From Gammaproteobacteria bacterium (GTDB taxonomy: Bacteria > Pseudomonadota > Gammaproteobacteria > Xanthomonadales > Marinicellaceae): DNA of 44,168 nt. Positions within the stretch are counted from its first letter, which is position 1, and the number at the start of each line of letters is the position of its first letter. The stretch covers positions 1 to 44,168 of the forward strand of contig JAUIGR010000020.1 of assembly GCA_030430025.1 (NCBI GenBank), in the 5' to 3' direction. Positions 1-44,168 of the stretch are shown here, in pieces. The position numbers and the translations under genes are program-made. The notes below the pieces were generated by a model that saw only the letters and a program-made list of their open reading frames with translations, did not search any database and was not told the origin of the DNA.

Positions 1-1
1 T

Positions 2-1201
2 GCCTATGACTTATTAAAGGAAGGTGTAAAGACGATTGATACTGATCTTGCTGATGACCCTGCCAATAAGTACAAAATTCTTCAGTTGTTTATGAACGTT
101 TTTAATACCAATAGTAATTATGATGAAGCGATTACCATAGCAGATCAATATTACCCAAAATGTATTGAACAGCTTTCACAGTCAAATATACACTGCCAAA
201 ATTTCCTGAAAAATCTTGCGATTTCTTACCATAATCAAGAACAGTTTGAAAAAGCTTTAGAATATTTTGATAAAGCAATCGAAATTGCGAAAAAAGAAGA
301 TCCTGCCAACAAACAGTTATTAGGAGAATTGATGCGACTTAAGTTCAGTCCATTAATTAACTTAAAACGCCCAGAGGAGGCACTTGAGACGACATCAATA
401 GGACTTCAATATATGACCGACTCTGGACTAAGTTATAAGAAATTAATAGGTGGTTTAAATGATTTGGCTTATGTTGCCATCCAGTATGAATATTTTCCAT
501 TGGCAGAGAAGTATCTAGAGCGACTATATTCTGTGATTAATGCCCAAGATGATGTTAATTATTTTGACCTGGCTTCTGCAGTTAATATGAGGGGTTATTC
601 ATATTTAAAACAACGCAAATATGAAATAGCAGCAGATTATAGAGAGCAGGCTGTTCAGATGCTCCGTAGACACTTTGATGAGCCTTTTGAAACAAAAGCT
701 TTATTCGAATTTACCCTGGCACAAACTTGGTTTTATGCAGGTAATACTGACATGGCATTAAAGCGAGGTCAGGATGCTTATGATACTTACCATGTCATAA
801 GTGATGGTACTCATATGAAATTAAATAATGTTTTATTATTTTTGGCGATTATTCATCTGGAATTGAAGCAAGTTAAGCAGGCGAAAGAGTTACTTCAAAA
901 AGTAGATGAGACAAATTTAAAAGACAGGGCTTGTCATTTACCTATCGTCAATGCATTGTTAGCAAATTTCCAGGGCCAACCTGAAAAGGCCATGCAATAT
1001 GTTAAGCAGTATGAATCATGTTCTGAAAACATTACGTTTAACGAGGCACTTGAAATATATTCGCCATTTCTGAGGTTATACACGGCTATCGTCAGTCGAA
1101 ATGAATCGGATATTGCCATATATAAAGAGCAGGTAGAGACTTATTGGAAAAATAAACCTGATGAGTACCCTGTTTTAAAACAGTTTTATCAAGATATTTG
1201 A
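2..1201 (+). CDS. TPR-repeat protein, 5'-truncated by the window edge (probable C-terminus of a Ser/Thr kinase-TPR fusion)
   Basis: The reading frame is open from base 2 without a stop, so the true start lies upstream and about 400 residues of the C-terminal part are visible. The protein is built of helical pairs of tetratricopeptide type; a clear one reads NLAISYHNQEQFEKALEYFDKAIEIAK. The first visible residues (LLKEGVKTIDTDLADDP) resemble, from memory, the linker between the kinase and TPR regions of bacterial Ser/Thr kinase-TPR fusions common in Xanthomonadales-like bacteria. That assignment is inference because no kinase motif lies inside the window. TPR regions bind partner proteins. The gene stands alone: 240 bp and a likely promoter separate it from rfbB. 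The TPR call is firm, the kinase link is not. Confidence 0.7.
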   Translation, partial: AYDLLKEGVKTIDTDLADDPANKYKILQLFMNVFNTNSNYDEAITIADQYYPKCIEQLSQSNIHCQNFLKNLAISYHNQEQFEKALEYFDKAIEIAKKEDPANKQLLGELMRLKFSPLINLKRPEEALETTSIGLQYMTDSGLSYKKLIGGLNDLAYVAIQYEYFPLAEKYLERLYSVINAQDDVNYFDLASAVNMRGYSYLKQRKYEIAADYREQAVQMLRRHFDEPFETKALFEFTLAQTWFYAGNTDMALKRGQDAYDTYHVISDGTHMKLNNVLLFLAIIHLELKQVKQAKELLQKVDETNLKDRACHLPIVNALLANFQGQPEKAMQYVKQYESCSENITFNEALEIYSPFLRLYTAIVSRNESDIAIYKEQVETYWKNKPDEYPVLKQFYQDI

Positions 1202-1314
1202 TGATTACTGTGTTCTTGCTGACAGTGGCCATTCTTAAGTAAACTATTACACTAAGCTCAACATTAATAGAAAATCTATCAATGGAATGGGGAACAATGT
1301 AATAATTTTTTTTG

Positions 1315-1333
1315 ACGTGAGCTAGACTCACGT
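1315..1333. repeat. Perfect 7-bp dyad upstream of the rhamnose operon
   Basis: ACGTGAG (1315-1321) and CTCACGT (1327-1333) flank a 5-base loop. The T-run (about 1306-1313) lies before the stem on the plus strand, so this is not an intrinsic terminator in either direction. It could be a protein-binding site or an RNA hairpin in the 240-bp gap before rfbB. No function can be assigned. Confidence 0.4.
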
Positions 1334-1414
1334 ACCGTCTGCTCATGTATAGCATTGGTTAATTTGCTGGACGACGAGTGGTGAGTTATTGAATCGAATC
1401 ACTTGCACTGAACC

Positions 1415-1443
1415 TGAGTTTATATTTTTAATGATGCTATAAT
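1415..1443 (+). promoter_or_regulatory. Weak sigma-70-like promoter for the rfb operon
   Basis: A perfect TATAAT box lies at 1438-1443, and a poor -35 candidate (TGAGTT, 1415-1420) lies 17 bases upstream. The box overlaps the first ATG of rfbB at 1442. If this promoter is used, translation must begin at the in-frame ATG at 1472, which fits the family N-terminus better. Confidence 0.3.
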
Positions 1444-2533
1444 GAGCGACTTTTTTAACCCATCATATTTGATGACGGAAATAGATAAAGATAATTGGTT
1501 GGTGACTGGAGGAGCTGGGTTTATTGGAGGTAATTTTGTTCTCAGACAGGTGCTGAAAAATAACCGACAAATCATCAACCTTGACAAACTCACTTATGCA
1601 GGTAATTTGGATACTTTATCGGATGTTATGGGACATCAAAATCATCGTTTTATTCAAGGAGATATTGCTGATAGTCAATTGGTGTCCAAACTGCTTAAGG
1701 AAACCCAGCCTACGGCTGTGGTACATTTTGCGGCTGAGTCACATGTTGATCGCTCTATTGATGGTCCTGCTGAATTTATCCAAACCAATGTAGTTGGTAC
1801 TTTTTTGTTGTTGCAACAAGTGTTGGTTTATTACCAATCACTGCCTCCTGAAAAACAATCAATTTTTCGTTTTTTACATGTGTCTACTGATGAGGTGTAT
1901 GGTTCACTGGGTGAAACAGGTCTGTTTAAGGAAACCACACCCTATGCACCGAATTCACCTTACTCAGCATCAAAAGCGGCATCAGATCATTTAGTCCGAG
2001 CTTATTATCATACTTATGGGTTGCCGGTATTGACTACTAACTGTTCTAATAATTACGGACCCTATCAATTCCCGGAAAAATTGATCCCATTAATGGTTGA
2101 TAAAGCATTACAAGGCGACAAATTACCTGTATATGGTGATGGCAAAAATATCCGTGATTGGTTGTATGTCGAGGATCATTGTCGGGCCATCGAACAGGTG
2201 CTAGCTCAAGGACGTTTAGGAGAGGTTTACAATATTGGTGGTAATGAAGAGCGAGAAAATATTGAAATTGTCGATAGCATTTGTGATATTTTGGATCAAT
2301 TAAAACCGATTGGCATTGATCGAAAAAGTTTAAAAACTTTTGTCAAGGATCGACCAGGGCACGACAGACGTTATGCCATTGACTCATCAAAATTACAAAA
2401 TGAATTGAATTGGCAACCCAAAGAAACCTTTGAATCAGGTATTCGTAAAACCATTGCTTGGTATCTTGATCATCAAGATTGGTGTCAAAGGGTTAAGGAT
2501 GGTAGCTATCAGGGACAGCGATTAGGAATGTAG
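1442..2533 (+). CDS. rfbB: dTDP-glucose 4,6-dehydratase
   Basis: Converts dTDP-D-glucose to dTDP-4-keto-6-deoxy-D-glucose, the second step of dTDP-L-rhamnose synthesis, in the cytoplasm. An extended SDR fold is visible: NAD-binding glycine motif GGAGFIGG (residues 23-30), the family's catalytic T-D-E triplet (149-151, STDEVYG) and Y174-xxx-K178 (YSASK). The length of 363 aa is normal for the family with a short extra N-terminus. That extra stretch and the TATAAT overlapping ATG 1442 suggest the real start may be ATG 1472 (residue 11); neither start has a convincing ribosome binding site. It is the first gene of rfbB-rfbA-rfbC-rfbD-manC, and rfbA follows after 3 bases. The function is secure; only the start is uncertain. 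Confidence 0.95.
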
Positions 2534-2536
2534 CAT

Positions 2537-3412
2537 ATGAGTAATCACAGAAAAGGCATTATTTTGGCGGGTGGTTCGGGAACCCGACTGTATCCATTGA
2601 CACATTCAGTGAGTAAACAGTTACTGCCTGTATATGACAAGCCGATGGTATATTATCCGCTCAGTACATTGATGGAGGCAGGTATTCGTGAAGTGTTGAT
2701 CATTAATACACCTCATGAACAAACATTATTCAAACAGCTTTTAGGTGACGGGGCGCAGTGGGGGATGGAATTATCTTATGCAGTACAACCCAATCCTGAT
2801 GGGCTAGCGCAGGCTTTTCTGATTGGTGAATCATTTGTTCAGGGTCATGATTCGTGTCTGATATTAGGGGATAATATCTTTTATGGTACAGGTATGCAGC
2901 AATTAATGGCTAGTGCGAACGAACGCCCAACAGGGGCGACTGTTTTTGGATACAGAGTTCATGATCCGGAACGTTATGGTGTGGCTGCATTTGATGAAAT
3001 GGGCAATGTCATCGATTTAGAAGAAAAACCTGTTCGACCAAAATCCAATTACGCTGTTACTGGTTTATATTTTTATGATGATCAGGTGGTTGATGTCGCT
3101 AAATCACTTAAACCATCGCATCGTGGTGAATTAGAGATCACAGATTTAAATAAAGTGTATTTACAGCAGCGAGCATTAAAAGTCGAATTGATGGATCGAG
3201 GCTATGCCTGGTTAGATACTGGAACACATGATTCATTGGCTGAAGCGACCAATTTTATTTCAACTATTGAAAGGCGACAGGGAATCAAAATTGCTTGTCC
3301 AGAAGAAATTGCTTATAAACGAGGATGGATTAACGCAGAGCAGGTTATACAGTTAGCACAACCTATTATTAAGAACGGTTATGGTCAATATTTGATGTCA
3401 TTGGTGAAATGA
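2537..3412 (+). CDS. rfbA: Glucose-1-phosphate thymidylyltransferase
   Basis: Joins dTTP and glucose 1-phosphate to give dTDP-glucose, the first step of the dTDP-rhamnose pathway and usually its feedback-controlled step. The nucleotidyltransferase signature [11 protein letters not shown] (residues 12-22) is followed by [17 protein letters not shown], both diagnostic of RmlA. The length of 291 aa equals the family norm. The gene begins 3 bases after rfbB and ends one base before rfbC, so it is almost certainly co-translated in the rhamnose operon. A standalone paralogue of the RffH type cannot be excluded by motif, but the complete rfbBACD set makes RfbA the natural call. Confidence 0.96.
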
Positions 3413-3413
3413 T

Positions 3414-3971
3414 ATGAAAGTAATAGCAAGTCACTTGTCTGGAGTTAAAATTATTGAGCCACAGGTATTTGGTGATGAGCGCGGTTATTTTTTGGAATCT
3501 TGGCAACAAAAAAGATACCAAGAGATAGGTATTGATGGGCCTTTTGTCCAAAGTAACGTATCAAAATCAAATCGAGGGGTTCTTAGGGGGTTGCATTTCC
3601 AAAACCCGAATCCACAAGGTAAGTTGGTCTATGTTTTAGCAGGTGAAGTATATGATGTGGCAGTTGATATTCGTGTAGGTTCTCCAACATTTGGCCAACA
3701 TCATGGTGTCTTATTGAGTGAAAAAGATCATCGCCAGTTTTATGTGCCAGAAGGATTTGCTCATGGTTTTTGTGTTTTATCTGAGCGAGCAATTTTTGGC
3801 TATATGTGTACGGGATATTACGATCAATCGAGTGAGGCTACTTTATTATGGAATGATCATGCTTTAGATATAGATTGGCCGTTAAAAGAACCTCAACTGT
3901 CAGCAAAAGACAGAGCTGGTGTTCGTTTAAAGGATTTTGATGAAGCTTTGTTGCCCATTTTTGAAAAATGA
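3414..3971 (+). CDS. rfbC: dTDP-4-dehydrorhamnose 3,5-epimerase
   Basis: Epimerises carbons 3 and 5 of dTDP-4-keto-6-deoxyglucose, the third step to dTDP-L-rhamnose. The cupin-fold protein of 185 aa is normal in size and carries the family blocks LRGLHFQNP (catalytic His61), PQGKLV (Lys71) and GFAHGF. The ATG at 3414 follows the rfbA stop by one base. The stop overlaps the rfbD start by four bases (ATGA), so translational coupling is likely. Confidence 0.95.
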   Translation: MKVIASHLSGVKIIEPQVFGDERGYFLESWQQKRYQEIGIDGPFVQSNVSKSNRGVLRGLHFQNPNPQGKLVYVLAGEVYDVAVDIRVGSPTFGQHHGVLLSEKDHRQFYVPEGFAHGFCVLSERAIFGYMCTGYYDQSSEATLLWNDHALDIDWPLKEPQLSAKDRAGVRLKDFDEALLPIFEK

Positions 3972-4858
3972 AAATATTATTAACAGGTGCAGATGGACAA
4001 GTTGGTTATGAATTGTGGCGTGCGCTGCAGTTTAAAGGAGAAGTGATACCAGCAACTATAGATGGTCGTGCGGTTGATGGTATGACTACTATTGCATTGG
4101 ATCTTAATAATTTGGGTGATTTGGAGAAAAAATTAAAAGATATTAATGCTGATGTGATTTGCAATGCAGCTGCATATACGGCTGTTGATCAGGCTGAGGG
4201 CGATTCGGAGCTTGCTTTTGCTATTAATGCCACCGCTCCGGAGATTATGGCCAAATATGTCAAGGGCAAAGGTGCTTTAATGGTTCATTATTCAACTGAT
4301 TATGTGTTTTCTGGTGAGGGGCAAGTTTCTTGGGTTGAAGAAGATCGCCCTGAACCAAAGTCAGTATATGGCAAAAGTAAATTGGCTGGAGAAGTGGCTG
4401 TGATGAAAATGGGGTGTGAGCATATGATATTTCGCACAGCATGGATTTTTTCTGAACGAAAGCATAACTTTTTAAAAACAATGCTGCGGTTGGCTCAGGA
4501 GAAAAAAGAGTTGTCTGTTGTTAATGATCAGATAGGATGTCCAACTTGGTCACAAACCCTTGCATTAGGTACTGCTTTTGCCCTTAATCAACCTAAAAAT
4601 GGGATTTTTCACTTGACCAACAAGGGAGCGACAACTTGGGCAGATTTTGCTCGCCGGATTTTTTCACATGCTCAACGTTTGGATCTGATAAAAAAGAAGC
4701 CTGAAGTATATAACATTACCTCTGATCAGTATCCAACGCCAGCACAAAGGCCAAAGAATTCTGTTTTGGAATGTCAAAAATTTGAAAGCACATTTAATGT
4801 TACGCTCCCTCATTGGCAAACCACTTTACAACTATGTATGCAAAGGATGAAATCATGA
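3968..4858 (+). CDS. rfbD: dTDP-4-dehydrorhamnose reductase
   Basis: NAD(P)H-dependent reduction of dTDP-4-keto-L-rhamnose to dTDP-L-rhamnose, the last pathway step. The sequence shows an SDR N-terminus MKILLTGADGQVGYEL, the STDYVFSG block and the catalytic pair Y134-xxx-K138 (YGKSK). At 296 aa it has the expected size. It overlaps rfbC by 4 bp and manC by 4 bp, so the rhamnose and mannose genes form one translational chain. Activated rhamnose would feed O-antigen, exopolysaccharide or a rhamnosylated product; no glycosyltransferase or polymerase for it is inside this window. Confidence 0.95.
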   Translation: MKILLTGADGQVGYELWRALQFKGEVIPATIDGRAVDGMTTIALDLNNLGDLEKKLKDINADVICNAAAYTAVDQAEGDSELAFAINATAPEIMAKYVKGKGALMVHYSTDYVFSGEGQVSWVEEDRPEPKSVYGKSKLAGEVAVMKMGCEHMIFRTAWIFSERKHNFLKTMLRLAQEKKELSVVNDQIGCPTWSQTLALGTAFALNQPKNGIFHLTNKGATTWADFARRIFSHAQRLDLIKKKPEVYNITSDQYPTPAQRPKNSVLECQKFESTFNVTLPHWQTTLQLCMQRMKS

Positions 4859-6300
4859 AAATTATACCTGTAATTCTGTCAGGCGGCGCTGGTACGCGGT
4901 TGTGGCCAGTATCTCGTAAGGCTTACCCAAAACCATTTATGAAGATGGCGAATGGTAAAACATTGGCAGAATTAACTTTTGATCGTGCTATGAGTATTGC
5001 AACAGAACAAGCTGTTATCACTGTGACATCGCGTGATTATTACTTTTTATGTAAAGATGCTTACAAGAAGCATCCAGCTTGTGATTTAGATAAGCAAACT
5101 TTTTTATTGGAGCCGGAGGGGAGAAATACAGCTCCAGCGATAGCATTGGCTGCTTTAAAAGTGGCTGAGCTATATGGCGATAATGCGGTTATGGTCGTCA
5201 TGCCCTCAGACCATTTAATTAAAAATATGGATGATTTTCACCGTGCTGTGAAACAGGCTGCTGAATTAGCTATTGAAGGCTATTTAACCACTTTTGGAAT
5301 ATATCCGACACAGCCCGAAACTGGTTATGGATATATAAAATCAGGTGAAGTTATCGCTAATAAAGAGGCTTGTTTGGTAGAAAAATTTGTCGAAAAACCC
5401 AGTTTGACCGTAGCTAAGAGTTATTTGGCTTCAGGGGAGTATTTATGGAATTCTGGTATGTTTGCTTTCACAGCTCAAACTTTGCTTGATACTATGGCTA
5501 AAACAGCTGGAGATGTGCTCGACAAATCTCAATACTGTTATCAGCAAACGGATACTACGGGTAATCAAATTGAATTTGATGCTAAATTATTTAAGAATTT
5601 ACCCGATATTTCAATTGATTATGCGGTCATGGAAAGCGCTGAAAAACGTGCTGTGGTTGATTCAAAGTTTGATTGGAATGACATCGGTTCATGGAATGCC
5701 ATGGCAACATTATCAGAAAGTGATGACAGTGGCAATCGCATCGAAGGCAAAGCCATTACTATTGATTCCAAGAACTGTTACATCCGTTCTGGTGATCGAT
5801 TAGTGGCAACTGTTGGTGTTGATGATTTGATGGTTGTGGATACTACTGATGCCGTTTTGATTGCACATAAAGATAAGTCGCAGGGTGTTAAAGATGTTGT
5901 ACAATTTTTGAAATCAAAAGGTCATGATGCGGCTATTTTTCATAAAACAGTTCATAGACCTTGGGGGAGTTTTACTGTCCTTGAGGATGAAGATGACTGT
6001 AAAGTTAAACGATTAGTAGTCAAACCTGGTCAGGTGCTTTCTTTACAGTTGCATCATAGACGTTCAGAGCATTGGACGGTCGTTTCTGGTACTGCCAAAG
6101 TAAGAATTGGTGATGATGAGTTTTTGTTAGAAGAAAACAAGTCTGTTTACATACCTGTTAAGACCCTACATCGTTTGGAAAATCCTACTGATCAAGACAT
6201 TGCTTTGATCGAGGTGCAATGCGGTGATTATTTTGGTGAGGATGATATTGAAAGGTTTGAAGACATATACGGACGTACTAATGATAAAAAAACTGGCTGA
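4855..6300 (+). CDS. manC: Bifunctional mannose-1-phosphate guanylyltransferase / mannose-6-phosphate isomerase
   Basis: Makes GDP-mannose from mannose 1-phosphate, and its C-terminal type II isomerase domain interconverts fructose 6-phosphate and mannose 6-phosphate. The N-terminal domain has the pyrophosphorylase signature LSGGAGTRLWPVSRKAYPKPF (split between residues 8 and 28) and FVEKP. The C-terminal cupin domain begins near residue 360 with PWGSF and contains LQLHHRRSEHW. ATG 4855 is chosen because it gives the conserved start MKIIPVILSGG, follows AAGGA with suitable spacing, and forms an ATGA overlap with rfbD; 14 extra codons upstream (from 4813) are dispensable. The resulting 481 aa is the family norm. 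The next gene starts inside its last 20 bases. Confidence 0.95.
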   Translation: MKIIPVILSGGAGTRLWPVSRKAYPKPFMKMANGKTLAELTFDRAMSIATEQAVITVTSRDYYFLCKDAYKKHPACDLDKQTFLLEPEGRNTAPAIALAALKVAELYGDNAVMVVMPSDHLIKNMDDFHRAVKQAAELAIEGYLTTFGIYPTQPETGYGYIKSGEVIANKEACLVEKFVEKPSLTVAKSYLASGEYLWNSGMFAFTAQTLLDTMAKTAGDVLDKSQYCYQQTDTTGNQIEFDAKLFKNLPDISIDYAVMESAEKRAVVDSKFDWNDIGSWNAMATLSESDDSGNRIEGKAITIDSKNCYIRSGDRLVATVGVDDLMVVDTTDAVLIAHKDKSQGVKDVVQFLKSKGHDAAIFHKTVHRPWGSFTVLEDEDDCKVKRLVVKPGQVLSLQLHHRRSEHWTVVSGTAKVRIGDDEFLLEENKSVYIPVKTLHRLENPTDQDIALIEVQCGDYFGEDDIERFEDIYGRTNDKKTG

Positions 6301-7075
6301 TCATGAGCTAGATGAATTCCTTGTTGTCGCCAAAAAAGCTGTCCTGGCAGCTGAATCGGTTATCATTAAATATTACCAAATGGCTGATGAACAAAACATC
6401 GAAATTAAATCTGATAACACACCAGTAACTCTGGCAGATAAATATGCAGAGAAAGCGATTCGTGCTTGTCTTCACGCCCATTATCCTGATCATGGAATTT
6501 ATGGTGAAGAGTTCGGTCATAATGATAGTGAGCAGTCGGATTTTCTTTGGTTGATTGACCCTATCGATGGTACCAAAAGTTTTGTTAGGGGCTATCCTTT
6601 TTTTTCGACTCAAGTGGCGTTGATGTATCAGGGTCAATTGATTGTTGGTGTCTCCAATGCACCGCTGACAAAAGAGTTGTGTCATGCTAGGTTAGGTGGA
6701 GGTGCTTATCTAAATGGTAAAAGAATATATGTAAATCAATCAATTGAATACTATAATTCATGTCTTTCTTCAGGTAATATTCAATCACTTGTAAAAAATA
6801 ATTGGCACCGTTTTGGTCAACTTTTGCTAAAATTTGGCAAGACAAGGGGGTATGGAGATTTTTACCATTATCATTTATTGGCTTCTGGAAAAGTCGATTT
6901 GGTTGTTGAATCGGATGTTAATATTTTGGATATAGCTGCCTTAGTTGTTATTGTTAGAGAAGCAGGCGGTGTCATCACTGACTTAGCAGGTATGGAAATT
7001 AATTTAGAAACCACCAGTGTTCTCGCAGGTGGCCAACAGTCGTACAATTTAGGGGTGAAAATTTTGAATGAATGA
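6281..7075 (+). CDS. Inositol-monophosphatase-family phosphatase (HisN/SuhB-like)
   Basis: A Mg2+-dependent sugar- or alcohol-phosphate phosphatase by fold. The metal-binding motifs are present: GEE (residues 75-77) and DPIDGT (93-98). In the C-terminal motif, usually WDxAA, the Trp is replaced by Leu (LDIAA), a small departure. ATG 6281 (264 aa) is preferred over a longer upstream start because the extra 19 residues would lie wholly inside manC. It overlaps manC by 20 bases and cysQ by 8 bases. The overall pattern resembles bacterial histidinol-phosphatase HisN as much as inositol monophosphatase, so the substrate cannot be read from sequence. Position behind manC suggests a sugar phosphate of nucleotide-sugar metabolism, but that is inference. 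Confidence 0.75.
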   Translation: MIKKLADHELDEFLVVAKKAVLAAESVIIKYYQMADEQNIEIKSDNTPVTLADKYAEKAIRACLHAHYPDHGIYGEEFGHNDSEQSDFLWLIDPIDGTKSFVRGYPFFSTQVALMYQGQLIVGVSNAPLTKELCHARLGGGAYLNGKRIYVNQSIEYYNSCLSSGNIQSLVKNNWHRFGQLLLKFGKTRGYGDFYHYHLLASGKVDLVVESDVNILDIAALVVIVREAGGVITDLAGMEINLETTSVLAGGQQSYNLGVKILNE

Positions 7076-7850
7076 ATTGTTGCAAACCATAGAAGGCATT
7101 GCTGTCAAAGCAGGTGATGCTATCATGGCTATTTATCGAAATGGAGATTTTGATGTTGATCACAAAGCCGATGATTCTCCACTTACTCGTGCTGATTTGG
7201 CATCCCATAGGGTGATTGTTGATGCTCTGGATGATTTGACTCCTAAATATCCGGTGTTGTCTGAGGAATCGGCTGATATTCCTTATGAAGAAAGAAAACA
7301 GTGGGATATTTATTGGTTAGTTGATCCGTTAGATGGTACCAAAGAGTTCATTAAAAGAAATGGTGAATTCACGGTCAATATTGCTTTGATCAAGGATCGT
7401 AAACCAATACTGTCTGTTGTTTATGTTCCTGTGCAACAAGTGAGTTATTTTGCAGCCAAAGGTGTTGGTGTGTTTAAACGTGTTGAAGGCAAGAAAACAT
7501 CAATTTCAGTGATGAAAAATGCTCGATTTAAACCGACAGTAGTAGGCAGTCGGTCACATGCCAGTGAGGAAATGCAAGCTTATTTGGAAAGGTTAGGGCA
7601 ACATGAATTGGTGAGTATGGGGAGTTCTTTAAAGTTTTGTTTGGTAGCTGAAGGTAAAGCTGATTTATATCCTAGACTGGGATTGACATCGGAATGGGAT
7701 ACTGCAGCTGCACAATGCATAGTTGAACAAGCTGGTGGTCATGTTGTGACTGCAGATGGGAAGTCTTTACAATATAACGCCAAAGAATCATTGTTGAATC
7801 CTCATTTCTTTGTATATGCTGATACTAGCAAAGATTGGGTTAATATCTAG
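7068..7850 (+). CDS. cysQ: 3'(2'),5'-bisphosphate nucleotidase CysQ
   Basis: Hydrolyses PAP (adenosine 3',5'-bisphosphate), the by-product of PAPS-dependent sulfate reduction and sulfotransferases, to AMP. Motifs of the CysQ branch of the inositol-phosphatase superfamily are all present: LSEES (E66-E67), DPLDGTKEFI (D86, D89) and EWDTAAAQCIVEQAGG near the C-terminus. The length of 260 aa is typical. It overlaps the preceding phosphatase by 8 bp, so the two homologous enzymes are a coupled tandem pair ending the operon. A sulfotransferase gene at 10101 offers one local source of PAP. A repeat-like sequence with a T-run starts 16 bases after the stop. Confidence 0.9.
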   Translation: MNELLQTIEGIAVKAGDAIMAIYRNGDFDVDHKADDSPLTRADLASHRVIVDALDDLTPKYPVLSEESADIPYEERKQWDIYWLVDPLDGTKEFIKRNGEFTVNIALIKDRKPILSVVYVPVQQVSYFAAKGVGVFKRVEGKKTSISVMKNARFKPTVVGSRSHASEEMQAYLERLGQHELVSMGSSLKFCLVAEGKADLYPRLGLTSEWDTAAAQCIVEQAGGHVVTADGKSLQYNAKESLLNPHFFVYADTSKDWVNI

Positions 7851-7865
7851 TTTGACTATTTTCAA

Positions 7866-7914
7866 TAGTTAACCCAGAAAAAGTTCATCCTGGTCTTTTT
7901 TTAGATTCGGTCAA
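7866..7914 (+). repeat. Dispersed ~48-bp intergenic repeat, copy A
   Basis: This stretch aligns over its whole length, with about ten differences, to 29079-29126. The shared core is AGAAAAAGTTCATCCTGGTC in this copy, followed by a T-rich piece and TCGGTCAA. It sits 16 bases after cysQ. Part of it can fold (AAAAAG with CTTTTT, then T's), so it may also help terminate the operon. The remaining bases up to 8125 (about 210 bp) hold no gene I can support. Confidence 0.55.
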
Positions 7915-8125
7915 ATAACAGTTAACCGCAAAAGTGCCATTTTGCTGATGTTTTTTTGACCTCGCTTGAAGCTGACGGTTCAAGGTGGCACATCCATGCA
8001 CCACACCATCGACTCTTTGTGGTTCTTTATGAGATTGAAGTGAGATATAAATTATTTGGTTCAAAAGCCACAAACCGATCGTACACTCACCTATAATGTT
8101 GGTTTTTTCGTGAAATTTGCATAAC

Positions 8126-9754
8126 ATGATTAGTGCCAATATCCCACAAACACCAACTGTAAATAATGAGCAGGTGAGAAATTATCAACCAGGTTCATTA
8201 GAAACCGTCTCTTTACAACAAAAAATGGATGAAATGTCTGCTGATATCATTGATATTCCATGTGTAATTAACGGTCAAAAAATCACTACTTCTCAAACTG
8301 AATCTATTGTAATGCCACATAACCATCAGCATGTTTTGGCTCACAGTCACATTGCTGGGCAGGTTGAACTTCAATTAGCGGTTGATGCAGCAGTTAAAGC
8401 ACAAGCTGATTGGCAAGCGATGCCTTGGCAATCACGTGCAGCTATATTTCTCAAAGCAGCAGATTTATTGGCTGGCCCTTATCGTGATGAAATAAATGCA
8501 GCAACGATGCATGGTCAGTCTAAAAACGTCTATCAAGCAGAGATTGACTCAGCCTGTGAGTTGATTGATTTTTTGCGGTTCAACGCAGCCTTTTATCAAC
8601 AAATAATGGAGCAGCAGCCGATATCTTCGACAGGTGTTTGGAACCAACTAGATTGGCGCCCGCTGGAGGGTTTTGTTCTCGCTATTACACCTTTTAACTT
8701 TACTGCCATTGCTGGTAATTTACCGGCTACCCCAGCGATGCTAGGGAACACTGTGGTTTGGAAGCCATCAGGCACACAAATGTATTCTGCTCATGTCATC
8801 ATGAAAGTATTCGGTGCTGCGGGTTTACCAGATGGTGTTATTAATATGGTTGCTGCAGATGGTCCAATTGCTGGTGCTGCATTGTTGCCAAGGCCTGAGT
8901 TGGCAGGAGTACATTTCACAGGTTCTACAGCTACTTTTCAGCATATTTATGCAGAGGTGGGAGGAAATATCAGTCGATATAATGGCTATCCTCGACTGGT
9001 GGGTGAAACAGGCGGAAAAGATTTTGTGTTTGCACATCAATCCGCCGATCCTGTTGCAGTAGCCACAGCACTGTCGCGTGGGGCCTTTGAATATCAGGGG
9101 CAGAAGTGTTCTGCTGCTTCTCGAGCCTATATTCCCAAGAGTTTGTGGCCAGAGGTTAAAACTCGTTTGGGTGAAGATCTGGCCAGTTTTAGAATGGGCA
9201 GTACACGAGATTTCAGTCATTTCATTAATGCAGTTATTGATGAGCGTTCATTTGACAAGATCAAATCATTCATTGATTATGCCAATACTTCAGAGGATGC
9301 TGATATTCTTTACGGTGGTGGTTGTGATAAAAGTGAAGGATATTTTATTGAACCCACTGTCATTGTGACCCAGAATCCCAAATTCAAAACCATGCAGGAA
9401 GAAATTTTTGGACCTGTTTTAACGGTATATGTCTATGACGAAAATGATTGGGAAGATACATTGACCTTGTGTGATAAAGGTTCGATTTATGCGCTTACAG
9501 GTGCTATTTTTGCCCAGAATCGTTATGTTATTAACCACATGGCAGATCGATTAAGACATGCTGCAGGGAATTTTTACATTAATGATAAACCGACAGGTGC
9601 TGTGGTTGGTCAACAGCCATTTGGTGGTGGCAGGGCTTCTGGAACCAATGATAAAGCGGGCAGTGCTCTCAATTTATATCGTTGGCTCTCGCCAAGAACG
9701 ATTAAGGAAACATTTGTTCCACCAATAGACTACCGTTATCCTTTTTTAGGCTAA
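8126..9754 (+). CDS. pruA: L-glutamate gamma-semialdehyde (1-pyrroline-5-carboxylate) dehydrogenase
   Basis: Oxidises glutamate semialdehyde to glutamate with NAD+, the second step of proline and the last of arginine/ornithine breakdown. It is an aldehyde dehydrogenase of the long eukaryote-like PruA type (542 aa), not fused to proline dehydrogenase. The catalytic elements are PFNFTAIAG (189-197), TGST (265-268), general base E294 in VGETGGKDF and nucleophile C328 in GQKCSAASR. ATG 8126 is taken; a TTG three codons earlier (8117) is possible. A TATAAT box at 8092-8097 lies upstream without a good -35. It appears monocistronic: a repeat precedes it and an inverted-repeat element starts 5 bases after the stop codon. 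No proline dehydrogenase gene is in the window. Confidence 0.9.
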   Translation: MISANIPQTPTVNNEQVRNYQPGSLETVSLQQKMDEMSADIIDIPCVINGQKITTSQTESIVMPHNHQHVLAHSHIAGQVELQLAVDAAVKAQADWQAMPWQSRAAIFLKAADLLAGPYRDEINAATMHGQSKNVYQAEIDSACELIDFLRFNAAFYQQIMEQQPISSTGVWNQLDWRPLEGFVLAITPFNFTAIAGNLPATPAMLGNTVVWKPSGTQMYSAHVIMKVFGAAGLPDGVINMVAADGPIAGAALLPRPELAGVHFTGSTATFQHIYAEVGGNISRYNGYPRLVGETGGKDFVFAHQSADPVAVATALSRGAFEYQGQKCSAASRAYIPKSLWPEVKTRLGEDLASFRMGSTRDFSHFINAVIDERSFDKIKSFIDYANTSEDADILYGGGCDKSEGYFIEPTVIVTQNPKFKTMQEEIFGPVLTVYVYDENDWEDTLTLCDKGSIYALTGAIFAQNRYVINHMADRLRHAAGNFYINDKPTGAVVGQQPFGGGRASGTNDKAGSALNLYRWLSPRTIKETFVPPIDYRYPFLG

Positions 9755-9758
9755 TAAA

Positions 9759-9979
9759 GACCTTTGCATAAACCGTGACTCAAGATAAAAAGTCTAAAAT
9801 CTTAAATTTCTGCGTCAGCAAACTTTGCAATAGCTGATGGCCTATACGGTTTTTATTCTTTGGCTTGTTGCCTGTAGCAAACCGCCAAAGAAACAAACTT
9901 GGCCTATTACATGTATTTGCTTCCTTGAACTTTAAGATTCTATCTCTTTTCCTCAATGATTCAGAATTATGCAAAGGTC
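9759..9979. mobile_element. 221-bp MITE-like inverted-repeat element
   Basis: Perfect 13-base terminal inverted repeats GACCTTTGCATAA (9759-9771) and TTATGCAAAGGTC (9967-9979) bound the element. The similarity continues imperfectly for about 35 more bases inward on each side. The centre holds a perfect 9-bp hairpin, TTCTTTGGC paired with GCCAAAGAA. No transposase can be encoded in this length, so it would be mobilised in trans. The termini resemble, from memory, ends of IS5-type elements, which is weak. No convincing target-site duplication is visible. It begins 5 bases after the pruA stop. The following stretch to 10100 shows nothing else recognisable. Confidence 0.6.
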
Positions 9980-10100
9980 ATAGTATAGAATTTATACTTA
10001 CGACCTTAAGGTATTTGGGTTCATTTTATAAAAGCACATAGTGATAAAATAAGTGTTAACTTTCAAGAAATGTTACAGTGCTTTTGGAACATGCTGAATT

Positions 10101-10724
10101 ATGCTAATTTCAGATTCACATCAATTTGTTTTTGTTCATATTCGTAAAGCTGCGGGTACGAGTTTGCGTCAAATTTTGGAGCAGGTGGCTTTACCAAAAA
10201 ATAATCATTGGTGGTTTAAGTTGCTTAGTCGCAATGGTTTTATAATTGATTATCATCGATTTAGCTTTAGAAAGCATGATCCTTTAATGTTGGCTGAAAA
10301 AAGTATGCCTGAAAATCTATTCAAACAGTATTTTAAATTCGCTTTTGTGCGAAATCCTTGGGATCGTCTAGTTTCTGAATATGAGTATATTAAAACTCAA
10401 CGCAACCATTCCCGGTATAAAAAACTGATGGCGATGTCCTTTGAGCAATACATTGAGTACCAAGCGCAAAGAGTGGCAGCGAGCCAATTGAATGCGCTCA
10501 TTAAAAAAGATGGTGAGTTAGGTATCGATTATATTGGTCGGTTTGAGCATTTGCATGATTCTTTGGCTGATATCAGTGGGCAAATAAAACTTGATTGTAC
10601 CCGTATCCCTCACATCAATAAACTCAACAAAGCCCCTTATCAAAGTTACTATACAAAAGAATCTGCTGAGAGAGTGGCTTTGTTGTGGTCGAAAGACATT
10701 GAAACTTTTGGTTACAAATTTTAA
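10101..10724 (+). CDS. Sulfotransferase family 2 domain protein
   Basis: Likely transfers sulfate from PAPS to a carbohydrate or other acceptor. The family's 5'-phosphosulfate-binding loop is seen as HIRKAAGTS (residues 13-21), and the 3'-phosphate-binding motif as FVRNPWDRLVSEY (82-94, with R84 and S92). The protein is short (207 aa) and lacks any signal peptide or membrane segment, so it is cytosolic rather than Golgi-like. No good ribosome binding site precedes ATG 10101. It stands between the MITE-like element and the rtcB leader, with no operon partner. CysQ at 7068 could remove its product PAP. The acceptor is unknown; such genes are often in polysaccharide islands, matching the rhamnose/mannose genes upstream. 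Confidence 0.85.
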   Translation: MLISDSHQFVFVHIRKAAGTSLRQILEQVALPKNNHWWFKLLSRNGFIIDYHRFSFRKHDPLMLAEKSMPENLFKQYFKFAFVRNPWDRLVSEYEYIKTQRNHSRYKKLMAMSFEQYIEYQAQRVAASQLNALIKKDGELGIDYIGRFEHLHDSLADISGQIKLDCTRIPHINKLNKAPYQSYYTKESAERVALLWSKDIETFGYKF

Positions 10725-10825
10725 TTGTGACGAAGGATTTATTAACTCAAAGTGAATAGATCCCTAAGGAAATGTTGACAGATACGTCAAATTTACAAAA
10801 AAAAAGTGAAAAAATAAAAAAATCA

Positions 10826-10853
10826 TTGACTGATTATCAGCAATTTCGATAAT
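10826..10853 (+). promoter_or_regulatory. Sigma-70 promoter with dyads, upstream of the rtcB leader
   Basis: TTGACT (10826-10831) and GATAAT (10848-10853) are separated by 16 bases. An 11-base dyad CTGATTATCAG (10830-10840) overlaps the end of the -35 box and enters the spacer. A second dyad, TTGAC-N6-GTCAA, lies at 10775-10790. Either could bind a regulator. The transcript would begin near 10860. Confidence 0.5.
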
Positions 10854-10925
10854 GGCGCTTACTTTGATGAGCGGATGGCCGCCATCCCAATATCTTTTAA
10901 AATACATCTTTTAATGGAGGCTTTT

Positions 10926-10958
10926 ATGAAAATACAACCTAATATTTACAATGCATAA
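10926..10958 (+). CDS. Ten-residue leader-type peptide
   Basis: ATG 10926 follows GGAGG (10916-10920) at ideal spacing and encodes MKIQPNIYNA before a TAA. The ribosome binding site is among the best in the window, which argues that the ORF is translated. The peptide has no run of a single amino acid of the classic attenuator type. It lies inside the terminated leader of rtcB and its initiation region can pair with an upstream hairpin. Confidence 0.35.
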   Translation: MKIQPNIYNA

Positions 10959-11019
10959 TACGCCTTTTGATCAAATTTGTTTGAAAGGTTAATTACACCT
11001 TTCAGACTTCAAAACGATA

Positions 11020-11050
11020 AAGCCTGAATGGTGTCATTCAGGCTTTTTTT
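11020..11050 (+). terminator. Strong intrinsic terminator upstream of rtcB
   Basis: An 11-bp perfect stem, AAGCCTGAATG (11020-11030) with CATTCAGGCTT (11035-11045), closes a 4-base loop. It runs into a T tract ending at 11050. It is 65 bases before the rtcB start codon, so rtcB expression needs readthrough, antitermination or a promoter inside that gap. Confidence 0.85.
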
Positions 11051-11115
11051 ATGCCTATTAAAAAGTCAGTTTATTTTTTACATGGGTTTGCCGTGTACTG
11101 AAAAGGAGATATGCC

Positions 11116-12315
11116 ATGGGCATACAACTAGAAATTAAAAAGGCACGAGTACCGATTAAGATTTATACGCAGGATATTGCACCACAGGCGATTGACCAGT
11201 TAGTCAATATTGCTAATTTACCAATCGTCCATCATCATGTGGCAGCTATGCCGGATGTACATTTGGGAATTGGTGCTACAGTTGGGTCAGTGATTCCAAC
11301 ATTGAACGCAGTGATCCCAGCTGCTGTTGGTGTCGATATCGGATGTGGTATGAATGCGGTGAGGACTAGTTTAACAGCCAGTGATTTACCAGATAATTTA
11401 TATAGCATTCGTCGTGAAATTGAAAAGCGAATACCAGTGGGCTTTACTCACCATGAGAGAACTGTGGTTAATCGTTCTACTGTCAATGGTTTGGATAAAC
11501 CATTGGATGATTTGGTAGGAAAACACCCGGCTATTATGAAGATGTTGAAAAATTTCAATCAAACCTGGCATCGACAGCTTGGTACTTTAGGTGGAGGTAA
11601 TCACTTCATTGAATTGTGTTTAGATGAAAACAATGATGTTTGGGTTATGTTGCACTCGGGTTCACGGGGTATTGGTAATGTCATTGGTCGTTATTTTATT
11701 AATATCGCAAAAAAAGATATGCAGAAGCATCAGCAGTATTTGCCTGATGTGAACTTGTCATACTTACGAGAAGGTACAGAGTACTTTGATGATTATGTAT
11801 CGGCAGTGGACTGGGCTCAAGAGTATGCTTGGGTTAATCGGCAGGAAATGATGAAGTTAGTTGTTGAGGCACTAAAAGCATCAAAGTTACCAGATTTTAC
11901 GTTGACAAAAAAAGCAATCAACTGTCACCATAATTATATTTCTCATGAAACTCACTTTGGTGAGAAAGTGATTGTTACTCGTAAAGGAGCCATCAGAGCA
12001 GGAAAGGGCGAATACGGCATCATACCAGGTTCTATGGGAGCCAAGTCCTATATTGTTAAAGGCAAAGGTTCTGTGATGAGTTTTTGTTCTTGTTCACATG
12101 GTGCAGGACGTAGCATGAGTCGATCGGAAGCCAAACGTTCATTCAATACTGTTGATTTGGATGAGCAAACACGTGGCGTTGAATGTCGTAAAGATAGAGG
12201 TATTTTGGATGAAATTCCAGGTGCCTACAAAGACATTGACCAAGTGATGGCTAACCAACGTGACTTAGTGGACATTGTTCACACCTTAAAACAGGTGGTT
12301 TGTGTTAAAGGTTAG
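11116..12315 (+). CDS. rtcB: RNA-splicing ligase RtcB (3'-phosphate/5'-hydroxyl RNA ligase)
   Basis: GTP- and Mn2+-dependent ligase joining RNA 3'-phosphate (or 2',3'-cyclic phosphate) and 5'-OH ends; in bacteria it is implicated in repair of cleaved tRNA and rRNA. Metal and guanylylation residues are present: PDVHLG (46-51), VDIGCGM (C77), GGGNHFIEL (H163), the HSGSRG block, and the guanylate-accepting histidine H328 in CSHGAGRSMS. The 399 aa length matches bacterial RtcB. GGAG precedes ATG 11116 with good spacing. Unlike E. coli there is no rtcA or sigma-54 activator rtcR beside it. Instead a terminated leader precedes it, and an unknown gene and a basic small gene follow. A 10-bp hairpin sits directly behind the stop codon. 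Confidence 0.95.
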   Translation: MGIQLEIKKARVPIKIYTQDIAPQAIDQLVNIANLPIVHHHVAAMPDVHLGIGATVGSVIPTLNAVIPAAVGVDIGCGMNAVRTSLTASDLPDNLYSIRREIEKRIPVGFTHHERTVVNRSTVNGLDKPLDDLVGKHPAIMKMLKNFNQTWHRQLGTLGGGNHFIELCLDENNDVWVMLHSGSRGIGNVIGRYFINIAKKDMQKHQQYLPDVNLSYLREGTEYFDDYVSAVDWAQEYAWVNRQEMMKLVVEALKASKLPDFTLTKKAINCHHNYISHETHFGEKVIVTRKGAIRAGKGEYGIIPGSMGAKSYIVKGKGSVMSFCSCSHGAGRSMSRSEAKRSFNTVDLDEQTRGVECRKDRGILDEIPGAYKDIDQVMANQRDLVDIVHTLKQVVCVKG

Positions 12316-12321
12316 TTTAAT

Positions 12322-12353
12322 CCCTCAAACGTTTCTTTAGAGTCGTTTGAGGG
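12322..12353 (+). repeat. 10-bp perfect hairpin behind rtcB
   Basis: CCCTCAAACG (12322-12331) and CGTTTGAGGG (12344-12353) pair perfectly around a 12-base loop. There is no T tract after it, so it is not a classical terminator. It may stabilise the rtcB mRNA 3' end or be a processing site. It also lies just before the ribosome binding site AGGAGA (12358-12363) of the next small ORF. Confidence 0.6.
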
Positions 12354-12369
12354 CAATAGGAGAATTGAG

Positions 12370-12489
12370 ATGATGAATGAACCATATGCAAAACAATTAG
12401 AAATATATAAATATCAAACAGTTAAATTTTTTTTAGAGAATAAATATGAACAAAAGATTACTCGACGATTTATTGTATTGCTTATCTGA
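12370..12489 (+). CDS. Possible 39-aa small ORF overlapping the next gene
   Basis: ATG 12370 follows AGGAGA with a 6-base gap, a far better initiation signal than that of the 318-aa gene starting at 12446. The ORF ends at TGA 12487-12489, overlapping that gene by 44 bases in another frame. The peptide begins MMNEPYAKQLEIYKYQ and ends RRFIVLLI, with no recognised family. It may be a coupling ORF that loads ribosomes for the downstream gene, or a small protein. Evidence is limited to the ribosome binding site and position. Confidence 0.3.
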   Translation: MMNEPYAKQLEIYKYQTVKFFLENKYEQKITRRFIVLLI

Positions 12490-13402
12490 AGACAAGGTTG
12501 TCGTTCACTATTTTAAAGACAAGTATTGTTTGTTTTTATTGCAACAATGTATCAAGCAAAAAACGAAAATACAGGCTTTAAAACAAGGTCCTATGGCCCA
12601 TTTGTTGCAAAAGCCGGTGATCAAAAAATGGTTAGCCAATTTTGGTAATCAGCAAGTTTCACCTTGGATGATCGATCAATTATGGGAACAAGATTTATAT
12701 CATTTTACTTTAACTTTAGGGTCTTGGGGTGGTCAGTCACACTCTTGGCAACAAACTTGTCGAAAAGGATATAATTTGGTGCTTCAATTGAATTTTTCAT
12801 CACAGCATGACAGATACTTAAGGCATTTGTCATTAAGTCAAGGCAACCAATTTAAGTGTGCTAACCATCCAATTCATGAGTATAAACAAACTATGGCTTG
12901 GGTAAGGTTAGATGTGGCTGATGACCTGTCGGAAGTGTTGATTGAAGAAGTACAGAATGATTGGCTCCGTCGAGCAATATATTGGCATCGGTTGTTGTCA
13001 GATCCTGAGAAACAAGATCAGGCTCAAAGTTATGGGTTTGTGAATTGGCAAAAATTGGATCAGTATGTACAGCAATTCATTGCTCCTTTATTGCCTATTT
13101 GGTATGAGGCGATGCTTTGTGTGACTTTGGAATTCATTAACAATACACTGGGTGCAAAACGCATTTATATGTACGAGCATGAGACAGGTTGTATTCTTAA
13201 ACAAATTGGACGATATGCTCAGCCACCGAAATCTTTATATACCAAACTACCAAAACAGTTTGGGTTTAAGTTAACTGGTCAGATGCCAAATTTTTTACGT
13301 AGTGAACCATTTGTTATGAAAAAAATCAAACAGCATGACAAGTTGGGCAAAACACTTTGGCATTTTTTAAATTTAAATATGGAGGAAATGAAGTATGCCT
13401 AA
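12446..13402 (+). CDS. Unrecognised 318-aa protein encoded between rtcB and the small non-stop-type gene
   Basis: I do not recognise a family with certainty. It is a soluble-looking protein rich in Trp, Gln and Lys without signal peptide or membrane segment. A conserved-looking block WVRLDVADDLSEVLIEEVQNDW (split, residues 152-173) is followed later by TLEFINNTLGAKRIYMYEHETG and a K-rich C-terminus. The IEEVQNDW element recalls the I/EEIQSDW motif of domains found in large polyvalent proteins of phages and plasmids, where it is also followed by a 'G-x-(D/K)-x-I' strand; this is a memory-based, weak resemblance. ATG 12446 has only AGAG as ribosome binding site, so coupling to the 39-aa ORF is possible. 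It overlaps the next gene by 8 bases, implying one operon with rtcB. Confidence 0.6.
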   Translation: MNKRLLDDLLYCLSEDKVVVHYFKDKYCLFLLQQCIKQKTKIQALKQGPMAHLLQKPVIKKWLANFGNQQVSPWMIDQLWEQDLYHFTLTLGSWGGQSHSWQQTCRKGYNLVLQLNFSSQHDRYLRHLSLSQGNQFKCANHPIHEYKQTMAWVRLDVADDLSEVLIEEVQNDWLRRAIYWHRLLSDPEKQDQAQSYGFVNWQKLDQYVQQFIAPLLPIWYEAMLCVTLEFINNTLGAKRIYMYEHETGCILKQIGRYAQPPKSLYTKLPKQFGFKLTGQMPNFLRSEPFVMKKIKQHDKLGKTLWHFLNLNMEEMKYA

Positions 13403-13649
13403 TGGTAACAGAAGAACAATCAGAAATCCTGTGGCTCAATCGGCCATTCTGCGCAAAGGCGGTGTGCATGATAAAAGTACAAAAGCCAAGCGACAAAAAA
13501 ACAAACAGGCGCTTAAGCGTCAATTACGACAAGGCCGGGCTGACCGGCCTTTTTTATGGTTATTGATTTGCAGTTGGATAGGTTCTTCAGTTTTATATTA
13601 CATGTCTATTTTACATAAAAGAGAATGGAACTATTTAAGGCGTTTGTAG
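13395..13649 (+). CDS. Very basic small protein with a terminator inside its gene and a hydrophobic tail (ArfA-like layout)
   Basis: ATG 13395 follows GGAGG at good spacing and overlaps the previous gene by 8 bases. Residues 1-51 carry 16 Lys/Arg and 2 Asp, with the block NPVAQSAILRKGG (11-23). Residues 54-68 form a hydrophobic, membrane-like segment and the protein ends at 84. A strong intrinsic terminator (13531-13555) covers codons 46-54, so most transcripts should end before any stop codon and the product of such mRNA would lack the hydrophobic tail. This matches the published logic of E. coli arfA, the backup ribosome-rescue factor made from a non-stop mRNA. I cannot align it convincingly with the ArfA motif, so a rescue role is inference. 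It could also be an ordinary gene whose C-terminus was extended. Confidence 0.6.
   Translation: MPNGNRRTIRNPVAQSAILRKGGVHDKSTKAKRQKNKQALKRQLRQGRADRPFLWLLICSWIGSSVLYYMSILHKREWNYLRRL
13531..13555 (+). terminator. Intrinsic terminator located within a coding sequence
   Basis: AAGGCCGG (13531-13538) and CCGGCCTT (13544-13551) pair perfectly around GCTGA and run into six T's (13550-13555). It is the only strong terminator at the end of the rtcB cluster. It lies 94 bases before the stop codon of the 84-codon gene rather than after it. Confidence 0.85.
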
Positions 13650-13738
13650 TCGGAAAATTAGACGTTTTTAATTTTTAAAAGTAACTTTTAGATCATTCAA
13701 TTCGTTGTACTAGAAGCAATTGCAAAAAGAGGTCGTTA

Positions 13739-15157
13739 ATGGAAACAGAATTGGGTAAGAATTCGCTGTGGTTCAGGTTGTGTGCTTTTTTATCACTTGC
13801 CGATGTCGAGGTATTGAGAGAAACAGGTCAGTATGACCGTATGTTGGCATATGCAATGGTTTTTAGGCAATTGGTGACTTTCGCATTCACTTTCTTATTA
13901 TTCTCTTATGGTGTGTCCTTATTTTTATCATCGGTAGCAGCGTATACCATCGGCTTTGTTTTTGCTCTGACACTGTTTTTTCTTGATCAAGCCATTATTG
14001 GCTCAGACTGGGCACTGAGAAACCCTTTTAAAAAAGGAATGCCATGGAGAATGATTTTTGGATTAATCCCACGTTTAGCTTATTCTTTAATCATTGCGGT
14101 TGGTTTGGCTACGTTAGCTGAAATTTCATTGCAGGCTAATGCCATTGATGAACGAATTCAAAAGGATGTGATTCAAAATAATCAAGAATATTTCAGTCGC
14201 ATGGCTGACTATGAAGCAGAGTTGGATACCACGGTTAATGCCACCGCGGAGAAAGTTGCATCCACCAGTCAACAAATTAATGCCATCAAAGCAAGACAAC
14301 AATTGATTAAAAATACTGAACAGGTTTACGATGAACAGACAATTGCCAGTAGTATTGATCATTATCGTGTGACACTAGAAGAGCTTCAACGTGATCAAAA
14401 AAATACCATAAATGCTATAGCAGAACAAAATGCAAGACTGAGCCAAACACGGCAGGACTATCAGTTTTGGTTTAACGAAGCAATCTTGGAGCGTACAGGA
14501 AAAGACGGTCGGGCCCCAACGGAAGGTCCAAAGTATCAAAGAGCTGTAAAAACTTACACTGAATTGGAGACAATGATTCCTGTCATTGAAGCAGAAATTG
14601 AAGCACAAAAACAGCGATTAACAATCATAGAAACAGATATTTTGACAACTAATGATCAGCTCAATGATTTACAATTGAAAAGTAATGCATTAAGTGAACA
14701 GTTCACGGAAGTAACTGTTAATGATGATCAATTGTCTCAGTTATCTACTCAGTTGAATGATTTGGAACAGCAATATGCCTTGCAAATTTCCGACAAGCAG
14801 CAAAGTCTGTCAGACTATAGACAAAAGTTAATCAATGACGGTTTATTTTATGAACAAAAGACAGGTTTGCTAGTCCGCTATCTGGCTTTGAATAAAATAC
14901 ATGCTGATCCACAGTTAGGTGATGTTGCTGTATTGTTCAGTACTATGCTGAAAATATTCTTCATTGCCATTGAGTTAATGCCGGTTATTATTAAATTGTT
15001 TTTTTCTCCATTCAGTTTTTATTCAGTAAGAATGTACCGAAAGATGCAGGTGGCTTTATTAGAGGAAAAGGCATTACTAGAAGCTGCTGAAAAACACTAC
15101 AGCGAAAATAGGTGTGATGTAGATCCCTCCTTGATCGCTGTAGAACAGAAGATTTAA
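13739..15157 (+). CDS. DUF4407-type membrane protein with a long coiled coil
   Basis: The 472-aa protein has three or four membrane helices in residues 35-130. A long charged coiled-coil region follows (about 135-355), including a conserved-looking RTGKDGRAPTEGPKY segment, and there is a final membrane segment near 395-415 before a short cytoplasmic tail. This layout and the N-terminal block ADVEVLRETGQYDR match, from memory, the DUF4407 family, whose function is unknown. AGAGGT precedes ATG 13739. It is 89 bases behind the basic small gene and separated from it by the embedded terminator, so it is probably transcribed on its own. The element at 15233 follows. No enzymatic motif is seen. Confidence 0.7.
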   Translation: METELGKNSLWFRLCAFLSLADVEVLRETGQYDRMLAYAMVFRQLVTFAFTFLLFSYGVSLFLSSVAAYTIGFVFALTLFFLDQAIIGSDWALRNPFKKGMPWRMIFGLIPRLAYSLIIAVGLATLAEISLQANAIDERIQKDVIQNNQEYFSRMADYEAELDTTVNATAEKVASTSQQINAIKARQQLIKNTEQVYDEQTIASSIDHYRVTLEELQRDQKNTINAIAEQNARLSQTRQDYQFWFNEAILERTGKDGRAPTEGPKYQRAVKTYTELETMIPVIEAEIEAQKQRLTIIETDILTTNDQLNDLQLKSNALSEQFTEVTVNDDQLSQLSTQLNDLEQQYALQISDKQQSLSDYRQKLINDGLFYEQKTGLLVRYLALNKIHADPQLGDVAVLFSTMLKIFFIAIELMPVIIKLFFSPFSFYSVRMYRKMQVALLEEKALLEAAEKHYSENRCDVDPSLIAVEQKI

Positions 15158-15232
15158 GTCTTATCTAATCGAAGATTTTTGTTTGACTACCCCAGAACTC
15201 AGAGTTAAGTAAAAACAATCTCTTATCGTTGT

Positions 15233-15457
15233 CTAGGGGCTGTTAACACTATTGAGTTAGATGCTGCTAGGACTACTTCTTTCTTACAACATTGTAAGGA
15301 AAAAGCAGCCTAGCCTGAGGGAGGGGTTAAGACTGAAACCCCTTCATTCTTTGTTGCTGATCATTTATTTGGAGCTACCAAACTGCGCTCTTCGTGCCTT
15401 AGTTGAAGCATTTTTAGTCATAACAGCAACCAATTAAATAGAGTTAACAGGTTCTAG
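15233..15457. mobile_element. 225-bp MITE-like inverted-repeat element
   Basis: The two ends are imperfect inverted repeats of about 35 bases with roughly 27 matches. Both contain CTAG, then CTGTTAAC, then CTATT; the left arm starts at 15233 and the right arm ends at 15457. Inside are an imperfect hairpin near 15266-15318 and a 7-bp hairpin AGGGGTT/AACCCCT at 15322-15343. No transposase fits. The right end abuts the stop codon of the minus-strand gene at 15458. The element explains nearly all of the 300-bp gap between the DUF4407 gene and its convergent neighbour. It does not resemble the element at 9759 in sequence but is almost the same size. Confidence 0.5.
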
Positions 15458-15853
15458 TCACATGGCAGCAACTAGGGCTTTCTCTACAATAATGTGAAAT
15501 TCAATCTTGGTATCCTGGTCATTGGTTATAGCTTGTGCTTGATTCTTGAGCAAAGTTAAAATGGAGGGAGCTGCTACCAGTGCCCATTCACCTTGGTCGT
15601 TCTTTTTATTAATAGTGGTTTCTACTAATGCTTGATTGGACTGTTTTATTTGTTGAGTTTTGATGATAAATTGATATTGACCAAGCTCAAAAGATAAATC
15701 TTTGTCTAATGTAGCGGTTTTCGTGTACATGATAGGCTCATTTTGTGGTTTTGTGATAGTGATTTCAATTTTTTGAGTGAGCTGGAGTTGTTCGCTATCT
15801 GCTTGTACAGCAAAGTTTAAACAACAGAAAAAGCAAATAATTAATTGTTTCAT
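15458..15853 (-). CDS. Small secreted protein of unknown function
   Basis: Starting at the ATG at 15853, the 131-aa product begins MKQLIICFFCCLNFAVQADS, a typical cleavable signal peptide, so it is exported. A longer frame (from 15925) would place 24 residues before this signal and overlap the upstream peptidase gene, so the shorter start is preferred. The mature part is mostly beta-prone, with alternating residues such as KIEITITKPQ and FELGQYQFIIKTQQI, and has no Cys, no lipobox and no family I recognise. It lies 59 bases behind the MtfA-type peptidase and is probably the last gene of the ovothiol operon. Its stop codon touches the inverted-repeat element. Confidence 0.6.
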   Translation of the reverse strand: MKQLIICFFCCLNFAVQADSEQLQLTQKIEITITKPQNEPIMYTKTATLDKDLSFELGQYQFIIKTQQIKQSNQALVETTINKKNDQGEWALVAAPSILTLLKNQAQAITNDQDTKIEFHIIVEKALVAAM

Positions 15854-15912
15854 GACGTTAATATCCGAGTATAAAAAGTTATTTGGTGCAGAGTGTAGCA
15901 GAAAGTTCAATT

Positions 15913-16719
15913 TTACAACCCCCAACTTAATGGATCAATGTGATAATATTTTTTAAGTTCTTGATATAAATCAGGATGTTTGCGGTGAAAAGTTTTGGGC
16001 TGTTCTACAAAGTGTTCAGTAATGACAGCGAAAAACTCGGCAGCATTGGTTGCTCCATAATGATCAAAAAATGACCGTCTTTTACATTTTGCCTTGATGG
16101 TTAAACTTCTAAACTCTTTTCCCAATACTTTTCCCCATGTTCTGATGTGTCCAGATTGTAGTAGGGGTGTACCATCACTGACGCCATCTTCCTGATCGAG
16201 CTGATGGGCAAACTCATGAATGACCACATTTCGGCCATCATGTTCATTACTGGCTCCATGTTCAGCATCCTTCCAAGAGAGTACCACTGGTCCCCGAACC
16301 CAAGATTCACCAAGACGACCCAAATGATCTTGGTGGGCATTTGGGTTTTTGAAACTGCTGGGATAAACGATAATGGTTTTAAGGTGTGGAAAATAGTTAG
16401 TTCGTCGATTAAGTAGTAGTAGACAAGCCTGAGCTGCAATCACCACACGTATAGTATCGGTGATTTTAAGATCATTTTGCCCTTGGAAGTATTTTTCTGA
16501 AAGAAAGACATTGATGTGACCTTTAAGTTGTTGCTTTAACTCTTCAGGCAAATATTGGTAAATCGGTACATGATCAATAATATCTTGTTCAAAAGCTTCT
16601 GGAAATGGAAAGAAAAAGATCTTCTCTCGCCTTTTATTCTTAACGTGATTCTTAAACCAAAGCAAAACTAATATGATTGTCATGATGATTAGGAACCACA
16701 GCGCTAATTGACTGTTCAT
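15913..16719 (-). CDS. MtfA-family zinc-dependent peptidase
   Basis: A gluzincin-type metallopeptidase with the active-site motif HEFAH (residues 168-172) followed by QLDQEDG, as in the DUF980/MtfA family. In E. coli MtfA binds the glucose-PTS repressor Mlc and has aminopeptidase activity; whether that applies here is unknown. This version is 268 aa with an N-terminal membrane helix (residues 6-22), so the catalytic domain is anchored rather than fully soluble. It overlaps the OvoB-like gene by 4 bases (ATGA), which places it in the ovothiol operon. The co-occurrence may reflect only transcription economy. The peptidase family call is strong; the substrate is not known. Confidence 0.85.
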   Translation of the reverse strand: MNSQLALWFLIIMTIILVLLWFKNHVKNKRREKIFFFPFPEAFEQDIIDHVPIYQYLPEELKQQLKGHINVFLSEKYFQGQNDLKITDTIRVVIAAQACLLLLNRRTNYFPHLKTIIVYPSSFKNPNAHQDHLGRLGESWVRGPVVLSWKDAEHGASNEHDGRNVVIHEFAHQLDQEDGVSDGTPLLQSGHIRTWGKVLGKEFRSLTIKAKCKRRSFFDHYGATNAAEFFAVITEHFVEQPKTFHRKHPDLYQELKKYYHIDPLSWGL

Positions 16720-17852
16720 GACAAGTTAGAGGGTGTAGTATTAAGGTCATTACAAATATTATCCATATTGAGCCATTTGTTACTATGAAATTTCATATTT
16801 CGGTAACCTAAACTTAAACGAAATCCTTCTGTTTGAGTGGCAAAACAATGATTCGGTAATAATATTAAACCATAATTTTCAGCGAAACGTTGGCAAAAAG
16901 ATTTGGCGTCATCAATATGTATAAAACAAGTGCTTGAGGCCTTGCCGATTTGACATTTGAACCTTGGATGGTGAGCTAATGCTTGTTGTAAATGTTCGAT
17001 GTTTGAGATGATGATTTGAGTATTTCGAGTCCAAATCTGTTGTGAGAAAGGAATAATCTTGAGCATAAAAGAAGCATCAAGACCGCTGATACAGATCGAT
17101 AAATGATTTTTGATGGTAATCATTTTTTTTCGTAATTTAGCATCTCGGCATAATATCCAACCCAATCGTATGGCTGGTAATCCATAGGCTTTTGATGAAA
17201 CACCGATGCTAATGGCCTGATCTGAAACATCAGCTAAAGCCGGCAAGCGGTTTTTAACATCATATTCCAGACCTCTAAAAACTTCGTCGGATAGAATTTG
17301 AACCTGATGTTTTTTACACATTGAGATAATCTGATTCATCACGTCATGGGTGATGTGAGCACCTGTTGGATTATGAGGAAAATTTAATACCAATAGCTTG
17401 GCGTTATCTTTTAATGCAGTTTCTAGTTTATTTAAGTCAACTTCCCATTTGTTAGTTGATGATAAAGGCAGGGTAGTCAATCTGGCATTGAGCAGAGTGG
17501 GGATCATTGCTAAGGGTTCAAAAGCCGGTGTGAAGGTGATTACATGATCTCCTCCATTAAGCAAAGCATTGAATACAACAAATAACGCCTCCTGAGCCCC
17601 AGCACAACATATTAAGTCATCTGGGTGGTTGTTAGGGTACAGATGGTGGATCATCGATTCTCGCAGAGTCAAATTACCGACAGCACTTTGATAATCCCAT
17701 TGATCCAGTGTCATTTGTTGCCAGTCTAACCCTGTGAGAACAGAGAGTTCATCAGCAGTGAATGGCTCAGGGTTACTGTTTGATATGGATTGAGCATCAG
17801 GCCACTGATCAGCCCAATCCATCATAGTCATGTTTAAGAATTTTTTTTCCAT
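16716..17852 (-). CDS. ovoB: PLP-dependent aminotransferase-fold enzyme, probable 5-histidylcysteine sulfoxide lyase OvoB
   Basis: A fold-type I PLP enzyme of 378 aa with the expected elements: N161 in NFPHNPTGA, D189 in LSDEVFRG, and the Schiff-base lysine K221 in SIGVSSKAYG, followed by RLGW. By motif alone it would be called a class I/II aminotransferase. Its start overlaps the end of ovoA by 19 bases. In ovothiol synthesis a PLP-dependent lyase (OvoB) cleaves the OvoA product to 5-thiohistidine, so the overlap makes that role the best inference. If it were an ordinary aminotransferase the translational coupling to ovoA would be unexplained. ATG 17852 gives the longest product; another ATG seven codons in is possible. 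Confidence 0.8.
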   Translation of the reverse strand: MEKKFLNMTMMDWADQWPDAQSISNSNPEPFTADELSVLTGLDWQQMTLDQWDYQSAVGNLTLRESMIHHLYPNNHPDDLICCAGAQEALFVVFNALLNGGDHVITFTPAFEPLAMIPTLLNARLTTLPLSSTNKWEVDLNKLETALKDNAKLLVLNFPHNPTGAHITHDVMNQIISMCKKHQVQILSDEVFRGLEYDVKNRLPALADVSDQAISIGVSSKAYGLPAIRLGWILCRDAKLRKKMITIKNHLSICISGLDASFMLKIIPFSQQIWTRNTQIIISNIEHLQQALAHHPRFKCQIGKASSTCFIHIDDAKSFCQRFAENYGLILLPNHCFATQTEGFRLSLGYRNMKFHSNKWLNMDNICNDLNTTPSNLS

Positions 17853-19936
17853 AGACTAAATTCTGCGACAGTATATTGGTGTTTGCGAGCGGTTTCCCTG
17901 ATCACAAAGGGGATGTTTTGCATTGTGATGCAATCAAATTCAGGAGCTAATATCTGAGCTAACCGATCAATAGTGCTAACATTTTCTCCGTTTTCCTTGT
18001 AGCCGCCTAGCCAATTGGCTTTGTCGGTAAACTCTTCCAGCCAAGTGTATGGTGATGTCAGAGCCAAATAGCCACCTGCAACGATTCGTTTTTTAATGTC
18101 TTCCAAAAAGGCTGCTGGTTGATAAAGTCTGTCAATCAAATTACCAGCAAAAACAAGATCATAACCATGATATTTCTCTTTTAGGTTACAAGCGTCACCT
18201 TGGCTGAAATTGATGTTGTAAACTTGATTTCCAAGTTCCAATTCATCAAGGTTGAATTGTTTGACTTCATTAATATCACCCTCGATGGTGATCATGTATT
18301 TGACTTTTCCATGATTGACCAGATTAATGGCATTGCGAATAAAACGTGTGGAAAAATCTACAGCATCTACCTGTTTGGCTATGCGTGCCAATTCAAAACT
18401 GCTTCTGCCTACAGCACAACCCAGATCCAGAACTTTGCTCAATGAAGTTGAATCGATATTTTGAACTATGGCATCGATGCAAGCTTTGGGGAAATTAGGC
18501 ACAGCAAAATATTCAGCACCATAATGAAATTCTAAATACTGAGAAATAAGCTCATCTGTTTCATAAGTATTGAAATGCTGATTGATGTCATTTTCAGATT
18601 CCACATAGCGAAAACCTGCATGTTGAAAAAAATGTCTGCGAAAGGCGTAGCGTGACTCGGGTAATGCTTCATTACCTGTACTGATCCATGATCCACCTTT
18701 TATCAAGTTGTGTTGCCCATCAAAAGTGGGTACTGAAAAATCATCGTATGCTGGGTGGATCTGAAATCCCGGTAAGCTATCAATAGCTGTTTCGGTCCAT
18801 TGCCAGTTATTACCGAGTACATCTCCGAAAGACTCTTTCCCGAATAAAAAATGATTGACGGGACAAGCAGAAGCACCATGAGCCAAATGCAAATTGGCCT
18901 GGCTATGATGAGGTGGTTCATCGGTTGCTAATCCGACATGCTTTACTAATGCCAACCATTCTGTCTCTGATGGTAGGCGTATCGATTTTTTTGTTCTTGC
19001 AGCCAGCCAGTTACAAAAGGCTTTTGCTTCTAGGTAATTGACATCCACAGGCCAGCTCCAGGGCATCTTTATCCAATGTGTCAAGGCGCGATATTGCCAC
19101 TGGTTATTGTTTTTCCTCCAAAATGTTGGCCACTTAACTTTTGTAAAAGCCAGCCAGGCAGAGCCTTCTTCTCCCCACCATTGCTTGTCCTGGTAGCCTC
19201 CATCTTCGATGAATGATAGGTATTCCTGGTTACTGACGAGGAACTGACTGGCTTTGAAAGCCTTGACATCAGTGATTAATTCACCGTATTCATTATCCCA
19301 ACCATAGGTTTTTCCACTTTTCTTTTGGATGATTGTGTATTCGGGAACGTGTATGAGTTGGTTATTAGGAGCAGGTCCTGTCTGTGTTCCAGGTTGCCAT
19401 ATTTGATTAGGTATGATGTACTGTTCTTCAGTTTGTCTTAATAGTACCGATGAAGTTTCCAGGTGTATTCGTTCGTGTTCTATACCCATTAAGATGATCC
19501 AGAAAGGATCTTCCCATTGGATAGGTAATTTCATAGGTAATGTGTCAATTAAAGACAATATCAGCATTTTGACCTTTTGTCGGTAGTTAAAAATAGCTGA
19601 TACAGCTGGCCACTCATAGTTTTGCTGATTTAAATCGTCCCATGACATTTCATCTACGCCAATGGCCATCATTGATTCAATGGATTCATCAATACTTTCA
19701 TTAATGATCTTATTAATTTTAAGTTTGTTGATGTAAAAAACTGCGGTGTGTCCTAAATAGAAAATCAATGGATGACGTAAAGGTTCTGGCTGCTGATAAA
19801 AAGCGTCATCACTGGCCAATAAACGATGTAGTGATTCAAATTTTTCAAAACTGCTTAAAAAGTGGACTTTGATCTCTCTTCGTTTGTCATCAATATTCCC
19901 GAAGTCAATGCGGGGTGTTAGCGTTAGTCCTTGCAT
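17834..19936 (-). CDS. ovoA: 5-histidylcysteine sulfoxide synthase / 5-thiohistidine N-methyltransferase OvoA
   Basis: An iron-dependent enzyme that couples cysteine to histidine with O2 to form 5-histidylcysteine sulfoxide; its C-terminal domain methylates 5-thiohistidine to ovothiol A. Three domains are visible in 700 aa: a DinB-like iron-binding domain with H63 (GHTAVFY) and the HxxxHxE triad H154, H158, E160 (HERIHLE); a formylglycine-generating-enzyme-like domain (about 190-440, with RLPSETEW and IKGGSW); and a SAM methyltransferase domain (about 495-690) with VLDLGCAVGRSS (502-513). The trailing methyltransferase distinguishes it from EgtB of ergothioneine synthesis. It heads the minus-strand operon with ovoB, the MtfA-type gene and a secreted protein, divergent from rsfS over about 120 bases with no strong promoter visible. 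Confidence 0.93.
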   Translation of the reverse strand: MQGLTLTPRIDFGNIDDKRREIKVHFLSSFEKFESLHRLLASDDAFYQQPEPLRHPLIFYLGHTAVFYINKLKINKIINESIDESIESMMAIGVDEMSWDDLNQQNYEWPAVSAIFNYRQKVKMLILSLIDTLPMKLPIQWEDPFWIILMGIEHERIHLETSSVLLRQTEEQYIIPNQIWQPGTQTGPAPNNQLIHVPEYTIIQKKSGKTYGWDNEYGELITDVKAFKASQFLVSNQEYLSFIEDGGYQDKQWWGEEGSAWLAFTKVKWPTFWRKNNNQWQYRALTHWIKMPWSWPVDVNYLEAKAFCNWLAARTKKSIRLPSETEWLALVKHVGLATDEPPHHSQANLHLAHGASACPVNHFLFGKESFGDVLGNNWQWTETAIDSLPGFQIHPAYDDFSVPTFDGQHNLIKGGSWISTGNEALPESRYAFRRHFFQHAGFRYVESENDINQHFNTYETDELISQYLEFHYGAEYFAVPNFPKACIDAIVQNIDSTSLSKVLDLGCAVGRSSFELARIAKQVDAVDFSTRFIRNAINLVNHGKVKYMITIEGDINEVKQFNLDELELGNQVYNINFSQGDACNLKEKYHGYDLVFAGNLIDRLYQPAAFLEDIKKRIVAGGYLALTSPYTWLEEFTDKANWLGGYKENGENVSTIDRLAQILAPEFDCITMQNIPFVIRETARKHQYTVAEFSLWKKNS

Positions 19937-20057
19937 AGATTATTAACAGTTTTGGTACTTTTGACGAGAGAACATCTTAGCAATTTTTTAGCCATATCAC
20001 ACCTTGTTAGTGATGGTCATGATAAAATGCCAGTATTATTCAACCATTTTGATACAC

Positions 20058-20414
20058 GTGCAGGAAAATAAAAATTTGATAGAACATCTCTCTCAGGTAG
20101 CTCAAATCATCGAAAAGGCTGTTTCAGAGGCCAAAGCCCAAAACATAAAAACGCTTCACGTAGCCCATTTAACATCAGTGACGGATTATCTAATTATTTG
20201 TACAGGATCATCAAGCAGGCATATGCGCTATTTAGCTGATGAAGCGATAACCGCATTGAACAAGGCTGGCTATGAAGTGTTGAACAAAGAAGGTATGGAG
20301 TCTAATGATTGGATTATTGTTGATGGAGGTGACGCTGTATTACACATCATGAGTCGTGATGCGCGTGAATTTTACCAGTTAGAAGGACTTTGGGATATTG
20401 CGCCAGAAGAATGA
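20058..20414 (+). CDS. rsfS: Ribosomal silencing factor RsfS
   Basis: Binds ribosomal protein L14 and blocks joining of the subunits when nutrients are scarce. The DUF143 core is unmistakable: VTDYLIICTGSSSRHMRYLADE, then EGMESNDWIIVDGGDAVLHIM and the ending REFYQLEGLWDIAP (each stretch split by variable residues). The start is uncertain. ATG 20004 would add about 18 residues not expected in the family; GTG 20058 (118 aa) and TTG 20076 (112 aa, behind AGGA) give normal lengths. GTG is listed as a compromise. rlmH follows 39 bases later, the usual order, although the customary nadD is not found upstream; the divergent ovothiol operon is there instead. Confidence 0.92.
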   Translation: MQENKNLIEHLSQVAQIIEKAVSEAKAQNIKTLHVAHLTSVTDYLIICTGSSSRHMRYLADEAITALNKAGYEVLNKEGMESNDWIIVDGGDAVLHIMSRDAREFYQLEGLWDIAPEE

Positions 20415-20453
20415 TTTTTTTGTTAATCATTGCAGGGCAAAAATGACATTGAA

Positions 20454-20924
20454 ATGAACATTCGTTTGTTAGCATTAGGTCACAAAATGCCATCTTGGGT
20501 TGATTCAGCATTTAATATATACAATCAACGCTTACCTACTCATTTGAAAATAGAATTAATAGAAATCAGTCCGGTTCAAAGGCAAAAGAATAAATCATCA
20601 TCACAAATCAAGGCACTGGAAGCAGAAGCTTTAAGTAAGTATTTACTTGCTGGCGATTTGCATATAGTGCTGGATGAACAGGGTCAATTGGTAACCACCA
20701 AAGATATCGCCAAAGCTTTGGATAGTTGGCAAATGATGGGAAGAAATGTGAATGTCATTATTGGTGGTGCAGATGGGTTAGATCACACTATTAAGCAACA
20801 AGCGCATCAAATCTGGTCACTTTCAAGGCTGACATTTCCGCATCAATTAGTGCGAGTGATTATTGTAGAACAAATATATCGGGCTTATAGCTTACTCATT
20901 AACCATCCTTACCACCGTGAATAA
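20454..20924 (+). CDS. rlmH: 23S rRNA (pseudouridine1915-N3)-methyltransferase RlmH
   Basis: SPOUT-class methyltransferase acting on helix 69 of 23S rRNA in assembled ribosomes. Family blocks are IRLLALGHKMPSWV at the N-terminus, the knot region VIIGGADGLD and LTFPHQLVRVIIVEQIYRA, and the invariant end NHPYHRE. ATG 20454 is chosen over a TTG at 20430 because it gives the conserved N-terminus and 156 aa, the usual size. The gene overlaps maf by 8 bases. Confidence 0.95.
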   Translation: MNIRLLALGHKMPSWVDSAFNIYNQRLPTHLKIELIEISPVQRQKNKSSSQIKALEAEALSKYLLAGDLHIVLDEQGQLVTTKDIAKALDSWQMMGRNVNVIIGGADGLDHTIKQQAHQIWSLSRLTFPHQLVRVIIVEQIYRAYSLLINHPYHRE

Positions 20925-21498
20925 AATTATTTTGGCTTCTGCCTCGCCGAGAAGAAAAGCACTTTTGAAACAATTGGGCTTTCATCCTATGATGGCTCCT
21001 GTGGATATTGATGAAAGCCACTTGATTGGCGAATTACCGCAAGATTATGTTTCACGATTGGCTATAGAGAAAGCACAGTCAAGACAAAAGAAAGATCGGA
21101 CTGGTTTTCCTGTATTGGGGGCAGATACTATCGTAGTGCTTAATGATCAATTGTTAGGTAAACCAAAAAATAAAAAAGAGGCAGCAAGAACACTGAACCA
21201 ACTTGCTGGTCAAAAACACTTTGTATACAGTGCTGTCGCGATTGTTTGGCACAATCAGTTTGATTACCTAACCAGTATAAGTGAAGTGACTTTTGCTGAT
21301 ATCAGCGAAGACGAAATTCAGTCATATGTAAACTCAGGAGAACCTATGGATAAAGCCGGTTGCTATGGTATTCAAGGCACAGCAGCGCAATGGATAAAAC
21401 ACCTTTCAGGCAGTTATTCTGGAGTGATGGGCTTACCGCTTTATGAAACAGCCCAGATCTGTAAGAAACTGGCTATAATAATGCCGACAAAAAACTGA
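20917..21498 (+). CDS. maf: Maf-family nucleotide pyrophosphatase
   Basis: Hydrolyses non-canonical or modified NTPs; members of this type prefer dTTP/UTP (YhdE) and help prevent misincorporation. Seen motifs are ILASASPRRKALL (residues 4-16), PVLGADTIV and the GKP loop, with KAGCYGIQG and SYSGVMGLPL near the C-terminus. The GTG start at 20917 lies inside the rlmH end and gives the conserved N-terminus. The 193-aa size is typical. The following gene is rng, as in the E. coli yhdE-rng order, which supports assignment to the YhdE subgroup. Confidence 0.92.
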   Translation: MNKIILASASPRRKALLKQLGFHPMMAPVDIDESHLIGELPQDYVSRLAIEKAQSRQKKDRTGFPVLGADTIVVLNDQLLGKPKNKKEAARTLNQLAGQKHFVYSAVAIVWHNQFDYLTSISEVTFADISEDEIQSYVNSGEPMDKAGCYGIQGTAAQWIKHLSGSYSGVMGLPLYETAQICKKLAIIMPTKN

Positions 21499-21507
21499 CC
21501 TAGATTC

Positions 21508-22968
21508 ATGCCCAAAGAATTACTCATAAATAATAATGGTTTTGAAACCCGAATTGCACTGATCGATGGTGGTTTAGCATCTGAGTTTTGGCTTGAGCGT
21601 CAACAGCAGTCATCAATTGTTGGTAATATTTATAAAGGTAGAGTTCAAAAAGTATTACCCGGACTGCAAGCTGCATTTGTGGATATTGGATTGGATAAAT
21701 CAGCATTTATACATGTTTCAGATTTTGAAGGTGTTGAGCATAATGTCGATAAAAGTCAGGATTTAATTACCCATTTGATTCATGAGGGACAAATTCTAGT
21801 GGTCCAGGTTTACAAGGATCAAATTGGCTCCAAAGGCGCTCGAGTCACTACACGGATCAGTATACCTAGTCGCTACTTAGTGATGATGCCTAATTCACCT
21901 GATTTGATTGCTGTTTCTAGCCGCATTGAAGATGAAGCTGAACGGCAGCGATTGATGGCAATAATGGAACATATTAATAAGGACAATGAATCATTTGGGC
22001 TGATTGCAAGAACCAATGCAGATCATGTGGATGTGTCATCGCTTGAACATGATTGGCAATTTTTAAAAAGGTTGTGGAGTAAAGTGGCTGAGCGAATAGA
22101 AGAAGATAAATCACCTTCTTTAATTTACAGTGAGTTTTCCTTAGCTAAAAGAGTGGTTAGGGATCAAATTACAGATAACCTCACACAAATAACTGTGGAC
22201 TCATATGAAATTCATTTGAGTGTTCAAAAATTTGTCCAGGATTTTGCGCATGAATGGCTTGGGCAAGTGGTTTGGTATCAGGGGTCTCGGCCCTTATTTG
22301 ATCAATTTAATGCTGAAGATGAAATCGAACGAGTACTCCATAAAAAAGTATCTCTGAAATCAGGAGGTAATTTGGTCATTGATCAAAACGAAGCGATGAC
22401 AACCATTGATGTCAACACCGGACAATATGTGGGATTTAAGTCACTTGAAGATACGGCTTTTAAAACCAACCTTGAAGCTGCACAGGTGATTGCAAGACAA
22501 TTAAGACTAAGAAATATTGGTGGTATTATCATTATTGATTTTATTGATATGGTTGATCTCAGTCATCAGCAACAAGTGATACAAACATTAGAAGAGTGTT
22601 TTGCTCAAGATTCTGCAAGAACTAATATTTTGGGTTTTACAGCGCTCAATCTAGTTGAAATGACTAGAAAAAGAACCACAGAAAATATCAGAGATGTGGT
22701 TTGTGAGCCTTGTAATAAATGTCAGGGTATTGGCTATATTCAAACAATAGAGAGTATCACTTTTAAACTATTCAGAGAGATATCTCGTTCCGTTAAACAA
22801 TTCAAAGCGAGTAAGATTTTGGTGATCGCAGCCACTAATTTGGTGGAATACATCATTGATGAGCATTCAGAAACGTTGGCTGACCTCGAGGACACTTTGA
22901 ATAAACGAATTACTTTGCAAGCTGAAGAAAGTTATGGAAGGGATCAATATGATGTGGTGTTATTGTAG
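21508..22968 (+). CDS. rng: Ribonuclease G
   Basis: Endoribonuclease of the RNase E/G family that matures the 16S rRNA 5' end and takes part in mRNA decay. It has an S1 domain (about residues 35-120, VGNIYKGRVQKVLPGLQAAFVDIG), catalytic aspartates D301 (TTIDVNTG) and D344 (IIIDFIDM), and the zinc-link CNKCQGIG with C402 and C405. At 486 aa there is no long degradosome-scaffold tail, so RNase G rather than RNase E. It starts 9 bases after maf and belongs to the maf-rng-yhdP chain known from E. coli. Confidence 0.95.
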   Translation: MPKELLINNNGFETRIALIDGGLASEFWLERQQQSSIVGNIYKGRVQKVLPGLQAAFVDIGLDKSAFIHVSDFEGVEHNVDKSQDLITHLIHEGQILVVQVYKDQIGSKGARVTTRISIPSRYLVMMPNSPDLIAVSSRIEDEAERQRLMAIMEHINKDNESFGLIARTNADHVDVSSLEHDWQFLKRLWSKVAERIEEDKSPSLIYSEFSLAKRVVRDQITDNLTQITVDSYEIHLSVQKFVQDFAHEWLGQVVWYQGSRPLFDQFNAEDEIERVLHKKVSLKSGGNLVIDQNEAMTTIDVNTGQYVGFKSLEDTAFKTNLEAAQVIARQLRLRNIGGIIIIDFIDMVDLSHQQQVIQTLEECFAQDSARTNILGFTALNLVEMTRKRTTENIRDVVCEPCNKCQGIGYIQTIESITFKLFREISRSVKQFKASKILVIAATNLVEYIIDEHSETLADLEDTLNKRITLQAEESYGRDQYDVVLL

Positions 22969-23053
22969 GTGAAGATCTCTATTGCTGATGAGTCAAAATG
23001 AAAAAAATTGCATATCCATTTTTTCCTATCCTTCTTTATGTAGGTTTTAGGTA

Positions 23054-26000
23054 GTGGAAAAGCATAAATATCATTGGAGTTTTAGACTTTGGGTCAAACT
23101 TCGTGGAACACTGGCTGTGATGGCGGTGCTAGCGGGTTTATTGGTGGGTATATTCAGCTTGATACTGCCATTTGATCAGCTTTACAAGGATCGGTTAATA
23201 TCTTTTTTAGAAGAGCAATGGAGAGTCTCTGTTGCTGTCCAAGAGGTAGAGGGTTCTTGGCGTGGCTATGGACCTCATTTTCAGCTGAATAATTTGACAC
23301 TCAGTGGTAAACAAGACATCCATATTGCTGAAACGACATTGGCTATTAATGTCTATGAATACTTGATTCCAGGAGGTAAAACTGGCATTGACTTAAAAAT
23401 CAGTCAAGCCGATTTGGCGATGATACATTCCGAAGATGGGCCAAATTTTACCGTTAATAATGAGCAAGATGGGCAATCTTTCACTGAAACTTTGGATAAG
23501 ATTCTCACCTCAGGTGCATTAGAAGTGAGTGCCCTGCAAGTCAATGTTATGAATGATCAAGGTCTTCTATTATTAGAAGGCCTTAAAGCAGGTTTTTTAT
23601 TGGAACAGGATGATAATAACCGAGCTATGTCCTTAACCATCGGTCATGAAGATGCTTTTCTACAAATCAACGGTTTGGGAGGAAAACAAGATTTATTAAG
23701 TAAAAATGCCGAGTGGCATATGACCATGCATCAATTTAATTTGGCTGAGTTTAATGAGCTTCAAGAAGTGGTGACACTGCCATCGACTATTCTCAATGGC
23801 CAAATATGGATTCATACAGATGATGGTGTTATCAATAAGGCAAGTGGATCGATACAATGGGAAATGTTGGGGATGAGTGGGATAGTTCACTGGCAACATC
23901 AAGGTGACAATCAGAACTGGTCTAGTTGGCTTAAATTGGATAATCTAACATCCGTTGAGACATCATACCCTGATGTCAATGGAATGCTTCAAAGGTCTGG
24001 AGAAAGCATCTATTTTGTTGCAGATCAGGTTTCTTTGTCTGCTTTAGCCACTATTCTTGAGGAAAGAACTGGATATTCGTTTGATGCGCAAGGCGAATTA
24101 AAAGAGATCGAGGCAAGGTATGATTTAGAAAAAAAACAGTGGCAAGAAGCCACTGCCGCATTTAACTTAGCTAATTTAGTCATTAATGACATATCAGCCA
24201 GTCAACTATCGGGACAATTAGCCTATTTGGATGATCAATGGCGCTTTTTTTTAGATAGTGCACAAGGTCAACTGACCATACCTTCAGTATTCAGAGGACA
24301 ACTAAAATGGGAGACACTGTTAGCTCAATTGACTGTTTCTCATTCAGTGAACTGGCGTGTTATGTTGAATGATTTTTGGTGTGACTGTGAAAATTTTGAG
24401 GCTGAAGCGCAAATGCAGCTATGGCAACAAGGTGCTGAACAGGCGCCACGTATGCAGCTCCAAGCTCGTGTTCATGATGTGACTGTTGCTGAATTACATC
24501 ATTATTGGCCTTATCGAGTATGGAAGCCCAAAACCATTCAGTGGTTAGATGAGTCATTGCTTTCTGGTCAAGTGCCTATTGGATATTTATTTTATCAAGG
24601 ACAATTAGTAGATGAAGCGTTTAATAATGGTTTGGCATTTTTTAATTCTAGGGCAGAGTTAGAAAATTTAAGTGTTGAATTCCATCCCCAGTGGCCAGTA
24701 GTGAATGACTTGAGTGGCACTGCATACTTTACAGGTAATGGTTTTGAGACCCATGTGGACAGTGCATATTCAAAAGAATTAGATATTTTCTCAACAACGG
24801 TTAATATGCCTTCTTATAAGCAAGGTATGTTAACTGTTGAACTATCTGCACAGTCAGAAGGCAATGAATTGCTGTCTTATTTGAATAAAACGCCAATTAT
24901 TCGAACCATACCTCTAGATGATAAATTGACTCTGTCAGGAAAACAAAAAATTGATACCGCTATAGATATTTCAGTTAAAGATGAGCATGAATTAAGGCCA
25001 TATGGTCAGATTTGGTTCGAAGACGCTGGATTGGAAACAGTGCATTTATCGTTGTCTAAAATGAATGGCAATGTTGCTTTAGATGGTTATGAATTGAAAA
25101 TTAAAAAACTATCAGCTGAGTTGATCGGTCAAGGAGTCAGTCTGGATGGTACTGTGAAAATGAAAACAGACCATGGTTTGTCCATTGATATTGGTGTTAA
25201 TGGAGACCTTGAGGTATCTGATATATTATTTGATCAAGGGTTACACTTACCTATATCAGGTGAGTCACATTGGAATATTGGCATTAAATCAGAGCAGCAA
25301 CAATTGTTAATGTCATTACATTCTGATTTAAAAGGTACTGAGATAGGGCTACCAGCGCCTTTAAATAAAAGTCATGCATCGGTACAACCCTTTTCATTAA
25401 ATTGTTATGTTCCATGTAGGGAATCTGACATTCATATGAAATATAGTGATGAGATTGATGTCAAATTGACTGCTACTGACTCGGGTTGGGCTATTAAGTC
25501 CTTGATTTTTGGTGAAGTTGTCAATGAGTCTTCGAAACATTCTGTGCTGGGAGGGCAAATTACCCAGTTGGATATAGACAATTGGCTCAAATGGGTTAAA
25601 AAATGGAGTCTTGAAAGCAGCGACTTGAATGAGTGGCAGTTACCTGCATCTTCATTTGAACTAGAGGTCACAGATATGCTGTTTTTGGCAAGACATTTTA
25701 AAGAGGTTAAACTCGCTGTTGAACGTTTAGAAGATAAATATCATGTGGTTATTGACAATAGCGATATGAAAGGTATGTTAGAGGTGGCTGATAATTTAGC
25801 AACTAAAGGAGTGGTTGCTGATTTTGAATATTTACATTGGAAAGAAGCTGATATAGAGGATATAAGCACAGTAACTGATGATGTTGAGCAGATGCCAGAT
25901 CTTCATGTATATGCTCAACAATTCAGTTATTTAGATATTCCGTTAGGTAGTTTGCGATTGGAGCTAAGGAATGTTATAGATGGAAGTCAGGTTGAACAAA

Positions 26001-26707
26001 TGTCATTGACCTCGGATACCAGTAATATACAAGTGACAGGCCATTGGCGAGCGCCTGAGGTAGGTGATACTGGTTTAGGTGTGTCCAATTTTAATGTCGT
26101 TATGACTTCAGAAAAGTTTGCAGAGTTTTTGGAAGGTATGTCTTTTGATGCGCCGATAAGTAACACCCAAACTTTAATAGAGCTTAATGCGCAGTGGCCT
26201 GGCACACCCAGTATGTTTGATTTAAAAAATATTTCAGGCACATTAGATCTCACTATGGGAGAAGGGGAGGTTTTAGATACCAAACCAGGATTTGGTAGGG
26301 TTTTGGGTTTGTTCAGTCTAACCGATTTACCCAGACGATTGATGTTGGATTTTAAAGATGTCATTGCTGAAGACTTACACTTTAAATCGATGGAAGGACA
26401 CTTTAATATTGCCGATGGTTTTGCCACTACGGATGATTTTACAATCAATGCTTCATCGGTAAAAATAATGGTTCGAGGAGAAACAAATTTTGCTCAAAAA
26501 ACATATAATCAGACCATTACGGTGGAGCCGCAAGTAGGAAAAACATTGCCAACTATTGGCGCCATAGCCGGTGGTGCTGTAGGTGCAGCAGCAGGATTTT
26601 TCCTACAAGGTATCTTTAATAAACAGTTAAAGTCTTCTAATAGAATTATGTACCATGTGACAGGAACATGGGACCAGCCAATTATTGAATTATTGAATGA
26701 TGAGTAA
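23054..26707 (+). CDS. yhdP: YhdP-family AsmA-like phospholipid transport protein
   Basis: A very large envelope protein: an N-terminal inner-membrane helix (about residues 17-38) followed by a long beta-rich periplasmic part and an AsmA-like C-terminal region (around 1060-1217), as in E. coli YhdP. In E. coli YhdP, with TamB and YdbH, moves phospholipids from the inner to the outer membrane. The 1217 aa length fits. The start is a GTG at 23054, which overlaps the stop of an 18-codon upstream ORF (TAGTG). It follows rng by 85 bases. Its last 11 bases overlap the start of a PqiA-like gene, so those two are translationally coupled, an arrangement not present in E. coli. Confidence 0.9.
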   Translation: MEKHKYHWSFRLWVKLRGTLAVMAVLAGLLVGIFSLILPFDQLYKDRLISFLEEQWRVSVAVQEVEGSWRGYGPHFQLNNLTLSGKQDIHIAETTLAINVYEYLIPGGKTGIDLKISQADLAMIHSEDGPNFTVNNEQDGQSFTETLDKILTSGALEVSALQVNVMNDQGLLLLEGLKAGFLLEQDDNNRAMSLTIGHEDAFLQINGLGGKQDLLSKNAEWHMTMHQFNLAEFNELQEVVTLPSTILNGQIWIHTDDGVINKASGSIQWEMLGMSGIVHWQHQGDNQNWSSWLKLDNLTSVETSYPDVNGMLQRSGESIYFVADQVSLSALATILEERTGYSFDAQGELKEIEARYDLEKKQWQEATAAFNLANLVINDISASQLSGQLAYLDDQWRFFLDSAQGQLTIPSVFRGQLKWETLLAQLTVSHSVNWRVMLNDFWCDCENFEAEAQMQLWQQGAEQAPRMQLQARVHDVTVAELHHYWPYRVWKPKTIQWLDESLLSGQVPIGYLFYQGQLVDEAFNNGLAFFNSRAELENLSVEFHPQWPVVNDLSGTAYFTGNGFETHVDSAYSKELDIFSTTVNMPSYKQGMLTVELSAQSEGNELLSYLNKTPIIRTIPLDDKLTLSGKQKIDTAIDISVKDEHELRPYGQIWFEDAGLETVHLSLSKMNGNVALDGYELKIKKLSAELIGQGVSLDGTVKMKTDHGLSIDIGVNGDLEVSDILFDQGLHLPISGESHWNIGIKSEQQQLLMSLHSDLKGTEIGLPAPLNKSHASVQPFSLNCYVPCRESDIHMKYSDEIDVKLTATDSGWAIKSLIFGEVVNESSKHSVLGGQITQLDIDNWLKWVKKWSLESSDLNEWQLPASSFELEVTDMLFLARHFKEVKLAVERLEDKYHVVIDNSDMKGMLEVADNLATKGVVADFEYLHWKEADIEDISTVTDDVEQMPDLHVYAQQFSYLDIPLGSLRLELRNVIDGSQVEQMSLTSDTSNIQVTGHWRAPEVGDTGLGVSNFNVVMTSEKFAEFLEGMSFDAPISNTQTLIELNAQWPGTPSMFDLKNISGTLDLTMGEGEVLDTKPGFGRVLGLFSLTDLPRRLMLDFKDVIAEDLHFKSMEGHFNIADGFATTDDFTINASSVKIMVRGETNFAQKTYNQTITVEPQVGKTLPTIGAIAGGAVGAAAGFFLQGIFNKQLKSSNRIMYHVTGTWDQPIIELLNDE

Positions 26708-27533
26708 AACATTTGGACACATTTTATATATGCTTGTCTGTGCCATTTTTTGTGTTTACTTGGCTTATCAGGCTTGGGGTTATTCTATGGCTTATGAGTA
26801 TCAGATTAGTGAGTTATCAGCACAATTAGATGCCAGCAGTAACGCTAAGAGTAAGGGTAAAAAGATATTGGAAGCGATTACTTTTAGTTGGTATGAAGGC
26901 TATACCGAAGAACTTGAACGATTGGAGGAAAGTAAACAGCGAGCTGAACATTTAGATAAATTGGCCAATAAACATACTAAATTGTTTATTGCTTGTTTGA
27001 TATTGATGTTGCTTTTACATGGTTTCCTTCGGTCAATTTGGTCATTAGCGGCATTGTTAATTGCGATAACCACCGCGTTAATTACTGGATGGTTTGCTCC
27101 TATTCTGGCAATTATAGCTTATCAAGATGTACCCGTATTGGGTCAAACGGTGTTCCAGTTTGAGTCGAAAAGTATTGTTTCTGCTTTAGCAAAAATGTAT
27201 CAGAGTGGACAAATAGCGATTGCTACAGTGATTTTCTTATTTACCATATTGGTACCAGTATTAAAAACTTTTTTAAAAACCATGATATTGGTCAGTAATA
27301 ATCTTCATTTTTCGAAAAAAACCATTAGGGTTCTCAAGGCCGTCGGTAAATGGTCAATGCTGGATGTGTTTGTGATTGCGATACTGGTCACTTATTTTTC
27401 GACTAAGTCTGGTGGTGCAACTGATGCCACATTACAAATTGGCGTTTATTTTTTTACCGCTTATGTCGTTGCTGCGATGATTTTAACAACTTTAATTAAT
27501 GGATTTACCAATGATAAACACAACAGTCTGTGA
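26697..27533 (+). CDS. PqiA-domain inner-membrane protein inserted between yhdP and tldD
   Basis: The 278-aa protein has an N-terminal membrane helix (about residues 8-26), a charged helical stretch (35-92), and then about five hydrophobic segments (around 95-111, 114-140, 172-195, 223-240, 250-270). The block [17 protein letters not shown] and the earlier [10 protein letters not shown] are the signature of a paraquat-inducible protein A domain. Canonical PqiA/LetA has two such domains and partners MCE proteins in lipid transport; this one has a single domain plus a novel N-terminus and no MCE gene nearby. Start candidates ATG 26697 and 26700 both overlap the yhdP end. The end overlaps tldD. 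Placement suggests it works with YhdP, but that is inference. Confidence 0.8.
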
Positions 27534-28953
27534 TTATTTTCTTGACTCTAACGGCTTGGCCGTTTCTGACTTAGAAAATTTATTATCTCAAGCCATGAGA
27601 ACAGGAGGAGATTTTGCTGATCTGTATTTTCAATCAATACGCTTAGAGTCTTGGGTATTGGAAAATCAACAAGTTAAATCAGGAAGTCATACTATTGATC
27701 AAGGTGTTGGTGTCAGAGTTAATCAAGCAGAAAAAACTGGATTTGCTTATACAGACTTGCTAAAGGTAAGTGCTATGAATTCAGCAGTAGCTACTGCCAG
27801 GAGTATTGCTCGCAATCACACCAACATTAACAAAGGTGTGAATTTAAAAAAAGATTCTAGAACAGGGTTGTATACGTCAGAGGATGTTTTGGTGAATACC
27901 GAAAATCAAGCCATCATCGAGTTGTTGAATGGCATGGATGTACAAGCAAGAGCCATTGATCATCGAATTAAAAAAGTAGTTTGCTCTTTGGTTACATCCC
28001 AAGAAAAAATTATGGTGGCTGCAACTGATGGCACTTTTGCAACAGATATTAGACCGATGGTAAAACTCAGTTTGCAGGTTATTGCTGTTGACAATAAGGG
28101 ACGTATGGAAGTGGGTTTTGCTGGTGGTGGTGGTCGTATATTATTATCACGGCTATTTGAAGCCGGTTTAGCTGAAAAATTTGTTGTTCAGGCAGTGCAA
28201 TCTGCTTTGGTTAATTTAGAAGCAGTTGAAGCTCCTGCCGGGGAAATGCCTGTGGTATTGGCTTCAGGCTGGCCTGGTGTTTTGCTTCATGAAGCTGTCG
28301 GTCATGGTTTGGAAGGAGATTTCAACCGCAAGGGTTCATCAGCGTTTTCAGGACGGGTAGGGGAACAGGTAACATCATCATTGTGCACAATAGTTGACAG
28401 TGGTCTCCTACCGGATAGACGGGGTTCTTTGACTATTGATGATGAGGGAACACCATCTCAGGAAAATGTCTTAATTGAAAATGGTATTTTGAAAGGATAC
28501 ATGCAAGATAAATTGAATGCACGTTTAATGGGAGTGGCTCCTACAGGCAATGGCCGGAGAGAATCATTTGCCCATTTGCCAATGCCAAGAATGACCAACA
28601 CGTATATGCTAGCAGGTGATTATACATCAGAGGAAATTATTGCTTCAGTTGATAAAGGATTGTACGCGGTCAATTTTTCTGGTGGCCAAGTAGATATTAC
28701 AAACGGAAAATTTGTGTTTTCAGCATCAGAAGCTTATCTCATTGAAAACGGCAAAATAACTCAACCAGTGAAAGGAGCAACATTAATTGGAGATGGGCCA
28801 ACGGCCATGCAACATGTTTCGATGGTGGGTGATGATTTGGCGTTCGATCAAGGGTTAGGCGTTTGTGGTAAGGATGGTCAGAGCATTCCTGTTGGTATCG
28901 GTCAGCCTAGTTTGAAAATCGATAAATTAACGGTTGGTGGTACACAAATTTGA
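27511..28953 (+). CDS. tldD: Metalloprotease TldD
   Basis: Zinc-dependent peptidase that, with its partner TldE/PmbA, trims leader peptides (for example microcin B17) and degrades unfolded short peptides. The HExxxH motif is visible as [11 protein letters not shown] with H260, E261 and H265, followed by [12 protein letters not shown]. The glycine-rich C-terminal block [21 protein letters not shown] is typical. ATG 27511 gives 480 aa, the E. coli length; an ATG four codons earlier (27499) is possible. It overlaps the PqiA-like gene by 23 bases. The partner gene pmbA is not within the window, as is usual. A dispersed repeat and the convergent uvrC follow. Confidence 0.95.
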
Positions 28954-29078
28954 GTATTGTCAGAAAAACATGTTGATATCCTTGCTGTATCATTCCAGGA
29001 GCTCTTGGTGGTAAATATGAAACTGATGATTTGAAGTTTTTTAATGTAAAAATATTAGGTATCAGTTGTAGATATAAC

Positions 29079-29126
29079 TAGTCAATCCTGAAAAAGTCCA
29101 TCCTGGTCTTTTCCTGCATCGGTCAA
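29079..29126 (+). repeat. Dispersed ~48-bp intergenic repeat, copy B
   Basis: It starts TAGTCAATCCTGAAAAAG and continues with TCCATCCTGGTCTTTT and TCGGTCAA, matching copy A at 7866 over its length with one gap. Its first 17 bases recur at 44087. It lies between the convergent genes tldD and uvrC. The rest of this 221-bp gap (28954-29078, 29127-29174) has no recognisable content. Confidence 0.55.
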
Positions 29127-29174
29127 AAAAACATTTAAGTGTAAAGAATCAGAGGAAACAATTATATACTTCAG

Positions 29175-30998
29175 TCAGTCCTGAGGCGGATGGAAAAAGT
29201 TATAAACTTGTTTGGCGACTTTGTCACTGATACCTTTAATGGTTTTGATATCATCCCAGCTTGCTTTTTGTAAACCTTGTAAGCCACCGAAATGTTTAAG
29301 TAACGTGTTTCTCCTTGTTTTTCCAATACCGGGGATTTCTTCTAAAGTAGAATTCTGTCTGGCTTTTTTAAATGCTTTACGTTGTGAGTTAATGGCATGA
29401 TTATGTGCTTCATTTCGAATGTGTTGGACCATCAGTGACAGCAGTCCATGTTTTTCAGGTTTAAGAAATTGTTGCGTTTTCGCTAAATATAATCTTTCTT
29501 CACCTGCTGTTCGTTCATCATCTTTAGTGACTCCAATTACCGATATGCAGTCTATCTGATGCTCTTTCAGTACGTTGATGGTTTGATTGACCTGACCTTT
29601 GCCACCATCAATCAGCCAAACATCAGGATAGCCTAGTTGGTGCTTTGTAATTGAGCGTAAACGCTTTTCTATTACTTGTCGCATGGCAGCGTAGTCATCA
29701 CCACCAGTAATGCTGTCAATGATGTATTGACGATAGGCTGTTTTTTTAGCACCATTTTGATCAAAAACGACACAAGAAGCTCGTGTATGTTCTCCCATTT
29801 GGTGACTGATATCAAAACATTCAACACGTTCGGGCGGCTGTTTAAAGTCGAGTTCATCAATCCACAAAGCCCATTTCTTTTGCCAGCTAGCATATTTACT
29901 GCTTTTAACTCGCAGTGCATTCAAATTGTTTTCTTTAGCCAGATTAAGTAATTTCTTCTTATCTCCTCTGGGCTGTGTAATGAAAGTAATTTTTTTATTT
30001 TGATGTTCACTTAAGGCAGATATCAATTGGTCTTTGTCACATGGGGCTACATTCGAAATGATTTGTTCAGAGAGTGTTTGTTGATCTCCATAAATGCTCA
30101 AGAATGCTGAAGCAAATTCTGTCAATGGAGTGTCTTTAGGCGTTTTTGGAGTGTGATTCCTGAATCCGAGCAATTGACCATTCCTCACGATTCCGACAGT
30201 GGCCATATATAATCCTGATTCTTTATTGAAATACATGATTTCTGCATTAAACTGAGGGTCTGATTCAACCACTTGTTGTGACTGAATAAATCGAATGGCT
30301 TTTATTTGATCACGAATTTCAGCCGCTTGTTCGAAAGACTGCTGATTTGAAGCCTGTTCCATTTGATCGATTAATGTGTTGACAACTTGTTCTGACTCTC
30401 CATTAATAAAATCAAAAGTATATTTTAACTGTTTTTGATAGTCTTTGTGGCTGACTAGGCCTACACATGGCGCACTGCAACGATTAATTTGGTATTGCAA
30501 ACAAGGTCTAGAACGATTTGAGTAGGTGGTATTGTTGCATTGCCTGACTTTAAAGGTTTTTTGTAAAAAATGTAGGGTTTGACGTACAGAAGCAGCAGAG
30601 GGGTAGGGACCAAAATATTGACCGGACTTGTTTTTTTTTCCTCTTTTAAATTCTATCCTTGGAAATTCATCTTTACCGACGGAAGCATAAATATAAGGAT
30701 AAGATTTATCATCTTTGAGTAGCACATTGTAGCGTGGTTTATGTTTTTTAATCAGTTGATTTTCTAGTATCAAAGCCTCTGATTCTGATCGTGTAACGTG
30801 ATACTGTATGCTTGAGATGGACCTTACTAGTCGCATCGTTTTGTTGTCTTTTGCCTTACCATTAAAATAGCTTGCTACTCTTTTCTTTAATGAACGCGCT
30901 TTACCTACATAAATGACTTGATCAGTGTGATCAAACATTTGATAAACACCAGGTGTGTGCGGAAGGTGTTTTATATATGTTTTATAATCAAAAGTCAT
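29175..30998 (-). CDS. uvrC: Excinuclease ABC subunit UvrC
   Basis: Makes the dual incisions of nucleotide excision repair after recruitment by UvrB. The domain order is complete: GIY-YIG endonuclease (PGVYQMF...VIYVGKARSLKKRV, residues 17-44), the cysteine-containing region CSAPCVG (about 173-179), a UVR motif around residues 200-235, an RNase H-like 5' nuclease domain, and tandem helix-hairpin-helix elements at the C-terminus (EEIPGIGKTRRNTLLKHFGG). The 607-aa size is normal. It overlaps kdkA by 4 bases (ATGA) and is the downstream gene of that pair. There is no uvrY/gacA upstream as in E. coli. Confidence 0.96.
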   Translation of the reverse strand: MTFDYKTYIKHLPHTPGVYQMFDHTDQVIYVGKARSLKKRVASYFNGKAKDNKTMRLVRSISSIQYHVTRSESEALILENQLIKKHKPRYNVLLKDDKSYPYIYASVGKDEFPRIEFKRGKKNKSGQYFGPYPSAASVRQTLHFLQKTFKVRQCNNTTYSNRSRPCLQYQINRCSAPCVGLVSHKDYQKQLKYTFDFINGESEQVVNTLIDQMEQASNQQSFEQAAEIRDQIKAIRFIQSQQVVESDPQFNAEIMYFNKESGLYMATVGIVRNGQLLGFRNHTPKTPKDTPLTEFASAFLSIYGDQQTLSEQIISNVAPCDKDQLISALSEHQNKKITFITQPRGDKKKLLNLAKENNLNALRVKSSKYASWQKKWALWIDELDFKQPPERVECFDISHQMGEHTRASCVVFDQNGAKKTAYRQYIIDSITGGDDYAAMRQVIEKRLRSITKHQLGYPDVWLIDGGKGQVNQTINVLKEHQIDCISVIGVTKDDERTAGEERLYLAKTQQFLKPEKHGLLSLMVQHIRNEAHNHAINSQRKAFKKARQNSTLEEIPGIGKTRRNTLLKHFGGLQGLQKASWDDIKTIKGISDKVAKQVYNFFHPPQD

Positions 30999-31711
30999 GA
31001 CAGTTCTTCTTGCCAGGTGTTAACCAGAGCCTGCCATAATTTTGACCAATCATCTTTGCATGTTTTTTGACTGACCTTTTCGATTGAGCGTTTTAACCTA
31101 TTGATGTTTTTCTTTTGCCATTTTATATGAGGAGCTTTGATGGTACTGTTGTCAAAATCAATCAAATTGATTTGATCATCAGATAAAAGAATGTTATGGG
31201 CGTTTAAATCTGAATGATCAATGCCATGTTGATGAAATTGCGCTATGGTGTGGCCAATTTGCTCCCATTGCCGAATATTTTGTTTTGACTCCAATAATGA
31301 CTGCGCCCAAGTGCTTTTGTGTGGTATTTGTTCCATGATCAGATCATTACTGTAATATAACCCTTTTTTGATTACACGGGCAGCAATGGGCTTAGGAGCT
31401 GGTAAGCCCCATGACTGTATTTTATCAAGTAATTGAAACTCCCTGAATGCTCGGCATTGGTTTAGGCCTGTCCATAAATATAAATCCTTGCTGACTTTTG
31501 CATATAGGCCACCGCGAAAATAATGTCGCAATACCCATTTACCCCATTCTGTTTTTATTACCCAAGCAGAACCTCTTCCTGAGTTGGATCCCAATAAGCG
31601 TCCTTGATTGAGCCAATATGATTGTTCAAACCAGTCAGTTTCTATAACCTCATTATATGAAGGATTACAAAGTAGCCATTGTTCATTGTATTTGAAGGGT
31701 TTCGAATTCAC
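30995..31711 (-). CDS. kdkA: 3-deoxy-D-manno-octulosonic acid kinase
   Basis: Phosphorylates Kdo at position 4 in lipid A-Kdo on the inner leaflet, replacing the second Kdo in species such as Haemophilus and Vibrio. The 238-aa protein has a kinase-like fold with the catalytic loop HSDLNAHNILL and the metal-binding LIDFDNS; the segment RGSAWVIKTEWGKWVLRHYFRGGLYAK (split) is typical of KdkA. The gene overlaps uvrC by 4 bases. A GT9 glycosyltransferase runs divergently 49 bases away, consistent with shared LPS-core duty. It could in principle be another LPS-core kinase such as WaaP, but size and the RHYFRGG block favour KdkA. Confidence 0.88.
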   Translation of the reverse strand: MNSKPFKYNEQWLLCNPSYNEVIETDWFEQSYWLNQGRLLGSNSGRGSAWVIKTEWGKWVLRHYFRGGLYAKVSKDLYLWTGLNQCRAFREFQLLDKIQSWGLPAPKPIAARVIKKGLYYSNDLIMEQIPHKSTWAQSLLESKQNIRQWEQIGHTIAQFHQHGIDHSDLNAHNILLSDDQINLIDFDNSTIKAPHIKWQKKNINRLKRSIEKVSQKTCKDDWSKLWQALVNTWQEELS

Positions 31712-31732
31712 AAACGATGTTCAGATGCTTAA

Positions 31733-31758
31733 AATGGTTCATTTTAAAATAAACCATT
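31733..31758. promoter_or_regulatory. 26-bp near-perfect palindrome between kdkA and the GT9 gene
   Basis: The arms are AATGGTT, one mismatched base, then ATTTT, meeting AAAAT, the mismatched partner, and AACCATT: 12 of 13 pairs match with no loop. It lies 21 bases upstream of the kdkA ATG and ends one base before ATG 31760 of the divergent gene. It could be a dimeric regulator's operator acting on both genes, or an RNA hairpin covering the start of the plus-strand gene. Confidence 0.55.
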
Positions 31759-31759
31759 G

Positions 31760-32923
31760 ATGACGACAAAGCATCTTATTTATCATTTGGAAGACCCTAA
31801 AAGTTTATGTCTGTTTCGATTGAGTGCGATAGGTGATGTGACTCATGTTGTGCCAGTTGTTAAAACCCTGCAACATCGCTTTCCTGATTGTCAGATTACT
31901 TGGGTTGTTGGTGCACTAGAGTACAAGTTACTGGCAGGCTTACCTGGTGTTGAGTTTATTGTATTTAATAAAAGTCAAGGATGGCATGCGATCAAAAAAC
32001 TGAGGAGGGAGTTAAAAGGGCGATATTTTGATATTTTATTACTAATGCAGCTTTCTTTTCGAGCTAATCTACTTTCTCTGTTAATTAAAGCGAAAAGACG
32101 TATTGGTTTTGATAATCAAAGAAGCAAGGAAGGTCACAGGTGGTTTATTAACGAGCAGATTCCTTATAAAAAAGATCTGCATGTACTGGATGGGTTTATG
32201 CAGTTTGCCCATTTATTAGGTTGTAATGAACCTATTATGGATTGGCATATACCTGTTAGTAAACAAGATGATCTACTGGCTAAACGTCTCTTTAATTTGC
32301 AGGCTATGAAAAACAGAGATCAGCCTCATACTGTTCTTGGTGACATGCAACAAAGTAAGAGTGATCTGGTGTCTATGGATGCTAATGGGCAGTTTTCTCA
32401 GGGATATCAGAAAACCGTTATCATTAGTCCGTGTTCAAGTCATCCATTGCGAAATTGGTCTGTGCAACGTTATGCTAGATTATCAGATTATTTAGTGGAA
32501 AGATACTGTGCGCGTGTGTTTTTGTGTGGTAGTCCTTCACTAACAGAAAAGGCTTTCATTGATGAAATAGAATCGCATTGTAAAAATGGTGTTATTAATA
32601 TTGCAGGGCAAGATACATTAAAGCAGTTACTATCAATGATGGGTATGGTTGACTTGGTTATTTCTCCTGATTCTGGACCATTGCATATGGCGGGTAGTGT
32701 CGGAACTCCCGTTATTGGCTTGTTGGCAGCAAGCAATTATCAGCGTTCAGGTTCATACCAATATCCCCATTTAACTGTTGATGCTTACCCTCAGGCCTGT
32801 GAAAAATTTCTTGGTAAATCAGTAAGTGAATTGAAATGGGGCACTAAAGCAGAGTTTCCGGGATCAATGAATTTGATAGCGTTGGATGCAGTCATAAATA
32901 GAGTTGATGAAGTGCTTGGTTAA
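31760..32923 (+). CDS. Glycosyltransferase family 9 (heptosyltransferase-type) protein
   Basis: Likely adds a heptose or related sugar to the LPS inner core at the cytoplasmic face. GT9 features are the N-terminal RLSAIGDVTHVVPVVKTL with its conserved Asp, a substrate stretch SPCSSHPLRNWSVQRYARL, and the donor-binding DSGPLHMAGSVGTPVIGL near the C-terminus. The protein is 387 aa from ATG 31760; a TTG immediately before (31757) is less likely. Between the domains it carries an unusual polar linker (around residues 195-215) absent from short homologues. No Shine-Dalgarno is seen and the palindrome at 31733-31758 directly precedes the start. WaaC, WaaF and WaaQ cannot be told apart by eye. It converges on the lipoprotein gene with one base between stops. 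Confidence 0.85.
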   Translation: MTTKHLIYHLEDPKSLCLFRLSAIGDVTHVVPVVKTLQHRFPDCQITWVVGALEYKLLAGLPGVEFIVFNKSQGWHAIKKLRRELKGRYFDILLLMQLSFRANLLSLLIKAKRRIGFDNQRSKEGHRWFINEQIPYKKDLHVLDGFMQFAHLLGCNEPIMDWHIPVSKQDDLLAKRLFNLQAMKNRDQPHTVLGDMQQSKSDLVSMDANGQFSQGYQKTVIISPCSSHPLRNWSVQRYARLSDYLVERYCARVFLCGSPSLTEKAFIDEIESHCKNGVINIAGQDTLKQLLSMMGMVDLVISPDSGPLHMAGSVGTPVIGLLAASNYQRSGSYQYPHLTVDAYPQACEKFLGKSVSELKWGTKAEFPGSMNLIALDAVINRVDEVLG

Positions 32924-32924
32924 G

Positions 32925-33338
32925 TCACCATACGTAAATGGTCTCTGCATCTATTAATGGATGGCTATAAGGATGGTTATTGATGTTCTTTGTTACTACT
33001 TTTTTCACATGCCCAATGACTGTGACTGGTTTATTTTTTATAGAAGCAGGATCTAAGAATTGTGGCTTACAAGCGATGAATCGACCCGTATCCATCCGAT
33101 ATTGTCTCGATGGTTTGGCGTAGGCGTCAGCTAATTTGCCAATAATAATCAGGCAACTATAATCCTTTTGGTTTTCCACATCAACCACAAAGCCAGTCCA
33201 TCTGATTTTGAGATCAGCAATAGGATTTTGAATATAATTTTTTGGTGTCATATCAATGAAGTCGCCCTGTAGTGGCTTTGGAGGTTGAGCACAAGAAAAT
33301 AGGGTTAAAGTACAGCAGATGATAATAATCGTTTTCAT
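32925..33338 (-). CDS. Slp-family outer-membrane lipoprotein
   Basis: The 137-aa product has a lipoprotein signal peptide ending in the lipobox LFSC (residues 13-16), so it is acylated at C16; the residue after it is Ala, compatible with outer-membrane sorting. The mature part RWTGFVVDVENQKDYSCLIIIGKLAD and GRFIACKPQFLDPASI...VTVIGHV matches the pattern of the starvation/acid-inducible Slp family. Slp proteins are of uncertain function, linked to outer-membrane stress and stationary phase. It is oriented opposite to both neighbours, converging on the GT9 gene and diverging from carA, so it has its own promoter in 33339-33510. The homologue is shorter than E. coli Slp (188 aa). Confidence 0.75.
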   Translation of the reverse strand: MKTIIIICCTLTLFSCAQPPKPLQGDFIDMTPKNYIQNPIADLKIRWTGFVVDVENQKDYSCLIIIGKLADAYAKPSRQYRMDTGRFIACKPQFLDPASIKNKPVTVIGHVKKVVTKNINNHPYSHPLIDAETIYVW

Positions 33339-33509
33339 ATGATAACCATAAATTTAAAAATGATATGTTATAAAGTCTGAATATTTTATGAATAGTCGTT
33401 AATTGTCTTATTATGTTTTTAGAGTTCATCTCAAAAATCATCTTACAATAAAGCATGGTCTTTTTGAGTACTTTCGGTTAAAATTTGATTTCAATTCGAA
33501 ACGAGTAAT

Positions 33510-33534
33510 AAGTGGGCTAATGTCCGCTTTTTTT
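33510..33534 (+). terminator. Probable attenuator in the carAB leader
   Basis: AAGTGGGC (33510-33517) and GTCCGCTT (33522-33529) form an 8-bp stem with two G-T pairs around TAAT, followed by seven T's. The plus-strand transcript has no gene before it (slp is on the other strand), so it can only act in the leader of carA, whose ATG is 24 bases downstream. That points to control by attenuation. Confidence 0.65.
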
Positions 33535-33558
33535 ACGCCTTTTTAGAGTTGAGCCTAG

Positions 33559-34731
33559 ATGACAGATTTAAATAAAATTTTGTTTCCAAATAGTGATCAA
33601 CCAAAAGCCATATTGGCTTTGGAAGATGGGTCGGTTTTTTTGGGTACATCAGTTGGTTATTCTGGAACCTCCGTCGGGGAGGTGGTGTTTAATACTGCCA
33701 TGACAGGTTATCAAGAAATACTTTCAGATCCCTCTTATGCTGGTCAAATAGTCACATTAACGTATCCACATATTGGTAACACTGGAACCAATACAGTAGA
33801 TGGTGAGTCAGAACAAGTGTTTGTCAAAGGTTTAATTGTCAGAAGTTTTTCAGATGAAGCTAGTAGCTGGCGTAATGAAGAGAACTTAGGAGATTACTTA
33901 AGACGTCATCAAATCATTGCCATTACTGATATTGATACCAGAGAATTGACCCGAAAGTTAAGAACAGCAGGTTCATTGAATGGTTGTTTAGTGGCTGGCA
34001 ATGAGATAGATACTGTGGAAGCTATAGCACTAGCCAAGGCTTATGAGGGCACCATCGGATCAGATTTAGCCAGTACAGTCAGTAGAAAAGCATCATCATC
34101 CTGGACACAGGGTACCTATAGTTTATTGAATGGTGAGTTTACGAGCATAAAATCAGAACAATACCATGTTGTTTGTTACGATTTTGGTGTGAAACAAAAT
34201 ATTCTTCGAATTCTTGTTGATTTGGGTTGTCGGTTGACTGTTGTGCCTGCTACTACACCCGCTTCAGAAGTGATGGCATTAAGTCCAGATGGTGTGTTTC
34301 TCTCGAATGGACCAGGAGATCCTGCTGCTTGTAGTTATGCGGTGAAGGCTTGTCAACACTTTTTACAGATCGGGATTCCATTATTTGGTATTTGTTTAGG
34401 GCACCAAATATTAGCTCAGGCTTCTGGGTTGCAGACTGTTAAGATGAAGTTTGGACATCATGGTGCTAACCATCCGGTCCAAGATTGTAGTGATGAAACC
34501 GTATTGATTACTAGCCAAAATCACAACTATGCAGTTGATCAAGCAAAACTACCTGACTTTGTTGATGTGACCCATCGCTCATTGTTTGACGGTAGTGTTC
34601 AGGGTATTAAGCGAAAAGATAAACCGGCTTATGGGTTTCAGGGACATCCTGAGGCCAGTCCTGGTCCTCATGAGGCCAGAAAATTGTTTTTACCATTCAT
34701 TCATTTGATGCAGCAGCAGGCTAAAAAATAA
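33559..34731 (+). CDS. carA: Carbamoyl-phosphate synthase small (glutaminase) subunit
   Basis: Hydrolyses glutamine and channels ammonia to CarB for carbamoyl phosphate, the precursor of pyrimidines and arginine. The class I glutamine amidotransferase triad is visible: C279 in GICLGHQ, H363 and E365 in GHPEASPGP. The N-terminal domain has [20 protein letters not shown]. The 390-aa length is typical. The gene starts 24 bases after an intrinsic terminator, so attenuation is likely, and it is followed after 2 bases by carB. A short extension before [10 protein letters not shown]-type sequence is ordinary for the group. Confidence 0.97.
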
Positions 34732-34733
34732 TC

Positions 34734-37700
34734 ATGGCAAAACGTACAGACATTAAAAGTATTTTGGTCCTGGGTGCGGGTCCAATTGTTATTGGCCAAG
34801 CTTGTGAGTTTGATTATTCTGGTACCCAGGCTTGTAAGGCCTTGAAAGATGAAGGGTATAAAGTCATTTTGGTTAATTCTAACCCTGCCACAATCATGAC
34901 CGATCCAGAAACAGCAGATAGTATTTATATTCAACCGATTACGTGGCAGACTGTTGCTAAAATCATAGAACGTGAGCGACCAGATGCTTTATTGCCTACG
35001 ATGGGTGGCCAAACGGCTTTGAATTGCTCATTAGATCTGGTCAGTCATGGTGTGCTAGAAAAATTTGATGTAGAGATGATTGGCGCATCCAGAGAAGCGA
35101 TTGATATGGCTGAGGATCGAGAGCAGTTTAGAGAAGCCATGAAGGATATTGGATTGGCTTGTGCTAAATCATTTATTGTTCATGATTTAGATGAGGCTAG
35201 AGTAGCTCAAAAACAAATCGGTTACCCGGTTATTATTCGTCCATCATTTACGCTCGGAGGGACAGGTGGTGGCATTGCTTACAATTTGGAAGAATTTGAG
35301 AACATTACGGCAGAGGGGTTGAAGCTGTCACCGACTACAGAAGTTTTGTTAGAAGAGTCATTATTAGGGTGGAAAGAATACGAAATGGAAGTAGTTCGTG
35401 ATAGGGCGGATAATTGCATTATTATTTGTTCAATTGAAAACCTCGATCCTATGGGAGTTCACACTGGTGACTCGATTACCGTGGCCCCATCTCAAACACT
35501 GACTGATAAGGAATATCAAATCATGCGTGATGCCTCTTTGGCTGTTTTGCGTAAGATTGGAGTGGAAACAGGAGGCTCTAATGTACAGTTTGCAGTTAAT
35601 CCTGAGAATGGACGGATGATTGTTATTGAAATGAATCCGAGAGTTTCAAGATCATCTGCATTGGCATCTAAAGCCACTGGTTTTCCTATAGCAAAAGTTG
35701 CTGCTAAATTAGCTATTGGTTACACATTGGATGAGTTAAAAAATGAAATAACAGGTGGTGCTACACCTGCATCTTTTGAGCCGACAATTGATTATGTTGT
35801 GACTAAAATCCCACGTTTTGCCTTTGAAAAATTCAATAACAGTCGAGACCGTTTGAGCACACAAATGAAGTCCGTAGGAGAGGTTATGGCTATTGGCAGA
35901 ACTTTTAATGAGTCCTTACAAAAAGCCTTGCGTGGTCTAGAAATCGGAAAAAATGGATTAAATGCCATTATCAGTCAGGAACAAATTAATGCTGGTTTTG
36001 ATTTAGTAAAAGAAATTCGAGAACCATCCTCCTTACGGATATTCTATGTGGCAGATGCCTTTAGACAAGGTTACAGCATAGAACAAGTCCATGAAATTTC
36101 AAAAATTGATCGATGGTTTTTAAATCACATTCATCGGTTAGTACAGATAGAACTGGCTTTGGTTAGTCAGTCCATTAATGATCTGACTGCTGAGCAGTTG
36201 TTACAGCTGAAAAGGGAAGGGTTTTCTGATAGTCGTTTAGCTGAACTATTGGGAGAAAATGAGAAAACTGTGCGTTCATACAGAAGTCAGTTAAGTATAC
36301 ATCCAGTCTATAAAAGAGTCGATTCATGTGCTGCTGAATTTGATTCGCCCACGGCTTATTTTTATTCAACGTATGAACCTCATTGTGAATCAAAGCCTAC
36401 CGATAAAGATAAAATCATCATTTTGGGAGGAGGGCCTAATCGCATAGGTCAAGGTATCGAGTTTGATTATTGTTGTGTTCATGCGTCATTGGCTTTAAAA
36501 GAAAATGGTTTTGAAACCATTATGATTAATTGTAACCCTGAAACAGTATCAACTGACTATGATACTTCTAACCGTCTTTATTTCGAACCATTGACATTAG
36601 AAGATGTGTTAGAGATTGTAAGAATAGAGCAACCGCAGGGTGTTATTGTCCAATATGGTGGTCAAACTCCATTAAATCTTGCCAAAATCTTAGAAAAAGC
36701 AGGCGTGCCTATTATCGGCTCATCACCACAATGTATTGACAAAGCTGAAGATAGGGAACAGTTCAAAGCAATGTTAGATAAGCTGAATTTGCGCCAACCG
36801 CCTAATGGTACTGTTACGTCGGAAGATGAGGCAGTAGTTACAGCTGATAAATTGGGTTTTCCATTGGTGGTTAGACCATCATATGTATTGGGAGGGAGGG
36901 CCATGGAAGTAGTGCACTCGCAAATCGAATTGGCCCGTTATATGAAAGAAGCTGTTAAAGTTTCGAATGATTCACCAGTCTTGCTTGACCGCTTTTTAGA
37001 CCATGCAATAGAGGTTGATGTAGATATCATTTTTGATGGTCAGGATGTACTAGTGGGTGGTATCATGGAACACATTGAGCAGGCGGGTGTGCATTCGGGT
37101 GATTCAGCTTGTTGTATACCTCCATTTACTTTGAGCAAAATTGTGCAGGAAGAGCTGGCAAGGCAGTGTGGTTTGATGGCCAAGGAATTAGGTGTTGTTG
37201 GTTTGATGAATACACAATTTGCTATTCAGAGTAATGATATTTATATATTAGAAGTAAACCCGAGGGCTTCAAGGACCGTTCCTTTTGTATCAAAAGCTAC
37301 CGGATTACCTTTAGCGAAAATAGCTGCTTTGTGTATGGCTGGTATAAGTTTGAAAGAACAGGGAGTTAAGGCACGTTTGGATTTGGATCATTATTCGATT
37401 AAAGAGCCTGTCTTCCCTTTCGTTAAATTTCCAGGTGTTGATCCTATTTTAGGTCCAGAAATGAGGTCAACTGGTGAAGTGATGGGTATAGGTAAGTCTT
37501 TTGGTTCAGCTGTGGCAACTGCAAAGTTGGCCGCCAAAATTTCCATGCCCTTACAAGGAAAAGCCTTTGTTTCCGTAAGAGATGCTGATAAGGAGCGGTT
37601 GATTCCATTAGCAAGAAAGCTGCAAAATATGAATTTTGAACTGGTTGCGACACATGGAACTTGTCAACTATTGAGAAATGCAGGATTATACTGTGAAAGT

Positions 37701-37940
37701 GTCAATAAAGTGATTGAAGGACGGCCGCACATTGTAGACAAGATCAAAAGTAATGAAATTGATTTTATTATCAATACAACAGAGGGTTCACAAGCCATTG
37801 CAGATTCGGCTTCAATTCGTAAAGAAGCACTAAAGCAAAGTATTAATTACACAACAACTATAGCTGGAGCAGCAGCAACAATTGAAGCATATGAGTATCT
37901 AAACTCACATGAGATTTATTCACTGGAAGAGTTACATTAA
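34734..37940 (+). CDS. carB: Carbamoyl-phosphate synthase large subunit
   Basis: Synthesises carbamoyl phosphate from bicarbonate, ammonia and two ATP. The internal duplication is evident: two ATP-grasp halves, each with a [10 protein letters not shown] or [17 protein letters not shown] dinucleotide-like start (residues about 15-31 and about 563-573), an oligomerisation linker, and a C-terminal MGS-like regulatory domain (from about 940) that binds UMP, IMP or ornithine in relatives. The 1068-aa length is complete. It follows carA by 2 bases and greA follows by 12, so carAB-greA-recJ form one operon. Confidence 0.97.
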
Positions 37941-37952
37941 ACAATATACATT

Positions 37953-38429
37953 ATGAACAGAGTTCCTATTACAAAAGCAGGTGCAGAACGCCTCAAATCA
38001 GAATTAAAAAAGTTAAAAACGATAGAGCGGCCTAAAATCATTGATGCCGTTGCAGAAGCACGTGCGCATGGCGATTTAAAAGAAAATGCGGAATACCACG
38101 CAGCACGTGAACAACAATCATTCATGGAAGGAAGGATTGCTGAGTTGGAAAGTATCATTTCAATAGCGGAAGTGATTGATGTGACCAGTTTGAATATAGG
38201 TGATAAGGTGGTTTTTGGAGCCACTGTTGTTCTTGAGGAAGAGGAGTCTGGAAGTCATGTGACTTATCAGATAGTGGGTGATGCAGAAGCAAGCATCGAT
38301 GAAGGACGTATTTCAATCAGTTCTCCGATTGCTCGTGCTTTGATAGGAAAAAGTGAAGATGATGAAGTCGAAGTACAAGCACCTGGTGGAAATAAAATTT
38401 ATTTTATAGAAAGTATTCAATACATTTGA
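37953..38429 (+). CDS. greA: Transcription elongation factor GreA
   Basis: Rescues backtracked RNA polymerase by stimulating its intrinsic transcript cleavage. The N-terminal coiled coil carries the acidic tip [11 protein letters not shown] (residues 45-55, key D and E), and the C-terminal FKBP-like domain ends near YFIES. The 158 aa equals the family. It is coupled to recJ: its TGA stop shares a base with the recJ ATG (TGATG). The carAB-greA order is common in gammaproteobacteria. Confidence 0.96.
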
Positions 38430-40162
38430 TGCAAGAACGCATCACCATTAAACGAAGACCTTTAGTTGCATCTAAGATTGAAGGGGGTGATCATCTACAT
38501 CCTCTCTTGACCCGCGTATTCCAAGCTCGTGGCATTCACCATGCAAATCAATTGGATTACCGTTTAAAAAATATCTGTTTACCCCAAGGTCTATCTGGTT
38601 TGCAACAAGCACATGAATTGATTTATGAAGCACTAAAGTCACACACAAAAATCGTTGTGGTGGGTGATTTTGATTCAGATGGAGCAACAGCGACAGCTTT
38701 GGTCATTCGTTCAATGAAAGCAATGGGAGCTAAGCATATTGATTTTTTAGTACCCAATAGATTTGATTATGGATATGGCCTATCATCTCGGTTGGTGGAA
38801 GAGTTATCCCAACAACAGACTGGTTTGATCATCACTGTAGACAATGGGATTTCATCACATGCTGGTGTCAAATTAGCTAAACAGTTGGGCATGAAAGTCA
38901 TCATTACTGACCATCATTTACCCTCTGATCAATTGCCTGATGCAGATGCTATTGTGAACCCAAACTTATCCGGTGATACTTTTCCTAGTAAAAATTTGGC
39001 AGGAGTAGGGGTGGCATTCTATTTGATGGCCAGTTTTAAAACATTTTTAGATCAATCAGGGTGGTTTGATGCAATTGGTCTAGTAGCCCCAAATATGTCT
39101 CAGTGGCTTGATCTTGTGGCATTGGGGACAGTGGCTGATGTGGTTTCCTTAGATCAAAATAATCGCATCTTAGTTAGTGCTGGTTTGGCTTTAATGAAAA
39201 AGCAAAAGTGTGTACCTGGTTTATTGGCACTGTTTCAAATAGCACAAAGAGATCCTTTGTTAGCGCATGTTGGAGATCTAGGTTTTGCTTTGGCTCCCAG
39301 GTTAAATGCAGCGGGTCGCCTTGAAGATATGCGCATTGGTATTGAATTGCTTTTGACTGATGATCATGAAAAAGCAATATTGCTTGCAGATGCTTTGAAT
39401 CAAATCAATCAACAGCGACAATCAATCCAGCAAGAGATGCAAATTTTTGCAGATTCTGTAGTTAATGAATTAAGAAAAAGAAACAACTTACCAGCTGGCT
39501 TATGTCTTTATCATAAAGATTGGCATCAAGGTGTGGTTGGATTATTGGCATCTCGGGTCAAAGAATCAACCAATCGACCGACTTTTGCATTTGCTAAAGA
39601 GAGTGAGCATTCGGGCAGATTGAAAGGTTCTGGTCGCAGTGTTGATGGATTTCATATTCGTGATGCACTTGTCACTATTGATCAACGATATCCAGATGTA
39701 ATTGAAAAGTTTGGTGGTCATGCTATGGCGGCTGGTTTGACGTTACATATCGACAAAAAAAAACAGTTTGATGATGCTTTTAATGAAGTTGTTAGTGAGT
39801 GGGCAAAAGAGCAAGGGCAATCGTACGTTGTCCATACAGATGGCAGTGTTGATAGTGAGTATTTATCTGTTCATGTCGCTCAATTAATTGAAGAATCTGG
39901 GCCATGGGGAGCTTATTTTCCTGAACCTTTATTTGATGACTGGTTTGTTATTAAACAAAAAAAAGAAGTGGGTACTTATCATTGTAAGCTACAATTACAA
40001 ACCATTGACAAGCGAAAGAAGATTGATGCCATTGCATTTCAATCAACTCCCAATGACTTTCCTGAAATTGGTGACAAGGTACAAATGACCTACCATTTAC
40101 AAGTTAATCATTTTAATGGTCGTTCTCAGTTACAACTTTTGGTCAGAAATACCATTAAATAA
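38429..40162 (+). CDS. recJ: Single-stranded-DNA-specific exonuclease RecJ
   Basis: 5'-3' ssDNA exonuclease used in RecF-pathway recombination, mismatch repair and base excision repair. DHH-superfamily motifs: GDFDSDGATA (D80, D82, D84), TVDNG, and TDHH (160-163), followed by the DHHA1 domain (GRSVDGFHIRDAL, FGGHAMAAGLTL) and the C-terminal OB-fold. ATG 38429 overlaps the greA stop and gives 577 aa, the E. coli size. It is the last gene of the carAB operon; no clear terminator follows, only a weak TAGAT/ATCTA hairpin after the stop. Confidence 0.96.
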   Translation: MQERITIKRRPLVASKIEGGDHLHPLLTRVFQARGIHHANQLDYRLKNICLPQGLSGLQQAHELIYEALKSHTKIVVVGDFDSDGATATALVIRSMKAMGAKHIDFLVPNRFDYGYGLSSRLVEELSQQQTGLIITVDNGISSHAGVKLAKQLGMKVIITDHHLPSDQLPDADAIVNPNLSGDTFPSKNLAGVGVAFYLMASFKTFLDQSGWFDAIGLVAPNMSQWLDLVALGTVADVVSLDQNNRILVSAGLALMKKQKCVPGLLALFQIAQRDPLLAHVGDLGFALAPRLNAAGRLEDMRIGIELLLTDDHEKAILLADALNQINQQRQSIQQEMQIFADSVVNELRKRNNLPAGLCLYHKDWHQGVVGLLASRVKESTNRPTFAFAKESEHSGRLKGSGRSVDGFHIRDALVTIDQRYPDVIEKFGGHAMAAGLTLHIDKKKQFDDAFNEVVSEWAKEQGQSYVVHTDGSVDSEYLSVHVAQLIEESGPWGAYFPEPLFDDWFVIKQKKEVGTYHCKLQLQTIDKRKKIDAIAFQSTPNDFPEIGDKVQMTYHLQVNHFNGRSQLQLLVRNTIK

Positions 40163-40294
40163 CTATGGTAGATTGAATTTTTGTGATCTATCTCACCGTT
40201 TATTTGAAAAGCATTGGTGAATCATTGTTTTTGACATTAGTATAAGGTCAAAATGACGTTTTATCAGGTTGGTCACTTAGGAACGAGGTATGAC

Positions 40295-42109
40295 ATGGTA
40301 ATAAAAGCAAAATGGTATCAAACCCTCTTGTTATTGTTGGTGGGCTGTATTGCTATGGCACAACCTGATTTTGTTACGAATTCAGTGTCGAACCCATTCT
40401 ACTTTTCAGATAGTAGACAGTCACATGTTGAAGTGGTAGCAAATCAGTCAACAGAAGCTGATTTGTCTGTTTATATAGAATCTGATCATGGTCAAATATT
40501 TCAAGGAAATGTTTTTGAAGTAGAAGTCAGTGTTTTAAACAATGGTCCAGATACTGCTGAAATTGTTGCTTTAGAAATGATGTTTACCGGAATCATTGAA
40601 AATGTCATACCTATCAACAGTGAAGTGTGGCAATGTAATAGCAGCAATCCAAATCATGTTTTCTGTTATTTAGGCTCAGACCTACAATTGAATTCAACAA
40701 AATCTCTTTTTCTTAGGGTTGAAAGTAAGCAGGTTGTACAAACAACACAACCAATCAGTATCGTGACAACAGTATATTCTGAAACATATGATCCTCAATT
40801 GGGCAATAATCAAGCCAATTTGATGATCGAGGTAGAGCCCACACCGACGGAAGATCAATTTTTAACGCATGTTCAACATGTCATTGGCTCGATAGATCAA
40901 CAAACACAACGAGCGATTCGTAATGTAGCCAGTTATTGTGCCGGTTCGTATTTTACAGCCATGGAATCAGGCATGTGTGACTTGATTTGGAATGCTGATG
41001 AGGAAGACCGCGCTGATCTTCGTGACATGATGAGAGAAATTACTCCTAACGAAGTTCTCGGTCAATCAAACTCAGCTGCTGAAATAATCACATCGCAATT
41101 TCGAAATATTGATGCCCGCTTATCTGAGTTGCGTGCTGGTGGCGGTGGATTTAGTTTGTCTGGATTGCGTGCTACTTATGGTAACCAATCAATTCCATTA
41201 GCAATGCTTGCGTATCTTAATGCAGAAGAACCTGATAATACTGTTAATAACTTTGTTTCTCCTTGGAGTTTTTTTATTAATGGCACGATATCCATGGGGG
41301 AAAGGGATAAAACTGGCCGTGAGTTAGGTTTTGATTTTGACACGTATGGTATTACCGCTGGACTTGACTATCGTTTGAACAGCCAACAAGTGATTGGGAT
41401 GGCGTTGGGATATGCACATTTTGATTCGCAAATAGAAGATGAAGCAGAGATGAAATCAAATGGTATTACACTAACGGGTTATGGGTCTTTTTATCTCAAA
41501 GATAATTTTTATCTTGATGCGCGGATCAGTTACGGACAACCTCGATTTGAACAAACGAGACGGATTAACTTTTCTATTGAAGATGTGACAATTGACCGTA
41601 CTGCTCATGGTGATACGGATGCCAGTCAATACACTGTAGCATTCAATATGGGATATCATTTTAATAAAAATGGATGGAATATGACGCCAAACTTCAGTTT
41701 CCGTTATGTTGATACTCAGATTAATCAATTCACAGAATCTGGTGCAGGTGGCTTTAATTTTTCATATGCTGAACAACATATTAAGAGTATGGTGGGCTCT
41801 TTAGGATTCAATATTTCTAAAGCCATTAGTTTGAAAAAGGGCGTAATCACACCTCAGTTTGATATCAATCTATCAAGGGAGTTGGAGAACAATGGTGGAT
41901 TAGTCGAAGCTTGGTTTATTAATGCACCGGATGATGAAATTTTTTGGATAGAAACAGATGAACCAGATCGTTTATATGGAGATGCTGGCCTTGGTTTAGT
42001 GTTTATTGGTGCTAATGGCAAACAAGCTTATATCAATTATCGCAGCATGTTTGGATTAGATGGTTTTTCCCGTGGTACTATCAATTTGGGTTTGCGTTTT
42101 GAATTTTGA
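40295..42109 (+). CDS. Autotransporter-type outer-membrane beta-barrel protein with a DUF11-like domain
   Basis: ATG 40295 is preferred over 40253 because GAGGT precedes it and the product then starts with a normal signal sequence (residues 1-22). The signal contains LVGC (15-18), a possible lipobox, so a lipid anchor is an alternative to cleavage after AMA. Residues 55-182 form an immunoglobulin-like domain of the DUF11 type (ADLSVYIESDHG, VSVLNNGPDTAEIV, PQLGNNQANL). A helical linker with C215/C228 (about 185-285) follows, then a C-terminal 12-strand-like barrel (about 320-604) ending in LRFEF with terminal Phe, as in autotransporter domains. There is no beta-helical passenger, so it is not a standard autotransporter. 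The stop is 8 bases before the start of the caspase-fold gene. Confidence 0.75.
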   Translation: MVIKAKWYQTLLLLLVGCIAMAQPDFVTNSVSNPFYFSDSRQSHVEVVANQSTEADLSVYIESDHGQIFQGNVFEVEVSVLNNGPDTAEIVALEMMFTGIIENVIPINSEVWQCNSSNPNHVFCYLGSDLQLNSTKSLFLRVESKQVVQTTQPISIVTTVYSETYDPQLGNNQANLMIEVEPTPTEDQFLTHVQHVIGSIDQQTQRAIRNVASYCAGSYFTAMESGMCDLIWNADEEDRADLRDMMREITPNEVLGQSNSAAEIITSQFRNIDARLSELRAGGGGFSLSGLRATYGNQSIPLAMLAYLNAEEPDNTVNNFVSPWSFFINGTISMGERDKTGRELGFDFDTYGITAGLDYRLNSQQVIGMALGYAHFDSQIEDEAEMKSNGITLTGYGSFYLKDNFYLDARISYGQPRFEQTRRINFSIEDVTIDRTAHGDTDASQYTVAFNMGYHFNKNGWNMTPNFSFRYVDTQINQFTESGAGGFNFSYAEQHIKSMVGSLGFNISKAISLKKGVITPQFDINLSRELENNGGLVEAWFINAPDDEIFWIETDEPDRLYGDAGLGLVFIGANGKQAYINYRSMFGLDGFSRGTINLGLRFEF

Positions 42110-42117
42110 GGTTAGTC

Positions 42118-44085
42118 ATGAAATACATAGAAATGAATAGGCTATATATAGCTTTGATATTGCTTATGGTGGTATTTATCAGTGCTGATGCCAAAAAAAG
42201 TAAAAAATCAAAGCAAATGAAAAAAGGTCAAATTACCCCTGATATGCTTTACATTGTTGATTGTTTGTTGCCTCCGCAGATACGACAATTGGGCCAAAAT
42301 TACACTTATATACCACCGAGAAAACCAGCAAAACTAACCGCTAAGGAGTGTGCACTACGTGGTGGTGAATATGTGGCCTATGATGAGGCTAATTTCGCTA
42401 CAGTAGCTAAAGTATGGCAACAGCAAGCTGATGGTGGAGATGCCACGGCCCAAAATTACATGGGTGAATTATTCGAAAAAGGTGTAGGGGGACAGTCTGA
42501 TTATTTATCGGCTGCCGCTTGGTATCAAAAAGCAGCTGATCAAGGTCTTTCACAAGCACTTCTTAATTTAGGTAATTTATATGAACAGGGACTAGGTGTC
42601 ACCAAAGATCCGGTTAAGGCTATCAATTTATACAGGCAAGCTGCTGGCGTTACTGAAGCCAAGCTTGAGCTGGTAACAGAACAAGAACTCCGTGAACGCA
42701 GAGAAAAAGAACATCAACGTATCTTATTAACACGCCAGGTGAATCTTTTGAAAAGTGAACTTGGAGAAGTGAATGACAATTATATCAAAACCAAAAATTA
42801 CATTAAGGCTGCCAATGTTGAGCTAAAACGTTTACAAACCGCATTACATGACAATAAAGCTGATGAGACTGCACAACAGCGGATCATCAAATTGGAAAAT
42901 GAAGTCAATGAGTTGACAAGGAAAAATCAAGAAAGTAAAGAAATTGCCACTACTTTGATTGAGAAAATTAACAAAGAGCAAGGTCAAGAAGTGGTTAAAA
43001 ATGATATAGCTATCAATTTAATTTCACCAGAAATCTTGCTGACAAGAGGGATACGTTCGGTTCCTATACTATCAAAACAAATGGATAAAATAGCTGTTAT
43101 GGCCAGTGTTACAGAGCCTGAAAAAGTCACTGCGTTAAGTTTGAATCAAGAAAGCATCATTGATCAGTTGACAGATACTGGTTTATTTAGTGTGGAAGTG
43201 ACTTTAGTTGCTGATGATGATACACCGGTGAGAATTGAAGCAGTTCAGAAAAATGGCCAAAAGTCTATTGAACAATTTGTAATTGTGCGACAAGAGCTTG
43301 AGCGTTTGAAGCCACGTGTTTTAACTGATTTATTTGCCCAGCGATTTAAAAAGGATTTAGGTAAGTATCATGCCTTGGTTATAGGAAACAATCAATATAG
43401 TCACTTTGAAAATCTAAAGACAGCGATTAATGATGCTCAAGAAATCGGAGAGGTATTGAAGAAACAGTATGATTATGAAGTTCAAGTGTTGGAAAATGCC
43501 AATCAACTCAAGATATTAGAAACATTGGCAGATTATCAGGAGAAGTTGGGTAAGTTCGATAATTTGATTGTTTATTATGCTGGACATGGTTTGATAGATG
43601 ATAAACAAGATGGTTATTGGATACCAACAGATGCCACTTTAGATAACAAAAAAACATGGATAAGTAATGATGCCATTACGCAGTTCATGTCCAGTATGAA
43701 TGCTAAGCACGTTATGGTTATTGCTGATTCTTGTTATTCTGGGACAATGTCTGGATCGGCTATTAGACCTTTCCCAGAAGATGTTGCCGAGAATGATTTA
43801 CTTTTTACTTCTCGAGTTAAAGCGAGGACTGTACTGACCTCAGGCGGATTACAGCCTGTTTTGGACTCGGGAGGTAATGGTCACTCCATATTTGCATCTT
43901 CTTTACTTGATGTATTAAAGGAAAACTATGGGGTTATGGAAGGTTATCGGTTATTCAAAGCACTAGAGCAGCAAGTGAGGTTGCGTTCTAAATTAACTGG
44001 TGTGCCTCAGGTTCCTGAATACACCGCTATTAGACATGCAGGTCATGAGGGCAGCGAGTATTATTTTATGCCAAGTAGCATCTAA
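42118..44085 (+). CDS. Secreted caspase-fold (peptidase C14) protein with Sel1 repeats
   Basis: ATG 42118 follows GAGG and gives 655 aa; a TTG at 42106 would only add four residues before the signal peptide (residues 1-25, ending ADA). Residues 94-177 hold Sel1-type repeats (AQNYMGELFEKG, ALLNLGNLYEQGLGV). A coiled coil spans about 183-290, an uncharacterised domain 290-410, and a caspase-like p20 domain 415-640 has the dyad H490 (VYYAGHG) and C539 (ADSCYSG). By homology it is a cysteine protease cutting after basic or acidic residues; its target is unknown. Export to the periplasm is predicted. The gene forms a two-gene unit with the autotransporter-type gene and is followed immediately by a repeat copy. 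Confidence 0.85.
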   Translation: MKYIEMNRLYIALILLMVVFISADAKKSKKSKQMKKGQITPDMLYIVDCLLPPQIRQLGQNYTYIPPRKPAKLTAKECALRGGEYVAYDEANFATVAKVWQQQADGGDATAQNYMGELFEKGVGGQSDYLSAAAWYQKAADQGLSQALLNLGNLYEQGLGVTKDPVKAINLYRQAAGVTEAKLELVTEQELRERREKEHQRILLTRQVNLLKSELGEVNDNYIKTKNYIKAANVELKRLQTALHDNKADETAQQRIIKLENEVNELTRKNQESKEIATTLIEKINKEQGQEVVKNDIAINLISPEILLTRGIRSVPILSKQMDKIAVMASVTEPEKVTALSLNQESIIDQLTDTGLFSVEVTLVADDDTPVRIEAVQKNGQKSIEQFVIVRQELERLKPRVLTDLFAQRFKKDLGKYHALVIGNNQYSHFENLKTAINDAQEIGEVLKKQYDYEVQVLENANQLKILETLADYQEKLGKFDNLIVYYAGHGLIDDKQDGYWIPTDATLDNKKTWISNDAITQFMSSMNAKHVMVIADSCYSGTMSGSAIRPFPEDVAENDLLFTSRVKARTVLTSGGLQPVLDSGGNGHSIFASSLLDVLKENYGVMEGYRLFKALEQQVRLRSKLTGVPQVPEYTAIRHAGHEGSEYYFMPSSI

Positions 44086-44086
44086 C

Positions 44087-44103
44087 TAGTCAGTCCTGAA
44101 AAA
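44087..44103 (+). repeat. Dispersed repeat, truncated copy C
   Basis: TAGTCAGTCCTGAAAAA matches the first 17 bases of copy B with one difference. It begins two bases after the caspase-gene stop codon. The similarity stops after the A-run. The last 65 bases of the window hold nothing else identifiable. Confidence 0.45.
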
Positions 44104-44168
44104 CAAATAAGAGATTGATATTAAATACAATGTTGTTGTTATACCTGTTATATTTCGACCGGCGATGT

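Follow-up and report, generated by a model that had tools for sequence, protein, structure and literature searches.

We observed that in Marinicellaceae the gene yhdP is followed by a gene encoding a PqiA-like membrane protein, and this pairing is a trait of the family. We lean towards the view that the PqiA-like protein is an inner-membrane partner of YhdP in these bacteria, whatever its role there. A more specific role, phospholipid loading or gating for YhdP, is suggested by the PqiA family and is put forward tentatively.

The window, that is the whole stretch of 44,168 nucleotides that was analysed, carries yhdP on the forward strand (23054..26707). The gene has a GTG start and encodes an AsmA-type periplasmic lipid bridge of 1217 aa, which matches PF13116 with E 4.8e-166 (profile positions 3-1224 of 1224). 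Its NCBIfam TIGR02099 score was 463, under the cut-off of 519, and therefore we regard it as a divergent YhdP. The PqiA-like gene (26697..27533, forward strand) encodes 278 aa. Its match to PF04403 (70.6 bits vs a cut-off of 23.8, E 1.8e-19) was confined to residues 145-266, therefore the protein is a single-domain PqiA member. It was the sole PqiA-family match in this genome, and the NCBIfam PqiA models matched it only under their cut-offs. Two tandem ATG codons begin at 26697 and 26700. Since yhdP ends with a TAA at 26705-26707, the genes overlap by 11 bases (26697..26707, forward strand), or by 8 bases from the second ATG. The PqiA-domain gene with an 11-base overlap described in the initial annotation is therefore real. 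The next gene, tldD, starts at 27499 and overlaps the end of the PqiA-like ORF at 27533. A promoter and terminator scan, not used as evidence, gave 17 promoter-like sites vs 20.6 in shuffles. Terminator-like sites numbered 10 vs 3.7 in shuffles, all within yhdP or tldD, and the same scan found none within or behind the PqiA-like gene.

We compared coordinates of both genes by eye in 33 Marinicellaceae genomes. They were adjacent, on one contig and on the same strand, in 30 genomes. The pair was cut by a contig end in two (G013 and G015), and one genome labelled as the same family (G001, 2 contigs) was without both genes. G001 contains a partial YhdP-like ORF (PF13116 E 8.5e-17, profile positions 442-838) near tyrosyl-tRNA synthetase, and since these neighbours differ from those in the other members, it was not scored as a co-loss. 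The arrangement exceeds chance: upstream sequence was available for 28 of the 30 named loci, and the ORF found there was YhdP in all 28. In 22 of them the PqiA-like gene had an ATG start within the end of yhdP, with 1-11 bases of overlap. The idea that the gene tracks with yhdP thus held inside the family. Further, tldD was directly downstream in 16/30 named loci. In the remaining 14 it was absent from the 325 to 10,000 bases inspected downstream of the gene, and the following ORF varied or ran on the opposite strand. In the family comparison, tldD was kept behind the PqiA-like gene only within the genus of the window. The PqiA-like gene is therefore tied to yhdP rather than to tldD. Marinicellaceae form one side of a branch with support of 100/98 and, as they are a single lineage, the linkage counts as one origin. 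The host of the window belongs with Marinicella.

The AlphaFold2 model of the 278-aa protein (mean pLDDT 74.7, pTM 0.74) predicted an N-terminal helical hairpin, helices 2-61 and 68-111, in front of a LetA-like membrane domain. The model was weak at the hairpin tip (pLDDT 54-56 at residues 51-70) and at residues 144-150 (pLDDT below 50). It also contained a small beta sheet (strands 137-145, 149-158 and 242-246). Residues 30-95 of the hairpin (codons 26784..26981, forward strand), with the conserved tip residues 55-70, would project into the periplasm. Among 17 family proteins, the mean majority fraction was 0.81 in the tip, 0.54 and 0.56 in the arms and 0.73 in the PqiA domain, the tip being the best conserved part of the protein outside that domain. 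The PqiA domain (PF04403, residues 145-266) is encoded by 27129..27494 of the forward strand. LetA was the top PDB match of the model (Foldseek, E 4.2e-4), and structural alignment with LetA residues 260-418 (PDB 9n8w) gave Z 12.3 over 155 residues at 3.5 Å. Lys190 (27264-27266, forward strand) and Asp223 (27363-27365, forward strand) align with LetA Lys328 and Asp367, respectively, and were invariant in 55/55 aligned proteins. Position 260, which aligns with LetA Thr402, was Ser in 54 of the 55 and Ala in the window protein. We take Lys328, Asp367 and Thr402 to be functional positions of LetA. Zinc ribbons (CxxC) are a feature of LetA and PqiA; no CxxC was present in any of the 55 aligned rows. 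According to both profile and model there is one PqiA domain in the chain and no tandem arrangement. Helix matches to STAT proteins were also obtained and were read as chance likeness among long helices.

The YhdP model covered residues 1-1199 with a mean pLDDT of 76.2, the first 180 residues being mostly below 70. It placed an inner-membrane anchor helix at residues 6-37 (23069..23164, forward strand), followed by beta strands up to residue 1159 and by a helix at 1164-1187. No solved structure with a sequence match to YhdP was found. The predicted anchor contains a GxxxG motif, Gly28-x3-Gly32 (23135-23149, forward strand), which was present in 20/20 Marinicellaceae YhdP vs 2/20 YhdP of other Gammaproteobacteria. 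Arg at position 35 was observed in 0/20 and 14/20, respectively. For pairs binned at core identities of 0.30-0.35 and 0.35-0.40, residues 1-130 agreed at 0.41 in the family vs 0.29 and 0.33 in other Gammaproteobacteria, and residues 131-390 showed the reverse, 0.20 and 0.22 vs 0.24 and 0.28, but these pairwise comparisons are not independent, because Marinicellaceae are one lineage. Judged by sequence, the anchor of Marinicellaceae YhdP is remodelled and the inner-membrane end of the protein unusually conserved.

If the two proteins form a complex, the LetA-type transmembrane domain would lie beside the YhdP anchor helix, and the helical hairpin would extend into the periplasm and grip the inner-membrane end of the bridge. 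In the role that we favour, the domain would extract or gate phospholipids into the YhdP groove, as is proposed for LetA with LetB. We infer physical contact, lipid loading and the direction of flow. The conserved hairpin tip, like the linkage and the altered anchor, counts in favour of such a complex. Against it stand the single origin of the linkage, the Ala at position 260, the weak parts of the model and, outside the family, the hairpin proteins encoded apart from yhdP and the nitrilase-like gene often found behind yhdP.

The pairing was then considered in other bacteria. The class sample comprised 184 genomes, of which 62 were PqiA-bearing (one of these, G236, below the PqiA cut-off). The position of yhdP was comparable in 58 of the 62, and adjacency was seen only in the genome of the window, by an eye count that a pair split between contigs would escape. 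Of the four others, G233 and G301 were without a yhdP match, and G223 and G295 had a match for which the position was not given. Hairpin-type PqiA was counted in 5/369 genomes; G210 (28-271), G172 (67-274) and G209 (98-274) were dropped from this count because their matches cross a stop, with frames of 162-199 aa. The initial annotation had called the N-terminal helix and coil new, but the hairpin is also present in homologues from Campylobacterota and from four further Gammaproteobacteria of the sample (G227, G345, G286 and G418). In these four, the hairpin protein is not beside yhdP; since yhdP lies elsewhere in the genome, the two are at least not linked. Among six Campylobacterota genomes, PF13116 matched in two and the family YhdP profile in none. 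Hairpin PqiA is therefore no general YhdP subunit, being apart from yhdP elsewhere, with YhdP matches in only 2/6 Campylobacterota. The family YhdP profile was also run on flanking sequence of 50 further loci (L063-L112), reaching up to 10 kb and in several cases ended by a contig end, and detected yhdP in 0/50. A Pfam scan was added for these loci because that profile had missed the two PF13116-positive Campylobacterota genomes. No YhdP, AsmA or MCE families were among the Pfam matches of 29 proteins from 19 of the loci; the 29 included larger ORFs, and three were without any match. A large ORF upstream of PqiA in L103 was yhdP-sized, but is a FAD/Fe-S protein.

The place behind yhdP also varied. 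The direct yhdP-tldD order, stated for E. coli in the initial annotation, is often otherwise in other Gammaproteobacteria, where tldD was within approximately 4 kb of yhdP in 8/20 regions. A nitrilase-like motif lay between the two genes in five of these eight, and it was found in 11/20 regions overall (one ORF that was scanned was PF00795). We know of no link between the nitrilase-like gene and YhdP, and a search for YhdP, operon and nitrilase found no literature match.

Several other readings were weighed. The gene may encode a stand-alone membrane protein, acting in envelope stress, membrane order or lipid scrambling. It would have arrived downstream of yhdP a single time, in the ancestor of the family, and the overlap would merely couple its expression to the maf-rng-yhdP operon. 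We consider this reading rather unlikely. It agrees with the hairpin proteins found amid varied neighbours in Campylobacterota and a few Gammaproteobacteria, with the frequent filling of the slot behind yhdP by other genes, and with the class sample, in which short single-domain PqiA genes are frequent and had no obvious MCE gene beside them (19 regions by eye; ORF calls were poor in G+C-rich sequence). However, in all assembled loci of the family the gene still follows yhdP although the gene downstream has changed, and the YhdP anchor is altered in the same family. Service to TldD would fit the overlapping ORFs of the window and the 16 loci with tldD directly behind, but the 14 loci without it in the stretch behind the gene already disfavour this reading, which we regard as highly improbable. 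Another possibility is a YhdP partner with no lipid handling, acting to regulate, localise or stabilise the bridge. The lean towards a complex with YhdP is the sum of this role, by itself unlikely, and of the more probable lipid loading or gating. The partial text of PMC12977461 describes DedD, a different kind of inner-membrane partner, for E. coli YhdP, and the hairpin could be a tether; on the other hand, the invariant lysine and aspartate shared with LetA would be unneeded in a mere tether.

The protein might also act in trans as the PqiA partner of a single-domain, Mla-like MCE system whose genes lie elsewhere in the genome. PqiA and LetA serve MCE bridges as their inner-membrane components (PMC12436622, partial text), and an MCE match was present in each of the 33 family genomes. 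In all 32 genomes other than G001, however, only single-domain MCE matches were found, in open frames of 231-346 aa and on contigs separate from the PqiA-like gene, and none of the 32 gave a PqiB/LetB-like or multi-MCE protein. The MCE operon of the window genome comes with an ABC ATPase and a MlaE permease of its own, together with STAS and an auxiliary lipoprotein, and no ORF there reached the inclusion threshold for PqiA. Further, MCE was on another contig or hundreds of kilobases from hairpin PqiA in G227, G345, G286 and G418. The three-MCE genes of Campylobacterota, the only MCE genes considered there, lie on contigs that differ in length from that of the hairpin gene in 6/6 genomes and have their own PqiA-family ORFs upstream, with a Cys-rich ribbon (5/6 regions) that the hairpin protein is missing. 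Since the family MCE proteins are single-domain and on other contigs, an MCE partner is unlikely, and as an explanation of the gene we find it quite improbable. The initial annotation would have counted a gene mostly apart from yhdP, or beside MCE genes in relatives, against its proposal. The gene is apart from yhdP in distant relatives and not in close ones, and no neighbouring MCE genes were seen in the family, in the four Gammaproteobacteria or at the six Campylobacterota three-MCE loci.

The proposal that the gene may supply lipids to YhdP thus stands in part. The linkage, the LetA-like fold, the conserved lysine and aspartate, the failure to find a multi-MCE bridge in the family and the change in the YhdP anchor speak for it within Marinicellaceae; the occurrence of hairpin PqiA apart from yhdP elsewhere speaks against a general YhdP subunit, and the supply itself is suggested by the family of the protein. 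A LetA-type protein tied to yhdP in one family would give a candidate loader and a two-gene system transferable to a laboratory strain. If true, the MCE and AsmA bridge classes would be joined by a common inner-membrane part, and, somewhat speculatively, both great classes of periplasmic lipid bridges might have one kind of motor or gate. In the literature searched, largely outside subscription journals and including partial texts of PMC12436622, PMC12977461 and PMC8593681, we found nothing that joined PqiA-type proteins to YhdP.

Compared with LetA (YebS) of E. coli, which works with LetB, the window protein has the same transmembrane fold, the WSMLD motif and the Lys and Asp in common, but it has one domain instead of two, no CxxC, a hairpin in front and yhdP as a neighbour, in a family with no detected multi-MCE protein. 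PqiA of PqiABC shares the PF04403 family and differs in the same ways, and in addition pqiB/pqiC-like genes do not adjoin the window gene. The Campylobacterota PqiA ORFs beside PqiB-like three-MCE proteins have, like the window protein, a single PqiA domain each. Their Cys-rich ribbon motifs (the sixth region was cut by a contig end) and MCE neighbours distinguish them from hairpin-type PqiA. The hairpin PqiA of Sulfurovum, Nitratifractor and the four Gammaproteobacteria has a like two-part layout, with 23-31 percent identity over the alignment, but unlike in Marinicellaceae its neighbours are varied and yhdP was not seen beside it. DedD of E. coli is likewise a partner of YhdP on the inner-membrane side (PMC12977461, partial text), but it is a cell-wall-binding protein of cell division and no relative of a lipid transporter. 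TamB-TamA and YdbH-YnbE are likewise pairs of an AsmA-type bridge and a partner (same partial text), but TamA and YnbE are outer-membrane proteins, unlike the partner proposed here for YhdP.

In the window, a Pfam scan gave the gene run maf, rng (ribonuclease G), yhdP (23054-26707, plus strand), an ORF of 278 amino acids (26697-27533, plus strand) and tldD (from 27499). The two ORFs ahead of maf and rng read as rsfS and rlmH, and apart from the 278-aa ORF this run is a common gammaproteobacterial arrangement. PF13116 covers the yhdP product over its full length. The 278-aa ORF matched PF04403 (PqiA) far over the cut-off, at residues 145-266 only, and two PqiA-type NCBIfam models matched it weakly, under their cut-offs. 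Its start, ATG 26697 or 26700, falls within the 3' end of yhdP. This confirmed the initial annotation, which had placed a PqiA-domain gene between yhdP and tldD, overlapping the end of yhdP. No second PqiA-family match was detected by a genome-wide profile search of the window's genome. The window also carries an Slp-family outer-membrane lipoprotein gene (PF03843; 32925-33338, minus strand).

The PqiA-like protein was found in 32 of 33 Marinicellaceae genomes. In 30 of the 33, comparison of coordinates by eye placed its gene beside yhdP and on one strand with it. In genomes G013 and G015 it sits at the extreme end of a contig, and genome G001 has neither a PqiA-like match nor a full yhdP. By its label G001 belongs to a different genus of Marinicellaceae; its partial YhdP-like ORF (L185, G001:C1:1170000-1180000) has a tyrosyl-tRNA synthetase gene nearby, a setting not shared by the rest of the family. 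Either the family assignment or the yhdP of this genome may be anomalous. The best 80 of 350 matches included 30 named family loci, largely from the same species as the 33 genomes. Among these 30, upstream sequence was available in 28, and the upstream ORF was YhdP in all of them. In 22 of the 28, an ATG start and the end of yhdP share 1-11 bases; in the remaining six the start lay at 0, +2, +36 or at least 9 bases past the stop, the last value belonging to three loci of a third genus and varying with the start chosen. We observed tldD directly behind the PqiA-like gene in 16 of the 30 loci. In the other 14 it was not in the stretch available, and the next ORF varied or lay on the opposite strand; therefore the conserved block there ends with the PqiA-like gene. 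We conclude that yhdP and the PqiA-like gene form a real, conserved, lineage-specific pair.

An AlphaFold2 model of the protein, built from 55 rows (mean pLDDT 74.7, pTM 0.74), contained long helices at residues 2-61 and 68-111; the PqiA domain comes next, and its strands span residues 137-145, 149-158 and 242-246. Confidence was low for the tip of the hairpin and for residues 144-150. Within the family, no part beyond the PqiA domain is better conserved than this tip (55-70; 0.81). The hairpin loop 30-94 holds 9 basic and 12 acidic residues, while loop 197-219 holds 5 basic and none acidic. Hydropathy and charges fit an N terminus on the cytoplasmic side, so the hairpin would stand in the periplasm with some 30 residues per arm. 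In a structure search the PqiA domain aligned with LetA 260-418 (Z 12.3, 155 residues, 3.5 Å), followed by TARP subunits at Z of about 9. Helical bundles can reach middling Z by chance, but LetA was also the sole PDB sequence match up to E 1 (E 1.5e-16). Lys190 and Asp223, invariant in 55/55 aligned proteins, aligned onto LetA Lys328 and Asp367; at position 260, which falls on LetA Thr402, the window protein has Ala where the other 54 carry Ser (LetA numbering has an offset of 18, derived from sequence and structure alignments).

We propose that the PqiA-like protein would be an inner-membrane partner of YhdP, in physical contact with it, and that it might load or gate lipids for YhdP. On balance we lean slightly towards such a complex; the loading or gating role is a tentative suggestion. 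We compared YhdP from 20 Marinicellaceae with that from 20 other gammaproteobacteria, binning pairs by core identity (residues 391-1199). In the bins 0.30-0.35 and 0.35-0.40, agreement over residues 1-130 was 0.41 in the family versus 0.29 and 0.33 in the others, whereas residues 131-390 showed the reverse trend (0.20 and 0.22 versus 0.24 and 0.28). Above 0.40 the others gave only 3 pairs, with N-terminal/core ratios of 1.04-1.10, nearer the family's 1.09-1.38. The YhdP anchor helix had Gly28 in 20/20 family members but 0/20 others, Gly32 in 20/20 but 6/20, and GxxxG, a common helix-packing motif, in 20/20 but 2/20; Arg at position 35 was present in 14/20 others and absent from Marinicellaceae. 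Since the pairs are non-independent and the family is one lineage, this comparison is support and not proof.

The main weakness of the YhdP-partner reading is twofold: the linkage counts as a single origin, and hairpin-type PqiA exists elsewhere without adjoining yhdP. An even sample of the class comprised 184 genomes, of which 62 matched the PqiA family and 168 matched YhdP; positions of both were listed for 58, and the two were adjacent in the window's genome alone. Hairpin-type PqiA occurred in 5 of 369 class genomes and, among the best 80 of 350 matches, in Campylobacterota, so the N-terminal helix and coil are not new to this gene, contrary to what had been supposed. In a tree carrying a long-branch warning (loci L073 and L081 among the long branches), 23 Marinicellaceae rows stood together on one side of a branch (support 100/98) and 31 Campylobacterota rows on another (99/95). 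Neighbour genes in outgroups varied, and no YhdP was seen with the family profile in flanks of up to 10 kb at 50 outgroup loci (L063-L112), several of them ended by the contig end. PF13116 matched in 2 of 6 Campylobacterota genomes, both missed by the family YhdP profile (0 of 6); the four gammaproteobacteria outside Marinicellaceae with hairpin-type PqiA matched the family profile.

An MCE protein, as for PqiA and LetA, is an unlikely alternative partner; a place next to MCE genes in relatives had been named as evidence against YhdP. No such neighbour was found: in all 32 family genomes other than G001, MCE match and PqiA-like gene lay on different contigs. These matches were single-domain only (frames of 231-346 aa; two in G014), with no PqiB- or LetB-like protein among them. 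The window's genome yielded one MCE locus (L113:3798-7202, minus strand). Its single-MCE ORF has an auxiliary lipoprotein gene (PF03886) on one side and ABC ATPase, MlaE permease and STAS genes on the other, and no PqiA ORF there exceeded the inclusion threshold. In six Campylobacterota genomes PqiA-family ORFs lay directly upstream of a gene for a PqiB-like three-MCE protein, two in five regions and one in the sixth, which was ended by the contig end; the hairpin type there is therefore a further PqiA protein. Cys-rich motifs occurred in these MCE-linked ORFs in 5 of 6 regions, and no CxxC was present in the 55 aligned hairpin-type members. The PqiA-like protein is not an MCE subunit by default.

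Other neighbourhoods were also observed. Among the best 80 of 350 matches, Sulfurovum, Nitratifractor and relatives carry hairpin-type PqiA without CxxC among varied neighbours (L063-L097, L112; e.g. L064:9929-10807, L066:9974-10807). In two genomes of one gammaproteobacterial genus (L117:4085-4963, L119:3644-4549) it lies in both near a DUF1223 gene (PF06764 in L117) and near genes that read as rsmD- and coaD-like. Single-domain PqiA genes of about 150-220 aa are common in Gammaproteobacteria (L114-L132, class sample); regions read by eye had varied neighbours and no obvious MCE gene. Of 20 other gammaproteobacteria (L163-L182), 11 had a nitrilase-like motif (QMASG) behind yhdP, one such ORF being PF00795, and 8 had tldD no more than about 4 kb downstream; the nitrilase-like gene is a recurring neighbour of yhdP there.

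YhdP was without a known partner in 2021 (PMC8593681), DedD has since been found as one (PMC12977461), and PqiA and LetA are ATPase-free inner-membrane components of MCE bridges (PMC12436622). If the proposed partnership is true, the pair would put a PqiA/LetA-type inner-membrane part on an AsmA-type bridge.
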